From Planctomycetaceae bacterium (GTDB lineage Bacteria > Planctomycetota > Planctomycetia > Pirellulales > Pirellulaceae): a DNA stretch of 64,000 nucleotides. Positions within the stretch are counted from its first letter, which is position 1, and each line of letters starts with the position of its first letter. The translations under genes and the position numbers were made by a program. The stretch covers positions 1 to 64,000 of the forward strand of contig JAIYDN010000088.1 of assembly GCA_027487485.1 (NCBI GenBank), written 5' to 3'. The notes beneath the pieces were generated by a model. That model was not told the DNA's origin, made no database searches, and saw only the letters and a list, made by a program, of their open reading frames with translations. Positions 1 to 64,000 of the stretch are shown in pieces.

Positions 1-1212
1 GAGAACAGTCTGGTCAATTCCTCGAATGTCAAGCTGAATCCCGACGGCACGTTCACCGTGTATTTCGGATCGAAGGAACTTTGTGGCGACGTTCCGAACC
101 GACTGGACGTGACCGAAGGCTGGAACTTCCTCATGCGGGTCTATCGTCCCGGAGCGACCGTTCTGGACGGCACCTACACGCTACCCAAGGCTGAGCCTAT
201 CGGGAGCTTGGGGAATCAAACTTCCGGATTCGCTTCACCGGCGGATTTCGGAGTAACCGACTACGCATACAAAGTCTCGGAGACTGATTTCAATATCAAT
301 CGAAGCCTTGCCAAGGCCGGCATTAACGAGTGGGCGCATCAGAGTGGTGTAAATAACGTCAAGACTCAACAAGTCATCCGGGAAAATCAGGATGTCATTT
401 ATTCCAGCGCCGTCGTCGATGTCCGGGACGGAGCCACATTTTCTGTACCGCCAAGCAAAACCTATCACATCATCGAGGTCATCGATCAGCAGAACTACAT
501 TGTCGATGTCGTGTATCCCGGTAAGAGCCTTACCATCACGCCTGACAACCTGACATACGGCAACTACGTCTACCTCAACATGCGGATCCGAATTCTTCCA
601 GATTCACAAGGAGGAATCGAAGCCACTCGCAAACTCCAGCAGATGGCAACAATCAAAGCGAAGTCCGCCGTTCCGTATGCGACTCCCGACATTGTGATCG
701 ATCAGTCGAAGATGGAGGCGATCCGCATGGCGATGATCAAGGATGTCCAAGCCGGGAAGCTACCAGACACCAGTAAGGCTCAAGGTGGGCCGTATCAGAC
801 CAACCCACAAGATCATCTCTATGCAACCGCCTATGGATGGGGTGGTCTCTCTGTCGAACATGCGGCGTACGCTCCGATCGCGAACCAAACTGAGATCAAA
901 GAAGGCAAGTGCTTGCCATCGAGCATCACGTTCACGCCGCCGGAAATCGATTACGACCGAGGCGGTTTCTGGTCGATCACCACCTACAACAGTGATGGCT
1001 GGCTGGCCAAGGACAAGGCAGCCATTTCGAATTCAGAAGCAATCGCCAACAAAGACGGCTCGTACACGATTCGCTTCAATTCTCCAGGCAGCCCGAACAA
1101 CATCGAGACACCCACCCCATTCACCGCTCTGCTTCGAGTCTACGTTCCCAAGTCAAAGAAGAGTGCGATGGAATATCTAGAGAATGAGAGCAAGAACTTG
1201 TTAATCAAGTAG
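1..1212 (+). CDS. DUF1254/DUF1214 domain protein, 5' end cut by window
   Basis: The reading frame is open from base 1, so the start lies outside the window; 403 codons are present. The first roughly 60 residues look like the tail of one DUF1214 domain (motifs TVYFGSKELCG and GWNFLMRVYRP). A complete second unit follows, ending in another DUF1214 domain (FWSITTYNSDGWL, SYTIRFN, TPFTALLRVYVP). The protein therefore seems to be a tandem of two DUF1254-DUF1214 units. This family is common in Planctomycetota and Proteobacteria and is often exported; its biochemical role is unknown. The final residues are ENESKNLLIK before a TAG. The family assignment is from motif recognition only. Confidence 0.8.
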   Translation, partial: ENSLVNSSNVKLNPDGTFTVYFGSKELCGDVPNRLDVTEGWNFLMRVYRPGATVLDGTYTLPKAEPIGSLGNQTSGFASPADFGVTDYAYKVSETDFNINRSLAKAGINEWAHQSGVNNVKTQQVIRENQDVIYSSAVVDVRDGATFSVPPSKTYHIIEVIDQQNYIVDVVYPGKSLTITPDNLTYGNYVYLNMRIRILPDSQGGIEATRKLQQMATIKAKSAVPYATPDIVIDQSKMEAIRMAMIKDVQAGKLPDTSKAQGGPYQTNPQDHLYATAYGWGGLSVEHAAYAPIANQTEIKEGKCLPSSITFTPPEIDYDRGGFWSITTYNSDGWLAKDKAAISNSEAIANKDGSYTIRFNSPGSPNNIETPTPFTALLRVYVPKSKKSAMEYLENESKNLLIK

Positions 1213-1231
1213 TCCTGATCTCGCGAATGAT

Positions 1232-1328
1232 GCCGAACAAGGCGCTGCAGCAGCCTCCGGGGGCATGTAGCGTTCATGGGGTTCACATTTCACTCGGCCC
1301 CCGCGGCTGCTGAACTATATCGTTAGGT
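1232..1328 (+). repeat. attC-like imperfect hairpin
   Basis: This 97-base imperfect inverted repeat lies just after the DUF1214 gene. The outer boxes are GCCGAAC at 1232-1238 and GTTAGGT at 1322-1328, which match the attC R-box pattern only partly. The inner arms CAGCAGCC and GGCTGCTG pair perfectly and are followed by G-rich/C-rich pairing (CGGGGGC with GGCCCCC). One arm has unpaired bases, as attC sites do. No integron integrase is visible in this window, so it may be an isolated attC-like repeat. Confidence 0.45.
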
Positions 1329-1855
1329 GCGGCGGTCTCACTTGGGCGGAGGTACCTCGTGCAATATTGGGCAACCCCTTCGCCGCCGATGTTGGACCAG
1401 CCGACTTCCTTTGCACTTCAGCCCAACTGCGGGCGGTGACGGCGACCTCCGTAGTTAGAGAATCACTTTTGACGACTCCACCGCCCTGGTGATCGAAGTC
1501 CGAACCGGTCGGTGCCGTACCGCACAATGAGGGCGTGTCCTTAGCGGGCAATTGCCAGACTCTATTGACGGCGACTCTTGAGCTGGCGGCATGGACGCTG
1601 GCCAGCGATGGTGGAACACCTTGCGAAGTAGTTGCACATCGTGATGATTAGATGGTCGGGATCGATCGCGTTACTTGTGAAGCGTTCGCAGTTACGCGTG
1701 ATACGCAAATCGTCTGTAAGTTGAATCTGCGCTCAATCGCGGCGAAGATCACGGAGACTCTTGTGGGTCGGACCGACTTCAATTTGAACTCACCCGATGA
1801 CGGGTAAGAACGGTTCAACACAGTTGGCCACAGATTGTCGATCACTCTGTACGAT
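1329..1855. other. Gap with no supported gene
   Basis: Short open frames exist on both strands, but none has a recognisable domain, a plausible start site or coding-like composition. One minus-strand frame ends inside the attC-like hairpin. I see no RNA gene here. Confidence 0.5.
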
Positions 1856-2107
1856 CTAATCCTTGTGCAATGGTTCAATTGGCACAATAAACATCTGCAG
1901 AAGTCTGCGAGAACGTTCAAACTCGTCCATCTGCATCCCCGCATCAATTTCTGGGGCAATTGATTTCGCCGGCTTTACTCCCGCTTGCTTGGGTTCGGAC
2001 TCATCTGGTGTTGTGCTCCTCGAGTCAACAACGGTTGATGTCGAGTTTGAATTGCAGCCGATCGCGAACGCAAGAACGAGTATTATAAGCGTGATTGAGG
2101 TTCTCAT
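1856..2107 (-). CDS. Small putative lipoprotein
   Basis: This 83-residue protein starts with a hydrophobic signal peptide ending in a lipobox (LAFAIGC, lipid-accepting Cys18). A low-complexity Ser/Thr/Asp/Glu-rich stretch follows, then a short helical tail (DEFERSRRLLQMFIVP). It is probably exported and lipid-anchored. No family is recognised. It stands alone on the minus strand, downstream of the sigma/anti-sigma pair but separated from it by about 200 bases that hold a terminator-like hairpin. No clear Shine-Dalgarno sequence precedes the ATG. Confidence 0.6.
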   Translation of the reverse strand: MRTSITLIILVLAFAIGCNSNSTSTVVDSRSTTPDESEPKQAGVKPAKSIAPEIDAGMQMDEFERSRRLLQMFIVPIEPLHKD

Positions 2108-2251
2108 TAACGCATAGTCTTGTGTTGGAGTTTTCGTTGTTCCGACGAACGACGCCCGTCATCGAGCGGCGGCAAGTAAAGTTTCTAAAAGTCGAAGCGG
2201 CCGATCCACCACTTCGACAAACTTAGGTGAAAATCCGGCGTATGCGAAAGA

Positions 2252-2289
2252 AAGCCAGCCCATAGATCAGAAAAGTTGGGGCTGGCCTT
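2252..2289 (-). terminator. Terminator-like hairpin after the sigma/anti-sigma pair
   Basis: On the minus strand, arms AAGGCCAGCCCCA and TGGGCTGGCTT pair around a loop of about 14 bases and are followed by a T-rich stretch (TTTCTTTC). The hairpin lies about 26 bases past the stop of the anti-sigma gene that ends at 2315, which fits intrinsic termination. Confidence 0.45.
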
Positions 2290-2314
2290 CGTCTACAATT
2301 TGTATCGAGAACAG

Positions 2315-2824
2315 CTACTCGCGATTGTCATTCTTTGGCGTTTTCGTAGCTTGCTCATCGTTTTCCTCAATTGGCTCGAAACTCAAGGAAAAGGTTCCTT
2401 CGGGCAGGTCCGTACTATCGAGGACAATCATGGAATCCTCCGCTGTGATAGTGGTTACGGCTGATCCATCTTCATTCCATTTTGTCTCGACAACGTGAGC
2501 GCCATCTAAACTGCGAATGGTACCGTCCGCTTCCTTGATAAATGGGCCATACATCCACTCTCGGATAAGATTGCCTCCAGCATATGCACCTCCTGTAATT
2601 CCAATTGTCAAGATAGCGATGGCTACGGTCCAAATTGCTCGCCGATTTTGCGAAGCTGGTCTCTTCCATTCTTTCACGATACTTTTCTCCAAATCATCAG
2701 AAAACGACTCACTGCATCCCGCACCGCGCGCTCGCAATTCGTCGAAGCTCTTCTCTATCCAGTTTTCATTTTTTGGCATTTGTGACTCCGTATCTGCTTC
2801 CATTTGAGGGAATGCTTTGTTCAA
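2315..2824 (-). CDS. Putative membrane anti-sigma factor
   Basis: This protein has up to 169 residues with one membrane segment at about residues 63-82 (AIWTVAIAILTIGITGGAYA), a cytoplasmic N-terminus and an extracytoplasmic C-terminal domain ending in an acidic tail. It directly follows the ECF sigma gene, with one base between the sigma stop and the TTG at 2824; an ATG at residue 8 (2803) is an equally good start. The context and the single-pass topology suggest an anti-sigma factor that holds the sigma factor at the membrane. No zinc anti-sigma motif is visible, so this function is inferred from position. Confidence 0.6.
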   Translation of the reverse strand: MNKAFPQMEADTESQMPKNENWIEKSFDELRARGAGCSESFSDDLEKSIVKEWKRPASQNRRAIWTVAIAILTIGITGGAYAGGNLIREWMYGPFIKEADGTIRSLDGAHVVETKWNEDGSAVTTITAEDSMIVLDSTDLPEGTFSLSFEPIEENDEQATKTPKNDNRE

Positions 2825-2825
2825 T

Positions 2826-3500
2826 CTATTTCTGTCTTTTCTCGAGGAGTTCTTTCAACAAGGCACGTCCTCTCGTTAACCTTGACTTCACGGTTCCTTC
2901 GGCAATCCCAAGCACTTGTGCAACTGTGGTTACCGACAATTGTTCCAGGTAATGAAGCGCAAGTGTTTGCTGAAATGGTTCCGGTAACTGTTGCAAGGCG
3001 AACCTAACTTCTTCAATATCGTCCTGCGGCACGATCGCATTCGTCGTCGGATCGCTACCGAGTCCAATCCACTTTCGGAATCTCTGACGACGCATCCAAC
3101 TGTAAATCGCGTTGGTTGCCAAGCGATACAGCCACGCTACGAAGGGGACTTGTTTGTCTTTCCATTTTGGCAAGCCTCGAACCATCGCCATAAACACTTG
3201 GGACGTGACATCTTCTGCATCGTGTTTCGATCTTATGTGATGAGCTACGTAGCGAGCAATGCGATCGATATGCCGACGATATAGGACGGTCAATGCTTGT
3301 TCATTCGACTTCGCCATTTCTGCCAACGTTTCGTCCGAAGATGCGAACAGCGGATCAACCGTTCTTTCAACGGATTTGAAGTGACTAATTTCGACAATCT
3401 CCTCATTTACACCAGCTCGCATCAGTTTCATGCCCTTTACAACGCCCGAAGGTTCCCTAAGGTTCCCGGCGTTAGAGTGAATTATGGATTTTTGTATCAT
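2826..3500 (-). CDS. ECF-type RNA polymerase sigma factor
   Basis: This 224-residue protein has sigma region 2 at about residues 66-140 (LYRRHIDRIARYV, DAEDVTSQVF, WLYRLATNAIYSWMRR). Region 4 is at 165-220 (LPEPFQQTLALHYLEQLS, then the helix-turn-helix TTVAQVLGIAEGTVKSRL). It should direct RNA polymerase to stress or surface-signal promoters. The first 60 residues are poorly conserved, so internal ATGs (residues 24, 27 or 62) are possible starts; AGGGAAG lies ahead of the first ATG. It forms a two-gene unit with the membrane protein downstream. Confidence 0.88.
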   Translation of the reverse strand: MIQKSIIHSNAGNLREPSGVVKGMKLMRAGVNEEIVEISHFKSVERTVDPLFASSDETLAEMAKSNEQALTVLYRRHIDRIARYVAHHIRSKHDAEDVTSQVFMAMVRGLPKWKDKQVPFVAWLYRLATNAIYSWMRRQRFRKWIGLGSDPTTNAIVPQDDIEEVRFALQQLPEPFQQTLALHYLEQLSVTTVAQVLGIAEGTVKSRLTRGRALLKELLEKRQK

Positions 3501-3663
3501 TCGCAGCTTCCCTGTGACCGAGAATCTGGATCCTGATCAGTACGATTCGTCGCGCATGACTATCCTTGAGAAACGCAACTCGGATGGGAGAGCCCGGCCG
3601 GTTTGGCATTACATTAACCAACGCACCCAATCGAGGGTGTTACTGCCTTCATTTAAGAAACAG

Positions 3664-3790
3664 CCCCAAAAATGCTGTTTTGGCCCGCAAAAAAAACATT
3701 CTGTGGGACGTCGTCCGGACAAATTGCATAGTTATTCCTGAGAAGCGGTTTGGTCCGGTTCGGTAGGTTGAATGTGCTTAAGCATGCATC
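3664..3790 (+). repeat. Long dispersed repeat, copy 1
   Basis: This stretch is repeated at 5573-5700. Blocks TTGCATAGTTATTCCTGAG and CGGTTTGGTCCGGTTCGG are identical, with diverged sequence between them. Both copies begin with CCCCAAAAA and contain GACGTCGTC. The two copies have the same orientation and bracket the membrane protein gene at 4134-5195. Confidence 0.6.
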
Positions 3791-3894
3791 AGGAGGTTAT
3801 ATGGCTGAGATGATCTCGCCGGCGGAGCAGGTAACGGGCTCGAATCATCTTTCGCGAGCAATGTCAGAATGCCGTTGAATGACATAACACGTAG

Positions 3895-4048
3895 GCGAGT
3901 CTCTCCGAGACTCGCGACAATCTACGTCTTGGAGAAGCGTGAGCGAGGGATTGTTGCTCGTTCCAAGGTACCACCTGGGAACACACTGCGCGGAGGCTCC
4001 CGCCTCGTGAGATCCCGAATCGGAAGGAAATCAGGAGGCGGAGCCTCC
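3895..4048. repeat. Palindromic REP-like elements
   Basis: GCGAGTCTC at 3895-3903 pairs perfectly with GAGACTCGC at 3907-3915 around a 3-base loop. Further on, GGAGGCTCCCGCCTC (3992-4006) and GGAGGCGGAGCCTCC (4034-4048) form an inverted pair. These are short repetitive palindromes in a 633-base gap (3501-4133) that has no supported gene. Confidence 0.5.
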
Positions 4049-4133
4049 AAGACAGTGAGTGCCCAAGGCCCTGGGCACTAGATTGCAACGCATTATCAAC
4101 TCACCAAATGGGGGAACACTGATGAAGCAAATC

Positions 4134-5195
4134 CTATCGGCCAATGGATCGTCGCCAAATGATCGAATCAACAACGTAGTGGTGAACGCTTACGGCTGAT
4201 AGCAGAATCGTGGAAGCGCTAACCCACCATATCTCAATTCCCGTTGTCACGTACTGCTCCCACCCGAAGCCCAACACGAACAAAACCAGCCAGAAGAGGA
4301 AGAATCCTGTTAAGTTGGGAATGGCTGCGACCCAGTTGGCTCCTGTCTTCTGCCTCTCTGACCGCTCCAAAACCCAAACCAACGCTAAGTACTGCATAGC
4401 GTGAAAAAACGTAACGGCTTCGAAACCACGCTGAAAGTGGGACAAGACCATAAAACCATAATAGTGGATTCCAATGCACACCAAGAAGCAAATCAACCCA
4501 GTTGGGTTGTAGTCGCCCGGGTTTTTCCGGAACAGGATAAACTCCGAAGTAATTTGAAGCGAGAGGCCGATAAATGCGATTAACAAGAGGATCGTCATAA
4601 ACGAAGCATTGATGTCCATCGGTATCAGGTCATACGTCTGTCCCTCCCATGCATCATACAATGTGTCCCATCGGCCAAAGATGAGATAGGGAAACACTAA
4701 ATGGTAAGCCCACCATCTTCGTTTCCTATCAACTGCATCAAAGTTCTTCTGGCCACCATACAAGCAGCTCACTCCGTACGTTTGACGCAGGTAATGGAAT
4801 GATTGCCAGACATTCACGAGAGTGATGGTCACTACGAAGTAGCCTATCGAGTGAACCGCAGTCAAAAGCCCAACAATCGCGACATAGGCAGGGATCCCCC
4901 AGAGAAAGTGGGCCTTCCCTTCTGCTATCTTTCTTTGAAGCCGAACATAGGTGGCATAGACATGTGGCGAACCAATGAGAACGCTTAGCCAATAATACCA
5001 GTGAATCAGTGATTCCGTGCTCAGTTCTCGTTCGCCAACACACAAAATGAAGGGAAGGAAAAGGCCCAAACCGCCGGTAATAACAAAGAACCACTCAAAC
5101 GGCGTTGCTAAAGTGATAACTCTCTGGCCAACGGATGACTGATCCGACTCCGCATCATGCAGTACTTGTTCGACGTCTTGGAATGCTACGGACAT
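4134..5195 (-). CDS. Multi-pass membrane protein with conserved-looking histidines
   Basis: This 353-residue protein has about eight or nine membrane segments. Histidines sit next to the membrane helices in SPHVYATYVR, WQSFHYLRQTYGV, GIHYYGF, LSHFQRGFE, TFFHAMQYLAL and SVHHYVVDSIIWR. Such a pattern is seen in membrane enzymes that bind di-metal centres, such as desaturase- or hydroxylase-like folds. That is inference; I do not recognise the exact family. The gene stands alone between two direct copies of a long repeat (3664-3790 and 5573-5700). Confidence 0.7.
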   Translation of the reverse strand: MSVAFQDVEQVLHDAESDQSSVGQRVITLATPFEWFFVITGGLGLFLPFILCVGERELSTESLIHWYYWLSVLIGSPHVYATYVRLQRKIAEGKAHFLWGIPAYVAIVGLLTAVHSIGYFVVTITLVNVWQSFHYLRQTYGVSCLYGGQKNFDAVDRKRRWWAYHLVFPYLIFGRWDTLYDAWEGQTYDLIPMDINASFMTILLLIAFIGLSLQITSEFILFRKNPGDYNPTGLICFLVCIGIHYYGFMVLSHFQRGFEAVTFFHAMQYLALVWVLERSERQKTGANWVAAIPNLTGFFLFWLVLFVLGFGWEQYVTTGIEIWWVSASTILLSAVSVHHYVVDSIIWRRSIGR

Positions 5196-5572
5196 AAATC
5201 AACTCGAGCCTATCTGGAAACGGAGAAATCACCAATAAAACAACTTGGTACTGGGCTCTGGCCGGAAGCACTCTGATTCGTATCGCAATGCTGGTGATTT
5301 CGACGGCTGAACCTGTTGCTACTCAGCCAAGGCATCGAGAACACTTGCTAGGCTGTCCCGTAGACTTGCACCAATGGACGCGAGAGAATGCCGTCGGCTT
5401 GCGGTTCGTGCGACTCGGTACATCCAGTTCCGGTTAGGAGTATCGGATAAGGGGGGGCTGAAAGATTAGAAATGCTGTCTAACGTGGCGATTTAACTACC
5501 TGTAGCGAACGCATAAGTGGTCGCAAGCGACGTCGCGCACTCGACGATTGGAGAAAGACTCTCTTGAGACCA

Positions 5573-5700
5573 CCCCAAAAAGGCCGTTTTCGCCTGCAAA
5601 AAATCATTTTTGGGGACGTCGTCGAGCCAAATTGCATAGTTATTCCTGAGATTCGGTTTGGTCCGGTTCGGTAGGGTTGAACATGCTTTGAGGGCATTGG
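5573..5700 (+). repeat. Long dispersed repeat, copy 2
   Basis: Second copy of the repeat at 3664-3790, in the same orientation. It opens with CCCCAAAAA (5573-5581), which pairs with TTTTTGGGG at 5607-5615 to form a hairpin. It then carries the blocks shared with copy 1. The gap from 5196 to this copy holds nothing else that I can support. Confidence 0.6.
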
Positions 5701-5739
5701 CCGGGTTATGTTCGCGAAAGAGTCACTATTCTGAATTTC

Positions 5740-6125
5740 TCAGATTGGTTTGCCTTCCTCTGCCTGAGGCTCATGCCTTTCGAACAGTTTCAACAGTTCT
5801 TGGAAATGAAGCATGCGTCTGGTGCGTCGATCGAAGCTATGTACAACCAAGCGTCCGATTCTCCTATATCGATGGAGGCTATCAATTGCGACATCTGAGG
5901 TCGATCGAGTGTCTCGCTGGAGCACCCTCTGTCGGAGTACACCTGAGTGATGCTCCAGTCTTTGCTGGCAGCGAACTCCCGACACACGTCAATCTGACTT
6001 TGGAAAGAACTATAAGTGACATCTCGATCGCGTGACTGACGCGCGTCAATCGCCGCCACTACCGACGTATCCCTCGGGTTCTGGTATCGAGGCATCTCCG
6101 TTGTTGAGAGAATCTGATGACACAA
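5740..6125 (-). pseudogene. Serine recombinase (resolvase) N-terminal remnant, frameshifted
   Basis: The first frame (down to 5790) reads like the start of a large serine recombinase: IDARQS holds the likely catalytic serine, followed by SFQSQIDVCREFAASKDW, VYSDRGCSSE and LDRPQMSQLIASI. The next part of the domain continues in a different frame (5740 to about 5860): LVVHSFDRRTRRMLHFQELL, which matches the usual DRLTR..dF.eL motif. A frameshift therefore splits the catalytic domain, and the C-terminal DNA-binding part is absent. I call this a dead relic of a site-specific recombinase, probably from a former mobile element. Confidence 0.65.
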
Positions 6126-6266
6126 AATGCTCGCCCGCCTAACAAATGCTGAAGTTTGCGAGTAAAGATTCTAGCGAAGTACAAACGAAGTTAACGCCAC
6201 CCTTTCGCATGTCGTTGGCCTGATCGGCAACTTTGAGGTATGATTAGATACATCGCTGGTCCAACA

Positions 6267-6274
6267 AAAAGGAG
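6267..6274 (+). promoter_or_regulatory. Ribosome binding site deciding a TTG start
   Basis: AAAAGGAG lies six bases upstream of TTG 6281. No ATG is available at the right place, so this strong Shine-Dalgarno sequence supports TTG as the start of the small gene that opens the protease pair. Confidence 0.6.
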
Positions 6275-6280
6275 CTTTGC

Positions 6281-6523
6281 TTGAAAAATCAACAATCCGT
6301 TGCCGTTGCTGCACGACCAATTTTCGAGTCGCTAAAGAACCAACTTGAAGCTGAGCACCTGAACAGGTTCGTTGCAATTGAGCCTATATCAGGCGAATTT
6401 TTCGTTGGTGACACGATGAGTGAAGCAATTGGCGATTCAAGACGAAAGTATCCCGATCGGTTGGTCCATACCTTTCGGATAGGACATGCCGCTGCCGTGC
6501 ACTTCGGAATGCAAACCCGATGA
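6281..6523 (+). CDS. Small protein paired with an aspartic protease
   Basis: This 80-residue soluble protein has a core LNRFVAIEPISGEFFVGDTM followed by a charged helix and IGHAAAVHFG. It starts at TTG with a good Shine-Dalgarno sequence. Its stop overlaps the start of the next gene by four bases (ATGA), so the two are translationally coupled. Small proteins with the phrase RFVAIEP..GEFF next to retropepsin-like proteins recur in cyanobacteria and planctomycetes, to my knowledge. The function is not known; a toxin-antitoxin-like or partner role is speculation. Confidence 0.65.
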   Translation: MKNQQSVAVAARPIFESLKNQLEAEHLNRFVAIEPISGEFFVGDTMSEAIGDSRRKYPDRLVHTFRIGHAAAVHFGMQTR

Positions 6524-6906
6524 AGGGCTTCGTTGATGATTCTGGCAGAGCGATTCTGTCCGTCGAGATTCTATGCACCAACCATCCAACGGGAGTGCAA
6601 GTCGACGTTTGGATTGATACGGGGTTTACTGGAGATTTGGTACTACCAGCATCTTTGATCGAAGACCTAGAACTAGAAGTCACCGGTTCTATCGACGGTG
6701 TTCTTGCGGACGGCTCACAAGTTGAGCTATCGACGTATCACTGCCAGTTGGAGTGGTTTGGCCGCATAAGAGATTTGGAAGTGATTGCGAACACAGGCCA
6801 AACGCCTCTGCTTGGCGTCGGGCTAATGTTGGCAAAAGAATTGTGCATCGACTATACAAATCTCGAATTAACCCTTGAGCTAAAGGCCAAGCGAGATACA
6901 CCTTAA
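6520..6906 (+). CDS. Clan AA (retropepsin-like) aspartic protease
   Basis: This 128-residue protein has the catalytic Asp-Thr-Gly motif in VWIDTGFTGDLVLP (Asp33) and the second conserved block TPLLGVGLM at residues 96-103. This is the size and layout of the single-domain bacterial retropepsin-like family, which works as a homodimer. There is no signal peptide, so it is probably cytoplasmic. The gene starts inside the stop of its small partner (ATGA overlap). The antisense strand at its 3' end carries the read-through tail of a degraded AbiEi-like gene. Confidence 0.78.
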   Translation: MKGFVDDSGRAILSVEILCTNHPTGVQVDVWIDTGFTGDLVLPASLIEDLELEVTGSIDGVLADGSQVELSTYHCQLEWFGRIRDLEVIANTGQTPLLGVGLMLAKELCIDYTNLELTLELKAKRDTP

Positions 6907-6928
6907 AACCGGTGCAAACGGTTGTTCT

Positions 6929-7294
6929 CAGAAGCGTCTCTAGATACGGGCGCGTCGTTTTGGCAACTCTTCGCTTTGTTGCAGACTCCATGATCAGGTC
7001 TACTTTCGCTTTGCCCCTCGCCATATAGAGCTTGAGAGCTTCGATCGCGACATCGAGCCCAACTTCACTTTGCCGGCTAAAGCAATCTGCGAGAGTCTTC
7101 TCGCGAGAGTACGCGGATACAGTTCTGCCATCGACTGCGTGCTTTTCAATTCCTGTTTTGAATGCGACATCGGTCAGACGCGATACGCGAATTAAAGGGT
7201 ACTCCAGTCTTGGCGGTTCACTGTTTCGAGGGATCGCGATCCAAACTTCATGTGGAATCTGAGTGGTCAGTTCATGGAAGGAAAGCTGAGACAA
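6929..7294 (-). pseudogene. AbiEi-type antitoxin remnant (C-terminal domain)
   Basis: The translation FHELTTQIPHEVWIAIPR, IRVSRL, REKTLADCFSRQSEVGLDVA, ALKLY and TTRPYLETLL closely follows the C-terminal domain of AbiEi-like type IV antitoxins. The N-terminal winged-helix domain is missing: an in-frame TGA lies three codons upstream of TTG 7294. The normal stop after RPYLE is also lost, so the open frame runs on to 6689, antisense to the protease gene. No AbiEii nucleotidyltransferase toxin is nearby. This is most likely a relic. Confidence 0.65.
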
Positions 7295-7474
7295 ATGCTC
7301 TCAGAGTCTCTGGGTTATGCTGTATCGATTTAAGGCTGCCGCCGGCCTCTGGGTTAACGACTCTGGATTATGTATCGTCTGACTCACTCGGGATTCTTTT
7401 CTTCGGCTGTTCTGCCTCACATTGAATGCCAAAGCCACAGGATGTGAGGATAAACAGTTGAAGTCAATCTAGGT

Positions 7475-7903
7475 TTACGAGATACCCTCGTGCCGACGCT
7501 GTGCGAGGATGAACGACTGAATTGCGGGATCAAGTTTTTTGTAGAGCGGCATTGACGGATTGACCACTCGCCAAAAAGGAAGAATCGTTTTCGGCGAAAT
7601 GACGGGCTCGCCAGTTGAAAGCGAATGGTGCTTGGACCACTCCATTACGATAAGCTTTCGTAGAAAGATGCTTGTCGTCACTGGACAGGCAACTTCAGCC
7701 GATGTCCGTGCTGCCAAGACCTGCCTGAGGGCTGTTAACGATAGCTGCTCGCCTTCCGACGTAGCTTCAATGATGCTACGGATGAGTTCAGGCGTAGGAA
7801 CCACCATCGTTTGCCCTGCTTTCATATCCGCAAAGTTCGTCTCCAAGACCTTGACCTTAGGTTCCGATAAAGGCTGCGTCTTATCAACCGCTCGCTTGCT
7901 CAT
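7475..7903 (-). CDS. MGMT-like family protein
   Basis: This 142-residue protein contains TALRQVLAARTSAEVACPVT (Cys73), then ILPFWRVV (about residues 107-114) and a final RRHEGIS. This resembles the small MGMT-like family with CP.TT and tPyWR motifs, whose members share a fold with O6-alkylguanine-DNA alkyltransferases but lack the classic PCHR active site. Its activity is unknown, and alkyl transfer should not be assumed. AAGG precedes the ATG. It stands alone on the minus strand in a region rich in gene relics. Confidence 0.5.
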   Translation of the reverse strand: MSKRAVDKTQPLSEPKVKVLETNFADMKAGQTMVVPTPELIRSIIEATSEGEQLSLTALRQVLAARTSAEVACPVTTSIFLRKLIVMEWSKHHSLSTGEPVISPKTILPFWRVVNPSMPLYKKLDPAIQSFILAQRRHEGIS

Positions 7904-8051
7904 GGCCTTCGCTTTCTAGTTTGTTCATCAAATCATTGATATCGGTAGCCCAAAAGCTCCCAGATCAAAAAAAGGTAGTCAAGTACTTTGGACGGTCAAG
8001 TGCCAGTGGATATGCAGCGCTTGCTATCTGATGCTAAGCTTCGTCGGCCCC

Positions 8052-8519
8052 TTATTCCTTTTTGGGCGAATGCAGTGCGATTCGATTTCCTTCTGTATCG
8101 ATGAATTCAGAGACACTACCGAGTTCACCAATCGAGGTTTTTGGATACTCAATCTTACCGCCGTTGTTCACGACAACTTGTAAGGTTGTATCGATATCGT
8201 CAGTATGAAAGTACACTCTTGCTCCGTCCATAGAAGGCTTATAGGTCGGGCCCATCGCGAGCGCACCGATACACCCAGGTGCACTGGGCGTACCGGGGAA
8301 CACAGCCATTTCGTTTCCGTCAATAGTTGCCCGTTCTAGCTTGCAGCCGAAAACCGTTTCGTAAAAGCCTACTGCCCGCTCAAGGTCGGTAACGGGAATT
8401 TCAAAATAGGTTAGTGGATTCTCTGGCTTCAATTTTTTTCTCTCATGGATGTTGTCGCAACCACAGGTCAAACCGACAATGATTGCGATCAAGAGGTATG
8501 TTACTGCTAATTGCTTCAT
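8052..8519 (-). CDS. Glyoxalase/VOC-fold lipoprotein
   Basis: This 155-residue protein has a signal peptide ending in the lipobox LTCGC (Cys21). A single vicinal-oxygen-chelate domain follows (about 36-152): LTYFEIPVTDLERAVGFYET, VFGCKLE, YFHTDDIDTTL and FIDTEGNRIALHS. VOC proteins are usually cytoplasmic metal enzymes or drug-binding proteins, so a lipid-anchored extracytoplasmic copy is uncommon. Its ATG overlaps the stop of an upstream DevA-like ATPase relic (ATGA, 8516-8519), so it was once the last gene of an ABC-transporter operon. Confidence 0.8.
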   Translation of the reverse strand: MKQLAVTYLLIAIIVGLTCGCDNIHERKKLKPENPLTYFEIPVTDLERAVGFYETVFGCKLERATIDGNEMAVFPGTPSAPGCIGALAMGPTYKPSMDGARVYFHTDDIDTTLQVVVNNGGKIEYPKTSIGELGSVSEFIDTEGNRIALHSPKKE

Positions 8520-8641
8520 TCTTTTCGGCGAGCTTTTGTTGCTTGTGACGGGAGCGACGGAGATTCTGACTTAGATTGTAGCTTAGCACCTTCGATACGA
8601 ACAATCCGATCAGCAATGTCCAATATGCGATTGTCGTGCGT
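8516..8641 (-). pseudogene. C-terminal fragment of a DevA/LolD-like ABC transporter ATPase
   Basis: The minus-strand frame upstream of the VOC lipoprotein reads THDNRILDIADRIVRIEGAK, then a Ser/Lys-rich tail and TGA. THDNRILDIADRI is the switch-histidine and C-terminal region of DevA-like ATPases. Walker A, signature and Walker B motifs are absent and the frame upstream is unrelated. Only about 42 codons remain. The stop overlaps the next start as ATGA. Confidence 0.7.
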
Positions 8642-8659
8642 GCGTGGACCACTTCTTAA

Positions 8660-9026
8660 GAATGGATGTATTCAAACCGCGCATCGCGCAAATCCTCCGC
8701 TTGACGATGCTCGCCCGTGATCCGAGAGATGCTCTTCTTCCTCCCTCAACTGTCGAAAGGAAAGCTAGAGATCTCCGAAAACTCTCTCCGCAAAATCACC
8801 AAGCTGGATGATTGGGACGAACAGCAAAAGGCATGGGAAATCATGAGTTCGTTTAGAGCAAAAAGCGAAGACTACCCAGTTATAGAATATTGTCTGTAGT
8901 CTTAACGCTTTATCATCGAGAAACAGAGGCTGCCAACGGATGGAAACTCAAATTGCAGATCGACGCAATCGTAGAGTTTGTCCCGATGACTCCAACAACT
9001 CATTGATTCCAAAAACTAGTTCACCC
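8660..9026. other. Gap with no supported gene
   Basis: A plus-strand frame (about 8660-8805) reads FKPRIAQILRLTMLARDPRD and is then closed by a stop. A 60-codon frame starting at GTG 8717 overlaps it. Neither has a recognisable family and either may be a relic, so I do not call a gene. Confidence 0.4.
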
Positions 9027-9272
9027 TAAGCCCGAAGCGCTGTAGATAACAAGCCCGAAGGGCTGAACGTTCCAAGCCCGAAGGGCTGACACATCCTCTG
9101 CCGGTGCCGAGAGGCACCGGATTTCATACCCCCAAGGATTTCGAGCCCTGAAGGGGCGACACATTCGATTGTGTGTCGCCCCTTCAGGGCTTGTCGCCCC
9201 ATTGGTATTCCCAACCGTGGCTTATCAGCCACGGCTAGGGATGTATCGGCCTTTCAGGCCTAAATGCGCAAC
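9027..9272. repeat. REP cluster of the RAYT-associated family
   Basis: The cluster contains AAGCCCGAAGGGCTGA units, CTCTGCCGGTGCCGAGAGG followed by CACCGG, a palindrome built from CCCTGAAGGGGCGACAC and GTGTCGCCCCTTCAGGG, CGTGGCTTATCAGCCACGG, and TATCGGCCTTTCAGGCC at the end. The same blocks occur at 43900-44095, 25618-25867, 26399-26695 and 26723-26945. Confidence 0.7.
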
Positions 9273-9547
9273 TTCAAAACAGCCAAGCGGTGGAGAATCA
9301 CCTCGTAGCCACCGCTGCCAAGCGGTGGAATCACAAACATAGTCTCAACCGTCTGGCGATGGTTGCTACGGGCCTGGTGAAGTCTCTACACTCTGGCTAC
9401 GGGAGCTACAGGGGTGTCGGCGGTTGCTAGAGGCCAGTTCGAAGATGCGGAAACGGTTTTCAGAAAACTTTCTTTGCGGCTGTGTAATTTCCGTTTCTGG
9501 CTGAGTCAACTAAGTAGCCAAGAAACTTCAGCCAGGCGGGAAAACAG

Positions 9548-9661
9548 ATGCAGTCCAGTCCTCCAGAAACGCGTGCTAGCCTCGTTCTGGGATTGATAAG
9601 CGCGGACGATGTGGCGGCCTGGAACGATTTTGTCGCCCTGCGGCGTTTCAGGACATTCTAG
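9548..9661 (+). pseudogene. N-terminal fragment of a planctomycete ECF sigma factor
   Basis: The 37-codon frame starts at ATG 9548 and contains PPETRASLVLGLISADDVAA and WNDFV. This matches the N-terminal signature of planctomycete-type ECF sigma factors (TR.SL..RL.d..D..AW..F). The frame is then lost and closed by a TAG. No continuing sigma region 2 or 4 was found in other frames. It is a relic. Confidence 0.5.
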
Positions 9662-9983
9662 ATTTTTGTGTACGAGAAATCGCCAAGCTGGTGTTTCCGA
9701 TCGCAATGTTAAATTCGATTATGGTTGGCTCGGCATTAGTTGGACCATCGACCTCGGACTGTATACACGAAGCTTCGATTTTCGATTGAGATTTGCTCTG
9801 AGATGGACCAAATTAGGCGATATGTTCAAACCGCCAGACTGGCCAGCGATTTGGCCTTCGTCCGGCGTCTTCCCCTTGAACGCGTTGTGCTGTACTTGCG
9901 TGTTGTGTTCGGATACGTCAAACAGGACGAGCTTTCGGGCCGTGTCCAGCGAATGCAGGAACAACCATGGACGCTCGATGGCT
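9662..9983. other. Gap with no supported gene
   Basis: Several overlapping open frames exist on both strands here, up to about 150 codons. None has a domain, signal peptide or consistent coding character, and they cover one another. Confidence 0.4.
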
Positions 9984-10595
9984 CTACTTCAAACGAATCA
10001 GTATTTCGTTTCGTCTCAATGGACTGGGGGTGAAGGGTGGATCATAGCCAGCAGTTTCTACTCCGCTCGATTCCACTGAGTCGTCGGCGACGAGGCCTTT
10101 CGTTGCCATCCAAGTTCGAAGTTTTGCTTCCGATTCTTTGGCTGACTTGGTAGTGAGTCGTCCAGAGAATCGCAGAACGGCAAAGCGACCGCCGGGTCGT
10201 TTGCGAATGTCAACGCCTTCGCCGGTGGGCGCTGGCACTCCGTCTACAGCCACCTGTTTCGGCATGACGAAGCCCATTTGTACTGCCGAATCTACTTTGT
10301 CGTTTTCCATGAAGACTGGAGTCGTCATCGAAATCTTTTTGTCGGACTCATTCGCGCCACTGATGTACCGAAACAATTTCATGAAGCTGCCATCTCGGCC
10401 TTGAGCTTCTAGCTTGGTCGTTGTGGCGACAAGCATTAGATCAGGATATTCGCGGACTTCGAACTTGCCATCGGATTCGATCACCTTGTATTCGGCAGAC
10501 TCGTAGGCACCTCTTGCCATGGTGTTCCAAGCGAAAATGCCGCCTGCCGCGAGAATTGCCATCGCTAGAATGTAAATCATTGGTCTGCGTTTCAT
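9984..10595 (-). CDS. SOUL family heme-binding protein
   Basis: This 203-residue protein has a membrane anchor or signal at about residues 7-24. A SOUL domain follows, with EYKVIESDGKFEVREYPDLM, FMKLFRYISGANES, ISMTTPVFM and VLRFSGRL. SOUL proteins bind heme or tetrapyrrole weakly; their bacterial role is unclear. I chose the ATG at 10595 because GGAGG lies eight to nine bases upstream; the frame is open seven codons further. It is probably secreted or membrane-attached and monocistronic. Confidence 0.85.
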   Translation of the reverse strand: MKRRPMIYILAMAILAAGGIFAWNTMARGAYESAEYKVIESDGKFEVREYPDLMLVATTTKLEAQGRDGSFMKLFRYISGANESDKKISMTTPVFMENDKVDSAVQMGFVMPKQVAVDGVPAPTGEGVDIRKRPGGRFAVLRFSGRLTTKSAKESEAKLRTWMATKGLVADDSVESSGVETAGYDPPFTPSPLRRNEILIRLK

Positions 10596-10690
10596 TTGTT
10601 TTTCCTCCAAGAACATGACCCACGACGCGATTCAAAGTCGATTCACGTTCCGGTTCACTTTAGGTAGTCGACAAGCCAGGGGCGAGAGGC

Positions 10691-10823
10691 AAATGGCACT
10701 CATTTTGTAGTTTGCGCAAGCAAATTACTGAGCCGCGGGCGCTAGCCGCGTTACGGTTTCCCTGCCAAATACGGTTGTCGCGGCTAGCGCCCGCGGCTCA
10801 TTTCGAACAAAGTGAGTGCCATT
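10691..10823. mobile_element. MITE-like element with terminal inverted repeats and 11-bp target duplication
   Basis: Ends AATGGCACTCA and TGAGTGCCATT form terminal inverted repeats that extend imperfectly inward. The element is flanked on both sides by GGGCGAGAGGC (10680-10690 and 10824-10834), which looks like an 11-bp target duplication. Inside is a perfect 22-bp inverted pair (10729-10750 with 10779-10800, beginning TGAGCCGCGGGC). At 133 bases with no coding capacity, it fits a miniature inverted-repeat element moved by a transposase encoded elsewhere. Confidence 0.6.
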
Positions 10824-10994
10824 GGGCGAGAGGCCGCAGTAGAAGTCGCAATCAAGGTCGGTTGATTCGTGGTCCGCCGAAGTCATTCCGCCATGAAACT
10901 GAAATCGAACCTGACAGGATCTGTTCCTTCGAGTAATCTAAGGGACCATCCTCCGTTCCTGCCTTCGATCCCACCTCTACTATTTGCTACATCC

Positions 10995-12638
10995 ATGCGT
11001 AAACGCCGGAATATTGGGTCATTGCCGATACTCATTTTGGTTTTCCTCGCAAGGTTAATGGCTCCTGAATGCCTACAAGCGCAGGACACCGAAGCACCTT
11101 TCAGCAGTGCCCGCATTGCTGAACGTATTGATCGAGAGATCGCTGCAGGCTACGCCAAAAACGCCATCGAATCGGCTCCCTTATGTTCCGATGAGGAATT
11201 TGTTCGTCGCGTCTATTTGGACCTCGCAGGCCGTATACCCTGCGTTGCCGAGCGAAATAGTTTTCTGAACGATCCATCCCCTACCAAGCGACTGGATTGC
11301 ATCGATCGATTGCTCGCGAGCGAAGATTATGTCCAGAACTTCGCCGATACGTTTGATTCCATCCTGATGGGGCGGGGCCCCCGTGGAAAAGTTGCCGAAC
11401 GAAAGAACCTGTGGCGTCCCTACCTCGAGAATGTCTTTCGCAAGAACCGTCCTTGGAACGAAGTGGCCCGCGAAATTCTATTGGCCCGCCCTGAATCGCC
11501 TGACCAATCGGGTGCAGTCTGGTATCTCTTCGAACGTCAAGACGATGCGCAAGCGATTGCTGAAGCAGTGGCACCTGCATTCTTTGGAATCCGGATCGAT
11601 TGCGTTCAGTGCCACGACCACATGAACGCCTCGGAAATACTTCAACAGCATTACTGGGGCTTGGTGGCGTTTTTTAATCGAAGCAAAAATCAAAAGACCG
11701 ACGCTGGGCCCAGGATCAGCGAATCTGCCATAGGTGGTTTTTCGGAATTCGCGAATATCCATGGGACGAGCTCTCCGAACATTCTCACCTTTTTTGCTGC
11801 CAAAACCGTTGAGGAAACGCGGCCGGAAAAAGATGCCAAGCAAGAAGACAACGAAGAACTTTATCTACCACCTTTAACCCCAAATGAACCGCGAGTTCCT
11901 AAATTTTCGCGGCGTGAGAAATTTGTCGACGAGATTCTTTCTGGACATCCGATGTTCGCGAAAGCCTTCGTGAACCGTGTATGGGCGATGTTATTGGGTC
12001 GAGGAATCGTCCATCCCTACGATCAAATGGATTCGATGCATGATCCTTCGCATCCGGAGTTGCTCGATGGGTTGGCTACGGATTTCATGGAGTCTGGACA
12101 CGATATCAAAAATTTGGTCCGAGGAATCGTAGCGAGTCGCCCTTATCAGATAGACTCAACACGCCTACCAGGTGTTGATAATCCTGCCTGGTTTGCGAGA
12201 TCGATAGAGCGTGCACTCACTGCCGAGCAGCTCGCCAGGTCGATTCAAATCGCGTTACACCAGACGGCCCAGAATGACCATCCACTCATGCCCGATCTGA
12301 GGGAGCGGATGCCGGATGTCTTGCCAGAAATGATTGTCACCGATGTGGGTGACGCCCTCTTTTTGACCAACAACCCTAAAATGCATCAAGTGATCCTTGA
12401 GGCAAGCCAGAACGATGGGCTGGTCGCGAGGCTTGCCTCGAATGCTGATCCCAAGGGTTCGGTTGACGAACTGTTTGTTGCAATCCTAGGTCGACATCCA
12501 GATAGTACCGAGTTTGAGGCTATCTTGGAATTTACCCAAGGCAGCAGTTCCGTCGAAAGCCCTGAACATTCCATCTCGCGATGGCAAAGTGCCGTCTGGG
12601 CGGTTTTGACCTCCGCTGAATTTCGTTTCAATCATTGA
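10995..12638 (+). CDS. DUF1549/DUF1553 planctomycete surface protein
   Basis: This 547-residue protein starts with a signal peptide (MRKRRNIGSLPILILVFLAR). DUF1549 spans about residues 40-250 and holds the heme-c-like motif CVQCH at 203-207 in a CVQCHDH block. DUF1553 follows from about 305 (FVDEILSGHPMFAKAFVNRV, MLLGRGIVHP, DQMDSMHDPSHPELL). Members are almost confined to Planctomycetota and Verrucomicrobiota and are encoded with DUF1501 proteins; the role is unknown but probably periplasmic. The frame is open 42 codons upstream, but the ATG at 10995 places the signal peptide correctly. Its stop overlaps the next gene's TTG start. Confidence 0.88.
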   Translation: MRKRRNIGSLPILILVFLARLMAPECLQAQDTEAPFSSARIAERIDREIAAGYAKNAIESAPLCSDEEFVRRVYLDLAGRIPCVAERNSFLNDPSPTKRLDCIDRLLASEDYVQNFADTFDSILMGRGPRGKVAERKNLWRPYLENVFRKNRPWNEVAREILLARPESPDQSGAVWYLFERQDDAQAIAEAVAPAFFGIRIDCVQCHDHMNASEILQQHYWGLVAFFNRSKNQKTDAGPRISESAIGGFSEFANIHGTSSPNILTFFAAKTVEETRPEKDAKQEDNEELYLPPLTPNEPRVPKFSRREKFVDEILSGHPMFAKAFVNRVWAMLLGRGIVHPYDQMDSMHDPSHPELLDGLATDFMESGHDIKNLVRGIVASRPYQIDSTRLPGVDNPAWFARSIERALTAEQLARSIQIALHQTAQNDHPLMPDLRERMPDVLPEMIVTDVGDALFLTNNPKMHQVILEASQNDGLVARLASNADPKGSVDELFVAILGRHPDSTEFEAILEFTQGSSSVESPEHSISRWQSAVWAVLTSAEFRFNH

Positions 12639-13993
12639 GAGATACTGGCGTGGTTCAACATAATGAGAAACAGGATCAAGTATACCGAGGGTGCGGCAGC
12701 CCGGAACATCGCGTCCATCGTCGGTTATTCTTGCAAGGTGCCATGGCGTCTGGGATCGCTTCGGTCGCAAGTTTCAACGGACTGTTTTCGATTCCCGCAT
12801 TAGCAGAAGAAACCAAGAAGCAGGGAAAGAAATGCATCCTGCTGTGGTTGTGTGGTGCCCCGAGCCAATTTGAAATGTGGGATCCCAAACCTGGAACCAT
12901 CTCAGGTGGTCCTTTTGGTGCCATTCCGACATCCATTCCCGGTATTCAGATCAGTCAGTTGATGCCTCGGTGCGCAACCATCATGGACAAACTTGCTGTT
13001 GTCAGGTCGATGAGCACCGAGCCCAACGAGCACTTCCAAGGTATCGATGTTTTAACACGTGGCGACAAACCAAGGCCACCCTTTACTCGTCCAATCCTCG
13101 GTTCGGTGGTAGCGCAGCAACTTGGGCAGCTGGATAGTCCCGTCCCGCAGTTTGTCCTGCTAGATCCTTGCCCTGAAGGGAACGAGTTTAAATCATTCAA
13201 GGCGGGGAACTGGGCTGGGTGGCTGGGTGCTGAATACGGGCCGGTGAGGTCCGGCGGCGAGTACTCGATCCCAGATATCCTTCGCCCAGAATCGTTGTCA
13301 AACGTAGACCACGAAGATCGCGAAGCGCTCCGAAAATTTTTGAGCAGGAAGTTCGAGAACGATCGACGAAGCGAAGCTGCTGCGGGGTACAACGCCGCTT
13401 TCGACCGGGTCAAAGGCTTGATGAGCTGCGCGCCGCTGTTCGACTTGGAAAAGCTCCCCAGGGCCGATCGAGAACGCTAAGGACTGGGTGCGTTTGCACA
13501 GCATGCTCTTCAAGCGCGCCATTTGATTGAAAATGGATCCACGTTTGTCATGGTCGCCAATGGAATGCCTTGGGACAATCACGTGTTCCAGCACGAAATG
13601 CACCAAATGCTTGTGCCAGAGTTAGACAATGTACTCTACCAGTTGATCACCGACTTAGAGCAACGAGGGATGTTGCAAGACACTCTCGTGATCGCGATGG
13701 GCGAGTTTGGAAGAACGCCTTGGCTGAATGAAGCCCGCGGCCGAGACCACTATTCCAAAGCCTGGAGTCTGGCGATGGCGGGTGGGGGAATTCGAGGCGG
13801 GGTGGTGGTTGGGGAAACGGATCCTTTGGGGTTCGAGGTCACGCAGAATGCTATCGACAATCGCCGACTGTTTGCGACCATCTTCAAAGCGCTTGGCATC
13901 GATCCGAAAGAGCAATACGACTTGCCTGACTTGCCGACGTTCCACCGGGTCGAAGGAAACGTGCAACCTATCCAAGAAATATTGATCGGTTAA
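12635..13993 (+). pseudogene. DUF1501 family protein with an in-frame TAA
   Basis: The two halves, 12635-13480 and 13481-13993, are in the same frame and together form one normal-length DUF1501 protein (about 452 codons). The N-terminus has a Tat-like signal (RRLFLQGAMASGIASV). Then come KKCILLWLCGAPSQFEMWDP, HFQGIDVLTRGD, and after the stop GLGAFAQHALQARHLIENG, PWDNHVFQHE, VIAMGEFGRTPWLNEARGRD. Codon 282 is TAA (13478-13480), where the family usually has Tyr in ERYG. A single-base change from TAT or TAC would explain it. It may be a real nonsense mutation or a sequencing error. The start is uncertain: TTG 12635 or GTG 12650. Confidence 0.8.
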
Positions 13994-13995
13994 AT

Positions 13996-15063
13996 GTGGC
14001 GATGATGCAAAAGACACTGACGCGGACCAACGACTTCAAGCTACCTACAGCGATACTTGGTGCTTGTTTTCTTCAAGACGAGAACGAATTGATCGCAGCT
14101 TGCATGGATGGAGTCTATCGGGTGGAACTTGGGGCGAAGAAGCACCAACGGATCGGGACTCATGACAGCTACGTGAGTTCTGCGGTTTATGTTGCAGAGC
14201 AGCAGGCGATTGTAACCGCAGGATACGATGGCAAATTGAAGTGGTATTCGGCAGTGGATCATGGATTTCTTCGAGAAGAGAAAGTCCATGGCTTTTGGTC
14301 TTGGGATATGGCACTATCTCCGGATCAGCGATTTTTAGCCAGCGTCACCGGGCAATACTTGGCGGGGGATTACAAGTATTCACCGGCTGGTGAAACAGAG
14401 CCGTCGGTGAAAGTACTTCATGCTGCTGACGGGCAACTAGTGCATGCGTTGCCGCATGTTCCTTCGGTGCAATCCGTTGTGTTTAGCCACGATAGTCAAT
14501 GGGTTGCAGCGGGCAACCTTATGGGGGAAGTGCGTGTTTGGGATGTGGCTACCGGGAAGCAAGCCGGCGGATTTCAATCCAAAGATTTTACGAGTTGGGG
14601 AATCATCAAAAGCCACTGCTATTTGGGCGGTATCTTTGCTATGGAGTTTGCTCCTGATAACTCCGAACTGATCGTGTGTGGCATGGGTGATATGCGTGAC
14701 CCGATGGCTGGCAACGGAAAGCAGTTGTGGCAGCGTTGGAATTGGCGCGAGGCAAAGATGACTGCACAAACGTTGGACAAGCAGTCCGGCGAGGGGCTGA
14801 TGGAAGCATTGATTCTTCATCCCGCAAAAGACAGCTTCGCTATGGGAGGGCGATTGCGCGGAGGGGACTGGAACGCAGCCCTGTTCGATCTCGCCAGCGG
14901 CGAACGACTGGGAGCGATCAAATCGGGTTTTCGCATCACGCAAATGTTGTTCAACTCCAAAGGAGAGTTGATCGTGGTGGGCGGCCAAGGACAACCGGGC
15001 AAGGATGCTGATGGAAAGCTTCCTGACTTTGGACGGGTTGAGGTTTATGCGATCAACGGCTAG
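13996..15063 (+). CDS. WD40 repeat protein of the DUF1501 operon
   Basis: This 355-residue protein is built from beta-propeller-like repeats: SYVSSAVYVAEQQAIVTAGY ending in DGKLKWYS, SVQSVVFSHDSQWVAAGNLM ending in GEVRVWDVATG, and FAMEFAPDNSELIVCG. It has no signal peptide at the predicted start (GTG 13996, with ATGs at codons 3 and 4). WD40 proteins of this kind commonly follow the DUF1549/DUF1553 and DUF1501 genes in planctomycetes and probably act as a scaffold. It begins two bases after the DUF1501 stop. Confidence 0.82.
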   Translation: MAMMQKTLTRTNDFKLPTAILGACFLQDENELIAACMDGVYRVELGAKKHQRIGTHDSYVSSAVYVAEQQAIVTAGYDGKLKWYSAVDHGFLREEKVHGFWSWDMALSPDQRFLASVTGQYLAGDYKYSPAGETEPSVKVLHAADGQLVHALPHVPSVQSVVFSHDSQWVAAGNLMGEVRVWDVATGKQAGGFQSKDFTSWGIIKSHCYLGGIFAMEFAPDNSELIVCGMGDMRDPMAGNGKQLWQRWNWREAKMTAQTLDKQSGEGLMEALILHPAKDSFAMGGRLRGGDWNAALFDLASGERLGAIKSGFRITQMLFNSKGELIVVGGQGQPGKDADGKLPDFGRVEVYAING

Positions 15064-15229
15064 CCCGTATTCGACGATGCGATGATCGATGCGTCGGTGA
15101 CGTGAGCGACAATCCGAGCCACGCGTGTCAGCAAGTGGCAACTGGTGGCCGAAACCGCCATCGCCCGCCACTATCCACAATCTAAAAATCACTTCGTGCA
15201 TTCCTCTATGACCCCCAAACGGGAATCCA

Positions 15230-15480
15230 CATCACAGCCCAGGGTCGCGCAGCGCACCCTGGGGAAGCCGGTATCCATCGCGCATGAACCCCATCTGGGT
15301 TCAACATTGCGGCATGTGCAACCCGTTTCGGGGTTGGTGACGTGGTTTTGTATGCGAACCCGGGGTGCGCTGCGCGCCCCCGGGCTTTGTTGTTGGACTG
15401 CGTTGCAGTCCGCAGAACAACGTCCACCACTCCCAGCGGGGTCCACCAACCCTAACGGACAGCGATGTAAAGCACTTCTA
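15230..15480. repeat. Dispersed repeat with CCCGGGGTGCGCTGCGCGCC block, copy 1
   Basis: The segment holds AGCCCAGGGTCGCGCAGCG, ACCCGGGGTGCGCTGCGCG, TTGTTGGACTGCGTTGCAGT and a run of short C-rich palindromes. The same blocks recur at 22510-22800, partly rearranged. The gap 15064-15753 contains no gene that I can support. Confidence 0.6.
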
Positions 15481-15753
15481 TCTATGAAAATTGGGGGCTC
15501 GCAAATCGTGAGGGTATAAAAAAGACAGATTCCCCCATCACCAACTGAAACGTATCAGTCAGAAAGTAATCTGATGCTGGTCTTTTCGTTAGGCCAGCAA
15601 TTAATCCCTCCTAATCGCCAGTACGATGGTCGTGATCCAACAAATATCGCCCCCAATTAGTTTCTGTCATCGGTTGCGAATCGGTTCGTAGATCGGCGGC
15701 GGACCTTAGACTGTCAAGCATGCCGCACCGCGGCGATCCCTGTTTGACAAGTT

Positions 15754-17469
15754 CTATTCCTTGTCCTTCTTTATTGCGTCCGCGACGACTTGAAAGAAAC
15801 GGCGCCAGTATTCGTTGTCCAGTTGATGAAATTGCTTCCTAGCTTGGACGATGACAAGTTGCTGATCGGGATCAACGACCAGGATGCAACCGGAAAAAGA
15901 TCCGTGACCGAATGTATTCTCGCTAAACAAGAGATCGCTAGGTTCCGCGACATTCGTGGACTCCCCTTGGCGGCGATGGCGAATGTGATGCAAACCCAGT
16001 CCATGCTCGCCAGCTACGGTGGGCTCGCGGGTCGACTTAGGGCGCATTTCATTGAACGTTTCTGGAGAAATGAATTGGTACTGACCATAGCTGCCGCTAT
16101 TCGCTAGCAACTGTCCGATAACAGCGAGTTCCATGGCAGTGAACTCGCCATCGGAGCTGGCGTTTCCCATGACAATGTCCTGAAACCCTAACGGCGCAAA
16201 AAGATGTTCATGGTAAATTTTCGCTGCACACTTACCTGTCTTGATCTCCATCGCTTTAGCAGCGAGTTCAAAACCGAGACCACAGTATTCGTGTTTCTTT
16301 CCAGGTTCGTTCACGTCGATGCCATTGAGCACGATGTTTTCGAGGTGAGGATTAAACATCCCACCCCATTCGCCATGCCCGCTTAAACCGCTGGTATGGT
16401 TCAGCAGTTGGCGAAAGGTAGGAACATAGGATGCGTTGGCAGGATAGTCGGAAAAGACTCGATCCAGCGTCCAGTCCCATTCGATCAAGCCTTGATCGAC
16501 CAATTGGCTGAACATGATTGCCGTCATTGTCTTGGTGATCGATGCGACCCAACAGCGGTAATCCAAATCGATCGATTTACCTCGCGAATCGGTTCCGAAC
16601 GACACATGAGTGATGATGACTCCATTCTTGGCAACCAAGGTTACGAATGGTTCCTTGGTGGCTGCTGCCCACTCCTGACAAAACGTGTCGATCGCGGACT
16701 TGGCTTGCTCCGGTACCCCAGCTTCTTCCGCGGAACCTGGGCGAATGATCGGTGCTGGATTCGATTTGTTTCGGGGAAGACTCAGCAGCTTTCGGGGAGC
16801 GTCGACAGCCATCAACTTCAGCTTTAAATTGAGATGATGTTGTGCGTTCACCGCCGCTGTCCATTCTGGGAACTTTTTGGCGCGACCAAGCGCTGGCGAC
16901 TCTGCTATGCCTGCGACCATTATCGCACCCTGTTCGTGATCCATCAGCGACTTCGCCAAGAAATCTTTCGAGCTCCGATCGAATTCCGCTTGATGTTCTT
17001 TCCATGCAGCAGGAGCATTGGGTCCAGGAAAGTAAGGCAGTTGAACGGTCAGGTCAGGTATAAAAACATTAGAGCTATCCAGCTGGGACGGCAGAGCGAA
17101 GAAGGTAAGGGCACGACGGAACGGCGTTTTGTTCGGGGACGTTCCTTCTAGCAGAGCAATCCATCGCCCTCCCTTATTGGGAAGTTTGGCTTCTTCGAGA
17201 TTAGAATCGAACCAGCGGATAACCAACCCCGGAGCAAATCCGAATTTTTGGGCAGCTTCGGCATCCCTCCAAACAACCTTTGGAGGCGACGCAAGTGGGA
17301 AGATCCAACTGCCTTGCCTCGAGGTGAACAGCTCCAGCGATTGAAATTCTTTGCGCAATGGTCGCAGTACTTCGATTGAACTTTGCGATTCTTGAGCGTC
17401 TGCCATGGGATGAACCCAAGTTGCTAGCGAGGTAATCAGAAAACTCACTGTAAGCAGAATTCGTGGCAT
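15754..17469 (-). CDS. Beta-lactamase-fold serine hydrolase (class C/esterase type)
   Basis: This 571-residue exported protein has a signal peptide (LLTVSFLITSLATWVHPMAD). After about 230 residues of unassigned N-terminal domain comes a beta-lactamase-like domain. It carries the catalytic SxxK (Ser310-Ile-Thr-Lys313), Tyr395 in EYCGLGFE at the YxN position (Asn replaced by Gly), LLNHTSGL at 355-362, and HGSFSG at 522-527 at the KTG-equivalent position. Such proteins are usually esterases, D-aminopeptidases or transglycosylase-related enzymes rather than true beta-lactamases. It is a single-gene unit on the minus strand. Confidence 0.85.
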   Translation of the reverse strand: MPRILLTVSFLITSLATWVHPMADAQESQSSIEVLRPLRKEFQSLELFTSRQGSWIFPLASPPKVVWRDAEAAQKFGFAPGLVIRWFDSNLEEAKLPNKGGRWIALLEGTSPNKTPFRRALTFFALPSQLDSSNVFIPDLTVQLPYFPGPNAPAAWKEHQAEFDRSSKDFLAKSLMDHEQGAIMVAGIAESPALGRAKKFPEWTAAVNAQHHLNLKLKLMAVDAPRKLLSLPRNKSNPAPIIRPGSAEEAGVPEQAKSAIDTFCQEWAAATKEPFVTLVAKNGVIITHVSFGTDSRGKSIDLDYRCWVASITKTMTAIMFSQLVDQGLIEWDWTLDRVFSDYPANASYVPTFRQLLNHTSGLSGHGEWGGMFNPHLENIVLNGIDVNEPGKKHEYCGLGFELAAKAMEIKTGKCAAKIYHEHLFAPLGFQDIVMGNASSDGEFTAMELAVIGQLLANSGSYGQYQFISPETFNEMRPKSTREPTVAGEHGLGLHHIRHRRQGESTNVAEPSDLLFSENTFGHGSFSGCILVVDPDQQLVIVQARKQFHQLDNEYWRRFFQVVADAIKKDKE

Positions 17470-17831
17470 TTTGGGTTACAATCGAAAAAAGGATTGGGTT
17501 CACATGTCAAGGCTTGAGCAGCGGAGTTATTCCGTTGCTGCGTCGAAATCGGCGCTCAGCCATATCGTTCTTCTCGCAATGATACCGTCAAGTATGCCGA
17601 TAGATCAGTTGACCTCGTCTTTGGCACGACTAAAGCCTACTTCAATCGGTCGTGGGATTTGCCGTATTTGTTCGCTCCACCATCCCCTTCGCCTCGATGG
17701 AAGATTGGTCTAGATTTCGTGTTCCTCGAGCATTCTAATGAACGCTCAACTTGAGTGTAGGCACTCGCACATCTACGCGACCAAGACATATCGGGTGGAT
17801 CTTTTTGCCTACAGCAACTTCTGGACACGAG
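17470..17831. other. Divergent intergenic region
   Basis: These 362 bases separate the minus-strand hydrolase from the plus-strand MFS gene and presumably hold promoters for both. The plus-strand frame is open from 17751, but it has no start context better than ATG 17832. I see no conserved site. Confidence 0.4.
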
Positions 17832-19085
17832 ATGAAGCAGCAGTTTCACATTTATTACGGCTGGATCAACGTCGTCATGGCATCTTTGGCTATGGTCGCG
17901 ACACTACCCGGTCGCACCCATGGCCTTGGATTGATCACCAAGCCACTGCTCGTAGACTTGGAACTCAGCGAATCTGCTTTCGCGCAAATCAATCTATGGA
18001 GTTGCCTGCTGGGTGCCATTTTCGCTCTACCGATGGGCTGGCTGATCGATCGGATTGGTGTACGCTTGGCGGGGACGTCGGTGGTCGGGTTGCTCTCGGC
18101 AAGCGTATTCCAATTGACTCGAGTTGATAACGGAACAGAGCTTTTCTTATGCTTAACGCTCATTCGAGGGTTTGGGCAAAGTGCTTTGTCGGTGGTCAGC
18201 ATGGCCATGATCAGCAAGTGGTTTCGACGAGGCCTAGCTCCGGCCATGGGGGTATATGCAGTACTACTCACCTTTGGGTTCGTGTTCTCTGTTTTGGGGA
18301 TGGGGTGGGCCATCGATCGTTATGGTTGGCGTGAAGCTTGGACTCTCTTGGGCTACTGGTTGCTATGTTTGGCACCAGCGGTTTGGTTGCTTGTTCGCAA
18401 TACTCCTGAGGAAAGTGGCGTTCAGGCAGATCCTGAAGCGAACGAGACCGATGGCTCCAACAACAGCGACCAAGACCACACCGACTTTACATTGAAGCAA
18501 GCTCTACTCACCCCGGCATTTTGGATTGTCGCCCTTGCAACCTCCGCGTTCAATCTTGTTTGGTCGAGTATTACGCTGTTCAACGAGCCGATTCTGAATG
18601 AGCTTGGATTTGATCAGAAAGCGGCCGTCGAAATGATGGCATACCTTACAGGTCTGGGGCTCATCAGCAACATCGTTGCAGGCAAGTTAGCATCACGACA
18701 ACGGATTGGAGTTTTACTTGGCATTGCCCTTTTGGCACTGACATTGGCTCTAGCTTCGTTTCCATCAATTCGTTCCGCCATGCAGTTGCGATTGTATGGA
18801 GCCGTCATGGGTTTCGTGGGAGGGATTGTTACGGTCGTGCACTTTTCAGTATGGGGGCAGTTTTTCGGTCGAGCCGAAATCGGGCGGATTCAGGGCTTCG
18901 CACAGGTTCTAACCGTACTTGCATCTGCGATTGGCCCAGCATGTGTCGCATGGTTCGCTGATCAGCGGCATTCGCACATGCCAGCCTATTACGGATTCGC
19001 ACTTTTGACGTTGATTGCTGCAATTTTCTCTTTCCTCATGCCCCTTCCAATCCATACAGCGGAAGCCCGAGGTAAGCTAGGATGA
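17832..19085 (+). CDS. MFS transporter
   Basis: This 417-residue protein has about twelve membrane segments and the major facilitator loop motif after helix 2 (GWLIDRIGVRLAG). A second copy of the motif follows the central loop (GKLASRQRIGVLLG), and a hydrophilic Asp/Asn-rich loop joins the two halves. It resembles the oxalate/formate-antiporter-like group (IYYGWINVV near the N-terminus). The substrate cannot be read from sequence. I chose ATG 17832 (MKQQFHIYYGW) because upstream codons add no family-like sequence. Its stop overlaps the next gene as ATGA. Confidence 0.85.
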   Translation: MKQQFHIYYGWINVVMASLAMVATLPGRTHGLGLITKPLLVDLELSESAFAQINLWSCLLGAIFALPMGWLIDRIGVRLAGTSVVGLLSASVFQLTRVDNGTELFLCLTLIRGFGQSALSVVSMAMISKWFRRGLAPAMGVYAVLLTFGFVFSVLGMGWAIDRYGWREAWTLLGYWLLCLAPAVWLLVRNTPEESGVQADPEANETDGSNNSDQDHTDFTLKQALLTPAFWIVALATSAFNLVWSSITLFNEPILNELGFDQKAAVEMMAYLTGLGLISNIVAGKLASRQRIGVLLGIALLALTLALASFPSIRSAMQLRLYGAVMGFVGGIVTVVHFSVWGQFFGRAEIGRIQGFAQVLTVLASAIGPACVAWFADQRHSHMPAYYGFALLTLIAAIFSFLMPLPIHTAEARGKLG

Positions 19086-19618
19086 CACAGGAACACTTAC
19101 TTATAGCTTGGTCGATTCGACTCTCGATGTTGCTTTTCGTTTTGGTGATCGCTTCTCGAATCGTCAACCCCAGGACCGTCGTCGACAATACCATTACTAG
19201 GTGCCTTTGGACGATTGCTTTCGTACTCTTTGTTGTGCATGTTCTTGCATCATTCCACTTTGCTCATCAATGGAGTCATGACTCAGCCTACCAAGCTACC
19301 GCCAAACAAACCCTTGAGTTGCTCGGCATTGAGGTCGGTATGGGAGTCTACTTCAACTATCTGTTTTTAGCTGTCTGGGCGATGGATGTTATCAACGCGT
19401 GGACACATTTTGCCGAAGGTCGAAGAACGGTTCAGTGGATGCTTTGCATTGGATTGATCTACATGATCTTCATTGCATTTAATGGGATCGTTGTTTTCAA
19501 GTCCGGGTGGCTAAGGATAGTAGGGCTGGTGGCTTCTGCATTACTTCTCGCTGCATTCGTCAACAAATGTGCAAAACTCCAGACAACTCAACGAGTAGAG
19601 AATGGATTGAACCAATGA
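19082..19618 (+). CDS. Small multi-pass membrane protein coupled to the MFS gene
   Basis: This 178-residue protein has about five hydrophobic helices and His-containing segments (VHVLASFHFAHQWSHDSAY, INAWTHFAEG). The start ATG overlaps the MFS stop, so the two are translationally coupled and may form a complex or act on the same substrate. No family is recognised. Confidence 0.68.
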   Translation: MTQEHLLIAWSIRLSMLLFVLVIASRIVNPRTVVDNTITRCLWTIAFVLFVVHVLASFHFAHQWSHDSAYQATAKQTLELLGIEVGMGVYFNYLFLAVWAMDVINAWTHFAEGRRTVQWMLCIGLIYMIFIAFNGIVVFKSGWLRIVGLVASALLLAAFVNKCAKLQTTQRVENGLNQ

Positions 19619-19842
19619 CGATCGCGGAATCCAAGAGTAGACCAAGATTGGCAAGATGCCTTGTTGGGCGTGCGGTGTTTCAGCCGGAATGCTAACGGTG
19701 GGCGGGTTGTCAGCTACCGAAATTTGGAAAACATGGATATCCTTCCTGCGTCTGGGGTAAACTCACGTTGCGTCGGAGAGCTCTAGTGCAGATAATTCAA
19801 GGGAGATTCAAGCTTGCAAATGAACCATTTGATCCATCAAAG

Positions 19843-20160
19843 ATGTCACACAAAGACAACTTAACAGAAGACCCATCGCTCTGCGCCAACTATTTGAAGG
19901 CACTTGGGGATCCTGTTCGCTTGCAGATCGTTCGCGCGTTGCAATCCGGACCGTTGAGTGTATCGGATTTAGCTTTACTTCTCGAAATCGAACTAGCCAA
20001 CATCTCACACCATTTGCGAGTCCTTTTTCACGCAAATATTGTGACTACCGAACGGGATGGTAAGTTCATCTACTATGCGGTCAACAAGGAATTTTTGAAT
20101 CGTCGGTCGGTTGCGAAATCGCTTGACTTCGGGTGCTGCAAGATTGATTTGCGTGACTAG
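19843..20160 (+). CDS. ArsR/SmtB family transcriptional regulator
   Basis: A winged-helix repressor of about 105 residues counted from the ATG at 19843; the frame is open back to TTG 19768. It shows ALGDPVRLQIVRALQSGPLS, the recognition helix IELANISHHLRVLFHANIV and the wing TTERDGKFIYYAV. The C-terminus has a Cys pair (DFGCCKIDL), which could bind a metal or react with sulfur species. It lies beside the convergent PiT/rhodanese pair and may regulate it; that link is inferred from position only. Confidence 0.82.
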   Translation: MSHKDNLTEDPSLCANYLKALGDPVRLQIVRALQSGPLSVSDLALLLEIELANISHHLRVLFHANIVTTERDGKFIYYAVNKEFLNRRSVAKSLDFGCCKIDLRD

Positions 20161-20232
20161 TCTTGATTGCTTTTTCACTACTTGACTAGCTACACAAATG
20201 GAGTTCGGATTTCAAACCGAGCCACCCAATAA

Positions 20233-21195
20233 TCAAGTCACTGCCATCTGCAAAACGGTGTATACAACCGCAGCAAGAACTGCAGCGCAAGGGACGGTAG
20301 TGATCCATGCCAAGAGTATTTCGATCACCTTTCTCCATTTCGCTTGCTCGGTGCATGCGCCTATACCCAACATTGATCCAACACTTACATGGGTCGTGCT
20401 TACAGGCAAGCTGTGGAAACTGGCCGTCGTAACAAGGATTGCAGTAACTAGGTTGGCTGAGAAGCCCTGGCCTGGCGTCATGCTTGTTACTTTCTTGCCC
20501 AAAGTCTCTGCCACTCCCTTTGCGTCGATCATGGCTCCGAAGGCGATCACGATCCCAATAAAAAGCATCGAGTACGTCATCGAAAAACTCGGCGCGATCA
20601 GAAGCAACGCCGCCATTTTAGGAGTATCGTTCAGGCCGCGCGCAAAGCTTGCAGCTCCGGCCGAAGCGAAGTGCGCGATGTCGAGATACCGATTTCGTTG
20701 ATCTGGGGCCAAGCGAAGTGATCGAAGTGCCCAGTAGACAATAGCACCGAGAAGAATTGCAATGAATGGGCTAAAGAACAGTGGATAAAGAAAGTTCTTT
20801 CCTAAAGCAGCCAAATGAACTCGATCGCCCCCACCTGCCAAACCAGCGCCAACAAGTGCACCCACGAGGGCATGCGTTGTTGAGACGGGGAAACCTAGCC
20901 TTGTCGCAAAAAAACTCGTGAGTGCGGCGCCGGCAGCAACCGCAGACGTAAACGTGGGTGACTGGAGCAATTCATCGCTTACAAGTCCTTTTCCACTGAA
21001 CTTCTTGAGAAGCTCTTCTGCAAGAAACACTGCGGCAACCGAACCCGCAAGTGTTGTGAGTGTCCCCCACCATAACGCTGTTTTCAAAGAAGTCGTACCA
21101 CTGCCGTAGAGTGAAGCGACTCCTTTGAAGTTCGCGTTGGCTCCGTTGGTAAACGCAACAAATCCGACTGAAAGAATCAGGAAAGCGAGTAACAC
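20233..21195 (-). CDS. PiT family inorganic anion (phosphate/sulfate) permease
   Basis: This 320-residue membrane protein carries the PiT signatures GANANFKG near the N-terminus, GFPVSTTHALVG, the second-half ARGLNDTPKMAALLL and SLPVSTTHVSVGS. Family members move phosphate with a cation; some homologues, such as CysP of Bacillus, take up sulfate. The gene starts at GTG 21195, nine bases after the stop of the exported rhodanese gene, so the two are co-transcribed. With a sulfurtransferase upstream, a sulfur oxyanion is a reasonable substrate, but phosphate remains possible. Confidence 0.85.
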   Translation of the reverse strand: MLLAFLILSVGFVAFTNGANANFKGVASLYGSGTTSLKTALWWGTLTTLAGSVAAVFLAEELLKKFSGKGLVSDELLQSPTFTSAVAAGAALTSFFATRLGFPVSTTHALVGALVGAGLAGGGDRVHLAALGKNFLYPLFFSPFIAILLGAIVYWALRSLRLAPDQRNRYLDIAHFASAGAASFARGLNDTPKMAALLLIAPSFSMTYSMLFIGIVIAFGAMIDAKGVAETLGKKVTSMTPGQGFSANLVTAILVTTASFHSLPVSTTHVSVGSMLGIGACTEQAKWRKVIEILLAWITTVPCAAVLAAVVYTVLQMAVT

Positions 21196-21203
21196 GTCGA
21201 ATC

Positions 21204-22127
21204 CTACTTCGCCCTATTTTCTTTAGTCTCAGCAGGATACTTCTTGAGAGATGCATACTCTTTCCAAGATCCCTCATAGAGTTGAACATTTGGGAATCCG
21301 GCAACGTGTGCCAAGTAGAAGCGAAGTAGGCTGCCTTCTCTTGAGGTCCCGCAATAGACAATGATCTCTTTGTCTTTCGTCACGCCAGCACTCGTGAGTT
21401 CAGCTAGTGCTTTATCTTTCGCAATAAACTTGTGAGTGTTGTCCTTTTCCATAAGCCGAGCCCAATGAAAGCTGATAGCACCGGGAATGTGGCCTTTTCG
21501 GAGCCAAACATCATCCTCACCAATGTACTCGTTGCGTGGCCGAGCATCGACAACAACCACATTGGATTTATCCTTCTTCGAAAGGAGTTCGTCGACGTCA
21601 ATTCCGATGCCGTTATTCATAGCCTCTGGCAACTTGCCCGGAGGATTACCGAAGTACTCTTGGGTGGTCGGAAGTTTCTGCTTTTGCCATTCAGCAAGAC
21701 CACCATCAACGACACGAATGTCGTTAACGCCAAACTTCTCAAGCACATATGCCACCATGCTCGTGCTAAGAATCTCGTCATTAGGAAGCTTGTCGCCAGT
21801 TGCATACAAGATGTGCGTTTTGTTCTTGTTGATTCCTGCTCGGATCAAAAGCTCTTTGGTCAAGTCGTCGGGTAAGTACTGGACGGGAACCCCAAGGTCC
21901 GTTCCTCGTAGCGTGTCAAAGTTGAGATGGTGGGCAGTCGGAATATGCGATCTGAAGTAGTCCTTGTATCCGCCGCGCGTGTCGATCACGATCGGGCGGT
22001 CGGACTCCCTGGGATTGTCAATTAGCCTCTTCGCCTCGTCACATGAAATGACGGTGATCTCCGCTCGCACGAACGAGCCACTGAAAGCCAACAAGGTGAA
22101 CAAGCACGTAGATAATACCGACTTCAT
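21204..22127 (-). CDS. Exported tandem-domain rhodanese (sulfurtransferase)
   Basis: This 307-residue protein has a signal peptide (VLSTCLFTLLAFSGSFVRA). Two rhodanese domains follow: a first with no catalytic Cys (ILYATGDKLPNDE) and a second with the active loop YCGTSREGS (Cys259). Supporting blocks are VIDTRGGYKDYFRSHIP, VVDARPRNEYIG and HIPGAISFHW. This is the layout of thiosulfate/3-mercaptopyruvate sulfurtransferases. I chose ATG 22127 because AGGA lies about nine bases upstream and the signal peptide follows at once; the frame is open to 22187. The next gene is a PiT permease. Confidence 0.87.
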   Translation of the reverse strand: MKSVLSTCLFTLLAFSGSFVRAEITVISCDEAKRLIDNPRESDRPIVIDTRGGYKDYFRSHIPTAHHLNFDTLRGTDLGVPVQYLPDDLTKELLIRAGINKNKTHILYATGDKLPNDEILSTSMVAYVLEKFGVNDIRVVDGGLAEWQKQKLPTTQEYFGNPPGKLPEAMNNGIGIDVDELLSKKDKSNVVVVDARPRNEYIGEDDVWLRKGHIPGAISFHWARLMEKDNTHKFIAKDKALAELTSAGVTKDKEIIVYCGTSREGSLLRFYLAHVAGFPNVQLYEGSWKEYASLKKYPAETKENRAK

Positions 22128-22509
22128 GGATGATTCCTCGCTTCGATTTTCAAGATGGTTGGCCGATGTGAGCGGTGATTCACTCAAATGTTCGTCAGAA
22201 TGTTTTAGTCTGAAAAGCTTGCTTTGAATAGCGGGTTTTTAGTTTTCTGCGAATCGGTCCGCTTTACAGCGGAAGCACCTTTCTACCAAGCATCCTTTCT
22301 GGACGTTCGGACGGGGGTTAGCAGGTAGTAGGTTTATTGCGGGGGCATCTCTGATTTAAACCATGGCTTCATAGTCATTTTTGGTTTTCTCGGGGAAACA
22401 AAACCATCATCATCGTTCGGTTGGCATCTCATGTCAGCGTCGAGTGGAACCGTTGAATCACTTAACACTGACTTAGCTTCTGTTCTGAAGTTGCCAACGA
22501 ATTTCAACG

Positions 22510-22800
22510 GGTTTCAACGCAGCGTCATGCGCAACCCCTTCAGGGTTGACGCAGTGCTTTCGTGTGTGAACCCGGGGTGCGCTGCGCGCCCCCGGCTATG
22601 TTGTTGGACTGCGTTGCAGTCACCGGAGCCATGCACACCAATCCTGAACAGTGTCCGCCTACCCCAACAATATCCAGGAACCCCAACGGGGTCTAACATC
22701 AAAGCCCAGGGGCGCGTAGCGAACCCTGGGAAGACAGAACCCGCTACGCGCGAACCCATCGGAGTTCAGCACGGCGACAAGTGCAATCCCTTTGGGGTCG
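22510..22800. repeat. Dispersed repeat with CCCGGGGTGCGCTGCGCGCC block, copy 2
   Basis: The segment shares ACCCGGGGTGCGCTGCGCG, TTGTTGGACTGCGTTGCAGT and AGCCCAGGG(G/T)CGCG blocks with 15230-15480. Around it, in the 22128-23035 gap, a minus-strand frame (22766-23014) reads GGASWLNKARMIDNQVRRAT. That could be a relic of a DUF5069-like gene, but it is too weak to call. Confidence 0.6.
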
Positions 22801-23035
22801 GCGAGTCAGGAATTGCACAGCGATCCGTGGATGAGGAATCTCTTTGGCATTCAATGGCTCGATCAATTCTCTGACGAACGGAAATCATGCACTCGCCAGT
22901 GGCACGCCGGACCTGGTTATCTATCATACGGGCTTTATTGAGCCACGAAGCCCCACCGACCGTGTCTTTTGCACGACCGATCAGGCTATGGTCGGTTTCT
23001 GGAAAGTCTGGCATGGGTTGCCGAGCGGTATTCGG

Positions 23036-24448
23036 TTAATACTTTCCATTCGGCAAATCTTGTTCATTTGGTTCGCGCCACTCAAATCGCAATCTTTTCT
23101 CGACGCCTTTGTCCAACTGAAGCGTCGAAACGGTTCGCTGATCAGACAACACAAACATTAGTCCGAGATCCTTGTAATACAGCATAGACTTCGAATATCC
23201 TTTGCTGGGTTGGCCGTACATCGCGATGACTTCTCGCTCGGTAGAACCGATGCCAAGGCCATCTGCCAAAGTCCCAGGAAAATTGACTCCTTCCGCGAGT
23301 TGTATTTTCTTGTCGAATGAAAACCCAACCAATCCATCGCTAACCTCAAAATCCAATCGCAGACCAAGATTGGAATAGGTCAGAGAATGAAACTCGGTCA
23401 AGATAGTGAGGCGAGCATTCTTGGATGGACGCGGTTGATCGTCGACCTGCAATATGTCTTTATCAAAAGGGAACTTGGGCTTCGAGATATCCTCTCGATC
23501 CGGACGACCGAGCAACTGCACGACTTCCATTTGAGCCATTCCGAATTTAACTGGTCCGATACCTTGCAATGGATCAATCTGAGGCGTCCTTGGAAAAATC
23601 TCCGACAGGCTGGCAGGGGGCTTTCCAATTTCAGTTATCTGGTAGTTCAACGGAGGTTTCAAATCGAAAAGCGTCTCCGCCAAAGGCACCCCGAATCGAA
23701 TGTCCTTAAACGTTGTGACGACCTTGACTTTGTCTTCAGGTGTATCGCCAGACGACAATCCGATCACGTTTTCCGTAGTACGTTCAGCCAGTACAGGTAG
23801 TAGAGTCTCGGGTGAAACCCACACTCGCAAAACAGATTCAAGCTCATCGATGCGAAAGCCTACGCAGTCTTCCCCATCTATTTTTCTCGGTGCGATACCT
23901 TGAGCGTTCGTTGCCAAATGCATGGATTGCAACATAGATAGGAAATTGTATTCTTCCCTGCTGTCAACCACGTAGGCTAGCGTCGCTGTCTTGTACTTCA
24001 CATCCGTCGTCAAACGTTTGCCAAGGGATCCATCGGTTATTATCAAAGAACCATCTGCCGATTCAACTCGAATGCGAGCGTTGTCTGCATTTATCGAAAC
24101 GAGCAATGCAACACTGCTAATTTCCGTCTGGTTTACATCCTGCTTGAATGCCGCTTGTTGATACCGCAGCGTAGCGGTTCGGTACGCTGACAATCGACTC
24201 TGAACCTGAGCAAAGGCAATCTGGTCCGTTCGAAAGAAAAACATCATGGCCACAACTGCAGCCGTGGCCGCCAGCGACATTCCAATGCCTGCGAGAGTTC
24301 GCATGCGTCTGGCCGATGGCAATTCCAACCTTGTTGTTGTCTCTACATCATGAAGTCTCGCAAGGACGGCAGAAGCCACGCTTGGTTCTCGGCGCAGATC
24401 TTCCCCCAATTGCAAAAGTTCGCGTTCTAGCAAATTATTCTCGTTCAT
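23036..24448 (-). CDS. Membrane protein with anti-sigma-like N-terminus and LolA-like domain
   Basis: This 470-residue protein has a short cytoplasmic N-terminus and one membrane helix at about 51-72. A large extracytoplasmic region follows (FAQVQSRLSAYRTATLRYQQ, IDGEDCVGFRIDELESVLRV), typical of LolA-like domains in planctomycete anti-sigma proteins. A C-terminal part with DPLQGIGPVKFGMAQMEVVQ and GLGIGSTEREVIAMYGQPSK resembles SmpA/OmlA-like repeats. Its start lies 14 bases inside the upstream ECF sigma gene, so the two are coupled. The anti-sigma function is inferred from layout. A degraded fragment similar to its middle lies at 25315-25440. Confidence 0.7.
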   Translation of the reverse strand: MNENNLLERELLQLGEDLRREPSVASAVLARLHDVETTTRLELPSARRMRTLAGIGMSLAATAAVVAMMFFFRTDQIAFAQVQSRLSAYRTATLRYQQAAFKQDVNQTEISSVALLVSINADNARIRVESADGSLIITDGSLGKRLTTDVKYKTATLAYVVDSREEYNFLSMLQSMHLATNAQGIAPRKIDGEDCVGFRIDELESVLRVWVSPETLLPVLAERTTENVIGLSSGDTPEDKVKVVTTFKDIRFGVPLAETLFDLKPPLNYQITEIGKPPASLSEIFPRTPQIDPLQGIGPVKFGMAQMEVVQLLGRPDREDISKPKFPFDKDILQVDDQPRPSKNARLTILTEFHSLTYSNLGLRLDFEVSDGLVGFSFDKKIQLAEGVNFPGTLADGLGIGSTEREVIAMYGQPSKGYSKSMLYYKDLGLMFVLSDQRTVSTLQLDKGVEKRLRFEWREPNEQDLPNGKY

Positions 24449-24977
24449 CGTTTTGCTCCTCGGATTGCATTAACCACATTCGTAGTCGCTCGTAAGCTCG
24501 AGAGAGTTGCTTTGTCACAGTTCCAAGCGGTCGTTTGGTAACATCTGCAATTTCCTGACTGCTGTGCCCATCGAAGTATCGCATAGCAATAACAAGCCGT
24601 TCACTCTCGGGCAACTTCTCGATGCATTCGAGCACCTGCCGTTGTCGAAACGAAATACCTGGTCGCACCTCTGCAATTTCTTCAATCTGCGTTCCTTGTT
24701 CGATAGGGATATTTGTTCGGCTGCGCTGTCTCTGAGAAGTGCGTCGAGCAATTTGCATTAACCAAGGTCCAAACTTCGCTGCTTCTTTCAAACCAACTAA
24801 ACTTCGAAAAGCTGCAATAAAGGTCTCTTGCGTAGCATCATCGCAAGCGTTCGATTCACGAAGATATGCCCAGGCAACGCTGCGTACAGAACGTTCATAG
24901 CGCAGAATCAGCTGTTCGAACGCGGGCATATCTCCAATTTTTGCTTTTCCTACTAGTTCCGCGTCAGATTCGATCAA
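24435..24977 (-). CDS. ECF-type RNA polymerase sigma factor
   Basis: This 180-residue protein has region 2 (FEQLILRYERSVRSVAWAYL, CDDATQETFIAAFRSL, FGPWLMQIARRTSQRQ). It also has region 4 (CIEKLPESERLVIAMRYFDG, SSQEIADVTKRPLGTVTKQL). It overlaps the anti-sigma-like gene downstream by 14 bases. The pair is expected to respond to an extracytoplasmic signal. Confidence 0.88.
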   Translation of the reverse strand: MIESDAELVGKAKIGDMPAFEQLILRYERSVRSVAWAYLRESNACDDATQETFIAAFRSLVGLKEAAKFGPWLMQIARRTSQRQRSRTNIPIEQGTQIEEIAEVRPGISFRQRQVLECIEKLPESERLVIAMRYFDGHSSQEIADVTKRPLGTVTKQLSRAYERLRMWLMQSEEQNDERE

Positions 24978-25314
24978 GAACGGCCCCCTTATTCGCTTTG
25001 GACCCGGAGGTTTTCTCGCAGCGACAGAGGAGGTCCCATTCGACGATGCGAATAGCCTTCAGTTCATGGATGAGGCGAGTGACAAGCCCGGGAGGCCGGC
25101 ATGGATCTGTTGAATCCATTTCTCCGTTCATTTGGATAGCCCACATCAATTAAGCCTTCGAAAGGGAGGTTGTTAAGAAAGTCTGTGCAATCCGCCCAAC
25201 ACGATAAATCAAACGCCACTCCAAGAAGCAAGTGCACAAAAGGTGGAAAATTGCGACATGAAAATCGGAAATTGGTTGCAACCTACTGGCGTAGTTCGAC
25301 TCCATGAACAGCAC

Positions 25315-25440
25315 TCAAGCTTGCAAAGCGGATTCAGTCTCATCCATGCGAAACCACACGCAAGTCTTTTCGTCAACACTTTTTACTAATTCAAAGGCAA
25401 GGCCGAGTGAAATCCGAATCGGCGAAAGAAAATTATTGAC
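25315..25440 (-). pseudogene. Fragment related to the LolA-like domain protein upstream
   Basis: The frame reads LAFELVKSVDEKTCVWFRMD and then ETESALQA before a TGA. It resembles IDGEDCVGFRIDELESVLRV of the protein at 23036-24448. No complete gene surrounds it. It appears to be a decayed paralogue fragment in the 24978-25834 gap, which otherwise holds only REP sequence. Confidence 0.35.
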
Positions 25441-25617
25441 CAAACCTGCGCTCGCTTCCGTCGCGACGATCAACCATTTTATCTCCGGCTACAGCCCCAA
25501 GCGATTCGATCAAACTGGTCGACTCATCCATCGAGTCGAAGATCGCATCATTTGGGGATTGCTTTGTAGGTTCGGTCGTGAGGGTAGATCGCGGCGGATT
25601 GTGAGCAAACAAAGATT

Positions 25618-25867
25618 GGTGTGTCGGCCTTTCAGGCCTTTCTTATTTCATGCGCCACGAAAACTGGGGCCTTCGACCCTGGCAGAGATTGTGCCAGCCC
25701 TTCAGGCTTAAAGCTGCGTACACCAAATGCCATCAGATTTGAAGCCATGGGCATCAAATGTCTTCAGGTGTTCTTAAGCCTGAAGGGCTGACATACCCTC
25801 TGCCGGTGGTGATAACCACCGGTGACAGAACCAATTAGAAACTCGAAAAGCCCGAAGGGCTGACACA
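25618..25867. repeat. REP cluster 3' of the RAYT gene
   Basis: The cluster holds TGTCGGCCTTTCAGGCCTTT, GCCAGCCCTTCAGGCTTAAA, TAAGCCTGAAGGGCTGACAT, CTCTGCCGGTGGTGATAACC followed by ACCGG, and AAGCCCGAAGGGCTGACACA. The stop codon and last dozen codons of the RAYT gene lie within it. Confidence 0.75.
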
Positions 25868-26317
25868 TGAATCGAATACATACCTTGGGTCGTATTCAAC
25901 CTCATGTTTAGTAAGCATCTTCAAATACTCATCTTCGAAGGTCTGCTTCTTGTGATGCTCCATCTGCTTTTCAATATAAGCAACCACAGCATCTTTGACT
26001 GAGACGCTGACCGTAAAGGCGCCGTATCCGTCTTGCCATCCAAACTTACGGATAAAGCCGCTAGTGTCATTGATGTGTTTACTAGTATTGGCTTTGAGTT
26101 GCCCAACAAAGTCGGCGACCGTGATCTTCGATGGAATACGAACGAGCAAGTGAGCATGGTCATAGAAACCACCAACCTTGATCGCAAAGCCGCTTAAGTC
26201 CTTGGCCGTGCCTGCCATGTATGCAAAAACATTCTCCCTTAAACCGTCGGTGAGCCATGGCTGGCGGTTCTTGGTACTGAAAACGATGTGGTAAAGAAGT
26301 TGCTGATGAGTGCTCAT
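25835..26317 (-). CDS. REP-associated tyrosine transposase (RAYT, IS200/IS605 Y1 family)
   Basis: This 160-residue single-domain HUH nuclease has the metal-binding pair His54-x-His56 in YDHAHLLVRIP. The catalytic tyrosine is probably Tyr114 in VVAYIEKQMEHHKKQTF. It also has LYHIVFSTKNRQPWL at the N-terminus and FGWQDGYGAFTVS. RAYTs cut and join single-stranded DNA at REP palindromes. The gene lies between clusters of palindromic repeats (25618-25867, 26399-26695, 26723-26945), and its last codons (SPSGFSSF) are inside one. No partner TnpB is present. Confidence 0.88.
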   Translation of the reverse strand: MSTHQQLLYHIVFSTKNRQPWLTDGLRENVFAYMAGTAKDLSGFAIKVGGFYDHAHLLVRIPSKITVADFVGQLKANTSKHINDTSGFIRKFGWQDGYGAFTVSVSVKDAVVAYIEKQMEHHKKQTFEDEYLKMLTKHEVEYDPRYVFDSCVSPSGFSSF

Positions 26318-26398
26318 GGGTTTTCTCCTTAGTTATTTGTTGATGTCCTACTTTCTTGGGGTGCGGCATGTTTGTAGACACTTATGGAATTGTAGATG

Positions 26399-26945
26399 AT
26401 GCTGTGTGTTGGTGTGTCGGCCTTCCAGGCCTTTTTGTTTCATGCAGGACGAAAACCGGGGCCTTCGACCCCGGCAGAGGGTATGCCAGCCCTTCAGGCT
26501 TAATGCCATATGTACGAAAGGCCTACAGGCTCAAAGCCTGTTCACCAAACGCCTTCAGGCTTAAAGCCATGGGCATCAAATGCTTGGTGGTGTTCTTAAG
26601 CCTGAAGGGCTGGCATACCCTCTGCCGGTGGTGATAACCACCGGTGGCAGAGCCAATTGGAAACTCAAAAAGCCTGGAGGGCTGATACATCAATGGGATT
26701 AAATGATAAGCAGGTCAATCAAAGATTGGTGTGTCGGCCTTCCAGGCCTTTCTACCTCATTTTTGGCCATTTCCGGGGGCTTCGCCCCCGGCAGAGGATG
26801 TGCCAGCCCTTCGGGCTTAAAGCCACATGCACCAAGTGCCTTAAGGTGATTTCAAGCCTGCTTGAAATCACCTTAAGCCTGAAGGGCTGATACACCCTCT
26901 GCTGGCGCCGACAACGAGTGATAACCACCGGTGGCAGAACAACCT
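26399..26945. repeat. Two REP clusters 5' of the RAYT gene
   Basis: At 26399-26695 and 26723-26945 the blocks TGTGTCGGCCTTCCAGGCCT, CCCCGGCAGAGG, GCCAGCCCTTCAGGCTTAA, TTAAGCCTGAAGGGCTG and GATAACCACCGGTGGCAGA recur in the same order. Additional palindromes are present, such as AGGTGATTTCAAGCC with GGCTTGAAATCACCT read across the centre. The gap 26318-26961 contains no gene. Confidence 0.75.
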
Positions 26946-26961
26946 GCAGTCCGATCGCCGC

Positions 26962-27657
26962 CTATCGCAGCCTTGCCATCGTTTGTCGCAAACGTCGAAG
27001 GACTCGACTGCGGCATTGCCGAACGTTGGCGGGCGTCATCCCCAACGAGTTGGCTACCTGTTCGGTGGACTGTTGATCGACGATGCACAGCCAAAAGGCT
27101 TGCCATGTCTTAGGCTCAATCTCGCGCTGCAAGGTTGCCATCGCTTGCTGTAGGGCACTTTCCAACTTTCCCGAGTCTCGCAATGGATAGTCGGAACTCG
27201 ACACCGACAGGCTCGGCGCAGCGAGTCCGGCAGCACGTAGGGTAAGCGATGAAAATACCTCCGACAAAGAAGCATCACTTCGTGGTTCTCCTTCAAACGG
27301 CAGTTCGGCCAGTCGCATCGCAAAGCTTGAGCCACCCAATGCAGGTAACGCGTGACCTTGTCGCCGACGGTAGTCTGCAATCCTGCGACGCACGATTTGA
27401 TGTAGCCAAGCCCGAAAGGCACCAGCCCCCGGCTGCGAACGAAAACTCGCTAAGCCCCGTGCAACCGAGATCCAGGCATCTTGAATCACATCCGAGGCAG
27501 CGAGTTGATCGAGCCCCTGCCCGCGGCACCAACGCATCATCCTTGGCTCATACAAAGTCACCAATTGTTGCCATGCCTCCGGTTCCGAACCGATCGCCGC
27601 AGCCAACAGAGACCCGCGCGTCGGTAAGGAATCGGTCGATTGGGGCTGCGAATTCAT
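26962..27657 (-). CDS. Planctomycete ECF sigma factor paired with a kinase
   Basis: This 231-residue protein has region 2 (WQQLVTLYEPRMMRWCRGQG, ASDVIQDAWISVARGL, FRAWLHQIVRRRIADYRRRQ). A long linker of about 70 residues follows. Region 4 is ATLQREIEPKTWQAFWLCIV, STEQVANSLGMTPANVRQCR. It is divergent from a serine/threonine kinase that bears an N-terminal zinc anti-sigma motif; the translation starts are about 130 bases apart. The kinase is the likely regulator of this sigma factor. Confidence 0.88.
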   Translation of the reverse strand: MNSQPQSTDSLPTRGSLLAAAIGSEPEAWQQLVTLYEPRMMRWCRGQGLDQLAASDVIQDAWISVARGLASFRSQPGAGAFRAWLHQIVRRRIADYRRRQGHALPALGGSSFAMRLAELPFEGEPRSDASLSEVFSSLTLRAAGLAAPSLSVSSSDYPLRDSGKLESALQQAMATLQREIEPKTWQAFWLCIVDQQSTEQVANSLGMTPANVRQCRSRVLRRLRQTMARLR

Positions 27658-27784
27658 AATGGGAAATCTCTTTTGGCTTATCGTGTCACACTCCCAACGA
27701 CTCTCTAGTGTGCCCAGGCATATTATCGAAAAAGAACGTCAGAAGGAAGCACACCCGTGCGAAATCCACTCGAGGTCATCTAAA

Positions 27785-30700
27785 ATGCAATCTATGGCAG
27801 ACACCTTCAATCCCAGTTCCGTTCTTCGTTCCGAATGCCCATCGCAGGAGATCTTACTTGAGTATCTCCTGGGGATGGCAGATGATTTCGTCAGCGTTAG
27901 CATTGATGCACATATCACCGCATGCGATTCGTGCAATCATCGACTGACGGAAATGGAATCCACGCATGGCTCTTTGTTGCGTGAGACACTTCAAGACGCA
28001 AACCTCCATGACTCGACAGATCCAGCTCCCGCGGAAGCTCAGCAAGCCATCGATGCAGCGTGGCGGGCGGTCCAGCAGCGTCTTCATGAGAATCTATCAT
28101 CTAGTACATCCCCCGTGTCCGTTGGCCAATATCGGGTTCTGGAGCGGATTGGGTGTGGCGGCATGGGAAGCGTCTATCGCGCCGAGCACACTCAGCTGAA
28201 AAAGGTGGTCGCTCTCAAGTTGATCCCGATCCAATGGTCGCATCCTCAAACTCTGCAACGCTTCGAACGGGAGATTCGCGCCGCCGGGCAACTGCACCAT
28301 CCCGGCATCGTCACCGCCACCGATGCGGGCACTCAGTCCGGTATGCAGTACTTGGCCATGGAGTTCGTGGACGGGCTCGATCTGGGAAGACTCTCGCGCA
28401 GCATCTCTCCGATCCCAACGGCAGATGCCTGCGAGATCGCGCGACAAGTGTCTTTGGCACTCGCCCATGCCCATCAATTAGGTATCATCCATCGCGATAT
28501 CAAACCCTCCAACGTCATGCTCGATTCCAATGGACGCGTTAAGCTTCTCGACTTTGGACTTGTTCATTTCCATCGTTGGGATGGTCCTGTCGGTGAATTG
28601 ACTACCGTCGGGCAGTTCCTTGGTACCCTCGATTACATGGCGCCTGAACAGGCCGAGCGAAGTGAAGTGGTCGATGCGCGAAGCGATTTGTATTCGCTGG
28701 GGGCGACATTATTCAAACTGCTCACCGGTCAGACTCCGTTGGCGATGACACCGCATCAATCGCCGATCGAGAAGCTGAAGCGACTCAGCCAGCACCAACC
28801 AATCCAGCTTCAAACGCTTCGACCCGATCTACCATCGGAGTTGTGCGACGTTGTGAATCGTTTGCTGGTAACGCAACCAGAATCGCGATTGCCGAGCGCG
28901 CTGCATGTCGCGGAAGCCCTGAAGCCTTTCTGTGAAGGGTCGGACTTGGAAGGACTTGCAACCCGCGGACTGCAGAGCGATCGCGATTGCACTTTTGAGG
29001 CAGGTATCCAGCCCACACCTTCGCGTCTTTCCAACCACTTGTCACCGCTTGCCCCAAGCGACACTGAACGGCCGTCACTCGCACGTCACCTACCGCACAT
29101 ATGGAACTGGATCGCGCTCGCAGCCTTACCTCTCTTCGGATTCTTCGGCTGGCGAATCATGCTAGAAAGCGATCAAGGTAACCTTGTGATCGAATCCGCA
29201 TCCGATAGGACGAAGATCGAAATCAAACGACGTTCAGGAGGAATTGCTCAAGAAATGCTCGTCGAGCCTGGAACCAAACTAACGCGTTTGCAAGCGGGTG
29301 AATACGACATCACGATTGATGAAGGTTCCGACCAAATCTCCATCGAACCGAAGCAAGTGCAACTACGACGTGGAGAAACCGTTGTCGCTCGAATCATTCG
29401 CCTTCCCAAAAATGATCCCACTCCCTCGCAAGAAGAAATTAGCGAATCTCGAACATCGGGGGGCCCAGCGAAGCTTGAGCGGCACGCATTTGCCGGGGTC
29501 GAGCTCCCCGAGTCGGTTGAGACGCTCCTGTTCAAGGGCAAGACCTTTGCTGAGTGGCTACTGGTTTTGGAACGAGAACGCGACCCGGCCGCTTGGCGAG
29601 AGGCCTTTGAAGCCCTTCAAAATGCCGATCCTCGACTCGTTCAATCCTTGGCGGAACCAATTCGAACCATGGGACTTCAAAACAACTTCTTTAGTATGTT
29701 CTCGAGAGGCTGGTACCTTCCCGTCTTTTCGCACGAAGAATTTGATCAACTCATAATAAAACAAATGGAAGGCAAGTCCTTGAAGGAGTGCTTTGAAATC
29801 GTCGGTTACGTCGCATTTTTGACAAATTGCAAAGTGCGAGGCGGAGAGGAATATCAGCCGAGTCGGTTACCGAACTTCTGGGGATTCGTCGAAGAGAAAA
29901 TCGCAAAGTCGGATTTAACGGAATTACGTCCATACTTTGTCGGAGGTCAACGATTACCTTGGACTGAGTTCAAGGACCAGGCAATTCTCAAGAAATATCC
30001 TTGGCTGCGTTTAGTGAATGAAGGAGGCATTCTGACAACGAACATTGCGGCGGGTTCTAAAGGTTCTATCGAAAGCGTCAAAACGTTTCTTAGCGTCCCT
30101 GAATTAGACATAGATCGTTTCCTGTTCTTGGCAGGTTTGGCGATGCCAAGCTTCAACCCGGCTGGGGATGAACTTGATGCATGTCGCCTGCATATCCGCA
30201 ACCGACTCGCAACCGAACTGCGTCGATGGGCCGAGTCTGGCCAAGTGCTCGGGGCATTGGGAATGGGAATTACTCTCTGGAGGCCTGGCTTCGATGGAAT
30301 TGGCTTTGGACGAAACAACTCCACGGGAGGTGGCATGGAAGGTGGCATGGAAGGTGGCATGGGAGGTGGCATGGGTGGTGGCATGGGTGGGTTTGACTTG
30401 GATGCCCGAATCGAACGAGGCTTGGAGCTGCTGATGCTGTGCGCCGCGATGCCTCGAGACCAGAGACCAATTGAGCAGATCGAACAGCTCGTAAAGATGA
30501 TGCGGCCCATCGCCGCGACTGCAATGGAATCCAAGTCTTTGGGAAGCATTTCTTGGGGCAGTGTTTACACGTTTGATAGTGAGTTCTTGGGGGAACGCAC
30601 AATCCAGGGAATGCGCAAACTCACCGAACCCGACATTGCGACTGGACTGGTTCGTTGGCTCGACCAGTTGCGATTGGGTGACATGCTTGCACATAATGAT

Positions 30701-31012
30701 GTGGTGAATCAGTTTTGGAGCGCCTTACAGCGTCCTAAGTATGGAAGTCCTTTGGAATGGGTCGTCGCAAGCGGTCGCGATCAATCCAAAATCGATCGCT
30801 TGTTGAAATTGCTACCCGACTCGTTGGTCGATCTCGAGTTGCAAATCGACCACGTGGATCTTGAAAATGATCGCAACGTTCAGCGTGGCGGCTTGAGAAT
30901 TGGCCCAGGCATGGGCGCTGGCACCGGTCGCATCGAAATCACGCTCAAGCTTGAGCCGGAAGGATGGCGCATCGCATCGTTCAAGATCGGCACAGACATT
31001 ATCGAGTTCTAG
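27785..31012 (+). CDS. Transmembrane serine/threonine protein kinase with N-terminal zinc anti-sigma motif
   Basis: A protein of about 1,075 residues counted from ATG 27785; the frame is open to 27659. The N-terminus has His43-x3-Cys47-x2-Cys50 (HITACDSCNH), the ZAS pattern of zinc anti-sigma factors. The kinase domain (about 116-375) has GCGGMGSVYRAEH, VALKLI, HRDIKPSNVM (236-238 for HRD), DFGLV (256) and GTLDYMAPEQ. A membrane helix follows at about 440-460. The large extracytoplasmic C-terminal region is unassigned and contains a Gly-Met-rich repeat at about 849-870. It is divergent from an ECF sigma gene, so it may control that factor by binding and phosphorylation. Confidence 0.88.
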   Translation: MQSMADTFNPSSVLRSECPSQEILLEYLLGMADDFVSVSIDAHITACDSCNHRLTEMESTHGSLLRETLQDANLHDSTDPAPAEAQQAIDAAWRAVQQRLHENLSSSTSPVSVGQYRVLERIGCGGMGSVYRAEHTQLKKVVALKLIPIQWSHPQTLQRFEREIRAAGQLHHPGIVTATDAGTQSGMQYLAMEFVDGLDLGRLSRSISPIPTADACEIARQVSLALAHAHQLGIIHRDIKPSNVMLDSNGRVKLLDFGLVHFHRWDGPVGELTTVGQFLGTLDYMAPEQAERSEVVDARSDLYSLGATLFKLLTGQTPLAMTPHQSPIEKLKRLSQHQPIQLQTLRPDLPSELCDVVNRLLVTQPESRLPSALHVAEALKPFCEGSDLEGLATRGLQSDRDCTFEAGIQPTPSRLSNHLSPLAPSDTERPSLARHLPHIWNWIALAALPLFGFFGWRIMLESDQGNLVIESASDRTKIEIKRRSGGIAQEMLVEPGTKLTRLQAGEYDITIDEGSDQISIEPKQVQLRRGETVVARIIRLPKNDPTPSQEEISESRTSGGPAKLERHAFAGVELPESVETLLFKGKTFAEWLLVLERERDPAAWREAFEALQNADPRLVQSLAEPIRTMGLQNNFFSMFSRGWYLPVFSHEEFDQLIIKQMEGKSLKECFEIVGYVAFLTNCKVRGGEEYQPSRLPNFWGFVEEKIAKSDLTELRPYFVGGQRLPWTEFKDQAILKKYPWLRLVNEGGILTTNIAAGSKGSIESVKTFLSVPELDIDRFLFLAGLAMPSFNPAGDELDACRLHIRNRLATELRRWAESGQVLGALGMGITLWRPGFDGIGFGRNNSTGGGMEGGMEGGMGGGMGGGMGGFDLDARIERGLELLMLCAAMPRDQRPIEQIEQLVKMMRPIAATAMESKSLGSISWGSVYTFDSEFLGERTIQGMRKLTEPDIATGLVRWLDQLRLGDMLAHNDVVNQFWSALQRPKYGSPLEWVVASGRDQSKIDRLLKLLPDSLVDLELQIDHVDLENDRNVQRGGLRIGPGMGAGTGRIEITLKLEPEGWRIASFKIGTDIIEF
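30330..30390 (+). repeat. In-gene tandem repeat coding GGM units
   Basis: Five to six copies of a 12-base unit, GGTGGCATGGAA or GGTGGCATGGG plus one or two bases, encode a Gly-Gly-Met-rich stretch. The repeat is in frame and could vary in copy number without disrupting the protein. Confidence 0.8.
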
Positions 31013-31054
31013 AAAGCGTTGATCCCGAAGTTTATCTGTGTGGTTTAGGTTATG

Positions 31055-31074
31055 AAAAAAGCCAGTGGCTTTTT
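31055..31074. terminator. Intrinsic terminator between convergent genes
   Basis: AAAAAAGCC and GGCTTTTT pair around the loop AGT. The hairpin lies about 43 bases after the kinase stop, and a T tract completes it on the plus strand. The symmetrical A/T tracts could also serve the convergent histidine kinase gene. Confidence 0.65.
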
Positions 31075-31232
31075 GGTAAGCCATTTCCGTCCACGACCGG
31101 CCTATGTATGTCCATGAATATGGTGTAGCAACCGCTGGTCGTATTGGATGGCTTCGATCGCTGCACCAACAGCCAATTGCCCATTCTCGACGATCGTAGC
31201 AATTGCGCCAGCCTTCCTGAGAACAAAGGAAA

Positions 31233-33191
31233 TCAACTCTTGATTAACAGGGCCTCTGAAAGGACGCTAGCTTGAACCGTTGCGCGGAATCGGGTACCAC
31301 GCCCCTGAGTCGAACTAACGATGTAAACGCTGCCCCCCATCATTTCTGCCAAACGTCTACTGATCGTCAATCCCAATCCCGTTCCTCCGAACTGACGCGT
31401 CATGGACGTATCGGCTTGGACAAAGGGAGTAAATAGTCGCGTTTGCTGTTCTGTAGTCATGCCAATCCCCGTATCCGCAATATCAATCTCCAGACTGGGG
31501 ATATCGCCTGGAATCATTCGAACATATAAGATCACTCCACCGGTTGTAGTGAACTTGATCGCATTGCTGACCAAATTCAAAATGATTTGGCGTAGACGAG
31601 TCGGATCGGTTCGTATGGTCGCAGGCAAATGCGTTTCATACACCACCTCCAGCTTAATACCCTTTGCGGTTGAGCGAACTCGCATCAATGAAAGAACTTC
31701 TTCAACGATTGACATTGGGGAATAAGCAATCGACTCCACTTCCAAACTGCCCGATTCAATTTTGGAAAGGTCGAGAATATCATCGATGACTCCAAGAAGA
31801 TGCTTGCCGTTGCGTTCAATGGTTTGAATGGCGTGAACACGCGTCTCGAGATCGTCTGCAAATTGATCTTCATCCAATAGCAAGTCCGTGTACCCGAGAA
31901 TTGCTGTCATCGGAGTGCGTATTTCGTGACTCATGTTAGCCAGGAATTCGCTTTTGGCGCGATTGGCGGAATCCGCAAGCACTTTAGCATCGTAAAGAGC
32001 CAGTTCCGCTTTCTTGCGTTCGGTGACGTCGCGGCCTTCTGGCACTAACCAAACAACATTACCTCGATCGTCGAAGATAGGCTTCAATGAAAAATCGATG
32101 ATCGCTACCTGACCGTCCAAAGTAGGATGTTCGTTTTCTAACCGAATAAACTCACCACTTTTCGCCTGCTTGACTGCATCACGAATTTTTACGATCAGCT
32201 CTTCAGAATGGGAAAACCAGGGCGTTTCCCAGAACGGCTTTCCAAGAACTCGTTCCTGTGAAACTCCAGCAAAGTTCAATGCGGTTTGATTCACTTGAAG
32301 GAGGATTCCGTTAGTATCGAGCAAGCCAGTTAGCTGAAAGGTCTGATCGAACAGCGCCCGAGTTTTACGTTCACTCAATTCCAGTTCCGCTCTTGTTCGC
32401 CGCTCCGAATCAATCTGATTTGCCAGTTCTTGAGAACGCTTTTCAGCAATGGAAAGACTCCATAGAAGAACAGAAATTGTTAGTCCCAAGAGGATTGCAC
32501 CCGTAAGTGCCATCATAGGAACGTACCAACCGGACAGTTTTAGCTCAGCTTCTCGCTCCACGTTCTGAACACGCGCCTTTGCAAGGATTGAAAGTTGATC
32601 GATTGCTTTTCGATGTTCCAGATACTTGTCGTAAAGCTCGCCATGGATCAGTTCTTGCGCAAGCTCATCTTGGCCATTGCGCAATAACGGAAGCAACTTC
32701 CCGTATACCAATTTGAAAAAGTCGCGTGCTGGGGAACCTGACTCGTTTACGAGCAAATTCTTGATATCGCCTGGTTCTAGCTCTCGTTCCCAATGAGCCA
32801 GACGATTTTCGAACTCAGCCTCCTGCTTCTTGAGGTCTTGTTCGAGGAGATCCAGTTCAGTCCTGTGCCTTGGACTGCTCAGTTCGAATATTTTAAGATA
32901 GCTTTCGATGATGCATGACGGAGGTGGAAGTATATCCGCGATAACATCCTTTTGTTTGACGACCTTCTGGTACAAAGGGCCGGTGACCTTCGTCTGCTCG
33001 ATCGCTTGGAAGATGATTGCCCCAGCCACACAGTAGCCAATCGTGATTGTCGCTATCAGTCGGAGCTTAAAATAGAAACGAAATGGGCTATCTTCCGAGG
33101 ATGCGAGCGACGGCGATGAAGCAGGCACATTGGGAGTGGTTCCCATCATTGATGTTCTTTCGTTACAACTCATACTTTCCCTATAATACAC
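31233..33191 (-). CDS. Membrane sensor histidine kinase with PAS domain
   Basis: This 652-residue protein has membrane helices at about 44-62 and 225-247 enclosing a helical periplasmic sensor. A coiled coil follows, then a PAS domain (about 280-390, with [44 protein letters not shown]). The HisKA domain has its phospho-acceptor His422 in [20 protein letters not shown]. The ATPase domain has [18 protein letters not shown] and [19 protein letters not shown]. There is no receiver domain, so it needs a separate response regulator, none of which is adjacent. The start could be residue 7 (MSCNERTS). Confidence 0.9.
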
Positions 33192-33491
33192 GTCACACCA
33201 ACCGTTAGTGTCTAGCGTGGTGAAACTGTAGTAGACAGTCGGAGTGCTCGGCTAAAAATCCAATCGGATTGCACGATTTTGCAGTGTCGAGAGAAAGGAC
33301 AAGAGAATGACTAGAAAGTCAACGGAAACCGCTCGGTTACCATCATTCTTTTACATATTAACCAAACATGCGGAAGTTCGGCTTGTCGCGACGACGGGCA
33401 TCCAACTATTGTCCACTCGGGTTACGGCGCGATGATTACTCTTCGCCGGGCTCAAAATAGGCACTGCTGTAACTGAAAGCTATTGCTATCC
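33192..33491. other. Divergent intergenic region
   Basis: This region lies between the minus-strand histidine kinase and the plus-strand PAP2 gene and presumably holds both promoters. No repeat, RNA or clear operator is visible. Confidence 0.4.
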
Positions 33492-34652
33492 ATGAATTGG
33501 CTCCCACTATCGCCCTATGCTCCCAACAAGTTACTGGGAAATGGATGGGCCTTAGTTGCTAGCGTTCTTTTGTTAGGATCAGGTTGCCGCGTTCCCGTAT
33601 TGAATCCGTTGGCATGCATGATCACACCCATCCAACAACTGAACCACCCCATCGTTCAACCGACTAGTTTCGTCAAAAAGGTCTCATTGGAGACTCCAAC
33701 ACTGTCAACGGAGGCTCGCCTGAGCCAGATCGATTCTGAAGTCAGTTCCAACTCGAAAATTGACCGACCAGAAGTTAGCCATTTGCCAAGCGATGAAGAA
33801 CGCTGGAACTTCAATCCGCTAGATCACGGCATGGAGGAGCTGAATCTCGCCACGGACAAGCCATGGACGTTTGCCTCTCTAATCGACGCTAGAACTGAAC
33901 CAGGGGACTTCCAAGGACTGGTAGAGCAGGACCGTCCAGTATCTCTAATGAGCCGAATGTGGAGCGACCAAAAGAACTTCTACTCGGCTGAATCCTTAAC
34001 ATTATTGGGGGGTGGCGTGATTGTCGGTGGAGCGATGGCTAACTCATCGATCGACGAGGGTATACATCGCCATTTTCAGAGCAGCGTGCGTGGTGCCACT
34101 TCCGACGATTGGTTCAATTCTCTTCACGCCAGTAAGGAACTCGGCAACGGAACGTACATTCTGCCTGTATTTGCAACTGCATGGGCTGCGGGCGAATTGT
34201 TTCCAGACAATGCCCTTGTGGAAACGGGCGGCCAGTGGGGTGAGCGATCGATTCGAGGATTCGTTGTCGGTGCGCCGCCGTTAATCATCATGCAACAATT
34301 AACGGGAGGTTCAAGACCGACTGAGACGGATGATAGTTCAGAATGGCATCCGTTTCGAGACAACAATGGAATCAGCGGCCACGCGTTCATGGGTTCGTTA
34401 CCCTTCATCACCGCCGCCAAAATGACCGAGAGCCGTGGCTATAAGCTGCTATTCTATGCTGGTTCAACCATTGCACCGCTTTCAAGAGTTAACGACAACG
34501 CGCACTATCCATCCCAGGTTGCATTAGGATGGTGGATGGCTTACCTAGCTGCCAGTGCTATCGATGCGACCGAAAACCCGAATGCTCGCTGGCGATTCTA
34601 TCCTTATTCAACAGGAGAAGGTTCTGGAATGATGGCTGAGTATCGTTTTTGA
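33492..34652 (+). CDS. PAP2-family phosphatase-like protein
   Basis: A protein of about 386 residues counted from ATG 33492 (a TTG lies three codons earlier). It has an N-terminal signal with a lipobox-like VLLLGSGC. After a linker rich in Ser and Glu comes a PAP2-type domain with NGISGHAFMGSLPFITAAK (His297) and SRVNDNAHYPSQVALGWWMA (His338). These are the SGH and SRxxxxxHxxxD-like motifs of phosphatidate or undecaprenyl phosphatases. The final Asp of the third motif is replaced (HYPSQV). It is probably membrane-bound and facing the periplasm. Confidence 0.78.
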   Translation: MNWLPLSPYAPNKLLGNGWALVASVLLLGSGCRVPVLNPLACMITPIQQLNHPIVQPTSFVKKVSLETPTLSTEARLSQIDSEVSSNSKIDRPEVSHLPSDEERWNFNPLDHGMEELNLATDKPWTFASLIDARTEPGDFQGLVEQDRPVSLMSRMWSDQKNFYSAESLTLLGGGVIVGGAMANSSIDEGIHRHFQSSVRGATSDDWFNSLHASKELGNGTYILPVFATAWAAGELFPDNALVETGGQWGERSIRGFVVGAPPLIIMQQLTGGSRPTETDDSSEWHPFRDNNGISGHAFMGSLPFITAAKMTESRGYKLLFYAGSTIAPLSRVNDNAHYPSQVALGWWMAYLAASAIDATENPNARWRFYPYSTGEGSGMMAEYRF

Positions 34653-34697
34653 ATCCTGATCTGAACGTCCTTAGTCTTTAACTCGCAATAGGGGACA

Positions 34698-37600
34698 TCA
34701 TGCTGCTCTCGCGGCGACAGCATCATTCAGTTCGATTTGCGTGCGAGAAGCCTTGACGGCTCGTTCGGCGGATCGAATGCCGAAGAGCCAAAACAAAGCC
34801 GGATGAACGAAGAAGTCGAGCATGGTGGAACTCACGACGCCTCCGAGAATTACGGTTGCTACTGGATAGAGAATCTCCTTACCGGGCTCGCCAGCGGCAA
34901 GCACCAGAGGAACAAGGGCGATTCCGGCGGTCAGTGCTGTCATCAGTACTGGGGCAAGGCGTTCAAGTCCCGCGCGAACGATCATCTCTTTCGTAAAGCT
35001 TTCACCTTCGAACTCGACTAGGTGGATATAGTGCTGTAGCAATAGCACCCCGTTTCGCGAAGCAATACCAGCCAGCGAAATAAAGCCTACCATGGAGGCG
35101 ATCGTTACCGTTTGGCCTGTGAGCACTAGCGCGGCCACCGAGCCGATGAATGCCATTGGCAAAGCAGCCATAACTTGTAATGCGAGATTGACTGTGCGAA
35201 ACAGCGTGTACAGCACCAAGAATACACCAACGAGCGACACGGCGAACAATACTCCAATAACTTGGCTAGCGGATTGTTGGCTTTGGAATTGGCCTTCATA
35301 CGTTGGATAGTAACCGGCCGGCAGCGTTTCGATAATCGGCGCGATTTCCTTCTTGATGTCTTGCACAACATCGACAACACCACGGTCTGCCACGTTGCAC
35401 TGAATGACGACACGTCGACGTACGTTCTCGCGGTTCACCGTATTAGGACCACCCGATTCGTAAATGCGAGCGACATTCCCAAGTGGAACTGCGCCACCTT
35501 CGGGCAATTGAATTGGCAATCGTCGCAAGGTATTGATGTCTTCGCGATAACTTTCCTGCATTCGAACTGTGAGGTCAAAAGTGCGCATGCCGTCCAAAAT
35601 TTCCGAAGCGACTTTACCATTCATGGCTGTCTGCACATACTCATTGACGTCATTGACTTGCAGGCCAAGCTGTTTGAGCTGACTGCGATCAATCTCGACT
35701 CGAAGCTGGGGAATGATGACTTGAGGTTCAATCATCAGGTCGGTCACGCCGGGAACCTTCTCCATCTCTGTCTTGATTTGTTCAGCCTTCTGGCGGAGAA
35801 GGTCGAGGTCATCGCCGTAGATCTTCACACCAACTTGAGCTTTGACACCGGAAAGCATGTGTGAAATCAAATGAGCGATCGGCTGCTCGGTGGCTGTGAT
35901 AACACCAGGAATTTCGTCCATCGAACTACGAATGCTCTGGAGTTGATATTCACGAGAATGCGACGAAGTCGGGTCGAGTTCAATCAAAAACTCGCTCATG
36001 TTGACTCCTTCGGCATGTTCATCCAATTCCGCGCGACCGGTACGTCGCACAAATCGCTGCACGTCGGGGATCGCCATTAATGCTGTTTCGACCGTACGAT
36101 TGATACCATTGGACGCAACGAGCGACGTACCCGGTGGCAACACGACGTTGAGCTGGACCGTCCCTTCGTTAAAAGGCGGTAAGAAGTCTCGTTCTAGTCG
36201 AGACAAGAATAGTCCGCTCAAGACAACCAGAGCAACGGTCACACCCAAGTTCAGCCAAGGGAAAGCGAGGCTGAACCGAATGACGCGTTCTCCAATCCAT
36301 TTGACGCCCCGCAAAAGGAAACCATCCTTTTCATGAACCTGGGCTCGAGAGCTTCCCAGTAGCCAGTAGGACAGTACCGGAGTCACTGTGAGCGACACTA
36401 GCAGCGATGCCAGAATGGAAACAATGTATGCGATGCCTAGCGGTGCAAATAGCTTGCCTTCCATACCACCTAGCGCGAATAGCGGTAGGAACACGAGAAT
36501 TACAATCATCGTGCTGAAGACGATGGATCGGCGAACTTCCGTGCTGGCTCGATAAACAACTAGCAGAGGATGCAGTGGTTTATCTGCCGCCCGATTCTCG
36601 TTCAAGCGTCGGAAAACGTTCTCTACATCGACAATCGCATCGTCGACCAACTCTCCCATCGCCACTGCGATCCCGCCGAGCGTCATGGTGTTAATAGAGA
36701 GCCCAAACAGGGCAAAAATCAGAGCCGTCATCACCAGAGAGAGAGGAATCGCAGTCAGGGTGATTAAGGTCGTGCGGACGTTCATCAAGAACAGGAACAA
36801 AATGATAACGACCAATATCACACCATCTCGCAACGCTTCTTCAACGTTCTTAATCGCACGATCTATGAACGATTTTTGTGAGTAAGTTGTTTCGATACGT
36901 ACGCCTGGTGAGAGCGAAGGTTTTATCTCTTCGAGAGCTGCGATGATGAAATCGGTCACAGCTCGAGTATCTGCGCCGGGCTGCTTGTTAATGGTTAGAA
37001 CGACTGCAGGTCCACCGGAGAACGCAGAATCGCCTTCCCCCTTTCGTACAAATGCCGAACTGTCGCCGCGTTTCACTTGCGCACCCTCGCGTATCTCGGC
37101 GACTTGCGACAACAATACCGGACGGCCTTCCCGAATCGTGATCGGTATATCTTGTAGATCGCCTACGGATTGGATCCGTCCAAGGGTGCGCACCAAGAAC
37201 TCACTTGGCCCTTGCTGGTCCAGGTATCCACCGGTTCCATTCTCATTGCTCTTACGAACGGCCGCTTCGACTTCCGTGAGAGTTACACCGTAACGCGTCA
37301 TCGAATCAGGGTTAACTAGCACTTGGAACTGCTTGCGTTCACCGCCCATGGTGAAGACCTGCGAAACCCCTGGGATAGTTAGTAAACGCTGTCGGACTAT
37401 CCAATCCGCTTCCGTCCTCAGTGCCATCGGTGTAACGTTTGGATCATCGGTCCACATCCCTAACATCAGAATTTGTCCCATGATGGACGAGATCGGGGCG
37501 AGTTGTGGCTGAACGCCTGCTGGCAAGCGATCCTGAACCAACTGCATTCGCTCGGCCACGATCTGCCGGTCCGTGTATACGTCCGTGCCATATGCAAACT

Positions 37601-37886
37601 CAACGTAGATGACCGAGATACCTACGCCGGATGAGCTTCGAACTGCTTCAACTCCGTTAGCACCGTTGATCGTAGTTTCGATCGGAAAAGTTATCAACGT
37701 TTCGACTTCTTCAGGGGCCATCCCTGGTGCCTCTGTCATGATGACGACACGTGGACGATTTAAGTCGGGGAAAACGTCAATTGGCATTTGAAAAATTTGC
37801 CAACTGCCTATTCCGACGGCCCCTATTGCGATGGCGATGATTAGCAATTGCTGATGAAGCGAGAATTTGATGAGTGCATTTAACAT
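34698..37886 (-). CDS. Heavy-metal-type RND efflux permease (CzcA/CusA family)
   Basis: This 1,062-residue inner-membrane pump has the RND layout: MPIDVFPDLNRPRVVIMTEA near the N-terminus, two large periplasmic loops and twelve helices. Its helix-4 motif GGIAVAMGELVDDAIVDVEN (Asp415, Asp416) carries the proton-relay acidic residues. The variant GELVDDAIVDVEN differs from classical zinc/cobalt (CzcA) and copper/silver (CusA) types, so the metal is not assigned. It follows its periplasmic adaptor gene by 18 bases. No outer-membrane factor gene was found in the window. Confidence 0.9.
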   Translation of the reverse strand: MLNALIKFSLHQQLLIIAIAIGAVGIGSWQIFQMPIDVFPDLNRPRVVIMTEAPGMAPEEVETLITFPIETTINGANGVEAVRSSSGVGISVIYVEFAYGTDVYTDRQIVAERMQLVQDRLPAGVQPQLAPISSIMGQILMLGMWTDDPNVTPMALRTEADWIVRQRLLTIPGVSQVFTMGGERKQFQVLVNPDSMTRYGVTLTEVEAAVRKSNENGTGGYLDQQGPSEFLVRTLGRIQSVGDLQDIPITIREGRPVLLSQVAEIREGAQVKRGDSSAFVRKGEGDSAFSGGPAVVLTINKQPGADTRAVTDFIIAALEEIKPSLSPGVRIETTYSQKSFIDRAIKNVEEALRDGVILVVIILFLFLMNVRTTLITLTAIPLSLVMTALIFALFGLSINTMTLGGIAVAMGELVDDAIVDVENVFRRLNENRAADKPLHPLLVVYRASTEVRRSIVFSTMIVILVFLPLFALGGMEGKLFAPLGIAYIVSILASLLVSLTVTPVLSYWLLGSSRAQVHEKDGFLLRGVKWIGERVIRFSLAFPWLNLGVTVALVVLSGLFLSRLERDFLPPFNEGTVQLNVVLPPGTSLVASNGINRTVETALMAIPDVQRFVRRTGRAELDEHAEGVNMSEFLIELDPTSSHSREYQLQSIRSSMDEIPGVITATEQPIAHLISHMLSGVKAQVGVKIYGDDLDLLRQKAEQIKTEMEKVPGVTDLMIEPQVIIPQLRVEIDRSQLKQLGLQVNDVNEYVQTAMNGKVASEILDGMRTFDLTVRMQESYREDINTLRRLPIQLPEGGAVPLGNVARIYESGGPNTVNRENVRRRVVIQCNVADRGVVDVVQDIKKEIAPIIETLPAGYYPTYEGQFQSQQSASQVIGVLFAVSLVGVFLVLYTLFRTVNLALQVMAALPMAFIGSVAALVLTGQTVTIASMVGFISLAGIASRNGVLLLQHYIHLVEFEGESFTKEMIVRAGLERLAPVLMTALTAGIALVPLVLAAGEPGKEILYPVATVILGGVVSSTMLDFFVHPALFWLFGIRSAERAVKASRTQIELNDAVAARAA

Positions 37887-37904
37887 TTGAGGGTGGCTCC
37901 GTGC

Positions 37905-39422
37905 TTAGTGGTTATGGCCTGCGTGCGGGTCTGTGCTAGCACCGGATTTGTTCTTGATTGCCATCTGCATCTGATGTGCAGAACGCAAGGCAATCACGTC
38001 GCCAGGATTGATCGCTCCGTCGCTTTCGATGACTACATATCGTTGATCACGGTACTTGACGTGTACCGCGACACGGTCAAAGTGATCGCCGTTCTGCTGG
38101 AACACGAACCAGTCGGCACCCTCTTTCACTGCAGCATCCACTGGCAGAACAATCTGCTGTTCCCAGAACTCAACAGGTATCCGAACCTCCAGTCGCTGCC
38201 CTACTCGATACTTCCAGGTCACAAAGCGCTGGCCCTCGGACGTCTTTTCATCTCGCAGCTTCATGTTCGGTAGATTGACGAAGAATGAAAGCGTTCGCGA
38301 CTGAGCATCAACGGCGTTCGCAACGAAAGCCAATTTAAGGTCAACCAAATTCTCCTGGCCTGCAACTCCAGGAATGTTTGCTTCGATCGGCCAGCCGTTG
38401 GCAGCAGCGTTGCCGATCGCGGGAGCGTCTTGTTCGAATGCTTTTCCCTCGATGTAAAGCGATGAGTAGTCAGATAGCGTACAGAGGATTTCCCCGGAGC
38501 GCACCCCCTGTCCTTTCGATGCACTCAATCGTTCAACAATCAAGGGAGTCGCTTCTGGCATCACTGCTGGCTGATTCCTTAGCTGAAAGGAAGCTGGCAA
38601 AAATCGGCGGTCGCTCAACCGAAGATTGTTTTCGTCATGCATGTGGTTATCGATTTCAGGAGCAACGATCGTGAGGTCTCGGAGCAATCGTTGCTCGCGA
38701 ACGATCGTTTCGATCTGCTCCTCGCTGAGTCCATGCAACTTGAGTGCAGCCCGTTGTGCTGAGATCGAACTCTGCAGCTTCTGAAGGGCGTATTGCCGTT
38801 CAAGCAACACCTTACTTGCTACCGCACCGGATCGAGTCACTTCTTCCAATCGCGTAATCTCGCGTTGCTCAACAGCGACATCGGCCAAATTCTTCAGCAA
38901 TTGCGTCTGGGTGTCTACAAGATCCTCATAGGTCAATCGAACTTCAAAAAGCATGTCACCAGGTACAACCGCTTCTCCGCTAACAGCATGCACATGCTGC
39001 ACAATACCTACCATTGGTGACGAAACTTGGATATCCGTGCGACCAGGCTTGGCTACAACGATCGCTGGAACAGTAACGGTTCGGTAGAAATTGGAGAGTT
39101 CAATTGGCCGAAGATACTGGGCAGTTAGTCCCAAATTCTTGAGTGATTGCGAAGTCAACTCAAGCGAGGTCTTTTCTGCGTGTCCAGCGTGGTCGTGACC
39201 GTGTTCGTCGTGAGCATGGTCATGCTCATCGTCTGCATGAGATTCCCCTCCGCCACCTTCACGCGCCGACTCCCTACGAGCCGCCACAGTACTGTCAATC
39301 CATCCATTTAAGGCAGGCCACCACTTTGGATACAATAGCGCAGCGAATCCGACTAACAGTAAACCCATGATCCATCTGGTCCGTGAGTCGCTAAAAATCG
39401 CTTGGAATGAGAGTTTGTTCAT
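37905..39422 (-). CDS. RND periplasmic adaptor with His-rich loop
   Basis: This 505-residue membrane-fusion protein has an N-terminal anchor (about 17-31) followed by a His/Asp-rich segment at 62-81 (DEHDHAHDEHGHDHAGHAEK) and ends in HAGHNH. Barrel-sandwich and hairpin blocks are recognisable: VSSPMVGIVQHVHAVSGEAV, the VLLERQYALQKLQSSISAQR coiled coil and GQRLEVRIPVEFWEQQIVLP. The His-rich loop points to metal binding and delivery to the pump. It is the first gene of the pair with the RND permease downstream. Confidence 0.88.
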   Translation of the reverse strand: MNKLSFQAIFSDSRTRWIMGLLLVGFAALLYPKWWPALNGWIDSTVAARRESAREGGGGESHADDEHDHAHDEHGHDHAGHAEKTSLELTSQSLKNLGLTAQYLRPIELSNFYRTVTVPAIVVAKPGRTDIQVSSPMVGIVQHVHAVSGEAVVPGDMLFEVRLTYEDLVDTQTQLLKNLADVAVEQREITRLEEVTRSGAVASKVLLERQYALQKLQSSISAQRAALKLHGLSEEQIETIVREQRLLRDLTIVAPEIDNHMHDENNLRLSDRRFLPASFQLRNQPAVMPEATPLIVERLSASKGQGVRSGEILCTLSDYSSLYIEGKAFEQDAPAIGNAAANGWPIEANIPGVAGQENLVDLKLAFVANAVDAQSRTLSFFVNLPNMKLRDEKTSEGQRFVTWKYRVGQRLEVRIPVEFWEQQIVLPVDAAVKEGADWFVFQQNGDHFDRVAVHVKYRDQRYVVIESDGAINPGDVIALRSAHQMQMAIKNKSGASTDPHAGHNH

Positions 39423-39676
39423 AAGGTACTCAACAATTGAAAGATCCGTTTATCCGATGACAGTGAGCAGCGTTGCGATGAAGCACGCTTCGAACGAGGA
39501 ACCCGCTCAGGGGTCTACGACAGCAACTATGGAAGCCCAGTCAACCAGATCTGGGTGCGACATAACGATCGGTTGCGCGCAGCCTAAGCCAGATTGCTCT
39601 TGGGTAGCAGGAATTTAGCTACAGGTTTGGGCGGAAGAGGTGACGAACAACATTTGTTGATCGTGCAAATGGCCAA

Positions 39677-40186
39677 TCAGATAAGCCATACTTGATGAAC
39701 GGCGCGATTTTGAGGGGACATGGGCCAGCCACCTACATGCCAGATCCAAACAGAGCCCCCGTGCATGTCTGGCTTTTCCCAAAGCTCAACAGCCAACTTG
39801 AGCCAACATGCATCTGCCAAGAATTGCCTCGCGGCAGCGTTGGATGCGCTGGTCGAGACATCGAAGATACATCTTGTATTATCACAGTGATTCGAATGGC
39901 TATGCCCCTCGATTGGCTGTGAGTTGCATGCGCTATTTACGCAAGCCAGGCTTCGATGGGTCTCAGAATGTTCGTCGGATAAACTGTGCGCGTGGCCCTC
40001 ACAAAGATAATGAGCATCCGTCGAATGGTCATCATGACTGCAAGCGTCCCCGGTCAAGATCTCGGTTTGTTCGTGCGTACAACTGCCATGCGTTAAACGG
40101 CAACCAAGCACTGCATGAACAGCGAAGGCGACGAGTGTCAACAAGCGAATGGCAAAAAACATGCAAAACCAACTCTTCCAAAGCAT
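39677..40186 (-). CDS. His/Cys-rich exported protein upstream of the metal pump
   Basis: A 169-residue protein from ATG 40186 (a GTG lies at 40210). It has an N-terminal hydrophobic segment (FFAIRLLTLVAFAVHAVLGC) that may be a signal or lipoprotein peptide. I count 16 His and 10 Cys, concentrated in CTHEQ, CSHDDHSTDAHYLCEGHAHS and EGHSHSNHC. This suggests metal binding. It lies about 250 bases upstream of the adaptor gene on the same strand. No family is recognised. Confidence 0.68.
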   Translation of the reverse strand: MLWKSWFCMFFAIRLLTLVAFAVHAVLGCRLTHGSCTHEQTEILTGDACSHDDHSTDAHYLCEGHAHSLSDEHSETHRSLACVNSACNSQPIEGHSHSNHCDNTRCIFDVSTSASNAAARQFLADACWLKLAVELWEKPDMHGGSVWIWHVGGWPMSPQNRAVHQVWLI

Positions 40187-40389
40187 GCGATTGAAGTTGA
40201 AATCGACCACTCCAACACATGCTACGGCATTTACGATTTGACGACTAGCTCAGTCTGGAATGCATGCTAATCAGCCAGGCTTGTCCCTGCCCAAGGGCAA
40301 CCCCTCTTAGGTCGTTATCTTCGTGGCGAGATTCAGAGCAGCTCTGGGTAAGTTCGCGTGCGCGTCGGACTCGATGTTGCTCGAGTTGA

Positions 40390-40530
40390 TTATGTCCGAA
40401 ACTCGGGTTTAATTTTACGGATCGTATTGAACAATAGTTCATGCCCGTCTTTGGAGACTTCAACCAATGCCTATCGACCATCATCTGACTTGATGACTCG
40501 CACGGAACCAACTGCAGAACGCGAGTTCTA
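40390..40530 (-). pseudogene. Possible MarR-like wing fragment
   Basis: The frame reads RSAVGSVRVIKSDDGR, then TAG (40471-40473), then ALVEVSKDGHELLFNTIRKI and KPEFRT before TAA at 40390. This resembles the wing and last helix of MarR-family regulators (DDGR..LV.LT..G). The rest of the gene is missing. The evidence is weak. The remainder of the 40187-40527 gap is empty. Confidence 0.25.
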
Positions 40531-42048
40531 CTGCAGTGGCGTGGTGTGAATCTGTTCCCAGGCTGCTTGCCAGTCAAACTTTCTCTCGCGAAGGACCTTG
40601 CTCAGTGGTTGATCGTCCGCAATCGATTGGAATTCTGATTCCGGAATGACCCCTTGATCCTGATACTCGACGGCCAACTTCAGCAGCTGTTTGCGAAAGT
40701 GAATTAGTGTATTCGCATGTTCCACTGAACCTGCGAGGTTATTCATTTCATAGGGGTCTTGTTGAAGGTCGTAAAGTTCTTCGGGTGCCTGGGAGTTGCT
40801 CCAGATCTGCTGATGATAGCCTGACAGTTTTCCCGCATCCGCTAACTTTTTCCAGGCCTTCCATGATTCTATCTGCATCGGATACTTCGCGTACGGAGCG
40901 GCAGGTTGGTCCGGGAAAAATCGTCGAATGTACTTGATGCCGCCATCGGTTAGCCCACGCCTCATACTCGATTCTTCATCAAATCGATCGCCATACAAAT
41001 AGACCAGCGCGTTGTTAGCGGGGGCGACGCGGTTTGCTCCGAGAAAGGCTCGGCCTTGCATACCATCAGGAATCTCGCTGCCGACGATACTCAGCAAAGT
41101 CGGTGCGAAGTCCACAAACGAAACCAGTTCAGTAACTTTTTCGGCGGGTTTCCAAGGAGAGAGCTCTTGCCATCGTTCGGGAATGTGAACGATCAGCGGA
41201 ACCTTGACCCCAGTATCTTCTAAATAACGTTTACCGCGGGGAGTGGGGCCGCCATGATCCGCAAAGTAAAACACGATTGTGTTGTCGGCCAGGCCGTTGT
41301 GCTTCAACTCATCCAGAATTTCACCAACTCGACGATCCATCGAAGTCATCAAGTCATGATAGATTGCTAGGTCATTGCGAACTTCGTGACAGTCTGGCAA
41401 ATACGGGGGAACGATTACGTCACGGGGATCGACTCGCGGTTCCTGAGGGATATGTCCCTGCTCCCTGTTCGTTTGAATTTTCTCCGGAAACATGTTGCTT
41501 TCGTGTGTCCGTTCGATGTTGAAAACGGCAAGGAAGGGTTTGTCCTGCGGGCGGTTGCGGTAATGAGCTTTGCCGGAACACTCATCCCAGATCGACTTGT
41601 CATCTCCCTTGAAATTGAAATCAGTCTTGGCATTATTCGTGCAATAATAACCAGCTCGCCTCAGGTGAGTCACGTACGGGACGAACTTTTCCTCGATCGG
41701 ATACCGGCTACGCATATGATGCGTTCCTGCGGTAACGGCATAGCTTCCAAGGAGCAGTGTCGAACGAGCAACGGCACATACTGCAGCGTTGGAGTAAGCG
41801 TTCTGGAATTGGATTCCGGATTTTGAAAGCATGTCCAGATTGGGAGTTTGTGCCTGCGAGTTTCCGTAGGATCTGAGCCAGAAAGAACTGTTGTCCTCGC
41901 TGGTGATCCATAGGATGTTAGGGCGATCCGCTCGTTCCCTTGGACTTGGTTTCAGACGTTCATTCGCCTCGGACTGCTTGGTCACAAGGCAGCCGAAAAG
42001 AAACAACCCAATCAAGACCTTCCATTGGAATCTGCTGAGAAGATGCAT
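40528..42048 (-). CDS. Sulfatase with variant active-site motif (C-x-V-x-R)
   Basis: This 506-residue protein has an N-terminal signal peptide and the alkaline-phosphatase-fold sulfatase blocks RPNILWITSEDNSSFWLRSY, NTIVFYFADHGGPTPRGKRY and VPLIVHIPERW. The formylglycine site is NAAVCAVARSTLLLGS (Cys91, Arg95), in which the usual Pro of C-x-P-x-R is Val. This may reduce or change activation by the formylglycine-generating enzyme. The protein is most similar in style to planctomycete N-sulfoglucosamine-like sulfatases; the substrate is not known. A second sulfatase lies about 90 bases upstream on the same strand. Confidence 0.88.
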   Translation of the reverse strand: MHLLSRFQWKVLIGLFLFGCLVTKQSEANERLKPSPRERADRPNILWITSEDNSSFWLRSYGNSQAQTPNLDMLSKSGIQFQNAYSNAAVCAVARSTLLLGSYAVTAGTHHMRSRYPIEEKFVPYVTHLRRAGYYCTNNAKTDFNFKGDDKSIWDECSGKAHYRNRPQDKPFLAVFNIERTHESNMFPEKIQTNREQGHIPQEPRVDPRDVIVPPYLPDCHEVRNDLAIYHDLMTSMDRRVGEILDELKHNGLADNTIVFYFADHGGPTPRGKRYLEDTGVKVPLIVHIPERWQELSPWKPAEKVTELVSFVDFAPTLLSIVGSEIPDGMQGRAFLGANRVAPANNALVYLYGDRFDEESSMRRGLTDGGIKYIRRFFPDQPAAPYAKYPMQIESWKAWKKLADAGKLSGYHQQIWSNSQAPEELYDLQQDPYEMNNLAGSVEHANTLIHFRKQLLKLAVEYQDQGVIPESEFQSIADDQPLSKVLRERKFDWQAAWEQIHTTPLQ

Positions 42049-42134
42049 GCTTAAAATTTCGGTTTCGAGGATTAGCTTGGTTTGTTGGTGAGTCAGTGCG
42101 GAGTTTGGAGCAAGATAAAATTCGTCGGAACATC

Positions 42135-43664
42135 CTACTTCTGCGTTTCAGACTTCTCGCGACTGCCCTTTTTTTGGTTTGCCTTCTCGTTTCCCAGTTG
42201 CCCCTCTTTTTTGAGCACGCCTTTCTTCAGCGTAACCAACTCGGTCGGCTCGTGCTCCCGATCCATGATTGCGATGATCGTTTTGACAACGTCGGGATTG
42301 GAAGAAGAAATCTCCTGCGACTCCGCCGGATCTTTCTTCAGGTTATACAATTCAAAACGGGTTTGGTCTGGCTTCTGCAGATTCTGTCTTACACCTTTCC
42401 AGTCTTTCATCAAGACGGCCTGCTTACCTCCCTGTTCGTGGAACTCCCAATACAAAAATTCGTGAACGACCTGACCTGGTCGACCAAGCAATGTCGATGC
42501 GAATGAGATACCATCGGTCTTGGCCATCGCCGGTAGGCTGGCAAGCTCCAAAGCCGTCGCCGGAAAATCCCAGAACGCGGCGACATGATCCGAGCGGACG
42601 CCGGCTTGAATCGTTCCGGGCCACCAGGCGAAAGTCGGAACGCGAATGCCTCCTTCGTACAAATCTCGTTTATTGCCACGGAAGGGGCCGCTGGAGTTGA
42701 GTGTTTTGGGATTCTTGCCACCCTCCTGATGCGGGCCATTGTCGCTGGTGAAAATGACAAGCGTGTTTTCAGCTACTCCCAGTTCCTGTAGCTTATCAAT
42801 CACTCTTCCAACGCCATGATCGAGCTGAGTGACCATTCCGGCAAATGTCGCAACAGGATTTTCGTTCGCCCGGTAGTGCTGACCGTCTGCGAAGGGAGTC
42901 TCATTGAACTTGCCCAAATAGGGCTTCACGAATTCATCGGGTGCTGCAAGGTCGGCATGCGGCTGTTGCAACGAAAGGTGCAGGAAAAAAGGCCCATTGG
43001 GGGCGGAGGCATCAAGCCATTTCAGCGTGTCATCAATGAACAACTCGCCCGAATTCTGGTCACCTTGTTTGCCATGATTGTTCGGATAGCTAACTTCTTC
43101 GCCGTTGCGAATCAGGGTCTGAGGGTAGTGTCGATGAGCGGCTCCATGACTGAGAAAGCCGAAGAAGTGATCGAAGCCCTTGCGGTTTGGGAGGGCTAGG
43201 TCATCGCTGTTGCAGGCTAGTCCAGACTTGCCGATCATCGCTGTTTGATAGCCCGCTTCCTTGAGCATGGTTGCAATGGTGCGATCGAGCGGGTCTTCGC
43301 GAAATTGAACTGTACCATTGAACCTCTGCCAGACGTGACCGGTGTGCATGCCCGTTAGGAAAGTAGCTCGGGAAGGAGCACAGACGGTGCAGCCGGAATA
43401 GAACTGGTTGAATACCATTCCCTGTTTTGCCAGTTGGTCCAGTCGCGGCGTTTTGATTTCTTTTTGACCGTTGAATCCAACATCACCCCATCCGAGGTCG
43501 TCCGCCATAATGAAAATGATATTGGGTTTGGCGGATCCAGGTGCTGTCTGAGCCATGACGTCAGGTTGGATGATGAAACCTCCAATCAAACACAGCCCAA
43601 TCATGACGAGCGGTGAAAATCCAGCATCGTTTCGGAGATTCCTGAGTATCGTTAGCGCCTTCAT
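42135..43664 (-). CDS. Arylsulfatase A-like sulfatase
   Basis: This 509-residue exported protein has the blocks KPNIIFIMADDLGWGDVGFN, CTVCAPSRATFLTG (Cys95-x-Pro-x-Arg99, canonical formylglycine site) and LVIFTSDNGPHQEGGKNPKT. Two Cys precede the motif (Cys92 and Cys95); Cys95 fits the consensus. The C-terminal tail is Lys/Glu-rich. It probably removes sulfate from polysaccharides in the periplasm or outside the cell. It is followed on the same strand by another sulfatase. Confidence 0.92.
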   Translation of the reverse strand: MKALTILRNLRNDAGFSPLVMIGLCLIGGFIIQPDVMAQTAPGSAKPNIIFIMADDLGWGDVGFNGQKEIKTPRLDQLAKQGMVFNQFYSGCTVCAPSRATFLTGMHTGHVWQRFNGTVQFREDPLDRTIATMLKEAGYQTAMIGKSGLACNSDDLALPNRKGFDHFFGFLSHGAAHRHYPQTLIRNGEEVSYPNNHGKQGDQNSGELFIDDTLKWLDASAPNGPFFLHLSLQQPHADLAAPDEFVKPYLGKFNETPFADGQHYRANENPVATFAGMVTQLDHGVGRVIDKLQELGVAENTLVIFTSDNGPHQEGGKNPKTLNSSGPFRGNKRDLYEGGIRVPTFAWWPGTIQAGVRSDHVAAFWDFPATALELASLPAMAKTDGISFASTLLGRPGQVVHEFLYWEFHEQGGKQAVLMKDWKGVRQNLQKPDQTRFELYNLKKDPAESQEISSSNPDVVKTIIAIMDREHEPTELVTLKKGVLKKEGQLGNEKANQKKGSREKSETQK

Positions 43665-43899
43665 TGGGAGTCCTTGGAAACAAAAGGTCTTTTACAATAT
43701 GTGAGCGTGATTTTACTGTAGCCGTTGACGAATTGGGGAAAGAAACAATGACACTGGGGAACAAACAAGGACACAGCTTTTGTTTTTCTCTTCGTTGCTG
43801 ATGAGGGCAAGGATTTACTGGCCTCTGAACTGAGGAAGTTCATGCAAATCGAACCTAGTGCGTAGCCACTGCTGCCTCGTTTTGAAGTTGCGCCGATTG

Positions 43900-44095
43900 C
43901 ATTGAGGGCCGAAGGCTCGACACATCCTCTGCCGGTGCCGAGAGGCACAGATATTATAACCCCAAGGATTTCAAGCCCTGAAGGGGCGACATCCGATGGA
44001 GTGTGTCGCCCCTTCAGGGCTTGTCTCTCCATTGGGCTTCCCGCCGTGGCTTATCAGCCACGGCTAGGGGTGTATCGGCCTTTCAGGCCTAAATG
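43900..44095. repeat. REP cluster of the RAYT-associated family
   Basis: Blocks GAGGGCCGAAGGCTCGACAC, CATCCTCTGCCGGTGCCGAG, the palindrome from GCCCTGAAGGGGCGAC and GTCGCCCCTTCAGGGC, GTGGCTTATCAGCCACGG and GTATCGGCCTTTCAGGCC match the cluster at 9027-9272 nearly base for base. The remaining part of the 43665-44127 gap has no gene. Confidence 0.7.
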
Positions 44096-44127
44096 CACTA
44101 GAAACTCGAGCTAGCTTAGTTCTGCGA

Positions 44128-44301
44128 TTGAAAAATGCAGAAGCGGCATTGATCTTCTCAGGTCTTTCGATGCTACTTGCTGTGGTGTTCGCAACGCTGA
44201 ACCACCGCGAGTCGATCAGTAAAATTGTGCATATTTCGATCGCGATAATCATGGTCCTGATTATCGTAGTTTTGCTTTTTGGGTACGATTGGACACGGTA
44301 G
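44128..44301 (+). CDS. Small two-helix membrane protein, perhaps truncated
   Basis: This 57-codon frame, TTG 44128 to TAG, encodes two hydrophobic helices: ALIFSGLSMLLAVVFATL and IAIIMVLIIVVLLFGYDW. The frame stays open upstream through ETRASLVLR, directly next to the REP cluster that ends at about 44095. The original N-terminus may therefore have been replaced by the repeat. ETRASLVL also occurs in the sigma-factor relic at 9548. Function unknown. Confidence 0.45.
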   Translation: MKNAEAALIFSGLSMLLAVVFATLNHRESISKIVHISIAIIMVLIIVVLLFGYDWTR

Positions 44302-44365
44302 CAGAGAACGAGAAAGCCCGTGACGTAAATCAGATTGAGCGGCAACAGAACGGACGATTCACATC

Positions 44366-45505
44366 ATGATGCCAAGTAATACGAACGAACAGATCGAATT
44401 CTTTAAAACACTCGCCGAAGGGGACCATGGAAAGATACGTGCATTTGCATTGATGAATCCTGGGATTCTTGACAGCTTTGACTATCGCAATTTTGGGGCG
44501 ACGCCGTTGACCTGGGCCTGCTTCGGTAACCGACGGGAGCTCGTTGAGTTGCTAGTCGATCTCGGGGCCGATCCGAACCGACGAAGCGATTGGTATATGG
44601 GGCCATGGAGTCCGCTGCACTGTGCCATTTTTCGTGGCGACAAAGAACTTGCAAAGTTTCTGCTTTCCAAAGGAGCTGTCATGGATGTCCATTCCGCAGC
44701 GGGACTTGGGGATTGCGAAACCGTTTGCAAGTTACTTGACGCAGAGCCCGGCCGAGTCAATGAACCAGGTGGCGATGGCTGCATGCCGATGCACTTTGCG
44801 GATAATGTAGATGTTGCGAAGCTATTACTTGATCGAGGTGCCGAAATCGACGGTCGGTGTATTGACCACTATAGCACTCCGGTTCAGTACCTTTGCACAT
44901 CTCGCCCCGATGTTGCTCGGTTCCTGCTATCGATGGGAGCACAGGCCGACATCATTTCGTCCGCTGCTTGTGGCGACGTTGACTCCATTGAGAAATTGGT
45001 AAAGGAGGATGCGGATGTCATTCTCGTTACCATCAACCAGAAGTTCTTCCCGCCAGGAACGTCTCACAACGTGCATAACATCATGACTTTTTCGATCGGT
45101 CAGAATGCGACTCCATTGCATGCAGCTGCGAAAGGCAATCGCCCAGAAGTAATCCCGCCACTTGTGAAACATGGGTTATCACCCAATGTTCGGGGTGGTT
45201 ACGATGCGTCAACCCCATTGCATCTAGCGGCCTGGAGCAATTGTAAGGAATCGGCAATTGCATTGTTGGAAAACAGAGCGGACATTGAAGCAAGGTCGGG
45301 GAAGATGCACAACAACACTCCAGCGGGTTGGGCGATTGTGGCGGGTGCCGATATGGTTTTTGAACTATTGATGGATAGGGGCGCACATTGCCACCCTTGG
45401 TTTTTAGAGGATGCACGTGCTGCGTGCGCTGGCCACTTCGATCAAGTGAGTAGGGCTTCCATGAATCAGAGGACTCGCATTCTATCGCTTCTGGAACCTA
45501 AGTAG
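44366..45505 (+). CDS. Ankyrin repeat protein
   Basis: This 379-residue protein has no signal peptide and has about eight ankyrin repeats: GATPLTWACFGNRRELVELL, SPLHCAIFRGDKELAKFLLS, NATPLHAAAKGNRPEVIPPL and STPLHLAAWSNCKESAIALL are the clearest. Such proteins bind partner proteins; the partner is not apparent. It stands alone on the plus strand. The ATG at 44366 is followed by another ATG. Confidence 0.85.
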   Translation: MMPSNTNEQIEFFKTLAEGDHGKIRAFALMNPGILDSFDYRNFGATPLTWACFGNRRELVELLVDLGADPNRRSDWYMGPWSPLHCAIFRGDKELAKFLLSKGAVMDVHSAAGLGDCETVCKLLDAEPGRVNEPGGDGCMPMHFADNVDVAKLLLDRGAEIDGRCIDHYSTPVQYLCTSRPDVARFLLSMGAQADIISSAACGDVDSIEKLVKEDADVILVTINQKFFPPGTSHNVHNIMTFSIGQNATPLHAAAKGNRPEVIPPLVKHGLSPNVRGGYDASTPLHLAAWSNCKESAIALLENRADIEARSGKMHNNTPAGWAIVAGADMVFELLMDRGAHCHPWFLEDARAACAGHFDQVSRASMNQRTRILSLLEPK

Positions 45506-45753
45506 TCATTGAAGTCAAGCGTCTGAAAAAGCTACGGGAAAGAATTGAAGAAGGAACGTTGTTTCGACAGGCTGTTGCATCACCGAGACGAGAACCACGC
45601 GAACTCGCCCAATTTTTCTTTCCAAGGTCTGTCGTAGCTTATCACCGTGCTGCATGCTGGCAAAGCGACGACCGTGGGATACGCTGTCAGTCGCAATGTG
45701 AATGAGATCAATCGCAATCTCCTGGTGTTTTGATCGCCACCGTATTAGGACTT

Positions 45754-45816
45754 CCCCCCTCCCCAGCCTCGCTATCGCGGGCTGACCCTACCCAAACTGC
45801 GTTTGGGGAGGGTGAA
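45754..45816. repeat. Degenerate relative of the 151-bp DUF559-linked repeat
   Basis: CCCCTCCCCAGCCTCG followed by GACCCTACCCAAACTGCG and TTTGGGGAGGGTGAAG resembles one half of the repeats at 50891-51854. The 45506-45935 gap holds no gene; this element lies about 120 bases upstream of the sigma gene. Confidence 0.5.
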
Positions 45817-45935
45817 GTTGGTGGTAACCAGTGTGAACCATCAATATTTTTTTCTTTTTGTGTCATGAATTGAGTTGCTCGGCTAAGTATAAACGGGCGA
45901 CAAACGTTTTCGCTGGATTCTAACTTGCTGGAACT

Positions 45936-46460
45936 ATGGACGAACAATCACAACAAGCGATTCGATACTGGACGCTGGCGCAGCCGGCAGTATCCGCATA
46001 TGTCGCGGCTGTCGTTCGGGATTTCCGAGATCGGGACGATGTCCTACAGTCAATTTCCGTTGCAGTACTAGAGTCGTTTTCTTCCTTTGACACTACTCGG
46101 CCCTTCGTGGCTTGGGCTATGGGAATCGCTCGAAAACAAATCGGTACCTACCTGCGCGAGCGAAAGCGCAATCGATTGGTCTTTGATGCGGAAACTATTG
46201 ACTCGCTCGCCGTGGCCTATGAACAGGTTGAATCGGAACAGACTCGCAAGCTTGACTCGCTCCACGAATGCCTGTCCAAGCTGGAAGGTCGTGCCCGTCA
46301 ATTGTGTGAACTGCGATATCAGAACGATTTGAAACCATTAGCGATCGCTTCGTTGCTAGGCATGACGCCGAACACGGTTGCCAAGTCGCTTCAACGTATT
46401 CGCGATCAACTGCGACAGTGTATTGATCGTCATGCCGCGATCGATGGAGGACATTCGTGA
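45936..46460 (+). CDS. ECF-type RNA polymerase sigma factor
   Basis: This 174-residue protein has region 2 (YVAAVVRDFRDRDDVLQSIS, PFVAWAMGIARKQIGTYLRE). Region 4 is ECLSKLEGRARQLCELRYQN, KPLAIASLLGMTPNTVAKSL. It is of the planctomycete FecI-like type. Its stop overlaps the start of an anti-sigma-like gene (GTG 46457 or ATG 46460), so the two are coupled. Confidence 0.88.
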   Translation: MDEQSQQAIRYWTLAQPAVSAYVAAVVRDFRDRDDVLQSISVAVLESFSSFDTTRPFVAWAMGIARKQIGTYLRERKRNRLVFDAETIDSLAVAYEQVESEQTRKLDSLHECLSKLEGRARQLCELRYQNDLKPLAIASLLGMTPNTVAKSLQRIRDQLRQCIDRHAAIDGGHS

Positions 46461-47632
46461 TGAGTGACCCTCGAGAACTTATCGATGGCTATTTCGATGA
46501 TACCTTGACTGCTGAGCAGCTTGAAGCATTGAGTCATTGGATCAAGGCAGCCCCGACGAACGCTCTCACTTTTGCAAATGCTTCATTACTTCACGACCGC
46601 CTGTATAGCACGCTCGCAATCGCTGACAAAGCTCCTTCCAACTTCACCCTCCCTCGGGAGAGTCGCGGAGGAGATTACGACGACGCGGGTGAGGGCTACG
46701 ATGGCGACTTGGTTGACCATGCGAACCCCTCCCCGAAGGCTCGTTCCTCGCCTTCGACCCTCCCGGGGGAGGGTGAAAAAACCATGCCTTCGACCCTCCC
46801 GGGGGAGGGTGAAGCAGAGACGCATTGGGCTATCTCGACTTCAAGTCCAAATAAACCTGGCAAGACGGAGCGAGCTCTGCTTTGGAAAACAACGGCGGCG
46901 GCAGCGGTGCTCGTTGCTGGGCTTGTAATACTCTGGTTTAGTATCGGTACGCCATCGGCTTCAGCCGCAATTCGTGAACTCGATCGAATCATCGTTAACA
47001 GTATTCGGCCAAAAGATCGAACCTATGAGATCGTTGTAGAAGACATCGCAAAAGAACGCCAAGGTAATCGCCCGGAGACACGTCGACCGCCCAAGCCGCC
47101 GCTGGACGGAGCCACTTTGCACGTGCGATCAAATAACCAGTTTGTGCTCCTGCGCAAAACGCAGGAAGGATTGCCGTTCATCACTGGCAGCAACGGTCAA
47201 CAAAGCTGGGCAGTCAACCCACGAGGACCAGTCAGGGTCAGTTCGGATATCCATCGCTTCGATCATGATCTACCTGGACACGAGACCTCGATCCCTCTTA
47301 CGAACCTGCACGAGGGACTCCAGCAACTCAAGCGTGCTTACAACCTGACTTTCTCTACGCTCGGTCCAGAAGAGGTTGCCCCTGAACAAGGCCACGACGC
47401 ACGTTTATTAATTGCCGTGAAGAAGCCAAGAGAGCGAGGGCCTCAGCGTGTTGAAATCGTCTACGATTTAACGACAGGACAAATCCTTCGCATGCGTTTC
47501 GTTCAGATGCCCTATGGCCCGGACCGCCTGGATCTACGCTTGTCGCTGCTCAGCGAAAAGGAATTGGAAGCAGATTTCTTCGAGCACACAAGCCATCACG
47601 CCCCGGACCGCAAGATTGAAATGGAGAATTGA
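46460..47632 (+). CDS. Anti-sigma-like (FecR-type) membrane protein invaded by repeats
   Basis: This 390-residue protein has an N-terminal anti-sigma-like helical domain (LIDGYFDDTLTAEQLEALSH, residues 1-60). A linker of about 58 residues comes from repeat DNA (62-119, with STLPGEGEKTMPSTLPGEGE). One membrane helix lies at about 144-161. An extracytoplasmic LolA-like region ends in VEIVYDLTTGQILRMRFVQM. It presumably holds the adjacent sigma factor. The repeat-coded linker is in frame, so the protein appears intact. GTG 46457 is an alternative start. Confidence 0.75.
   Translation: MSDPRELIDGYFDDTLTAEQLEALSHWIKAAPTNALTFANASLLHDRLYSTLAIADKAPSNFTLPRESRGGDYDDAGEGYDGDLVDHANPSPKARSSPSTLPGEGEKTMPSTLPGEGEAETHWAISTSSPNKPGKTERALLWKTTAAAAVLVAGLVILWFSIGTPSASAAIRELDRIIVNSIRPKDRTYEIVVEDIAKERQGNRPETRRPPKPPLDGATLHVRSNNQFVLLRKTQEGLPFITGSNGQQSWAVNPRGPVRVSSDIHRFDHDLPGHETSIPLTNLHEGLQQLKRAYNLTFSTLGPEEVAPEQGHDARLLIAVKKPRERGPQRVEIVYDLTTGQILRMRFVQMPYGPDRLDLRLSLLSEKELEADFFEHTSHHAPDRKIEMEN
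46640..46815 (+). repeat. DUF559-linked repeat inserted in frame in a coding sequence
   Basis: CCCCTCCCCG at 46726-46735 is followed by GGCTCGTTCCTCGCC and two copies of CTTCGACCCTCCCGGGGGAG (continuing GGTGAA). This is the left half of the 151-bp repeats at 50891-51854. A degenerate unit (CACCCTCCCTCGGGAGAG) lies just before it. All of it is translated within the anti-sigma-like gene without stops. Confidence 0.75.
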
Positions 47633-47634
47633 TA

Positions 47635-49029
47635 ATGAAATGGATGATGCAAATTGCGAAGCTTATTATGGCTCTACATGCCATATACATTTTGAGTGGT
47701 TTGCCCGCACAATCAGCTGAGCGGCCCAATTTCATCTTTATGCTATCCGATGACCAAGGATGGAACGGATTGTCAATTGCTATGCATCCTGAAGTGGCAG
47801 GTTCGAAAGGCGAAATCTTCCACACGCCCAATCTAGAGCGATTGGCCTCGCAAGGCATGCGATTCTCGTCAGCCTATGCCCCAGCGCCGGTTTGTTCACC
47901 TACTCGTATCTGTCTTCAAACGGGGAAGAGCCCTGCTCAGCTTCATTGGACTAAAGCAGCGCCGGCAGTCACTGGCCGAAAGTTGACCGAACCACGCTTG
48001 ATCAAAGATATGAGCAAAGAGGAAATCACCATTGGCGAACTCTTGAAAAATGCCGGCTACACCACAGCCCACTATGGCAAATGGCATATTGCTGGGGGAG
48101 GACCAGGCGCTCATGGATACGACGAACACGATGGCGATACTGGGAATGAAAACGCATTTAAATATACAGACCCCAATCCCGTCGACATTTTCGGAATGGC
48201 CGAGCGTGCAACCAAGTTTATGGAAAAGAGCCAACAGGCCAACAAGCCTTTTTACATTCAGCTGTCCTGGAATGCACTTCATGCAGCAGAATTGGCCAAC
48301 AAAGCCACATTGGCGAAGTATGAAAAGCTCTCAACGAGAAATGCAAGGCAAGCTGCCACCGCGGCAATCACGGAAGATCTTGACTCAGGCGTTGGCAAGG
48401 TGATGGAAGCTGTCGAGCGATTGGGACTCAGCAAAAACACATACATCATTTACATGTCCGACAACGGTTCAGGCAGTGGCGGGCGGCGCGGCGGACTCAG
48501 CGGTGGCAAAGGTTCTCTCTGGGAGGGCGGTATTCGCGTGCCTCTCATCGTCCGTGGGCCTGGAGTTGATGCAAATTCTTGGTGTCATACTCCCGTAGTC
48601 GGATACGATATGCTTCCGACTTTCTGTGCACTTGCAGGAATACCTGCTACGAAATTGCCCAATGGTCTTGAAGGTGGAAGCATCACGAGTTTGCTTCACA
48701 CTAACGGCGAAGGTTCCGTGGAACGGCAGCGTGAAGAGATTGTATTTCACTTTCCACATTATCAAAGCGATGATGGGCCACATTCAGCGATTCGTCTTGG
48801 GAACCTTAAGTTGATGCATTTCTACGAAGATGATCGCATCGCTTTATTTGACCTTGCTAAGGACATCAGCGAACGAAATGACTTGGCCCAACAAATGCCC
48901 CGTGTAGCTCAAATGCTGAAAGGTCGATTGGACCAGTATTTGGTTGCCATCAACGCCCAATTGCCAACGCTTAATCCGAATTTTGATTCTTCCAAGCCAG
49001 TTGCGCCACGTACATCCAAACGACGATGA
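47635..49029 (+). CDS. Sulfatase with canonical C-x-P-x-R
   Basis: This 464-residue exported sulfatase starts at ATG 47635 with a signal peptide (KLIMALHAIYILSGLPAQSA). It shows RPNFIFMLSDDQGWNGLSIA, PVCSPTRICLQTGKSP (Cys87, Arg91), THYGKWH-like AHYGKWHIAGGG and YIIYMSDNGSGSGGRRGGLS. It begins just after the anti-sigma-like gene and its stop overlaps the next frame, so it may be transcribed with the sigma/anti-sigma pair and be part of its regulon. Confidence 0.9.
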   Translation: MKWMMQIAKLIMALHAIYILSGLPAQSAERPNFIFMLSDDQGWNGLSIAMHPEVAGSKGEIFHTPNLERLASQGMRFSSAYAPAPVCSPTRICLQTGKSPAQLHWTKAAPAVTGRKLTEPRLIKDMSKEEITIGELLKNAGYTTAHYGKWHIAGGGPGAHGYDEHDGDTGNENAFKYTDPNPVDIFGMAERATKFMEKSQQANKPFYIQLSWNALHAAELANKATLAKYEKLSTRNARQAATAAITEDLDSGVGKVMEAVERLGLSKNTYIIYMSDNGSGSGGRRGGLSGGKGSLWEGGIRVPLIVRGPGVDANSWCHTPVVGYDMLPTFCALAGIPATKLPNGLEGGSITSLLHTNGEGSVERQREEIVFHFPHYQSDDGPHSAIRLGNLKLMHFYEDDRIALFDLAKDISERNDLAQQMPRVAQMLKGRLDQYLVAINAQLPTLNPNFDSSKPVAPRTSKRR

Positions 49030-49078
49030 GAACCAGCAAATATAAAAACAAGAAACAAGAAAAAGTACGTGGTCATTT

Positions 49079-49083
49079 AGGAG
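49079..49083 (+). promoter_or_regulatory. Shine-Dalgarno site deciding the YHYH-PEBP start
   Basis: AGGAG lies five bases before ATG 49089. The frame is open back to an ATG at 49026 that overlaps the sulfatase stop, but this site and the signal peptide after 49089 favour the internal start. Confidence 0.6.
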
Positions 49084-49088
49084 AAACA

Positions 49089-50888
49089 ATGAATCATCAA
49101 AAAGTTTTTGAGAGTCTCATAGGGATCGCACTTCTCTTCACCGGAGCGGTTTCACAAGCCCACGAAGGTCACGAGCATGGTCCGACCGATCCGAGCGTCC
49201 GGGCATTTACTTTTGCAGACACAGGAGCACATATCCATGGTGCTTACATGGCTTCGCGCGATGGTAAGGTACAAGTCCGCCGGACGGATGGAACTGTTGT
49301 CTCACTTGAGATCGAGAAACTTACGGTCTTGGACAAGAAATGGATTGAGAAAAAGGCCGCGCAGGTGAAGGAGATCAATGAGAATACCATGCCAAGCAAC
49401 AGTTCAATAAAACTTGTAGTCGCCAATGTGCCAAGCAGACCAGCGATCGCGGAAACATTCGAGCCTTTCGCAAAGCTCAAAGCTATCCAATACCGACAAG
49501 ATGACAAGTTCTTTTACGTTGAATCCAACTCAATGCCCGATCATCGCATGATGGTTGGAATCACGGCATGGCAACAGCAAGTTCCGATTCCTCAACCCTA
49601 TTTTGGCGATAACGCTTGGCGAATTCCGCTCGAACCTGTAGTTGCAAAGAATCCCATGTCGGCCAAGTCACACTTCTTTCGAGGTGCAATTGCATTGGCC
49701 GCTAATGGAGTTCCGATCTTTAATCCGATCAAGAATGACGGACGGACTGATACGCTTCTTGCGGGCGAACTGGACGAGTTTGGCGGCCACTGTGGTCGTG
49801 GGGATGATTACCACTATCATATCGCCCCCACACATTTGCAACAGATTGTCGGCAAAGACAAACCGATCGCTTACGCGCTCGATGGTTATCCCATTTACGG
49901 TTACACCGAACCGGACGGTTCGGAGGTCCGAGGGCTCGACGTGTTCAACGGGCATTCCACACCAGAACTCGGTTACCATTATCATGCGACCAAGAGTTAC
50001 CCCTATCTCAACGGCGGATTCCATGGTGAAGTGAAGGAAGTCGATGGTCAAGTAGACCCACAACCAAGAGCTGGTGGAGTGCGAGAAGCATTGCCGCCGC
50101 TGCGAGGAGCGAAGATTACAGGCTTTGAGTCGAAGGACAACAAGAGCTTTAGTCTCAAGGTTGAAGTTGGCCGCGAGACTCGGTATGTCAATTACCTTCT
50201 CAACGAGAACGGTTCGGTGAAATTTGACTTTGTGGATGGGAATGGCAGGGTGAAGTCCGAGACCTACTCACCACGACAACGCGGCCCAGGAGCTGGCGGC
50301 GGAGAACGAAGAGGTGGTCCTGGTGGCGGTAATGATCGACCGCCACGCAATGCACCACCTCGCAACGAACCACCGCGTAGAGAGCCGCCCCCACCACGCA
50401 ATGCACTTCAAAAGGACACAACATCGCCTAAGTCCAGTACTGGCTTTATTCTATCAAGTACGGCAATCGGCAGTGATGGACGCATTTCGTCCGAGTTCAC
50501 CTGCGATGGCAAAAGTGCATCGCCGCCGATTACATGGAAAGGTGCTCCAATTGGAACCAAGTCGGTTGCAATCAGTCTTTGGCATACTGCGCCGGATCAA
50601 GAGAAATCATATTGGTTGGTCTATAACATTCCTACGACTGTGGATCATCTCGACAAGAATGACAAAACGACGGGCACCGTCGGCTTGAACGACAGGAAGA
50701 AGTCCGGCTACGACCCCATGTGTTCGAAGGGCCCTGGGCCGAAGACATATCATATCACTCTTTATGCTCTTTCAACAGAAGTTAAGATCGCAAAGGGTAG
50801 CGACAATCGCGCCGCCTTCCTGAAGGCGATCAAGGACGTCACGCTGGCGGAAACGACTTTGGATTTTGTTTACGAGCGAGCGAAGTGA
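49089..50888 (+). CDS. SHD1-YHYH-PEBP fusion protein
   Basis: This 599-residue exported protein has a signal peptide (ESLIGIALLFTGAVSQA) and a His-rich start (HEGHEHG). An SHD1-like domain follows at about 55-90 (GKVQVRRTDGTVVSLEIEKL). The YHYH domain spans about 150-380, with the name-giving motif at 241-244 and 296-299 and IAYALDGYPIYGYTEPDGSE. A Pro/Arg/Gly-rich linker leads to a C-terminal PEBP/YbhB-like domain (about 452-599: ISSEFTCDGKSASPPITWKG, DPMCSKGPGPKTYHITLYAL). The domains suggest a secreted, perhaps metal- or ligand-binding protein. It sits downstream of a sulfatase, probably in the same transcript. Confidence 0.87.
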   Translation: MNHQKVFESLIGIALLFTGAVSQAHEGHEHGPTDPSVRAFTFADTGAHIHGAYMASRDGKVQVRRTDGTVVSLEIEKLTVLDKKWIEKKAAQVKEINENTMPSNSSIKLVVANVPSRPAIAETFEPFAKLKAIQYRQDDKFFYVESNSMPDHRMMVGITAWQQQVPIPQPYFGDNAWRIPLEPVVAKNPMSAKSHFFRGAIALAANGVPIFNPIKNDGRTDTLLAGELDEFGGHCGRGDDYHYHIAPTHLQQIVGKDKPIAYALDGYPIYGYTEPDGSEVRGLDVFNGHSTPELGYHYHATKSYPYLNGGFHGEVKEVDGQVDPQPRAGGVREALPPLRGAKITGFESKDNKSFSLKVEVGRETRYVNYLLNENGSVKFDFVDGNGRVKSETYSPRQRGPGAGGGERRGGPGGGNDRPPRNAPPRNEPPRREPPPPRNALQKDTTSPKSSTGFILSSTAIGSDGRISSEFTCDGKSASPPITWKGAPIGTKSVAISLWHTAPDQEKSYWLVYNIPTTVDHLDKNDKTTGTVGLNDRKKSGYDPMCSKGPGPKTYHITLYALSTEVKIAKGSDNRAAFLKAIKDVTLAETTLDFVYERAK

Positions 50889-50890
50889 AG

Positions 50891-51041
50891 CCCCTCCCCG
50901 GAGCCTCGTTCCTCGTCTTCGACCCTCCCCGGGGGAGGGTTAATGAAAATTGCCCTTACACACCGGAGACCACCACATTGCTAAAATTAACCCTCCCCTA
51001 TGGGGAGGGTCGGATGCGAGGAACGAGCAGACGGGGAGGGG
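50891..51041. repeat. 151-bp composite inverted repeat, unit A
   Basis: Outer arms CCCCTCCCCG plus AGCCTCGTTCCTCG pair with CGAGGAACGAGCAG plus CGGGGAGGGG. Two smaller palindromes sit inside: ACCCTCCCCGGGGGAGGGT and ACCCTCCCCTATGGGGAGGG plus T. A spacer of about 50 bases (CCCTTACACACCGGAGACCA) is also shared with unit B. Confidence 0.85.
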
Positions 51042-51074
51042 AAGACGTCAGCTATTCGAATCAGATCAATCAAA

Positions 51075-51124
51075 ATGCCAACCGCCGCACCTTCGAGCGC
51101 GATCAAGGTGGTTTGGTATGAAGG
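51075..51124 (+). pseudogene. Internally deleted DUF559 gene between repeat units A and B
   Basis: ATGCCAACCGCCGCACCTTC (51075 on) matches the start of the DUF559 gene, ATGACCAACCGCCGCATCTT (51316 on). The following GGTGGTTTGGTATGAAGG matches GGTGGTTCGGGTATGAAGG near the end of that gene (51679 on). Everything between, about 330 bases of the intact gene, is missing. Flanking bases on both sides (GACGTCA..TATTC before, the repeat after) also match. This is the relic of a second gene copy. Confidence 0.7.
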
Positions 51125-51131
51125 CAGTCCT

Positions 51132-51282
51132 CCCCTCCCCGAAGCCTTGTTCCTCGGCTTCGCCCCTCCCCGAGGGAGGGTTAAAAGAGCTCGCCCTTAC
51201 CCACCGGAGACCACCACGCTGTTAAAATTAACCCTCCCCTGTGGGGAGGGTCGGCTGCGAGGAACGAGCAGCCGGGGAGGGG
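51132..51282. repeat. 151-bp composite inverted repeat, unit B
   Basis: Same arms and internal palindromes as unit A, same length, and the shared spacer CCCTTACCCACCGGAGACCA. It ends 33 bases before the DUF559 start codon. Confidence 0.85.
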
Positions 51283-51315
51283 ACGACGTCACTTATTCAA
51301 AATTAACAGAACAGA

Positions 51316-51756
51316 ATGACCAACCGCCGCATCTTCAACGCACGCGAAAATCGTAAACGCAGCACGACCTCCGAGGGATTGCTATGGAGTGTCCTAAGGG
51401 CCAATCAACTTTGCAATTTGAAATTTCGACGCGAACATCCTATTGGGAACTTTATCGCCGACTTCGCTTGCGAAGCAAAGAAGTTGGTCGTGGAGATCGA
51501 TGGTGGTTACCACGACCAGATAGGAGAGCAAGACATCGAACGTGAGGGAAGACTGAGAGCTCTCGGTTGGGATGTGATCCGCTTCACGGATGAAGAGGTT
51601 GAACAAGACGCGGAAGCTGTGGCACACGCGATCGCCAAGCATCTGCAGTTGGAGTATTCGTTTAATAAACGGAATGGCGGTGGTTCGGGTATGAAGGTAC
51701 TCGGCCCCTCCCCGAAGCCTCGTTCCTCGTCTTCGACCCTCCCGGGGGAGGGTTAA
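51316..51756 (+). CDS. DUF559 (Vsr-like) endonuclease domain protein
   Basis: This 146-residue protein has a PD-(D/E)xK/Vsr-type fold: TSEGLLWSVLRANQLCNLKF (Glu20), GNFIADFACEAKKLVVEIDG (Asp49, Glu60, Asp62) and REGRLRALGWDVIRFTDEEV. The spacing of acidic residues fits a nuclease active site. It has no signal peptide. From about residue 130 onward it is coded by repeat unit C (PSPKPRSSSSTLPGEG). It lies between repeat units B and C, and a deleted copy of the same gene lies between A and B. DUF559 proteins have no firmly established role. Confidence 0.85.
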   Translation: MTNRRIFNARENRKRSTTSEGLLWSVLRANQLCNLKFRREHPIGNFIADFACEAKKLVVEIDGGYHDQIGEQDIEREGRLRALGWDVIRFTDEEVEQDAEAVAHAIAKHLQLEYSFNKRNGGGSGMKVLGPSPKPRSSSSTLPGEG

Positions 51757-51854
51757 AAGAGCTAGCCCTTACACACAGAAAACTAGCATGCCACTAAAAT
51801 CAACCCTCCCCTATGGGGAGGGTCGGCTGCGAGGAACGAGCAGCCGGGGAGGGG
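51705..51854. repeat. 150-bp composite inverted repeat, unit C
   Basis: Third unit, with the same outer arms and inner palindromes as A and B but a more diverged spacer (CCCTTACACACAGAAAACTA). It begins inside the DUF559 gene, which stops within the first inner palindrome. Confidence 0.85.
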
Positions 51855-51903
51855 CCGCTTCGTGCCATCGCAAAATATTGACTTCTTCCCTCACTAGCCC
51901 CTC

Positions 51904-53058
51904 TTACCAATAGTCCAGCCAAAGTGAGTCACTGATTGGCAACCCCTGTGGCGTTAAGCGAATGTGGCCTTGGTGCCACTCCAAAAACCCCAATTCGATG
52001 TGTTTGGGAATCTGCTGTGCGATGGCTTTTATGGCCTCAGATTCACCGACGCTAGCGAGCGCACTCCAGTCGATACCCTTTAGCTGACGCATACCGAAGA
52101 TAAATCGCTCGCGAGTTCGTGTTGACCAGTCGAGTGCTTGCGACTCGGCGATGGGGGACAGCCCTGCCTCCATGCGTTGAAGATACTTGAGCGTGCTGCG
52201 ATGATTGACCGTACGAGTACCATCCACATAGGCTGCAGCGCCTGGTCCAAAGCCCAGCCAGGAATCACCCTGCCAGTAAGTCTGGTTGTGGATGCACTCG
52301 CTTCCTGGTTTTGCAAAATTCGAAACTTCGTAGTGAATCATGCCGTGCTGCGTGAGTGTTTCAATAGCGTAGAGATACATCTCCAACTCGACCTCTTCCG
52401 TAACAGCAACAATCTGTCCCTTCTGCAGTTGCGACCAATAGTGAGCACCTTTCTCATAAGTTAGTCCATACGTGGATAGATGGCTTACACCGCGCGACGT
52501 AGCCATTCCCAAGTCGGATCGCCAAACTTGCATATCTTCACCGGGAACACCAAAGATCAAGTCAACCGAGACCTCATCGAACCACTGAGACGCGATATCG
52601 ATAGAATTGGCAAGTTGGTCGCCGGTATGGTCGCGACCGAGTGTCTTCAGTTTGGAAGCATCAAACGACTGGCCACCCAAACTAATTCGGTTGATGCCTT
52701 GATCGCGAAGAAGTTGACAAAGAGTCGGATCGATGTCTTGCGGATTCGCTTCGATACTCCATTCTCCATCGTCGGCCGGTGGAAGCCATTGGCGGATCAT
52801 CTCAAACAACCGTTCCATCGGTTCGCGTGGAAGCAGCGTTGGCGTTCCCCCACCAATGAAGATCGTTTTTACAGAGCGAGGATGACCAAGAGTCGTCAAT
52901 TCTTTTGAAACGGCCTCTACATAGCGATCTACCAAATCCAACCGATTCGCGACTACCGTAAAATTACAGTAGGGACAGCGCGAATGGCAGAACGGAACAT
53001 GGATATAGGCAGCCTTTGGAGATGACAAACTCTCTTTGGCACTGAGATTGATTTCCAT
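51904..53058 (-). CDS. hemW: Radical SAM heme chaperone HemW (coproporphyrinogen III oxidase-like)
   Basis: A 384-residue protein from ATG 53058; the frame is open 15 codons further. The radical SAM cluster is Cys24-x3-Cys28-x2-Cys31 in VPFCHSRCPYCNF. The residue two after the last Cys is Phe, as in HemW, not the extra Cys of true HemN oxidases. Other blocks are TIFIGGGTPTLLP, SIEANPQDIDPTLCQLLRDQ, GINRISLGGQSFDASKLKTL and VDLIFGVPGE. HemW inserts heme into membrane proteins rather than making coproporphyrinogen. It is a single-gene unit. Confidence 0.88.
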   Translation of the reverse strand: MEINLSAKESLSSPKAAYIHVPFCHSRCPYCNFTVVANRLDLVDRYVEAVSKELTTLGHPRSVKTIFIGGGTPTLLPREPMERLFEMIRQWLPPADDGEWSIEANPQDIDPTLCQLLRDQGINRISLGGQSFDASKLKTLGRDHTGDQLANSIDIASQWFDEVSVDLIFGVPGEDMQVWRSDLGMATSRGVSHLSTYGLTYEKGAHYWSQLQKGQIVAVTEEVELEMYLYAIETLTQHGMIHYEVSNFAKPGSECIHNQTYWQGDSWLGFGPGAAAYVDGTRTVNHRSTLKYLQRMEAGLSPIAESQALDWSTRTRERFIFGMRQLKGIDWSALASVGESEAIKAIAQQIPKHIELGFLEWHQGHIRLTPQGLPISDSLWLDYW

Positions 53059-53196
53059 AGTTCCGATGACGCGACAGTCGCTCCACCATGATGAGACCTT
53101 CAACGATGAATCTCAATCAGCGAGTTGCGGTGGAGCGATTTTTCTTTCTAGCAAGCGACAATGAAAGGACCCAAAACGACATTCTAGCATCTTCAG

Positions 53197-54660
53197 CTAG
53201 AAGTCCAATTGAACTCGCATGCACCATGCGTCTGTTTCCGATGCGATCATCTGATTCCCCAGAATGCTTCCGTTTCGGGTTGGGCGCGATTCGGCCCATG
53301 TATGAATGTAATTGACTACGCACTTGCAATACGGATTGACATACCAATTCAATCCCAGGGTCAAATTCTGCATCTCCCCACCGCGAATAGAATTGTCCGT
53401 CAGATCCAGATAGGACCAGCGTGCGGCAACTTCCCAAGCTCCAAAGCCCTGTCCGTTCTTGGAAAGGCTATTCAGCGGCATGACTCGGTCAATGGCACCA
53501 GCTTTGCGATCATAAGGACGGTGCTCCCCCGTCAAAAAGAAACCGATCTGCGAGTAACCGCCCCAAAGGAACCCATTGCCAACGGTGGATGTATCCACAT
53601 GAGTTCCAATTGCTTCCGACTGCCAGGACAGCGGCCCTCGAACCCATAATGCTTCGGTTCCAAAGCTCTGTGCCAAGCTCGTGCCGTTCAACACACCCGT
53701 GTCCACAAAGGAGGGAGTTCCATTGGCCACATCAGGAACCGCCAATCCACTGGTGCCAATCGGTTCGCCAGCAGGCACGACGAATTCGCCCACGAAAACC
53801 TCAGGAATGCTTCGAAAACGGGCTCGTTCGTTAGGGGGTGCATTCAAAAAGTAACCAGCTCCCAAATGCAAGTAGTCTTCCCCGGCGGCGTTATCATGCC
53901 AAAGCAGATGCGTGATCCTGCCTGCCAACCCGTTGCCTCCATCGGTGCTTATTGATCCCCCAAACTGATCCTGCCCCGTTCGGAAATAGGAAGCAGCCCA
54001 TGTCCAATTGAGATCTTCGGAGTGGTCGTAGAAGCCGATACCCAAGTGACGAAAAGGAGTGAACGCCTGAAAGGTCCCGGCCCTTTCCGCAAAGGTCGTG
54101 TACCGAAAACTACTGACGACCTCCAGCGAGAAAGGCTGCTTCCACTGACCGATACGAACCGTTCCTAATGGACCAGCGTCCTTGAAATCGACCCACAAAT
54201 CCGTGAAGGTCGGGCGTCCAAACGCGGCAAAGTCCATTTGCATGAAGTAGTCCATGCGGTCGGTCACGGCCCCTTTCGCCCCCAGTCGAGCGCGGCGAAA
54301 ATCGGCACCACTTTCGATGCGTCCATAGGCCTCGCGGCTAGCGTCATCTTGGTTGAATGCGACCCCGTCAGCCTGGAAGACTCCGCTGATCGCGACGCTG
54401 GGTAGCTTCGGCTTAGGAACTTCTTTCTGTTTGTTCGCGCTCTCCAGCTTGGCAATCTGTTCACGCAACTCATGCGATTGCAATTCCATAGCCTGCATTC
54501 GCTGTTCGAGGTCCGTTGGAGCCACTTCGCTGACCAACACCTCGTTGGGTTGCTGAAATGATAAATCAGATGCTGGCACCAATTGCGCTTGGCCCCATGA
54601 TGCAGCCAAGAAAAAATTAGCAATAAGGCCAAGGCAGATGATAGTACGTCGACAAAACAT
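53197..54660 (-). CDS. Phosphate-selective porin O/P-like outer-membrane protein
   Basis: This 487-residue protein has a signal peptide (ICLGLIANFFLAASWGQAQ) and a coiled-coil segment (LEQRMQAMELQSHELREQIA). A beta-barrel follows, with alternating polar/hydrophobic strands (FRRARLGAKGAVTDRMDYFM, YSQIGFFLTGEHRPYDRKAG, LNWYVNPYCKCVVNYIHTWA) and a terminal Phe. This is the OprP/OprO layout common in Planctomycetota. The ligand is unknown. The gene is monocistronic, with HemW downstream. Confidence 0.85.
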   Translation of the reverse strand: MFCRRTIICLGLIANFFLAASWGQAQLVPASDLSFQQPNEVLVSEVAPTDLEQRMQAMELQSHELREQIAKLESANKQKEVPKPKLPSVAISGVFQADGVAFNQDDASREAYGRIESGADFRRARLGAKGAVTDRMDYFMQMDFAAFGRPTFTDLWVDFKDAGPLGTVRIGQWKQPFSLEVVSSFRYTTFAERAGTFQAFTPFRHLGIGFYDHSEDLNWTWAASYFRTGQDQFGGSISTDGGNGLAGRITHLLWHDNAAGEDYLHLGAGYFLNAPPNERARFRSIPEVFVGEFVVPAGEPIGTSGLAVPDVANGTPSFVDTGVLNGTSLAQSFGTEALWVRGPLSWQSEAIGTHVDTSTVGNGFLWGGYSQIGFFLTGEHRPYDRKAGAIDRVMPLNSLSKNGQGFGAWEVAARWSYLDLTDNSIRGGEMQNLTLGLNWYVNPYCKCVVNYIHTWAESRPTRNGSILGNQMIASETDAWCMRVQLDF

Positions 54661-54961
54661 GTTTTGCTAGCATCCGCTCTGCGTTGTGATTCCCTCGAAC
54701 ATTTCAAGATGGTCGGAAGGAGCTATCTCCTCGGGATGTTAGCTTATCGAACTTTGCGCCTAGGTAAGTTAAGCCAACCTGCGTAAGTTAGAATCGATCT
54801 CTGCCGAGCGTACACCATTCGGCCCCTTTACACGTCGATGGACAATGACATTCGTGCTGAATAGTGCAACCATCGTTTGCTGGGGTTTCTAGATAACGTA
54901 TGATCGCTGGAATTGATGTTTTATCGAGTCCTCATGATCACATCCATCCCTTGGTAGTAGC
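54661..54961. other. Divergent intergenic region
   Basis: These 301 bases lie between the minus-strand porin and the plus-strand GH99/WbsX-like gene and are likely to hold both promoters. No repeat or RNA gene is visible. Confidence 0.4.
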
Positions 54962-56167
54962 ATGCTTCCACTGTCTATAAAAAGCCGATCGCAGCTTTTG
55001 GTTGTTCTGATTGCTTTGAGTTTCCATTGCCCACTCAGTGCCCAGGAGCGACCGAACGCAGCGCCTGTAAAATTGGTTTTGGCACACTACATGCCTTGGT
55101 TTGAAGCGAAACCAATCAGTCCGAAATGGGGTTGGCATTGGACCATGGGGAGATTCGATCCAGAAAAGAAGATCGATCAGCGTAGTGAATTAGCATCGCA
55201 CTATTACCCATTGATAGGGCCTTATGATTCGGGCGATCTTGATGTGATCGAATATCAATTGTTAACGATGAAGCTTGCTGGTATCGACGGAGTTATCGTA
55301 GATTGGTATGGCCTGACCAACTTCCGCGATTACGCAATTTTGCATCGCAATACAACTCGGCTTTTGGAGTCGGCGGAGCGGCTCAAGATGAAGTTTGCGA
55401 TCTGTTACGAGGACCAGACAATCCCGGCACTCGTGGAAGCAAAACGTATCCAGAATGAAAATCGAACATCGCATGCAGCCAGCGAAATTCAGTGGCTCAG
55501 CAAATACTGGTTCCAATCGCCGAGTTATGTACGGGTGGATGGCAAACCATTGTTGCTGTCGTTCGGTCAAACTGGGTTATCCGATGCCGAATGGTCCGAT
55601 TGCCTTGCTCAAGCGAAGACGCCTGTGACGTACATCAGTCAGCACCACCGACGCGCAGCAGCGGTTGGAGCGTTTGATTGGCCTGTGCCGAGCGATGCGT
55701 TGAATGCTCTGAAGAGATTTCAAAAGGAATCCAAAAATTGGAAGCATGCGATACCCGTGGCGTTTCCTCGATTTGTCGATTTCTATGCCGAAGCAAAAAT
55801 CGGCAAGAGCTACGGCCGGATTGAGGATAACCAAGGAAAATCATTCCGAACAATGCTAAAACAAAGCCTTCAATCGAACGCTTCTGTTGTTCAGCTTGCA
55901 ACCTGGAACGATTGGGGGGAAGGAACTCAGATTGAGCCCAGTGTCGAGTTTGGCTATCGAGATCTTGAAACCGTTCAAGTATTGCGACGCCAAACGATCG
56001 ATCCTCAATTTGCCAATCAGCCCGAAGATTTACGACTGCCGCTTCGGGTGCTCCAAGGTAGAAGAATGGCAAATGCTGATATAGATCGACTCGATCGAGT
56101 TGTGCAAGCAATCGTTGACGACAAGCTGAGCCAAGCTCGTGATTCACTGAGTGAGATTCAAGAATGA
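54962..56167 (+). CDS. GH99/WbsX-like glycoside hydrolase family protein
   Basis: This 401-residue exported protein has a signal peptide (LLVVLIALSFHCPLSAQ). A TIM-barrel domain follows with LVLAHYMPWFEAK, HYYPLIGPYDSGDLDVIEYQ, AGIDGVIVDWYGLTN and the C-terminal signature ATWNDWGEGTQIEPS. That signature is typical of GH71/GH99-like and WbsX proteins acting on alpha-mannan-type or other glycans. Three sulfatases in the window fit a polysaccharide-degrading lifestyle, but this gene is not adjacent to them. Confidence 0.82.
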   Translation: MLPLSIKSRSQLLVVLIALSFHCPLSAQERPNAAPVKLVLAHYMPWFEAKPISPKWGWHWTMGRFDPEKKIDQRSELASHYYPLIGPYDSGDLDVIEYQLLTMKLAGIDGVIVDWYGLTNFRDYAILHRNTTRLLESAERLKMKFAICYEDQTIPALVEAKRIQNENRTSHAASEIQWLSKYWFQSPSYVRVDGKPLLLSFGQTGLSDAEWSDCLAQAKTPVTYISQHHRRAAAVGAFDWPVPSDALNALKRFQKESKNWKHAIPVAFPRFVDFYAEAKIGKSYGRIEDNQGKSFRTMLKQSLQSNASVVQLATWNDWGEGTQIEPSVEFGYRDLETVQVLRRQTIDPQFANQPEDLRLPLRVLQGRRMANADIDRLDRVVQAIVDDKLSQARDSLSEIQE

Positions 56168-56266
56168 TTAAGGATGAATGTTGACTGGACTCCCTGCGTC
56201 ATCGCAAGAAGCATTTTGCGGATGCGGGCGAATTCCAAGCATGCTGTTGCTCCAAGGGTATGTAAA

Positions 56267-56872
56267 CTACTTCTTCGCGGTTGCTCCCTTAAGAAACAAA
56301 TCGACAATTGCGTGAGCTAGCTCTGGAGTCAAATATCGCTTGGGTCGTGTTTTGCGAGAGAATAAGTTCAGCGGCTGGTCCACCATGCTACAGAACGAGA
56401 GCGCAAGAAATTCTGGATCGGAAGGGGAAAGCTCTCCTGAGTGAACGCCAACCTCCACGATTTCAACAACCAGCCGAAATCGCCTTTCGGTTAGCTTATC
56501 AAGGACTCCATCGATCTCAGGAACAACCGGTCCAAAGTACGTTTGAAACATCAGCCTGGGAACTCGGGGATCCGTACAACAGTGCTCAAAGGATGTTTTG
56601 ACGAAGGCTAGCAGCTTACCCGTTACGCTTGGTTCGGCGGAGACAACTTCCACCAAACGATGGTGAGTTTCGCCATAATGCTGTTCAATCAAAGCTTGCA
56701 ATAAAGATGCTTTGTCTGCAAAGTGATGATAAAGCGTTGGCTGAGTCACTTCAGAGGCTTGAAGGATCTCTCGAATGCCGGTGGCCGAGTATCCTCGTTG
56801 GGAGAATAGGGTCAACGCGGAATCGAGCAATCTCTGACGCGTTTTGGCGGAGGCTTCACTTCGTGTGCTCAT
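56267..56872 (-). CDS. TetR family transcriptional regulator
   Basis: This 201-residue protein has the N-terminal TetR helix-turn-helix (TRQRLLDSALTLFSQRGYSA, TGIREILQASEVTQPTLYHH). A helical ligand-binding domain follows. Its ATG overlaps the stop of the upstream redoxin/copper protein gene (ATGA), so they form one operon. A perfect 18-bp palindrome (58812-58829) lies upstream of that operon and is the likely operator, so I infer autoregulation. Confidence 0.88.
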   Translation of the reverse strand: MSTRSEASAKTRQRLLDSALTLFSQRGYSATGIREILQASEVTQPTLYHHFADKASLLQALIEQHYGETHHRLVEVVSAEPSVTGKLLAFVKTSFEHCCTDPRVPRLMFQTYFGPVVPEIDGVLDKLTERRFRLVVEIVEVGVHSGELSPSDPEFLALSFCSMVDQPLNLFSRKTRPKRYLTPELAHAIVDLFLKGATAKK

Positions 56873-58731
56873 GGTGTTGGGCCGACGTCCTTTCGATTTT
56901 GCTTCAGGTCGTGCCCCAAGTTGTCGAAGATGGTATGGATCAAGTCTTCAGTCTTGTCGGCAGTAAGCAGAAAGAAGCAGAAGAGCATTTCATCCGTGGT
57001 TCCTTCGCCCCAAGTAACTCGTTTCGGGGGTGACGATGGATTGGACGGGTTGTCTTCAGAATTATCAAAGACCGCCTCAACGACAACTTTGGTACCTGCC
57101 TTCAGGCGAATGGGTTGCTCGTAATAGTATTCATCTTGCCAGTTGTAATCCCACTTAGGGATATCGATTAACACCTCCAATTCTTTCTTGGGTTGAATCG
57201 CAGTCACTCGCATGGATTTTCCAAGAAGATGCATGTGAGGGACGATGCCCACCATGATTACATCTTTGGGGAGTGTGTAGGATGTCGAGCGTCGATAGTT
57301 CGCTTCGCCGGCAGGAATATCCATTTCATAGTTGGCCATCCAAATGCTACCAACAAGCTTTGCAGACTCTTTCAACGATACTTCTACCGGCTTGTTCACG
57401 AAATACAAACCAATTTCTGATTGATCGACTTCCACCTTGCCTGTTGGATGGTAGTGAACCTGCACGACCAGATCGCTTCCCTTCTTCAAATATCTTCCCA
57501 TATCGTTGGGAAGTCGGCGTGCTGTGTTCCCGACAGACCAGCCCCCGAGCGCTCCGCTAGGCAAAAAGCCGGGGCCGCCAAAGTTGGAATAGCCAGGCTC
57601 GGCTGTTGCTGCATCGAGCTTCCTCGCCTGTCCCTTATCGTCAAGAAATAGAACCGCGTGATGAACCACTCGTTTGTTGCCCGGATGAAACTCAACGGCG
57701 GCCACTAACTTGTCCTTGGGAATGTCGATTGGCAGGACGAAATTCTGGAGCAGGTCCGGTCCGCTGGCAGGTACTGAGAACGGTTCCTGCATCTTCACCA
57801 CAAGATCGGGAACGCCCAACTGCCACCCCTCTGCGAACTCTGCAGGCGGCGGTAGGTCTGCCTCGTCCCCTAGAGCACAGCCCTCGTCGACCCATTTGGC
57901 CAGCAGTTCCAGTTCGCGATCGCTCAACCATCGCTGTCCTACAAATCGATGCGCGGTTTCCGCTCCAGGAATCCACGGAGGCATGATTCGGCTCTGTGTG
58001 ACCTCGACGATCATATTCGCCTGCGCTTTGGCTTGAGCGTAATTGGACAAGGCAAAAGGAGCGACTTGACCTGCACGATGACATGTCTCGCATCGCTGCT
58101 GCAATATCGGTGCAACATCGCGAGTGTACGTTATCTGACCGATCGATCCATCCGTTTGCGTTGACGGTAGCACGCAACCAACGGGCTTGGTTTGGGGAAC
58201 CTTTGGCATTCTCCCAGCTGCCACTGCATCGATGGCATCCTGTAGATAGTGATTTTCGACATTCGCCCGTCTCCGACCAATAGATTGGTAAGCATTGTCG
58301 ATCGCACCACGGTACACCAGCTCGCCAGCAGGATTCAACACAAAAGCTTCCGGAACATGAGTCGGCCCTAGACTCAGACTCATCAACATCGAAGAATCGA
58401 ACAAAATGGGAAACGTTGATTTGTATTCAGCAAAGTGATTCGCCGCACTAACCCTTGTTGTATTCGGATCCGACACGACCCCATAGAGCTGCACACCTTG
58501 TGGCAAGGCTTTGGCAAGCCGATTGAGTTCAGTGATGTAAGAATTTGAAATCGGGCAGGTTGTCGATAGGAAAACGAAGGCCCGACTTACCTGGGAGTCA
58601 TTCTGTGAAAGCATCTGCTGTTGGCCATCCAAATCCTGCAAATCAAACTGAAATTGAATTCTCTGCAAGTTTTGGCCAAATGCATACGATTGAAGTATGG
58701 CCATGCAAAAAATGAAAAACCCGGTTGCCAT
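56869..58731 (-). CDS. Exported redoxin, cytochrome c and copper-monooxygenase-like fusion
   Basis: A 620-residue protein from ATG 58731 with a signal peptide (GFFIFCMAILQSYAFGQ). A thioredoxin-fold redoxin domain comes first (Cys59 in LSTTCPISNSY, one Cys only). A heme c site follows: Cys214-x2-Cys217-His218 in CETCHRAGQVAPF. Then comes a type II copper-monooxygenase-like region with RVVHHAVLF, VQVHYHPTG and VPHMHLLGKSM, which correspond to the His pairs that bind copper in PHM/DBH enzymes. Such fusions are frequent in Planctomycetota; the substrate is unknown. The operator palindrome lies about 80 bases upstream of this start and inside the longer open frame (to 58839), which supports the internal ATG. 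Confidence 0.85.
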   Translation of the reverse strand: MATGFFIFCMAILQSYAFGQNLQRIQFQFDLQDLDGQQQMLSQNDSQVSRAFVFLSTTCPISNSYITELNRLAKALPQGVQLYGVVSDPNTTRVSAANHFAEYKSTFPILFDSSMLMSLSLGPTHVPEAFVLNPAGELVYRGAIDNAYQSIGRRRANVENHYLQDAIDAVAAGRMPKVPQTKPVGCVLPSTQTDGSIGQITYTRDVAPILQQRCETCHRAGQVAPFALSNYAQAKAQANMIVEVTQSRIMPPWIPGAETAHRFVGQRWLSDRELELLAKWVDEGCALGDEADLPPPAEFAEGWQLGVPDLVVKMQEPFSVPASGPDLLQNFVLPIDIPKDKLVAAVEFHPGNKRVVHHAVLFLDDKGQARKLDAATAEPGYSNFGGPGFLPSGALGGWSVGNTARRLPNDMGRYLKKGSDLVVQVHYHPTGKVEVDQSEIGLYFVNKPVEVSLKESAKLVGSIWMANYEMDIPAGEANYRRSTSYTLPKDVIMVGIVPHMHLLGKSMRVTAIQPKKELEVLIDIPKWDYNWQDEYYYEQPIRLKAGTKVVVEAVFDNSEDNPSNPSSPPKRVTWGEGTTDEMLFCFFLLTADKTEDLIHTIFDNLGHDLKQNRKDVGPTP

Positions 58732-58811
58732 TCGTATAGGAATCACCGTTTCACTCCTCCGAACCCAAAAAAGCCGTTCAAATACCGAGTGGTAACTTCC
58801 ACCTGCTGAAA

Positions 58812-58829
58812 GTATACCGATCGGTATAC
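58812..58829. promoter_or_regulatory. Probable TetR operator
   Basis: GTATACCGATCGGTATAC is a perfect 18-bp palindrome about 80 bases upstream of ATG 58731. It is the only such palindrome near this operon, which encodes its own TetR regulator as the second gene. Length and symmetry fit TetR-family operators. Confidence 0.7.
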
Positions 58830-58925
58830 GATGAATCAAGCAGCTTCTAATAGGAAATTACTAGGTTTCACGCAATGTTTACCAAACGACCTGCCCGAAT
58901 TCTTACGCATCAAGCCTTAGGCTGA

Positions 58926-59738
58926 TCATTCATCAATAGCGGGAACGCTAAATGCCTGAATGAGGTAGGCGATCTCGGCATCGATTTCCGATGGATTCGA
59001 GAGCGTCGATGCAACTCTTCTTTGAACAAAGAATCGAAATCGTTTTCGAACTCGATGCAAAGCGACTCGGAATGCATTGGCGGTCCACTGCAGTTCCAGC
59101 CAGCGATCTGTCGAAACCTCATCGATTTGCGGCGAGATGATCGCAGTCTGAAGCAATTGGAATCGCTCCCGATCTTGGAAGCTGCCTGACGTGCCAAGAT
59201 ACTCGCTTCTTACCTCGTCGATGGATTGCTCGACAATCGCAATAGCCCATTCTCGATCGAAGAACGCTTCGGGTGGGAACGAAGCTAGGTCGGGCAGAGT
59301 CTCCGACAGGTTTCGATCTTGGGTCTCCGATTGCCCGCCATTCGTATGCGCTAGGTTCTCGGAAAGCGAAAGCGGTTGCGACCGACCACCTCGCTTGAGA
59401 CGATGTTGCTGAAGATCATGATCGATTAGAAAATTTTTGACTGAAGCGAGCAAATAGCTTCGGAACTTGCCTTTCAATGGATCCGCCTGAGACAAATGGG
59501 ACTCCGAGAGAAGCTTGGCAAAGTACGCCTGAGTCATGTCCTTTGCGTCCAGGCTAGCGTTTCCAATTGCGTTCGTCGGTCTCCGTTTCAGCCATCGTTC
59601 GACAAAGAACTCCACCGGACGATAGTACTGCAGGCACAGTTCCTCCAACGCGGTCCGTGCGGACGGACTTGAACCGAATGACTGAACGATTATCGTCCAC
59701 TGTGTTGTTTGGAACTGATGGCTTGGGTTATCTTTCAT
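58926..59738 (-). CDS. Kinase-associated ECF sigma factor
   Basis: This 270-residue protein has the planctomycete-type N-terminus (HQFQTTQWTIIVQSFGSSPS). Region 2-like blocks are ALEELCLQYYRPVEFFVERW, DAKDMTQAYFAKLL and GKFRSYLLASVKNFLIDHDL. The region 4-like end is LELQWTANAFRVALHRVRKR. It starts 21 bases after the kinase gene upstream, so both are co-transcribed and the kinase may act on this sigma factor. Confidence 0.8.
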   Translation of the reverse strand: MKDNPSHQFQTTQWTIIVQSFGSSPSARTALEELCLQYYRPVEFFVERWLKRRPTNAIGNASLDAKDMTQAYFAKLLSESHLSQADPLKGKFRSYLLASVKNFLIDHDLQQHRLKRGGRSQPLSLSENLAHTNGGQSETQDRNLSETLPDLASFPPEAFFDREWAIAIVEQSIDEVRSEYLGTSGSFQDRERFQLLQTAIISPQIDEVSTDRWLELQWTANAFRVALHRVRKRFRFFVQRRVASTLSNPSEIDAEIAYLIQAFSVPAIDE

Positions 59739-59759
59739 GATTCTCGTCTAGCTCGAGCC

Positions 59760-61964
59760 TTAGCGTTCCATCGGACCAGTCGCTAATGCGATCGCCTTCT
59801 TCACCATGGTTAGATCACAGTCGACCGACAAGGTTGGATCTGCGGTCACAAGGCGAACAAGGCCGTCCTTCTCAATCTCAAAAATAGAACCTGGCCTACA
59901 ATCGAAGACTTTGCCGTTGATTCGAATTTCCAATGTCTTTTGGGGATTGCGAAGAATTTGAATCCGCAGGTTCCTCTCAATCTCCAGGACTTCATCTTCC
60001 AGCCAAGCAAATGTGGATTGATTGCTGGTCGATCGAGAGATGGACGTCATTAGTCCGGAAAAGTAAACGACATAAGCAATCCGATTATGCTCAACAACGC
60101 GGCTGAATGAACCGGAATCACTAACAAAAATGGAAGCCGTCGGCTTTTGCGAGGAAACCATAGCTGCAGGAGCAATCGCAGGTAAAGGCGGTTGACGGTT
60201 TCGCATGTTCCAAGTGAACAAAGCAAACGTTATTGAAATCGCTGCAATCGCAACCAAGAACATCAACGGAATGACTCTCATTTGTAACTTCCGCTGCTGC
60301 TGGTTGACCGCAACCATTCCGTCGAGAGTATCCGCGTTACCAAGCTCCTTTTTGACTCTGGACCAATTCCAATGGGTAGCTCCGATCGCTGTAACAATCC
60401 CCAGCACAACTGCGATGGGAAATACAGCAAGTGAGTAGGACCAGTTCAAAGAAGTTCGAAGCATCACCAGCGGAATAACGATGGTAGGTAGCGAGGCCAA
60501 GAACCCAAAGATCGCCATTTCGAACGGATGTTTCGGAAGCTGCTGGTCAAACTGAGCGGGGAATGGCTTTTGCTGAACTGCGGAGCAACACTTCAATATC
60601 TCGCCGTACCAGTGCAAGACTTGATCATTAAAGCTGGATGGTAGACCGACTCGGATTCCGTATGGAGCGATACAAAGAGTTCTGATCGCGGATCTGTTGG
60701 CATCAAATACATCGAGGCGAATGTAGTAGAGTCCGCACGGATTAACGATTGGTGGAAAAAGACCGAGCTCACAACGCTGGATGGATGCCAAGTCAATGTT
60801 ATCTACTTCGCTGTTGATGCGAAGCGATAGGGAATGGTCGTTCAATTCGAGAAAGCCATTTTGTTTCCAAAGGAAAATTTTGTTCCACGATGACCGAAGA
60901 TTATCGTACGAAGTGATAATCCCGCGCTCATGAAGGGTGAGCTTAGGCAATTTTGCTTGCGAAGTGGGACGTTCTAACGACATCGTAACAATCGATTGTC
61001 GTAGTTCACTTGCAGTCGAGTATCGCCGTGCGGGTTCCGCTTGTAGCGCCTTCATCACGATCGAATCGAGCCGAATATCAATCTCCACTTTGGACGAGGG
61101 TAGTTCGATGGATTTACCAGGCGTCTCCCCCGTCAACATCTCATAGAACACCACTCCCAGGGCATAGATGTCGGCTCGATGGTCGACCGACTGCGGCGAG
61201 GAAATTTGCTCCGGTGCCATGTATCTTGGCGTGCCCATCACTTTCGTAGCATCACCACCCTCCGATGCGGAATCTGGGCCGATACGATCGCGGCCGGCGA
61301 CTTCGTTGGGGCTCGCATCAGAAGGAAGCGATTCTTTTCGAATCATGCGGGCGATACCAAAATCAACAATTTTGATTTGCCCAGCTTTATCCAGCAGGAG
61401 GTTCTCAGGTTTGATATCCCGGTGAACGATGCCACGATCGTGCGCGTACTGCAGCGCATCGCAAATGGTAGGAACGATATGCAAGGCTTGTTCGGGCGAA
61501 AGCTTCGCAACGCTCATCGCCTGGCGAAGATTCACTCCGTCCACGAATTCCATAAGAAGAAAGTAGAAACCATTCGCATAACCAAAGTCATGAACGGCGA
61601 CAATGTTCGGATGGGAAAGCCCACCTAAGAGTTTTGCCTCCCGAGTGAACCGCACCGCAAAGTCAGGGTCTTCCGAATAATGCGGCGCCAGTATCTTTAG
61701 GGCAACGATGCGGTCCAGCGTCTGCTGGCGAACCTTGTACACCGCACCCATCCCGCCGTGGCCGACCAATTCCAAAATATCTAGATTAGGAAATGCTGTG
61801 GATAACACTTCAAGAGGCGGCGGAACCCAGCCCTTCGAACGCTCCGATTCTTGAGCGTTGGTTGGGTGCATCGCTTCTTGAAGCAAGCAAGCTGGGCATA
61901 GTCCGAAAGCAACCTTTTGGTCTGTTTTCAAGCCGCATTGAGGGCAATACTGGCTGGTTGACAT
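59760..61964 (-). CDS. Membrane serine/threonine protein kinase with zinc ribbon
   Basis: This 734-residue protein starts with a zinc-ribbon-like CPQCG/CPAC pair (Cys7, Cys10, Cys23, Cys26). The kinase domain is at about 63-340, with LVGHGGMGAVYKVRQQTLDR, VALKIL, HRDIKPENLLLD, DFGIARM and GTPRYMAPEQI. An Asp/Glu/Gly-rich insertion follows the DFG segment. Three or so membrane helices lie at about 490-595, with an extracytoplasmic tail after them. It forms an operon with the ECF sigma gene downstream. Confidence 0.88.
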   Translation of the reverse strand: MSTSQYCPQCGLKTDQKVAFGLCPACLLQEAMHPTNAQESERSKGWVPPPLEVLSTAFPNLDILELVGHGGMGAVYKVRQQTLDRIVALKILAPHYSEDPDFAVRFTREAKLLGGLSHPNIVAVHDFGYANGFYFLLMEFVDGVNLRQAMSVAKLSPEQALHIVPTICDALQYAHDRGIVHRDIKPENLLLDKAGQIKIVDFGIARMIRKESLPSDASPNEVAGRDRIGPDSASEGGDATKVMGTPRYMAPEQISSPQSVDHRADIYALGVVFYEMLTGETPGKSIELPSSKVEIDIRLDSIVMKALQAEPARRYSTASELRQSIVTMSLERPTSQAKLPKLTLHERGIITSYDNLRSSWNKIFLWKQNGFLELNDHSLSLRINSEVDNIDLASIQRCELGLFPPIVNPCGLYYIRLDVFDANRSAIRTLCIAPYGIRVGLPSSFNDQVLHWYGEILKCCSAVQQKPFPAQFDQQLPKHPFEMAIFGFLASLPTIVIPLVMLRTSLNWSYSLAVFPIAVVLGIVTAIGATHWNWSRVKKELGNADTLDGMVAVNQQQRKLQMRVIPLMFLVAIAAISITFALFTWNMRNRQPPLPAIAPAAMVSSQKPTASIFVSDSGSFSRVVEHNRIAYVVYFSGLMTSISRSTSNQSTFAWLEDEVLEIERNLRIQILRNPQKTLEIRINGKVFDCRPGSIFEIEKDGLVRLVTADPTLSVDCDLTMVKKAIALATGPMER

Positions 61965-62108
61965 GGTTAGTTCTCGCAGGATTCAATAGTAGTATGATTA
62001 GTTTAAGCCTAATCTTATCTACGAGAAACCCGCCGCTCGCATTACCGAAACCTTCCTTTATTTTCAGAGCGAACTAGAAAATCCACTTGTTACTTGCGTT
62101 TTCGCACT

Positions 62109-62819
62109 TCAAACTAGGGACATCATATAGAGCATTTCGCCACAAATTTGAGCACACCGCTCGTCGTATCGCTGGGCTTCCAGATCGGTGTCGTCGGCAA
62201 CTTTAGGATCTTCGTACCGAATTGGCATGCGCAAATCGCATCCCATTACCAAGGGGCAAGCGTCATCTGCTTGCGAACACGTCATGACCGCACAGTAACC
62301 CATGCTTGGATTGGGTGCATCGTCGTAAGCCTTGGAAAAGCAAACCTGTGGCGTCGCGGAGTCCGAAGTGAAAACGCTGTAGCGAGGGTTGGACGCCGCA
62401 GGATCGTCGGCAACGATTTTGAGTCCGCATCGTTGCATGGCTGCGACCGCGCGAGGGTTGAATGCAGTCGCCTCCGTGCCCCCTGAATAGGTTTCAACTC
62501 CTTTCAATCCATAGAATTCGGCTGCAACTTGTGCCCAAATCTGCGAAAGGTGACTACGTCTTGAATTGTGAGTGCAAATGAAGGTTAGCTTGGCCGGTTC
62601 TAACTTCGACAGTTTTTCGCGAATGTAATCAGCAACTTTGGTAAGGTCGACCTTGCGTTCGCTCGGAATCACATCGAACCGGGTGGCTGCTTCTGTCAAG
62701 TATCGCTCAAGTTGGGAGTAGAAAACAGTTGCAGCGTCTCTCGATTTCACTATTGTCACCAAAGTATTCCTATTGTTTTGTCTATGCGTTCTATCGCGGG
62801 CCGAGTACGGGTTTTCCAT
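62109..62819 (-). CDS. Low-molecular-weight phosphatase/arsenate reductase-like protein
   Basis: This 236-residue protein has an N-terminal helical extension of about 75 residues. The LMW-PTP fold then begins with the P-loop LTFICTHNSRRSHLSQIWAQ (Cys82-x5-Arg88). YSGGTEATAFNPRAVAAMQR and, later, QVCFSKAYDDAPNPSMGYCA follow. Cysteines in VMTCSQADDACPLVMGCDLR could serve a thioredoxin-type or glutaredoxin-type reductase cycle, or just zinc binding. The likely activity is arsenate reduction or protein-tyrosine dephosphorylation. No arsenic genes are adjacent. Confidence 0.8.
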   Translation of the reverse strand: MENPYSARDRTHRQNNRNTLVTIVKSRDAATVFYSQLERYLTEAATRFDVIPSERKVDLTKVADYIREKLSKLEPAKLTFICTHNSRRSHLSQIWAQVAAEFYGLKGVETYSGGTEATAFNPRAVAAMQRCGLKIVADDPAASNPRYSVFTSDSATPQVCFSKAYDDAPNPSMGYCAVMTCSQADDACPLVMGCDLRMPIRYEDPKVADDTDLEAQRYDERCAQICGEMLYMMSLV

Positions 62820-62973
62820 GAAAAGTCATCTAAAATGGCAAACGCCGATACTTAACATAACGTGGCGGTTTTAACAAAGTCATTTAGCGAGTCAAGTTAA
62901 TCGGACAGAAAAGAAAGTATCTTCGCACTTTCTTCAAGCAATAGGGCGAACCAATGTCATGGATTAAGATCGC

Positions 62974-64000
62974 TCACATCCATTTTGAACAAATCGTCAA
63001 AAGGGAGTGCTTGTCGACCGGCTTGCTCAGGTAATCATCGCAGCCGGCGTCTAAGCACTTTTGTCGGTCTTCTGCTAATGCATGAGCGGTGAGAGCAACA
63101 ATCGGCATTTTGACGCCCTGGTCTCGTAGTGTTCGTGCAAGCATGTAACCGTCCATGATTGGCATTTGGATGTCAGTAAGCAAAAGACTGTAAGGCGTAT
63201 TCAACTCGCTCGAGTGTTTCAGCATCTCCAGAGCTACCTGACCGTTTTCGGCAACCTCAACGGTAGCACCCGCTTTTCGAAGGAGGAACGAGATTAAGCG
63301 TTGATTATCTAGACCATCTTCGGCCAGCAGTATTCGTCCTTGAATCGAAATCTTCTCGCTTTTAACATCCACTACAGGGACGTTGTCGGTTTCGATTGAT
63401 TTAACGTAAACCGATCCTACGGCTGGAATCAAAGGCAACTGCAAGCGGAAGCAAGACCCTTTGTCGATCTCTGTCCGCACGAGCAAAACATCCCCCCCCA
63501 TGAGCATGGCTAGGCGACGGCTGATGGTTAAGCCAAGTCCCGTTCCACCATGTTTGCGTGAGACGGTATTGTCTGCCTGTTCAAATGCTTGGAACAGGGA
63601 ATGGGATTTTTCCGCAACGATTCCTCGGCCCGTGTCTTCGATATCGATTATCAAGGAAGTATTTTCAAAGGCAGCTTCGATGCGGACGCTGATGGTGATG
63701 GATCCGGCTTCTGTGAATTTGACTGCGTTACCGACTAGATTCATCAGAATCTGGCGCAAGCGTGTTGGATCGCACATAATTCGATCCGGAACTGGCGTTA
63801 CTAGTTTCGCGTTCAGCATGACTCCCTTTCCGGATGCCGACGTGCGAAGAATTCTTGCCACTTCAGAAAGTAAGTCGATCAACGGCGTTTCGATAAACTC
63901 AAGCGTTGTTTTGTCCGCTTCGATCTTGGACAAATCCAAAATGTCGTTGATGATGGAAAGTAGGTGTTTCCCTGCGCTGGAGATTGTATCGAGGTCATGA
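62974..64000 (-). CDS. Hybrid sensor histidine kinase, N-terminus cut by window edge
   Basis: The frame runs off the right edge (reading [20 protein letters not shown] from there), so only about 342 codons are present. They include the end of the HisKA domain and an ATPase domain ([44 protein letters not shown]). A C-terminal receiver domain follows (RILLAEDGLDNQRLISFLL, with phospho-acceptor Asp in LLLTDIQMPIMDGYML and Lys in DDYLSKPVD). Its ATPase core is closely similar to that of the kinase at 31233-33191. Confidence 0.88.
   Translation of the reverse strand, partial: HDLDTISSAGKHLLSIINDILDLSKIEADKTTLEFIETPLIDLLSEVARILRTSASGKGVMLNAKLVTPVPDRIMCDPTRLRQILMNLVGNAVKFTEAGSITISVRIEAAFENTSLIIDIEDTGRGIVAEKSHSLFQAFEQADNTVSRKHGGTGLGLTISRRLAMLMGGDVLLVRTEIDKGSCFRLQLPLIPAVGSVYVKSIETDNVPVVDVKSEKISIQGRILLAEDGLDNQRLISFLLRKAGATVEVAENGQVALEMLKHSSELNTPYSLLLTDIQMPIMDGYMLARTLRDQGVKMPIVALTAHALAEDRQKCLDAGCDDYLSKPVDKHSLLTICSKWM

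What the first reader, a model, noticed from the sequence alone, without database searches (positions are those of the whole stretch)
50891..51854. A DUF559 nuclease gene embedded in a tandem array of 151-bp palindromic repeats
Three units of 151, 151 and 150 bp (50891-51041, 51132-51282, 51705-51854) share outer inverted arms and two inner palindromes. Between B and C lies an intact DUF559/Vsr-like nuclease gene; between A and B lies the same gene with its middle deleted but both ends recognisable. The gene's last codons are inside unit C. This is what a module [repeat-nuclease gene-repeat] that duplicated and then decayed would look like. RAYT genes sit within REP palindromes in a similar way, so the nuclease may help spread or maintain the repeat. 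I know of no established REP system run by a DUF559 protein.
Basis: partly seen in the sequence, partly recalled or inferred. Interest (0 to 1): 0.82.

Follow-up and report, generated by a model that had tools for sequence, protein, structure and literature searches.

The report
Nuclease gene riding in palindromic repeats
A small DNA-cutting enzyme gene sits between copies of a hairpin-forming repeat, and the same pairing recurs across many bacteria, even in frame inside ordinary genes, which suggests an undescribed kind of mobile DNA.

Summary
In detail: three 150-151 bp units enclose one intact and one gutted DUF559 gene. It is not local. All 3 DUF559 genes of this genome lie between palindromic repeats, each with its own repeat family. 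Of 167 standalone DUF559 genes (same order, same phylum, many phyla) 116 share a repeat between their two flanks, against 13 of 508 size-matched genes from the same loci. Repeats follow the nuclease lineage, not the genome: 74/104 same-clade pairs share them, 1/13 different-clade pairs within a genome. Across 194 genomes of the phylum hairpin excess tracks DUF559, not RAYT-type transposases. The same locus in another species of the genus lacks the module. Repeat-nuclease-repeat modules also sit in frame inside HsdR, HMG-CoA lyase-like, valyl-tRNA synthetase and TrpF genes. Best reading: a mobile palindromic element whose one gene is a Vsr/I-Bth0305I-like nuclease, with gene-less hairpin pairs as derivatives. 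It is not a RAYT by test; homing is untested. Association is shown, cutting and movement inferred. Against it: repeats occur without the gene (13/154 genomes; nearly all E. coli), and 15 of 40 DUF559 genomes lack the hairpin type scanned.

The parts
50891..51041 (.). Repeat unit A: outer arm, hairpin 50922-50940, spacer, hairpin 50990-51010, outer arm (REPIN-like: two inverted hairpin-plus-tail halves)
51042..51131 (+). Remnant of the DUF559 gene and its upstream stretch: 51044-51100 and 51107-51129 kept, middle deleted
51132..51282 (.). Repeat unit B (hairpins about 51163-51181 and 51231-51251)
51316..51756 (+). Intact DUF559 (PF04480) nuclease gene, 146 aa, PD-(D/E)XK/Vsr-like; last codons and stop lie in unit C
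51705..51854 (.). Repeat unit C (hairpins 51736-51753 and 51803-51823); the stop codon of the nuclease directly follows its first hairpin
50890..50891 (.). Left junction of the array (ambiguous by one base): homology to the module-less locus of same-genus genome G024 ends here
46726..46812 (+). Solo half-unit (tail plus hairpin, hairpin repeated) read in frame inside ORF 46457-47632; 8 same-genus relatives align on both sides of the stretch and are shorter across it
49026..50888 (+). Flanking host gene (YHYH and PBP domains), conserved in G024
51904..53103 (-). Flanking host gene (radical SAM with HemN C-terminal domain, HemW-like), convergent; conserved in G024

Best explanation
The locus is a small, partly decayed array of a mobile palindromic element whose only gene is a DUF559 nuclease. 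The autonomous form is hairpin-tail-gene-tail-hairpin (about 0.47 kb from hairpin to hairpin in the best conserved clade), with the start codon just inside the left tail and, in most copies of that clade, the stop codon just after the right hairpin. Adjacent ends (tail-hairpin-spacer-hairpin-tail) form the REPIN-like unit seen here as the 151-bp repeat; gene-less units are non-autonomous derivatives. SHOWN by sequence: the architecture, its enrichment at DUF559 genes across phyla, pairing of repeat type with nuclease lineage, a module-less orthologous locus, tandem copies with decay, and in-frame presence inside conserved genes. INFERRED: the nuclease recognises its cognate hairpin and/or tail, cuts, and the break is repaired by copying the module or a hairpin pair with the repeats as homology (a homing-like route), so that module and solo repeats spread together; loss of the middle of the gene leaves repeat-only units. 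Whether insertion needs a pre-existing repeat at the target or can use a new site is open.
For: Own genome: 3 of 3 DUF559 genes between repeats of three different families. Repeat shared by both flanks (local score >= 15): 35/43, 45/61, 36/63 DUF559 genes (near, phylum, many-phyla sets) against 3/126, 7/165, 3/217 size-matched ORFs more than 600 bp from DUF559 in the same loci (first pass with all control ORFs 24/398, 19/546, 16/700). Cognate pairing: with only upstream-versus-downstream comparisons, so that coding homology cannot score, 74/104 same-clade pairs in different genomes with unrelated surroundings share a repeat (score >= 20), 1/13 different-clade pairs in one genome, 27/755 different clade and genome. 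Hairpin excess over a reversed-pattern control: median 11 in 40 DUF559-positive, 0 in 154 negative genomes, p 1.3e-11; within 7 mixed families permutation p 4e-4; Y1 transposases do not explain it. Family-specific burst: G217's hairpin gives 35 forward matches there, 0 in 7 family relatives. Module-less locus in G024. In-frame modules: HsdR in four genomes at two positions, an HMG-CoA lyase-like gene with 7 of 7 relatives uninterrupted, ValS and TrpF with the host domain split around DUF559. Fold: nearest solved structures are a putative endonuclease-like protein (3hrl, 41% identity) and the catalytic domain of homing endonuclease I-Bth0305I (3r3p).
Against: No cleavage, binding or movement was seen. 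No target-site duplication is evident. 27 of 63 many-phyla genes lack a shared flank repeat at the threshold (25 of those 27 have a hairpin >= 9 on at least one side). Pairing is strong in clade 0 (60/60) but weaker in clades 1 (10/32) and 2 (2/8), and the window's own clade pair (window, G036) is below the threshold of 20 (score 16). 13 of 154 DUF559-negative genomes have an excess of 10 or more of the scanned hairpin, and 15 of 40 positive ones under 5. In the genus, 7 of the 17 genomes without the clade-0 palindrome still have standalone DUF559, with other flanks. E. coli keeps its hairpins in nearly all genomes. The genomes used for empty sites are other species, so an intermediate with a solo repeat cannot be excluded, and loss in G024 rather than gain here is possible.
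Confidence: 0.66

Rival explanations
1. Parasitic homing: the repeats are host-resident or spread by another enzyme (for example a RAYT), and DUF559 is a homing nuclease that invades pre-existing repeats, turning repeat into repeat-gene-repeat.
For: The second-best solved fold is a homing endonuclease domain; modules in the G217 gene and in the window stand between direct copies of the whole unit; solo in-frame repeats exist without the gene; repeats occur in genomes without DUF559.
Against: Repeat type follows nuclease clade rather than genome; the two Y1 loci of this genome that were compared have flanks unrelated to the three DUF559 repeats (scores 8-12), and Y1 genes do not predict the hairpins; at the site itself G024 and the HMG-CoA lyase relatives have no hairpin above score 7.
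Confidence: 0.2
2. A transposase-like element: DUF559 alone, or with an unknown partner, excises and joins ends as an IS does, the hairpins being its terminal inverted repeats and gene-less pairs its MITEs.
For: Clade-0 copies are compact units with inverted hairpin ends near which similarity stops; sharp left junction; another PD-(D/E)XK protein, TnsA of Tn7, belongs to a transposase (PMC1189080, passages).
Against: No target-site duplication seen; no partner recombinase noticed beside the modules (not searched systematically); the best fold matches are an endonuclease-like protein and a homing enzyme rather than a transposase.
Confidence: 0.1
3. DUF559 is a chromosomal Vsr-type repair or genome-stability enzyme and the repeats are regulatory or terminator hairpins that happen to collect beside it.
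For: In Caulobacter lacking the methyltransferase ScmA the DNA damage response depends strictly on VsrA (CCNA_02930), which has a DUF559 domain and is predicted to be a Vsr (PMC12907096, passages); 1vsr is a weak fold match (E 0.065).
Against: Does not explain matching repeats on both sides, pairing with the nuclease lineage, tandem arrays with dead copies, patchy presence (good matches in 40 of 194 genomes of the phylum) or in-frame presence in unrelated genes.
Confidence: 0.03
4. Statistical artefact: gene-poor, repeat-rich intergenic regions make any small gene look repeat-flanked.
For: Some control ORFs score too (first-pass controls 24/398 in the near set).
Against: Size-matched ORFs of the same loci away from DUF559 score 3/126, 7/165 and 3/217 against 35/43, 45/61 and 36/63.
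Confidence: 0.01

Closest known systems
RAYT (REP-associated tyrosine transposase) and its REPs/REPINs
   Same: One small enzyme gene flanked by hairpin repeats; gene-less inverted hairpin pairs dispersed in the genome; repeat type tied to the enzyme. 19 of 30 top-scoring Y1_Tnp loci of the same phylum show flank repeats (windows defined slightly differently), similar to DUF559.
   Different: Enzyme is a PD-(D/E)XK/Vsr-like nuclease, not an HUH/Y1 transposase; repeats are mostly pyrimidine/purine hairpins, with no GTAG tag in those read; whole modules in frame inside protein genes.
Vsr-like homing endonucleases (I-Bth0305I, 3r3p) and other free-standing homing genes
   Same: Second-best solved fold (E 2e-4, TM 0.74 by target length); module found inside conserved genes.
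   Different: Flanked by dispersed palindromic repeats; no Rfam family, so no known self-splicing intron, in the six loci scanned; inteins were not searched for; found at many unrelated chromosomal sites.
Rickettsia palindromic elements (RPE)
   Same: About 150-bp palindromic repeats, many in frame in protein genes (PMC10969869, passages).
   Different: No nuclease is reported for RPEs in the passages read; here the module with the nuclease itself is found in frame. Sequence kinship was not tested.
CGTC-tagged REPs and E. coli BoxC
   Same: Dispersed palindromes; [quoted passage not shown] BoxC is listed with 22-32 copies of 50-56 nt (PMC2267715, passages). E. coli ycjD, a DUF559 gene, lies beside a hairpin with a duplicated remnant of its own 3' end.
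   Different: CGTC stems begin with A-T pairs and carry the CGTC tag, unlike these; that the ycjD hairpin is BoxC is a guess from copy number, not checked against the BoxC sequence.
Caulobacter VsrA (DUF559, CCNA_02930)
   Same: Same domain family; the DNA damage response of a methylation mutant depends on it (PMC12907096, passages).
   Different: Studied as a putative repair enzyme; its flanks were not examined here.

Membership tests
RAYT/REP system | Enzyme is an HUH/Y1 (PF01797) transposase | tested here: not met
   Window gene matches PF04480 and PF18741 only; fold is endonuclease
RAYT/REP system | Enzyme gene flanked by its own dispersed hairpin repeats | tested here: met
   the window's own family is low copy
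RAYT/REP system | Tetranucleotide-tagged (GTAG) hairpins | tested here: inconclusive
   No GTAG at the hairpins read; not scanned systematically
REPIN (inverted pair of hairpin-tail halves) | Two hairpins in inverted orientation with a spacer, dispersed in the genome | tested here: met
   Units A-C; G217 and clade-0 units. In the own genome this family has three full units only
Homing endonuclease gene | Nuclease gene inserted in a conserved gene whose relatives are uninterrupted | tested here: met
   HMG-CoA lyase-like: 7 of 7 family relatives uninterrupted; ValS, TrpF, HsdR by Pfam split. The window copy itself is intergenic
Homing endonuclease gene | Cuts the empty target site and is copied into it | not testable with these tools
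   -
Vsr-like homing fold | Structural match to the I-Bth0305I catalytic domain | tested here: met
   3r3p_B E 1.9e-4, TMt 0.74, 24% identity; model pLDDT 87.9
Insertion sequence / MITE | Terminal inverted repeats bounding the unit | tested here: met
   Clade-0 units bounded by inverted hairpin-tail ends
Insertion sequence / MITE | Target-site duplication | tested here: inconclusive
   None evident at the window left junction; right junction diverged
Vsr mismatch repair | Link to a cytosine methyltransferase | tested here: inconclusive
   Only the two flanking genes of the window copy were scanned with Pfam; neither is a methyltransferase. Other neighbours and other loci were not examined for it
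Rickettsia palindromic element | Sequence of an RPE family | not tested
   -

The most novel reading that the evidence does not exclude
DUF559 nucleases are the unrecognised engines of a bacteria-wide class of palindromic repeats, invented independently of RAYT/REP: a one-gene mobile element with hairpin ends that homes by cutting its own kind of palindrome, seeds genomes with gene-less hairpin pairs, and can sit in frame inside essential genes because module and repeats can be read through. In E. coli, ycjD and its hairpin family would be a relic of it.
Probability: 0.45. Interest if true: 0.93.

Novelty: new variant of a known kind. Interest (0 to 1): 0.85.

Why it matters
Dispersed palindromes are common repeats in bacterial genomes, and some families have no known enzyme; one survey says so outright for CGTC REPs (PMC3733652, abstract and passages). 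A second enzyme class tied to its own palindromes would make their origin testable, would give a role to a widespread family of unknown function, and would show a route by which whole nuclease domains enter the reading frames of housekeeping proteins.

Tried and rejected
E. coli as a clean natural experiment: ycjD and a second DUF559 allele are both between sapF and fabI, and the 47-bp hairpin beside ycjD is in 5376 of 5426 genomes (places covering at least 80% of the query; median 19 places of any length per genome), so presence/absence gives no series of insertion sites; kept only as a parallel anatomy. Azospirillum megaplasmids: 7 of 7 Azospirillum records that match the locus cover it to 99-100%, so no empty allele. 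Phages: 3 of 50,697 records match the one many-phyla query used; plasmids: 45 of 72,556 records match, 37 called non-mobilizable. So phages and mobile plasmids are not an evident vehicle by that single query.

RAYT as hidden cause was tested and not supported. Chance and small-gene bias were tested with size-matched, distance-filtered controls. A first hairpin scan (score >= 11) missed the window's own 9-bp stems and was replaced by lower scores and flank comparison. A test of the stop codon lying in or just after a hairpin gave 9/43, 11/61 and 20/63 against 2/126, 8/165 and 8/217: significant, but a minority, so not claimed as general. The Rfam scan of six loci gave no match.

Rows dropped before counts: DUF559 ORFs over 260 aa (1, 1 and 13 of 47, 64 and 81) and ORFs with under 250 bp to a contig end (leaving 43, 61, 63), 59 hits covering under 70 model positions and 15 pairs with related surroundings. 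Contexts were fetched for selected standalone matches, not for every match (100 regions). Hairpin counts include overlapping registers of one hairpin, and 'DUF559-positive' there means a match below E 1e-15. The Y1 control used 400 and 500 bp from the domain ends and the best-scoring loci. One search took 14 of the 80 named loci.

Literature: searches and 90 of the open PubMed Central library found no paper that ties DUF559 to palindromic repeats (14 papers name DUF559; of these I saw passages of PMC12907096 only, the rest as listings); subscription papers and preprints are not covered. That EDxHD is a homing family is from the start of an abstract (PMC6083498, listing); roles of single conserved residues are recalled.

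Full report
What is there. Each is outer arm, hairpin, spacer of about 50 bp, hairpin, outer arm; the two halves are inverted copies of a hairpin with a tail. They fold far better than shuffles. Between B and C is an intact 146-aa DUF559 gene, 51316-51756; between A and B the two ends of the same gene with the middle gone. The stop codon of the gene directly follows the first hairpin of unit C.

It is the rule in this genome. The genome has three DUF559 genes. All three stand between palindromic repeats, and the three repeat families differ: CCCTCCCC-type here, CCCTCTCC-type at C71, CCCCTTCTCCTC-type at C75. The 151-bp family itself is low copy: three units plus partial copies at 46726-46779 and on contig C1.

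Module anatomy in the genus. DUF559 matches occur in 35 of 60 relatives. In most copies of the largest clade a hairpin lies 41-51 bp from the domain on both sides, at unrelated places; hairpin to hairpin is 466-471 bp in six copies measured. Among 55 alignments of clade-0 copies in different genomes with unrelated surroundings, 46 left ends lie 72-102 bp before the domain and 37 right ends 63-76 bp after it, that is, around the outer edges of the hairpins; 10 right ends stop earlier, at 40-46 bp. The unit reads hairpin, tail, ATG, gene, tail, hairpin, and in most copies printed a stop codon just after. Tandem arrays occur: G020 has three copies 681 bp apart, two with stops; the single-contig genome G005 has clusters of four and three at about 0.8-0.9 kb spacing, one of the four with a stop. 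The pattern CCCCTTCTCCTC(3-10)GAGGAGAAGGGG is in 10 of 27 genomes of the genus and its reversed control in 0 of 27; 9 of those 10 have standalone DUF559, G010 does not, and 7 of the 17 without the pattern also have standalone DUF559 of other kinds.

Enrichment. I compared 300 bp upstream with 300 bp downstream (plus the last 90 bp of the ORF) for DUF559 genes and for other ORFs in the same loci. A shared repeat, direct or inverted, at score 15 or more: same genus, family and order 35/43 against 24/398; phylum 45/61 against 19/546; many phyla (80 named loci, of which 63 genes qualified) 36/63 against 16/700. With controls limited to ORFs of at most 260 aa that lie over 600 bp from a DUF559 gene the controls fall to 3/126, 7/165 and 3/217, p between 1e-24 and 1e-26. 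Of the 27 named genes without a shared repeat, 25 have a hairpin of score 9 or more on at least one side.

Cognate pairing. If DUF559 merely lodged in whatever repeats a genome had, genes in one genome would share repeats. They do not: 1 of 13 different-clade pairs within a genome shares a repeat (score 20 or more), but 74 of 104 same-clade pairs in different genomes with unrelated surroundings do (27 of 755 for different clade and genome). Only upstream-versus-downstream comparisons were used, so homology of the gene cannot score. The effect is carried mainly by clade 0 (60/60), less by clade 1 (10/32) and clade 2 (2/8); the single pair of the window's own clade scored 16, under the threshold.

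Genome-level link. Fourteen named genomes chosen for having DUF559 hold 1 to 212 copies of CCCTCTCCC(2-12)GGGAGAGGG, reversed control 0 or 1. In a draw of 194 genomes of the phylum not chosen for DUF559 the excess of CCCYYYCC(2-14)GGRRRGGG over its reversed control has median 11 in the 40 with a good DUF559 match and 0 in the 154 without; within seven families with both kinds the permutation p is 4e-4. Thirteen of 154 negatives have an excess of 10 or more, and 15 of 40 positives under 5. Y1 transposases (RAYT-type) are in 131 of the 194; they do not predict the hairpins among DUF559-negative genomes (p 0.34), while DUF559 does among Y1-positive ones (39 against 92 genomes, p 1.5e-9). The window has its own Y1 gene at 25964-26305 with flank repeats unrelated to the DUF559 repeats.

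Insertion. G024 has the same two convergent flanking genes (89.6% and 84% DNA identity) with about 80 bp between the aligned parts and no module; homology on the left stops at the first base of unit A, and no hairpin above score 7 lies in that spacer. The right junction is diverged, and no target duplication is evident. In the window's own ORF 46457-47632 a tail and hairpins of the same family are read in frame in a linker; eight relatives align on both sides and are shorter across it.

Modules inside genes. HsdR genes of four genomes carry a whole DUF559 domain with translated repeats on both sides: G163 just before the ATPase motif GxxWHTQGxGKS, and G231, G247 and G211 about 25 residues further upstream, all three at one place and so probably one event (Pfam for G163 and G231). 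In G217 an HMG-CoA lyase-like gene holds unit-DUF559-unit as an uninterrupted in-frame insert, while seven of seven family relatives have the gene without it; the cognate hairpin gives 35 forward matches in G217 and none in the seven relatives. Among named loci, valyl-tRNA synthetase of a Rickettsiales genome and TrpF of an alphaproteobacterial MAG have their domain split around DUF559. An M14 peptidase-like and two HsdS-like ORFs look similar, but Pfam shows the host domain on one side only; SpoU/TrmH-, RimM-, NAD synthase- and CbiC-type genes have the module joined at the 5' end. Draft assemblies could contain errors, but open frames through repeat, nuclease and host in several independent genomes argue against that.

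Enzyme. The predicted structure (pLDDT 87.9) best matches 3hrl, a putative endonuclease-like protein, and the catalytic domain of homing endonuclease I-Bth0305I; Vsr (1vsr) is weaker, E 0.065. W24, R28, K36, F37, R39, D49, F50, E60, D62, H66, D73, R76 and R89 are invariant in 25 diverse members. An earlier study found that a YcjD profile detects Vsr (PMC1189080, passages). In Caulobacter the DNA damage response of a methyltransferase mutant depends on a DUF559 protein (PMC12907096, passages).

E. coli parallel. K-12 ycjD is a DUF559 gene whose 3' end runs into a worn CCCTCTCCC hairpin, followed by a duplicated scrap of its own 3' end and a second hairpin (read by eye). That second hairpin has a median of 19 similar places per genome, and 5376 of 5426 genomes hold a place covering most of it. 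A paper reports ycjD where the eefRABCD operon is absent from the same site (PMC12817139, passages), so the hairpins seem to outlive the gene; I did not count genomes without ycjD.

Verdict. Shown: a wide, lineage-specific association of DUF559 nucleases with palindromic repeats, module-like architecture, and presence in frame inside genes. Inferred: the nuclease drives the spread. It works like RAYT/REP or a homing gene; it is not a RAYT (enzyme class tested, not met), and homing is untested. I filed it as a new variant of a known kind because the arrangement is known although, by the searches, this enzyme has not been tied to it.

Noticed in passing
window 25964-26305 (-): A Y1_Tnp (RAYT-type) gene lies in the same window with its own flank repeat (direct score 97), unrelated to the DUF559 repeats; the genome has 11 Y1_Tnp matches.
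   Followed up: partly
window 46457-47632 (+): ORF with a solo half-unit of the same repeat read in frame in its linker; eight same-genus relatives are shorter there.
   Followed up: yes
L011 1501-1559 (G000:C1:68367-68425): A diverged single hairpin-tail copy (75% identity) elsewhere in the genome.
   Followed up: no
L110 (G247:C28), reverse strand: The repeat on the 3' side of the in-frame DUF559 insert in HsdR is expanded about fourfold in frame (GRDGREGGITF).
   Followed up: no
L107 289-3309: The same HsdR gene carries several further solo repeats in frame (PSPQPSPSGRG-type peptides), so one gene seems to have been hit repeatedly.
   Followed up: no
L230 7790-8281: A DUF559 gene in G217 whose two flanks share a very long inverted repeat (score 311), longer than the usual hairpin ends.
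   Followed up: no
L272 5030-5850 (E. coli K-12 ycjD): ycjD shows gene, worn hairpin, duplicated scrap of its own 3' end, second hairpin: the same decay pattern as the window.
   Followed up: partly
L277 last 1500 bases (G023:C63): Long run of near-identical short repeats (GTCGTTGTAGGTGTG-like) beside the HemW orthologue.
   Followed up: no
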